Shown here in pieces: positions 1 through 9,303 of a DNA stretch of 9,303 bases. The notes below the pieces were generated by a model. That model was not told the origin of the DNA. It did not search any database and worked only from the letters and a program-made list of their open reading frames with translations. Source of the DNA: Candidatus Latescibacterota bacterium. Lineage in GTDB: Bacteria; Latescibacterota; UBA2968; UBA8231. The position numbers and the translations under genes were made by a program. Location: the NCBI GenBank assembly GCA_022825185.1, contig JAJDYK010000078.1:1-9303 (forward strand), in the 5' to 3' direction. The first letter of the stretch is position 1, and the number at the start of each line of letters is the position of its first letter.

Positions 1-891
1 CACGAGGATGTCGCGGTTGCCGTCGTTGTCGTAGTCGGCTTGGCAGATGTTGAGGCCGCCGACTTGGCCGGTGAGGCCGGCTTGCTCGGTGCGCTCGGCA
101 AAGGTGCCGTCGCCTTGGTTGCGGAAGTAGCGAAGCTGGTCGTCTAGGCCCCAAGAAGAGGCGACGATGTCGAGGTAGCCGTCGTTGTCGAAATCATCGA
201 CGATGCTGCTGCCGGACAGGGCGACTACGTCCAAACCTAGGCCCGGTGCCCGGTCTTCAAAGCGCCCGAGGGCGCTGGAGTCGGCGAAGCAAGTCGGGGG
301 TACGAGCCACTCGGGTGGGACGGCGTGGGGGTACTGGTCGAGGGTCATGTAGGCGATGTTGAGCAGCCAGCGGGCGCTCAGGTCGTCTGGGTTTTTACGT
401 AGGATCGCTGTGTACTGTTCGATGGCGGCCTGTGAACCTTCTTGCAGGGTGTGGATACCCTCGCCTTGGATGGGTAGCAGACAGGAGGCGATGGTGTGAT
501 TGAGCAGGCAGTTTTCTTGCTCGCCGAGGCGTAAGTAGGCGATGCCTAGCCGGTCGTGGACGCGCGTGCGGAGGCTGGGGGGCAGGTCTTGCGCTTGTAA
601 GAGTTGCAGTTCGGCGATGGCCTCGCGCGTCTGGCCGGCGCGCAGGAGCTGGATGGCCAGTTCGAGGCGCAGGGCTTGTTGGCGATTGTGATTTTGCGCT
701 TTGGCTAGCTGCTCGCGCAGGTAGGCGGCGCTGGCGGCGTTCATGTTTAGGGTGTTGAGGTTGGTGGGGACTTGGGCGCGGACTTCGCTGGCGAGTTGCC
801 GCAGGCGAGCGGCCATGCGCTCGGAAGCGGATGGCTGGGCTTGGGAGGGCGCTGGGCAGAGCGCGAGGAGGAGTAAGACGATTAGGATCAT
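1..891 (-). CDS. Secreted TPR-like / FG-GAP (VCBS) repeat protein, C-terminus cut by window edge
   Basis: The minus strand is open from an ATG at 891 to base 1, giving 297 residues with no stop. The N-terminus (MILIVLLLLALCPAPSQA) is a hydrophobic signal peptide, though without the usual basic residues before the core. Residues about 50-190 are Ala/Leu/Gln/Arg-rich and helical, resembling degenerate TPR repeats. From about residue 225 come two FG-GAP/VCBS repeats, each with an Asp-rich calcium-binding-type loop (DFDNDGYLDIV near residue 231, DYDNDGNRDILV at the cut end). The DNA of the two loops (166-190 and 7-31) is a 25-nt direct repeat with two mismatches, 159 nt (53 codons) apart, which fits the repeat period. 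This family usually forms extracellular beta-propellers for adhesion or ligand binding, and more blades, possibly an ASPIC/UnbV tail, should lie beyond base 1. It diverges from the gene at 1046. The ribosome-binding site is weak (AAGAAGA, 900-906). The ligand is unknown. Confidence 0.85.
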   Translation of the reverse strand, partial: MILIVLLLLALCPAPSQAQPSASERMAARLRQLASEVRAQVPTNLNTLNMNAASAAYLREQLAKAQNHNRQQALRLELAIQLLRAGQTREAIAELQLLQAQDLPPSLRTRVHDRLGIAYLRLGEQENCLLNHTIASCLLPIQGEGIHTLQEGSQAAIEQYTAILRKNPDDLSARWLLNIAYMTLDQYPHAVPPEWLVPPTCFADSSALGRFEDRAPGLGLDVVALSGSSIVDDFDNDGYLDIVASSWGLDDQLRYFRNQGDGTFAERTEQAGLTGQVGGLNICQADYDNDGNRDILV

Positions 892-918
892 AAACGCGTC
901 TTCTTCAGATATAATACA

Positions 919-947
919 TTGACAACATAAGCGTCATTTGTTATCAC
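919..947 (+). promoter_or_regulatory. Candidate sigma-70-like promoter for the CBM9-like gene
   Basis: A perfect TTGACA box lies at 919-924, followed after exactly 17 nt by TATCAC (942-947), which matches four of six -10 positions. It sits in the AT-rich 154-bp spacer between divergent genes and points toward the ATG at 1046, leaving a leader of roughly 90 nt. The hexamer and spacing are seen; promoter activity is inferred, and the organism's own promoter consensus is unknown. No equally good promoter was found for the divergent gene. Confidence 0.35.
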
Positions 948-1045
948 TAACAACTTAATGTGCTTCAAAGAGTGCTCCGAAGTGCATTGGCACGGGAATT
1001 TTATTTATTGAATCAACCCCCATTCTAACGAGAGGGAGATAAGTT

Positions 1046-1990
1046 ATGAGGAAATTATTGACGCTGAGTGTGGCGGTATCGCTTTTGGGTCTGAGTTCGC
1101 CTTCTTCGGCGCATGTGCCCGAGGGGCTGATTTTGGGCGTCTGGCAGTGGCCCACGTCGCATCTGCCGGTGATGGATGGCGATATTTCCGAGTGGGACGT
1201 AGTGCCCGACAATTTGTGGCTCACTCCGTCCAACGAATTCAACGGCGAGCTTCTGCACGTAGTGGTGGCCGGCGAGGTTGGGGCCGAGGTCAATACTGCG
1301 GATCTGAACTTTCGTTGGACCTCGGGCTGGAACGACGAACTGGATCGTCTCTACTTCGTCTATGACCGCTTCGACGATCTATGGGATCGCGATGCCGGCG
1401 GCATAGGTGGCGCTGGTGGCGACGACAGCTTTGAGATCAACCTCGACGCCAACCACGGCGGTGATGTCTCGTGGTTTGGTGCCGACGATTTTGACACCGA
1501 GGAAGAAGTGCTGCGCAACCGGGGACGCCTCAACCAGATGAGCCACTACCGCTGGCCGCCGATGGAGCCGATTGGCTGGAACTGGCTTTGGGCCTCGAGC
1601 GCCACTTGGCACGACGTCGAGCCCTATTCGTGCTGCGGCAATTCCTTCAATCTCAACGGCGCGCACGCCACTGAGGCGACCTTCCAGGCTGAGTGGTGGA
1701 CCGTGGGTTGGGACGACTTCGACCACGCGTCGCCCGAAAACAGCGTCCAGCACGACTTTGGCGAAAACGACATTATCGGTCTGGGTATCTCGATCATCGA
1801 CAACGATGTAGGCACTGACAACGAAACCGACCGCCGCTTCGCCGCTTGGCGCTTGGGCGGCGCGCGCTGCGGCAACGGCGATGGCAAGTGCATCACCGAC
1901 TTCATCTTGCTACCGGCGCAGATGGATCTTTTGCCGACCGCTGTCGAGAATGATAGCTGGGGCCACATCAAGGCTTCGTACATGCAGTAG
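1046..1990 (+). CDS. Secreted protein with CBM9/DOMON-like carbohydrate-binding domain
   Basis: This encodes 314 residues. The start is well placed, with a GAGGGAGA ribosome-binding site at 1032-1039. Residues 1-22 form a classical signal peptide (MRKLL, hydrophobic core, SSA before H23), so the protein is exported. The mature part is one beta-rich, Trp- and Asp-rich domain. Residues 41-52 (PVMDGDISEWDV) match the opening of CBM9-like or sugar-binding DOMON-like domains, in which a 'DG..sEW' strand is followed by strands such as LYFVYDRFDDLW (102-113), DDSFEINLDANHGGD (126-140) and GISIIDNDVGTDNETD (247-262). Four cysteines (196, 197, 275, 282) could form disulfides. No catalytic motif is recognised. 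The likely role is binding sugar polymers or extracellular redox/sugar ligands; the specificity cannot be read. A terminator follows, so it may be a single-gene unit with partial read-through into the binding protein. Confidence 0.75.
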   Translation: MRKLLTLSVAVSLLGLSSPSSAHVPEGLILGVWQWPTSHLPVMDGDISEWDVVPDNLWLTPSNEFNGELLHVVVAGEVGAEVNTADLNFRWTSGWNDELDRLYFVYDRFDDLWDRDAGGIGGAGGDDSFEINLDANHGGDVSWFGADDFDTEEEVLRNRGRLNQMSHYRWPPMEPIGWNWLWASSATWHDVEPYSCCGNSFNLNGAHATEATFQAEWWTVGWDDFDHASPENSVQHDFGENDIIGLGISIIDNDVGTDNETDRRFAAWRLGGARCGNGDGKCITDFILLPAQMDLLPTAVENDSWGHIKASYMQ

Positions 1991-2018
1991 CTAGCCCGGT
2001 AGTTTGCGGGTTTGACTT

Positions 2019-2059
2019 AGGGAGGTGGATCGACTGTGATCTGCCTCCCTTGTTTTTTT
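2019..2059 (+). terminator. Intrinsic (rho-independent) terminator between CBM9-like gene and solute-binding protein
   Basis: The perfect 7-bp stem AGGGAGG (2019-2025) pairs with CCTCCCT (2044-2050). An inner GATC (2028-2031)/GATC (2038-2041) pairing extends it across a short bulge. The hairpin is followed by TG and then seven T residues (2053-2059). This is the standard architecture of an intrinsic terminator. It lies 29 nt after the upstream stop codon and ends only 8 nt before the next ATG. Confidence 0.75.
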
Positions 2060-2067
2060 AGGGTACT

Positions 2068-3738
2068 ATGACGCGGAGAAAATTTTTCGCTCTGTTGGTG
2101 TTTTTCGCCGGCATTAGCACTGTGTATGCCCTCGCTGAGCGGCAGGCGCAGAGAATGCAGGTGCCAGAGGCAGAGTTGAGTATCGACTGGGACGCGGTGG
2201 TTGACGACCCGGCAGAGCGGCTTGAGATCTCTTGGATGAGCATTCCGCGCTTTCCCACTGCGCGCGAGGGCACTTGGATCGAAGAGCGACTCGAAAAGCG
2301 GTTCAACGTCGATTTCAAGCCGCTGTTTACCAGTCATTTTGCCTATATGCGGCGCCGGCCGCTGGTCTTTGCTGGCGGCAATGTGCCCGATTTGTTCTAC
2401 GCCGGCGATCCAGTCGTGGTGCAAAAGGACGCCCACCACGGCTATGCGCTGCCCATTCCCTACGAGGTCATCCAAAAACACGCGCCCAACTACGTGCGCT
2501 ATCTCAACGAGTACGCGCCCTCGGCGTGGCTCTACGCCTACTGGAAGGGGGCCAACTACGGCATCCCCACTTGGGGGAGTAGCTTGGGCTATCCTGTGCC
2601 GGGGATCTGGCGGATGGACTGGCTGCGCAACGTCGGCATCGACAAGGTGCCGGAGACCCTCGACGAGATGTACACGGCGCTGTGGAAGTTTCGCCACGAG
2701 GACCCGGATGGCAATGGGATACAGGATACCTACGGCATGTGTCCCAATGCGCAGGCTTGGTTCAATGTTTTCGGCGCGGTCTTCGGGGCCTACGGGATTG
2801 TGCCGCACGGCTGGATGCTGCGCGATGGCGAGGTTGTGTGGGGCGGGACTCGGCCCGAGGCCAAAGAGATCCTGGGCCTTTTGCGCAAGTGGTACGTCGA
2901 TGGACTGATTGACCCCGACTTTGCGATTGGCCAAATCAAGAGCAGCCCAATACCCTACCAGAAATTCGTCAGCGGCAAGACGGGGTATCTCTTTAGCCAC
3001 GGCGGCTATAGCAGCTTTGACCAGTACAACAAGGCGTCATTGGTGTCGGTCATTGCCGAGTTGCAGCCGGGTGCCGAGGTGGTGGTTGGGCCGTTTCCGG
3101 CTGGCCCAGAAGGCATCCGTGGGGCGCGGGTGTGGAGCACAGCGGCCCATGTTTTTGTCTTTGGCAAGCAGGTAGCGGCCGCGCCTGAGAAGGTGGTGCG
3201 GATGCTCAAAATTTTTGAGGCGCTAGCGGTTGAGGAAAAACTCTTTGTGGAGGTGCGGATGGGCCAGCAGGGTGTGCATTGGGAGTTCGACGCCGAGCGC
3301 GGCCTGTACCATCTGCCGCCCTACGACGACCGCAACGTTGCCAGCAAGCATCTGACCGTGTTGAACGTCGATGGCCCGGGTGGGTTTTTTGCGCCCTGCG
3401 GGGTTCGGCCCGCCATTGCTGACAAGTACCTGCCAACGGCGATGCTGCAACACCGCGAGCGCTATCAGCGCACCGAGTGGGCGCAGGCTGGCCTGTTCGG
3501 CAAGCCGGACGTGGTGCCTTCGTCGATCAAGCACTTGCGCGATCTGCGCAATTTGCAGATGACGGTTTACGCCGAGATCATACGCGGCGAGCGAGATATC
3601 GACTATTTCGACGATTTCGTGGCCGAATGGACGGAACGGGGTGGAGCGGAGATGACCCAAGAGGCGCGGGAAATCTACAAGGTGCGCGAGGAGATTTACA
3701 GGAAGGTAGGGGTTGTGCAGAGATTTACAGGAAGGTAG
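2068..3738 (+). CDS. ABC-type extracellular solute-binding protein (family 1, LplA/YtcQ-like)
   Basis: The 556 residues match the large binding proteins of carbohydrate ABC importers, which capture a substrate outside the membrane and hand it to a permease. Residues 1-23 (MTRRKFFALL, then hydrophobic, ending YALA) are a Sec signal or N-terminal anchor; there is no lipobox cysteine. Family features include WIEERLEKRFNVDFK (70-84), the 'PDLFYAG' segment (107-113), YGIPTW (164-169), the WRMDWLRNVGI block (181-191) and the hallmark DPDGNGIQDTYG loop (212-223). The ATG is preceded only by a weak AGGG (2060-2063), immediately after the terminator. No permease or ATPase gene is in the window, so this is an orphan component here. 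The last five residues (RFTGR) arise from a 29-bp tandem duplication; without it the protein would end ...EIYRKVGVVQ at 551 residues. The gene converges with sulfatase A, with 21 nt between stops. Confidence 0.85.
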   Translation: MTRRKFFALLVFFAGISTVYALAERQAQRMQVPEAELSIDWDAVVDDPAERLEISWMSIPRFPTAREGTWIEERLEKRFNVDFKPLFTSHFAYMRRRPLVFAGGNVPDLFYAGDPVVVQKDAHHGYALPIPYEVIQKHAPNYVRYLNEYAPSAWLYAYWKGANYGIPTWGSSLGYPVPGIWRMDWLRNVGIDKVPETLDEMYTALWKFRHEDPDGNGIQDTYGMCPNAQAWFNVFGAVFGAYGIVPHGWMLRDGEVVWGGTRPEAKEILGLLRKWYVDGLIDPDFAIGQIKSSPIPYQKFVSGKTGYLFSHGGYSSFDQYNKASLVSVIAELQPGAEVVVGPFPAGPEGIRGARVWSTAAHVFVFGKQVAAAPEKVVRMLKIFEALAVEEKLFVEVRMGQQGVHWEFDAERGLYHLPPYDDRNVASKHLTVLNVDGPGGFFAPCGVRPAIADKYLPTAMLQHRERYQRTEWAQAGLFGKPDVVPSSIKHLRDLRNLQMTVYAEIIRGERDIDYFDDFVAEWTERGGAEMTQEAREIYKVREEIYRKVGVVQRFTGR

Positions 3739-3749
3739 GAGTAGTGCAG
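3692..3749 (+). repeat. 29-bp tandem duplication at the 3' end of the solute-binding-protein gene
   Basis: Unit 1 is 3692-3720 and unit 2 is 3721-3749, directly abutting. They match at 27 of 29 positions, differing at 3711/3740 (g/a) and 3714/3743 (t/a). In unit 1 the reading frame gives EIYRKVGVVQ. The same peptide is encoded by unit 2 in the +2-shifted frame and is followed at once by TAG (3750-3752). Because 29 is not a multiple of three, the current frame enters unit 2 out of phase and stops at 3736-3738. Both differences are synonymous in the EIYRKVGVVQ frame (Gly GGG/GGA, Val GTT/GTA). Confidence 0.9.
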
Positions 3750-3759
3750 TAGAGGCGTC

Positions 3760-5391
3760 CTAGATCATGTGGCCGTGCCGTCCTCGCATGTAGAAGGTGC
3801 CGTCCCGGTTCATACCGGGGAATTCCCACGTGTCGGGGTTGATGGGCCAGGGCAGGACATCGGCGCGGTCGGCCCACTCGCGGTAGCGCTGTTCCATTTT
3901 CCTAACCCTATCTTTTTCTCGCTCTGCTAGATCGTTGAGTTCAGTGCGATCTTCGTCCATATTGTAGAGCTCCCAGCCACCCTGACCGCTGGTTTCGCAG
4001 ACTAGTTTCCACGGTCCGATGCGGATGGCGGCATTGCCTTCGTGTTCCCAGTACATAGGCTTTTCGCGCGACCACTCGCGGCCTTTGAGGAGCGCGAGGA
4101 AGCTCTCGCCTTCAAGGGGGGTGATGGTGTGGCCGTCGTATTCGGTGGGATAGGAAGCGCCGGCTGCGTCGATGAGGGTGGCGGTGATGTCGATGATTTG
4201 GGCGGGAGCGTGCGCGAGGTCGGGTTGTGTGATAGTGGCCGGCCAGCGGACGATGCAGGGGGTGGCGATGCCGCCTTCGTGGACCCAGCGCTTGTAGCGG
4301 CGGAAGGGGGTGGTGCTGACATTGGCCCAAGGCACGTCGTAGCTCATGTACGTGTCCTCGGCTCCGGGCATCAGGCCGGGGATGTTGCCCATTTGCACGG
4401 GCCGCCCGTCGTGGGTGGTGAGACCTCGTAAAAAGGCCCGGTCGATGCGGTTGCCGTCCTCGCACAAGAATTCAGCGCAGCCGCCGTTGTCTGAGAGGAA
4501 AATGACCAACGTATTGTCCTCTAGGTCGAGTTCGCGGAGTTTGGCGAGGATGCGGCCGATGCCTTGGTCCATGCGATCGACTTGGGCGGCGTACACGGCC
4601 ATGCGCCGGTCTTCCCAGTCTGGGTCGGCCACTTCATGCCAAGGGGGTGCGTCCTCGTCGCGGGGCGATATGTCCCAGTGAGAGCTGACGACTTCCATGT
4701 CTTTGAGCGCTTCGTGGCGGGCGGTGCGCGCGGCGTCCCAGCCGCCTTGGCGGTACTGGCCTTGGTAGCGGGCGATGTCTTCCTCAAAGGCGTGGAGCGG
4801 CCAGTGCGGTGCTGTGTACGCGACGTACATGAAAAAGGGCTGGTCGGCGCTTGCGGAGATGAAGTCAACGGCGTGGTCGGAGATGGCGTCGGTGAGGTAG
4901 AAGTCGGTGGGATTGGCGGCGATAGGTTCGCCGTCGAGGGTGCAGGTGCGCCCGCCGAAGTAGCCGCTGTTTCTACCGAGGCCAAAGAGGCGGTCGAAGC
5001 CGTGCTGCATCTCGGGAGGGCTGTCGGCACTGTCGGGCCTTTTGCCGCAGTGCCACTTGCCCGACATTAGGGTGCGATAGCCGCGCTCCTTGAGTACTTG
5101 GGCGATGGTGACGGCTGAGTGGCGCAGGTAGCCGCCATAACCGGGGGCGTTGGGGATGCCGCCGGCCATGTGGCCGATGCCGGCTTGGTGCGGATAGAGG
5201 CCGGTCAGCAGGGCCGCACGCGAGGGACAGCAGCGGGCGAAGTTGTACATCTGCGAGAAGCGCAAGCCCTCGGCGGCGAGGCCGTCTAGGTTGGGGGTGC
5301 GGATTTCAGAGCCGTAGCAGCCGAGGTCGGAATAGCCCATGTCGTCGGCGAGGATGAGGACGATGTTGGGACGCTGGGAGGTGGTGGACAT
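3760..5391 (-). CDS. Sulfatase A, type I formylglycine-dependent, predicted cytoplasmic
   Basis: This 543-residue protein of the alkaline phosphatase-like superfamily hydrolyses a sulfate ester to an alcohol plus sulfate. The signature C54-C-P-S-R58 followed by AALLTG contains the cysteine converted to formylglycine. Other active-site elements are D16-D17 (RPNIVLILADDMGYSDLG), K112 and H114 (SGKWHCGK), H196 (TAPHWPLH), D301-N302 (FLSDNGG) and K367 with H371 (KRWVHEGG). The SDNGG and K-x3-HEGG blocks are typical of arylsulfatase-like S1 subfamilies; the substrate cannot be assigned. The C-terminal subdomain has GPWKLV and a Glu/Asp-rich tail. No signal peptide is visible. I chose the start at 5391 because AAGGAG lies 7 nt upstream; an in-frame ATG at 5421 would place that Shine-Dalgarno inside the coding region and has none of its own. 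It diverges from the PhyH gene and needs a maturation enzyme (FGE or anSME) from elsewhere. Confidence 0.92.
   Translation of the reverse strand: MSTTSQRPNIVLILADDMGYSDLGCYGSEIRTPNLDGLAAEGLRFSQMYNFARCCPSRAALLTGLYPHQAGIGHMAGGIPNAPGYGGYLRHSAVTIAQVLKERGYRTLMSGKWHCGKRPDSADSPPEMQHGFDRLFGLGRNSGYFGGRTCTLDGEPIAANPTDFYLTDAISDHAVDFISASADQPFFMYVAYTAPHWPLHAFEEDIARYQGQYRQGGWDAARTARHEALKDMEVVSSHWDISPRDEDAPPWHEVADPDWEDRRMAVYAAQVDRMDQGIGRILAKLRELDLEDNTLVIFLSDNGGCAEFLCEDGNRIDRAFLRGLTTHDGRPVQMGNIPGLMPGAEDTYMSYDVPWANVSTTPFRRYKRWVHEGGIATPCIVRWPATITQPDLAHAPAQIIDITATLIDAAGASYPTEYDGHTITPLEGESFLALLKGREWSREKPMYWEHEGNAAIRIGPWKLVCETSGQGGWELYNMDEDRTELNDLAEREKDRVRKMEQRYREWADRADVLPWPINPDTWEFPGMNRDGTFYMRGRHGHMI
5300..5336 (-). 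repeat. Sulfatase-derived 37-bp direct repeat, copy 1 (inside sulfatase A)
   Basis: This segment encodes residues about 19-31 of sulfatase A on the minus strand (GYSDLGCYGSEIR). It recurs in the same plus-strand orientation at 6401-6437 with a single mismatch (5308 a versus 6409 g), 1,101 bp away. The match ends abruptly on both sides. The mismatch is silent in the sulfatase frame (Ser TCT/TCC). Confidence 0.92.
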
Positions 5392-5398
5392 GAAGGGA

Positions 5399-5404
5399 CT
5401 CCTT
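5399..5404 (-). promoter_or_regulatory. Shine-Dalgarno AAGGAG that fixes the sulfatase A start
   Basis: On the minus strand AAGGAG (5404 to 5399) is 7 nt upstream of the ATG at 5391. The upstream in-frame ATG at 5421 is followed by this site within its own codons and is preceded only by AT-rich sequence, so it is disfavoured. Confidence 0.8.
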
Positions 5405-5412
5405 CTTTGCAA

Positions 5413-5437
5413 ATTAGGCATTAGACATTAGGAATTA
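5413..5437. repeat. Three tandem heptamers attagNN in the sulfatase A / PhyH divergent spacer
   Basis: The units are attaggc (5413-5419), attagac (5420-5426) and attagga (5427-5433), followed by a partial atta (5434-5437). They lie in the 73-bp AT-rich spacer between the divergent starts at 5391 and 5465, upstream of the sulfatase A Shine-Dalgarno. They could be low-complexity sequence or operator half-sites for a regulator acting on both genes; nothing else supports either reading. Confidence 0.5.
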
Positions 5438-5464
5438 AATTAATAATTCTCAAAAGGAAAGGAG

Positions 5465-6418
5465 ATGTTTGTGGCAACAGTTGATACTACAACGCATGGT
5501 TTGACTGCGGAAGAACGCGAAAAGTATGTAAAAGATGGGTTCTTTATTCGCGCAGATGCCTTCGACACTTATGAGATTGATGCACTGCGCGATAGAATCG
5601 AAGATCTCGTAGAACTCATTGAGACCTCTGACGTGTTGACAGAGAAAGAGAAGCAAGCAATTCTGAAACGCAATGCCGGAACTGATGCGACTTCTGGACC
5701 TGCATCGTTAAACAGTATAACGCGACTTCACAGATTCAGTGCATTGGTGCGATCACACATTCGCGACCCAAGGCGGCTGGATGCGGTCACAGAGATCGTA
5801 GGATCGGATCTGTTCTGTCCAAACGATCTGTATTTTTTTAAACCTCCGGGCACCGGGCGGCCTATTGCGTGGCATCAGGACTCGTGGTATTTCCGCAACA
5901 TTTATATCAGTAGCGTAGGAGACGCCATAGACCAATCGACGATTGGAACTTGGCTGGCGCTGGATGATGCGGACGAAGAGAACGGATGCTTGTGGGTGAT
6001 TCCCGGTAGTCATCGCTTAGGCGTGATAGATCACAGTCAGGTCGAGAGCGATGATTATTTGTTGCAAAAGAGAGTGACCGTGTCCGACGAGATGGAAGAA
6101 CGGGCCATGCCGGTAGAAGTACCAAAGGGCGCACTGGTGTTTTTCAACAATGCGCTATTGCACCGCAGCACACCCAACAGATCGGATCGGTTTCGGCGGG
6201 CCTATATCGTGCATTACATGAAAGCGACAATCCAGCATACCGGAAACAGACCAAGGATTCCCGAGGGCACAGAGCACTGGGGCACTCCTGAGATGTACAT
6301 CTGCGGACGACAATTGCCTGGGTGCGTGCAAACAACGCTTGAGAAAGACAGCATGGACTGGGCCAGAGCATTGGAACGGACATTGACGGAAGACGACATT
6401 CGGATTTCGGAGCCGTAG
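5465..6418 (+). CDS. PhyH-family (phytanoyl-CoA dioxygenase-like) Fe(II)/2-oxoglutarate oxygenase
   Basis: This 317-residue protein of the PhyH superfamily couples 2-oxoglutarate decarboxylation to hydroxylation of a small molecule. The iron ligands are visible: H137 and D139 in WHQDSWYF, and H233 in LLHRSTPN. R244, 11 residues after H233 as in human phytanoyl-CoA hydroxylase, should bind 2-oxoglutarate. The jelly-roll core also shows FFKPPGTGRPIAWHQD, TWLALDDADEENGCLWVIPGSH and RRAYIVHY. The N-terminus is typical (EEREKYVKDGFFI). Bacterial members act on varied substrates, so true phytanoyl-CoA activity is not implied. The ATG at 5465 has AAGGA 6 nt upstream; a GTG at 5471, 6 nt after AAAGGAG, is a possible alternative costing two residues. 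Residues 313-317 and the stop codon come from a sulfatase-derived fragment, so the native C-terminus may be lost. The gene is less GC-rich than sulfatases A and B, and sulfatase B follows by 33 bp. Confidence 0.92.
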   Translation: MFVATVDTTTHGLTAEEREKYVKDGFFIRADAFDTYEIDALRDRIEDLVELIETSDVLTEKEKQAILKRNAGTDATSGPASLNSITRLHRFSALVRSHIRDPRRLDAVTEIVGSDLFCPNDLYFFKPPGTGRPIAWHQDSWYFRNIYISSVGDAIDQSTIGTWLALDDADEENGCLWVIPGSHRLGVIDHSQVESDDYLLQKRVTVSDEMEERAMPVEVPKGALVFFNNALLHRSTPNRSDRFRRAYIVHYMKATIQHTGNRPRIPEGTEHWGTPEMYICGRQLPGCVQTTLEKDSMDWARALERTLTEDDIRISEP

Positions 6419-6437
6419 CAGCCGAGGTCGGAATAGC
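6401..6437 (+). repeat. Sulfatase-derived 37-bp direct repeat, copy 2 (PhyH stop region): rearrangement scar
   Basis: This is identical to 5300-5336 except at 6409. Read on the minus strand it encodes the conserved GYSDLGCYGSEIR stretch of a sulfatase N-terminus. Here it supplies the last five PhyH codons (R-I-S-E-P), the TAG at 6416-6418 and 19 nt of spacer, ending 14 nt before the ATG of sulfatase B. It has no coding continuity on its own strand, so it is a scrap of a sulfatase gene and not a functional gene. Confidence 0.9.
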
Positions 6438-6441
6438 AATT

Positions 6442-6447
6442 GAGGTG
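6442..6447 (+). promoter_or_regulatory. Shine-Dalgarno GAGGTG that fixes the sulfatase B start
   Basis: GAGG (6442-6445) is 6 nt upstream of the ATG at 6452. An in-frame TTG at 6440 would overlap this site and add only MRCQ before the fold, so the ATG is preferred. Confidence 0.75.
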
Positions 6448-6451
6448 TCAA

Positions 6452-7891
6452 ATGAATGTACTGCACATCTTATCCGATCAGCACCAAGCGGCCTGTATGG
6501 GCTGCGAAGGCCACGAGCAGGCGCTGACGCCCAACATGGATCGGCTGGCCCGCGAGGGGATGCGCTTTTCAGCGGCGTACACCCAGAATCCGATCTGCAC
6601 GCCCAGCCGCATGAGCATGTACACGGGACAGTACTGCCACAACCACGGTTTCTTCGGTTTGGGTGGACCGCGCCCAGAGGGAATGCAGAGTTTTCTCGGC
6701 CATTTTAAGCAGCACGGGTACAAGACGGCGGTGATCGGCAAGACGCACGTGCCCAACCAACCGCGCGACTGGCTGTTGGATCACGTTGACTACTGGATGT
6801 CTGGCACCTCGCCGCCGGTGCCGGGTGCGGGTGGTCTGTCGCCGTATCAAACATTTTTGGCCGGTGCCGGTCTGTTGGAGCAAAACGACAACTTCCGCAT
6901 CACCGGCTACCCGGCTCTTCACCCCGTTGGTTTGCCGCAGAACCAGTTTCGTGCCCGGCCATCGGAGTTGCCACTGGAGTACAATGTCGAGAGTTGGTGC
7001 GTGGATCGGGCGATTGAATTTATGGAGGGATGTGAGGGAGATCCCTTCTGTATGCAGGTATCATTGCCGCGACCGCACGCGCCCTATACGCCGGATCGGA
7101 AGTTCTGGGATATGTACGCAGACGACATTGCGTTGCCGGAGACCTATTATCAAGACCCGTCGGGACGCCCGCCGCATTTCCGCGATATGCACGCGCGGTT
7201 TCAGCGAGCTTGGGAGGAGGAGGAATGGTCGCCGGAGGAGGGGGCACGGAACATCTGGCGCGGCTATCTGGGCTGTGTGACTCAGGTTGACTACTGTATT
7301 GGCCGTCTGCTGGACTACCTCGACGAACGCGGCTTGGCTGAAGATACGATTGTCGTCTATAATTCCGACCACGGCGCGTACAGCACTGCTTTTGGCATTC
7401 AGGAGAAGGCCCCTGGGATATGTTCGGAGGCGGTGTGTCGGGTGCCGATGCTCTGGCGGGTGCCGGGTGTTGTGGTCGAGGGGAGGGTTTGCGATGCGTT
7501 GGTGGAAAATGTCGATTTGGCCCCGACGTTTATGAACCTCTGCGGGTTGCCGGCGATGGAGGGTATGAATGGGGTAGATGTCAGCGAACTTTTGCGGGGT
7601 GGGACCGATCCGGTGCGTGAGGTGGCGGTCACTGAGCATCGGCACAGCAAGGCGCTGCGCTGGGGTAAGTGGCGCTATGTACACTATCAGCCGGAGGATT
7701 TCGGGGGCGACTGCGGCGAGCTCTATGACTTGGAGGCCGATCCGCACGAGGCTCGCAATTTGTACGGCGAGCAGGCATATCAAGAGATCGTCGAGCAGTG
7801 CGAGAAACTCCTGTGCCACTGGCTGATCTCGACGCGGCAGTATCGCACGGCGTTTTCAGTAGGGGCGTGGAATGAGACTAACTACGTCTGA
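6452..7891 (+). CDS. Sulfatase B, type I formylglycine-dependent, predicted cytoplasmic
   Basis: This is a 479-residue sulfatase beginning straight at the first beta-strand (MNVLHILSDQHQ) with no signal peptide. The maturation signature is C49-T-P-S-R53, followed by MSMYTGQYCHNHG. The first metal site reads D9-Q10 in place of Asp-Asp, the pattern of the 'SDQ' group that includes choline-sulfatase-like and related enzymes. K97 and H99 (IGKTHVP), the PHAPY block and D306-H307 (YNSDHGAY) complete the active site. The segment EKAPGICSEAVCRVPMLWR should carry the distal lysine. The C-terminus has the family ending RWGKWRYVHY ... LYDLEADPHEARNL. Its short length and SDQ/SDH motifs separate it from sulfatase A, so the two probably have different substrates. 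It lies 33 bp after PhyH with no terminator between, suggesting one operon. Its base composition is more GC-rich than either flanking plus-strand gene. Confidence 0.92.
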   Translation: MNVLHILSDQHQAACMGCEGHEQALTPNMDRLAREGMRFSAAYTQNPICTPSRMSMYTGQYCHNHGFFGLGGPRPEGMQSFLGHFKQHGYKTAVIGKTHVPNQPRDWLLDHVDYWMSGTSPPVPGAGGLSPYQTFLAGAGLLEQNDNFRITGYPALHPVGLPQNQFRARPSELPLEYNVESWCVDRAIEFMEGCEGDPFCMQVSLPRPHAPYTPDRKFWDMYADDIALPETYYQDPSGRPPHFRDMHARFQRAWEEEEWSPEEGARNIWRGYLGCVTQVDYCIGRLLDYLDERGLAEDTIVVYNSDHGAYSTAFGIQEKAPGICSEAVCRVPMLWRVPGVVVEGRVCDALVENVDLAPTFMNLCGLPAMEGMNGVDVSELLRGGTDPVREVAVTEHRHSKALRWGKWRYVHYQPEDFGGDCGELYDLEADPHEARNLYGEQAYQEIVEQCEKLLCHWLISTRQYRTAFSVGAWNETNYV

Positions 7892-7895
7892 GAAG

Positions 7896-7925
7896 TTCTC
7901 ATATCAGACGCCTCGCTTCTATAAT
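7896..7925 (+). promoter_or_regulatory. Candidate promoter for sulfatase C
   Basis: A perfect TATAAT lies at 7920-7925, with TTCTCA (7896-7901, four of six -35 positions) 18 nt upstream, in the 90-bp spacer after sulfatase B. The -35 element overlaps a perfect palindrome, GAGAAGTTCTC (7890-7900), that could be an operator. The elements are seen; their function is inferred. No terminator was found between sulfatases B and C, so read-through is also possible. Confidence 0.4.
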
Positions 7926-7981
7926 AGGCAAATAACGTAGAAATAGTCTTTTCAACTCAACAGCTTCTAAGAGGAGATAAA

Positions 7982-9303
7982 ATGGCAGATAAACGCCCCA
8001 ATATTCTGTATATCATGACCGATGACCATGGCACGGGAGCCTTGAGTTGCTATGGCAGTCAGATTAACCACACCCCTAATATGGATCGAATTGCCCATAG
8101 TGGAATGCGTCTGGACAATTGTTATGTGACCTATTCTCTGTGTTCGCCCAGCCGCGCATCCATATTGACTGGGAAATACGCACATCTCCACGGACAGACA
8201 TCAATTGGGGGGAATATTTTTGACGGCTCGCAGCAAACATTCCCCGGTCTATTGCAGGAAGCGGGATATCAGACCGCGATTATTGGAAAATGGCACCTGC
8301 ACAGCATGCCAACAGGCTTTGATCACTATAGCGTAATGTGGGGACAAGGTTCTTATTTTGATCCCAAATTTATCGAACCCAGCGAACATGGCCCTGTGTG
8401 GAAAGAAAGTCAGGGATATTCTACAGATCTGGTAACTGACAAATGCCTAGATTGGCTCAAAGGACGAGATTCCGAGAAGCCCTTTATGCTCCTGTGCCAT
8501 TTTAAGTCGCCCCATTACAACTGGGAGCCGGATGAAAAACACAAAGCCATGTTCGAGGATGAAACCATTCCCGAACCAGAGACGTTTGATCACGATTTCG
8601 GAGACAGTCCAGTTCCGCCCGAGGCGCTGCAAGTCAAGCTGGAAACAGTACATGAACAGTGGAATATTACGCACTGGGATGCGATGCCCGAAGGATTGTC
8701 TATGCAGGATCAGAAACACAGGAACTACCAGTACTTTATAAAAGATTACCTCCGTTGTGTGGCCGCGGTAGATGATAATATTGGTCGGCTGCTCGACTAT
8801 CTAGACGAACAGGGCTTGGCCGAAAATACGATTGTGGTATATACCTCAGACAACGGGATGTTTCAGGGTGAACATGGCTGGGTCGATAAAAAAATGATGT
8901 ATGAGGAGAGCCTGCGGGTTCCATTTTTGATCCGATATCCCAGAGAAATTGAAGCGGGATCCCATACAAATGACATGGTGATTAATCTCGACTATGCACC
9001 GACCTTTTTGGAATACGCCGGGCAGCCTATTCCCGCAGACATCCAAGGAAGAAGTCTCGTGTCGCTTCTGGGAGGACACACGCCGGATGATTGGCGAACT
9101 GCGTTTTACTATCAGCACTTTGATATCCAGCCAGATGGCGAATTGGCCAACTGCGGCGTGCGGACCAAAAATTTCAAATTGATCTGGTACAACCACAACT
9201 ACGACCATTACCAGCTTTTCGATTTGGAAGCAGACCCCAGCGAGACACGAGATGTATCGGAAGATCCCGAATACGCCCCAACAGTATCCTACATGAAAGT
9301 CTT
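7982..9303 (+). CDS. Sulfatase C, GlcNAc-6-sulfatase / mucin-desulfating-like, C-terminus cut by window edge
   Basis: The frame is open from ATG 7982 (GAGGAG at 7971-7976, 5 nt spacing) to the window end: 440 complete codons plus two bases. There is no signal peptide (MADKRPNILYIMTDDHG). The signature is C54-S-P-S-R58, then ASILTG. Other active-site elements are D14-D15, K103 and H105 (IGKWHLH), the KSPHYNW block and D290-N291 (TSDNGMFQGEHGW). The run DNGMFQGEHGWVDKKMMYEE, followed by LRVPFLIR, and the later DDWRTAFYYQH resemble N-acetylglucosamine-6-sulfatase and mucin-desulfating sulfatases; this is a family-level assignment. The C-terminal LFDLEADPSETRDV element is present, so only a short tail should be missing. 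Codons end in A or T far more often than in sulfatases A and B, suggesting a different origin. Confidence 0.9.
   Translation, partial: MADKRPNILYIMTDDHGTGALSCYGSQINHTPNMDRIAHSGMRLDNCYVTYSLCSPSRASILTGKYAHLHGQTSIGGNIFDGSQQTFPGLLQEAGYQTAIIGKWHLHSMPTGFDHYSVMWGQGSYFDPKFIEPSEHGPVWKESQGYSTDLVTDKCLDWLKGRDSEKPFMLLCHFKSPHYNWEPDEKHKAMFEDETIPEPETFDHDFGDSPVPPEALQVKLETVHEQWNITHWDAMPEGLSMQDQKHRNYQYFIKDYLRCVAAVDDNIGRLLDYLDEQGLAENTIVVYTSDNGMFQGEHGWVDKKMMYEESLRVPFLIRYPREIEAGSHTNDMVINLDYAPTFLEYAGQPIPADIQGRSLVSLLGGHTPDDWRTAFYYQHFDIQPDGELANCGVRTKNFKLIWYNHNYDHYQLFDLEADPSETRDVSEDPEYAPTVSYMKV

Follow-up and report, generated by a model that had tools for sequence, protein, structure and literature searches.

The stretch at positions 6401–6437 of the DNA analysed here (the window, 9,303 nucleotides of a Candidatus Latescibacterota contig) is probably a recombination scar that has no function of its own, left when a foreign gene encoding a PhyH-family dioxygenase (PhyH) was placed between the sulfatase genes sulfA and sulfB (Table 1). 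The larger part of this stretch is a fragment of sulfA in antisense, and the role seen for it is that it terminates PhyH and spaces PhyH from sulfB.

Table 1
Features of the window, listed from left to right; HTH/ParE TA denotes a toxin–antitoxin pair and SBP a solute-binding protein.
Feature	Position	Strand	Remarks
FG-GAP/TPR protein gene	leftmost in the window	-	
Open reading frame without assigned family	between the FG-GAP/TPR and SBP genes		
SBP gene	between the open reading frame without assigned family and sulfA		
Sulfatase A (sulfA)	3760..5421	-	Pfam Sulfatase PF00884, 1.7e-62
Source of the fragment: sulfA 5' coding end, antisense on the plus strand	5300..5336	+	36/37 match
AT-rich sulfA–PhyH spacer	5422..5464	+	25.6% GC; in G004 and G005 the site of the HTH/ParE TA pair
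PhyH-family dioxygenase (PhyH)	5465..6418	+	Pfam PhyH, 5.4e-39; GC 50.5% over 5465–6400
PhyH 3' coding end CGGATTTCGG (R-I-S)	6401..6410	+	probably native; microhomologous to sulfA; likely crossover
Fragment proper AGCCGTAGCAGCCGAGGTCGGAATAGC (sulfA 5' coding end in antisense)	6411..6437	+	identical to 5310–5336
PhyH stop codon	6416–6418	+	inside 6411..6437
sulfB leader	6438..6451	+	GAGGTG Shine–Dalgarno-like stretch, judged by eye
Sulfatase B (sulfB)	6452..7891	+	Pfam Sulfatase, 2e-45
Sulfatase C (sulfC)	7982..9303, extending past the window end	+	Pfam Sulfatase, 1.3e-58; 48% GC

The repeat and its source

Positions 5300–5336 and 6401–6437 form a direct repeat with sharp edges, in which 36 of 37 bases are the same and the sole mismatch is an A at 5308 against a G at 6409. 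Exact direct repeats in the window reach 28 nt at most, compared with a maximum of 16 nt in 200 first-order Markov shuffles. When all 310,312 27-base words from both strands of nine related loci (including two re-fetches, of the L003 and L005 regions) were compared with 6411–6437, 15 matched at 22 or more of the 27 positions, and all 15 belong to the sulfA site or to the DNA immediately following PhyH. On the plus strand, 5300–5336 is the antisense of the N-terminal sulfA motif GYSDLGCYGSEIR. Both the sulfatase match and its antisense N-terminal origin, as put forward in the original prediction, are thus borne out at a level far above chance, and the fragment does hold the stop codon of PhyH and most of the PhyH–sulfB spacer.

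The source of the fragment is sulfA. In a search of 16 genomes, the 66-nt version from G001 matched sulfA of G001–G006 with 110–114 bits and 98–100% identity over 63 nt, whereas the best listed site outside sulfA and the scars reached 56 bits (83% over 53 nt). Higher identities at other sites span at most 30 nt among the listed matches, which contain no source gene better than sulfA in these 16 genomes. The single mismatch had been taken as a sign that the fragment came from a once-functional sulfatase paralogue. Of the seven sulfA rows compared, five have A at the corresponding base and two (G003 and G006) have G; at the probable crossover stretch sulfA reads CGGATTTCAG, and in G003 and G006 it reads CGGATTTCGG. 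The G of the fragment could equally be a native PhyH base, as found in G009. With the mismatch base present in two of seven sulfA genes and possibly native to PhyH, no lost paralogue is needed, and this part of the prediction is not supported.

The C-terminus of PhyH

The first 8–10 nt of the repeat are likely to be native PhyH sequence and to have formed the microhomology at the join, since the PhyH gene of G009, a genome without the fragment, already reads CGGATTTCGG at its end. This end shares 8 nt with sulfA of the window and 10 nt with sulfA of G003 and G006, although the donor may differ. The PhyH end of G010 reads CGGATT and shares 6 nt with sulfA at the same place; in G008, G011, G012 and L013 at most 6 nt are common with sulfA, elsewhere in the end region.

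Among 41 aligned PhyH proteins, 34 carry R-I or R-V at the end, mostly with other tails, which indicates a native origin for R and I and probably also for S; together with the G009 end, this makes the proposal that the fragment supplied all five of the last PhyH residues too strong. In the simplest reading the E, the P and the stop codon are derived from the fragment. More of the tail may be native, given relatives that end in RVSEP (P0008, P0009 and P0012), RVSGP (P0011), RVSLP (P0013) or RVSGAC (P0015); P0008, P0009 and P0011–P0013 belong to the PhyH group of the window (support 86/86), and P0015 lies outside it. The homologue alignment that had been suggested for locating the native C-terminus places R, I and probably S on the native side, with E and P possibly native as well.

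Distribution in related genomes

A scan of genome contigs with PhyH retained 80 loci. The first 12 (L001–L012; PhyH identity 83–98%) are titled Latescibacterota or Latescibacteria, except for L003, L004 and L006, which are titled Gemmatimonadetes or Gemmatimonadota. At an E-value of 1e-80 or better, PhyH was found in 15 of 47 genomes of the class; a set of 64 genomes of the phylum added no carrier to these 15 and contained no DNA for the RVSEP, RVSGP, RVSLP and RVSGAC proteins. DNA resembling sulfA lies directly behind PhyH in seven of the 15 (G001–G007), so that the PhyH–sulfatase junctions sought in relatives are present in seven other genomes. It is absent from the remaining eight (G008–G012, G024, G027 and G028), in which PhyH has other ends and sulfC follows at most 200 nt downstream of PhyH; distant PhyH genes do not, then, uniformly end in RISEP with the same downstream DNA.

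Over the 37 positions, the number of matches to the sulfA site of the window is 35 in G001, 30 in G002, 36 in G003, 31 in G004, 34 in G005, 36 in G006 (the junction of which was read from two contigs, L006 and L085) and 30 in G007. Two types of junction can be distinguished. One, found in the window, G001, G003, G005 and G006, has a long fragment and no TA pair to its right. In the four genomes the sulfA-like stretch extends over about 63–64 nt and ends at GACTAGAGAGCC, with one extra base within the scar in G003 and G005 and two in G006, and the window is without 37 nt (counted by eye) that G001 has between AATAGC of the fragment and the sulfB leader. The other type, in G002, G004 and G007, combines a shorter, diverged fragment (22 of 27 matches over 6411–6437) with the TA pair. 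Positions 9–31 of these diverged copies match sulfA better than all of 5000 letter shuffles. A full sulfA 5' end reaching to the start codon behind PhyH in these three genomes appeared plausible by eye but is not claimed: 161 (G002), 281 (G004) and 547 (G007) of 5000 shuffles matched the sulfA start as well as the stretch past the motif did, which is not significant. The two types do not follow the PhyH tree or the rpoB tree, the latter constructed without G006 (gene split over contigs) and without the window, which has no rpoB. In L005 (G005), sulfA at 5595–7236 is read in two frames with a break near residue 194 that is due either to a frameshift or to faulty assembly.

Probable horizontal acquisition of PhyH

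PhyH was probably acquired horizontally from another Latescibacterota clade, to judge from sequence comparison. It appears foreign because PhyH of G001 is 82–83% identical to that of five compared genomes with the PhyH–sulfC arrangement, while the rpoB identity of G001 to the eight genomes of this arrangement is 64–66%. The GC content of PhyH (50.5%) compares with 63.2% and 59.4% for the flanking genes and is close to the 51–54.5% of PhyH in the five PhyH–sulfC genomes. In G034, the rpoB of which is 90.8% identical to that of G001, the SBP gene is followed by a sulfA stump and then by sulfB, and PhyH was not found at the threshold applied; sulfA has been deleted to a stump in this genome, and PhyH was possibly lost there instead of never having been present, so that the locus is no more than a candidate for the empty site. 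G007 has PhyH, the fragment and the TA pair, with a sulfA stump only (by eye) and no sulfB at the threshold used. The foreign character of PhyH and the sulfA stump–sulfB arrangement without PhyH in G034 make past recombination, and more specifically the insertion of a PhyH segment between sulfatase genes as envisaged in the original prediction, the best fit to the locus.

A search for a carrier of PhyH produced no blastn match in 72,556 plasmid records, and the 32 pattern-matched stretches in viral contigs encode no PhyH relative. No transposase family was detected by Pfam in the seven window open reading frames scanned, and inverted-repeat pairs of at least 20 nt are not listed at the PhyH borders in the window. 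In the lone inverted pair that touches the direct repeat (I1/I3), the second arm falls within sulfB, and the direct repeat flanking PhyH is sulfA coding DNA. The low-GC gene sulfC is located after sulfB in G001, G005 and the window but comes after PhyH in the other clade; sulfC and PhyH may therefore have arrived together.

The toxin–antitoxin pair and a possible route of insertion

In G002, G004 and G007 the fragment is followed by genes for an HTH antitoxin-like protein and a ParE-family toxin on the minus strand. The order in G004 is sulfA 5' end, HTH/ParE pair, PhyH, fragment, HTH/ParE pair and sulfB. The two G004 copies can be aligned from the sulfA motif as far as CTTATGAA, the TA genes included, and show 98.9% identity over about 640 nt; G004 is the sole genome with both copies, and their near-identical cores could be a short-read assembly problem. 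The presence of the pair on both sides of PhyH, each time beside sulfA 5' sequence, suggests a local duplication of a unit comprising the sulfA 5' end and the TA pair as the place where PhyH entered. The ParE gene (E-value of 1e-20 or better) occurs in five copies in four of the 47 genomes, all of them at this locus, so within this set the pair does not appear to be a roaming element. The HTH gene occurs in seven copies in six of the 47 genomes, two of them away from the locus, in G001 and G045. The pair lies at approximately 1236–1990 and 2990–3744 in L004 (G004), at approximately 7238–7990 in L005 and behind PhyH in L002 and L007.

The following course of events would account for these arrangements. 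PhyH from the other clade, there followed by sulfC, would have entered the space between sulfA and sulfB, which are divergently oriented, with its downstream join at a place where the native PhyH end (resembling CGGATTTCGG) is similar to the antisense sulfA 5' end (CGGATTTC[A/G]GAGCC); the crossover would then lie at CGGATTTC. As a result of the join, a direct duplicate of the sulfA 5' sequence, at least 54–64 nt long, would have remained behind PhyH and supplied the PhyH stop codon. In the simplest form of this scheme, the sulfA 5' end and the adjacent TA pair would have undergone a local tandem duplication and PhyH would have been captured at the duplication junction, either by template switching at the microhomology or by an equivalent illegitimate recombination. 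Lineage-specific deletions, presumably later than the capture, could then have trimmed the scar, leaving 37 nt in the window. Since the junction types cross the trees and the match to the sulfA start behind the short fragment is not significant, confidence in the scar interpretation is moderate. A broader proposal is that the locus is a gene-capture hot spot of the Latescibacterota, at which template switching at the repeated unit brings foreign genes into the sulfatase cluster and the antisense DNA of a neighbour provides each captured gene with its stop codon and its downstream operon partner; this is offered as a speculation with a modest chance of being correct.

An origin of the sulfB leader from the left border of the TA pair (TCAAATGA joined to ATG) was noticed by eye and is not claimed. 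At approximately 7850–7990 of L002, a palindromic insertion with the ends CTGATGTTACGCAT and ATGCGTAACGTCAG separates sulfA from PhyH; it has TTAATAA on both flanks and, by eye, resembles a miniature transposable element.

Alternative explanations

Short patches of illegitimate recombination are known in bacteria, and a single-stranded sulfA fragment of about 60 nt could have been pasted behind a resident PhyH by microhomologies at both ends, with neither a TA duplication nor any link to the arrival of PhyH. The shortness of the patch, a left edge that falls within a microhomology of 8–10 nt and the lack of a transposase family in the seven open reading frames scanned are all consistent with such an event. 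It would, however, leave unexplained why both of the TA copies that flank PhyH in G004 are next to sulfA 5' sequence and why the source is an adjacent gene in direct orientation, and is for these reasons considered unlikely. The deletion of a second minus-strand sulfatase paralogue next to sulfB, with its 5' tip left behind, would agree with the orientation and position of the fragment. This is improbable given that the long G001 fragment matches sulfA of G001–G006 far better than it does the other listed sites outside scars and that two of the seven sulfA genes have the mismatch base. Relatives of sulfB are present in nine of the 47 class genomes (seven at 93–97% identity and two at 70%), and no second minus-strand sulfatase lies directly before sulfB in any of these nine, over the 0.7–8 kb upstream.

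Selection on the stretch, for example for a PhyH–sulfB transcript antisense to the sulfA mRNA, could explain its near identity to sulfA in G001 and the window, where it does not code for a sulfatase. The window gave no Rfam match at gathering scores and contains no tRNA, and the stretch varies in both length and sequence (22 of 27 matches in G002, G004 and G007; one or two extra bases in G003, G005 and G006), making a selected function very improbable. An assembly chimera or a collapsed repeat would be compatible with the observation that the exact 37-nt form of the window, with its further loss of 37 nt, occurs in no other locus examined. An error of this kind is the least probable of the explanations considered, as the junction of PhyH with the fragment recurs in seven other genomes, in G005 on a contig of 6.27 Mb.

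Relationship to known systems

Deletions in bacterial gene clusters can leave gene relics. The present fragment is similar to these in being a short, unread piece of a gene between intact genes and differs from them in that the full source gene persists 1.1 kb away and the relic supplies the stop codon of another gene. The recombination proposed here has parallels in microhomology-mediated template switching with duplication in starving Escherichia coli (MMBIR or long-distance template switch; PMC3161906), which is characterized by duplication of local sequence, by a short microhomology where the new junction forms and by insertion of nearby sequence at complex junctions, features that the scheme proposed here would share. 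In contrast to the E. coli events, those at the present locus are deduced from relics, involve a foreign gene and have been reworked by deletions at the junction. The homology-facilitated and double illegitimate recombination of Acinetobacter baylyi (see PMC8116780) is similar in that short stretches of homology guide the integration of DNA, whereas the patch in the present case is intragenomic. No description of a junction between PhyH and a sulfA fragment was found in the portions of the open-licence literature available.

The fragment is best regarded as an ordinary recombination scar of unusual clarity. If this is correct, the locus provides a case in which a foreign gene was stitched into a host cluster through a few similar bases and obtained its stop codon from the antisense strand of a neighbour, with apparent intermediates of the process still visible in related genomes. 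It also suggests caution before functional signals are read into the repeat or into the final residues that such genes encode.

A separate 29-nt tandem duplication, noted by eye at positions 3691–3748 of the window, lengthens the 3' end of the SBP gene. It is absent from G007 and G034, the G004 contig stops short of it, and it is also found in G001, G002, G003, G005 and G006.
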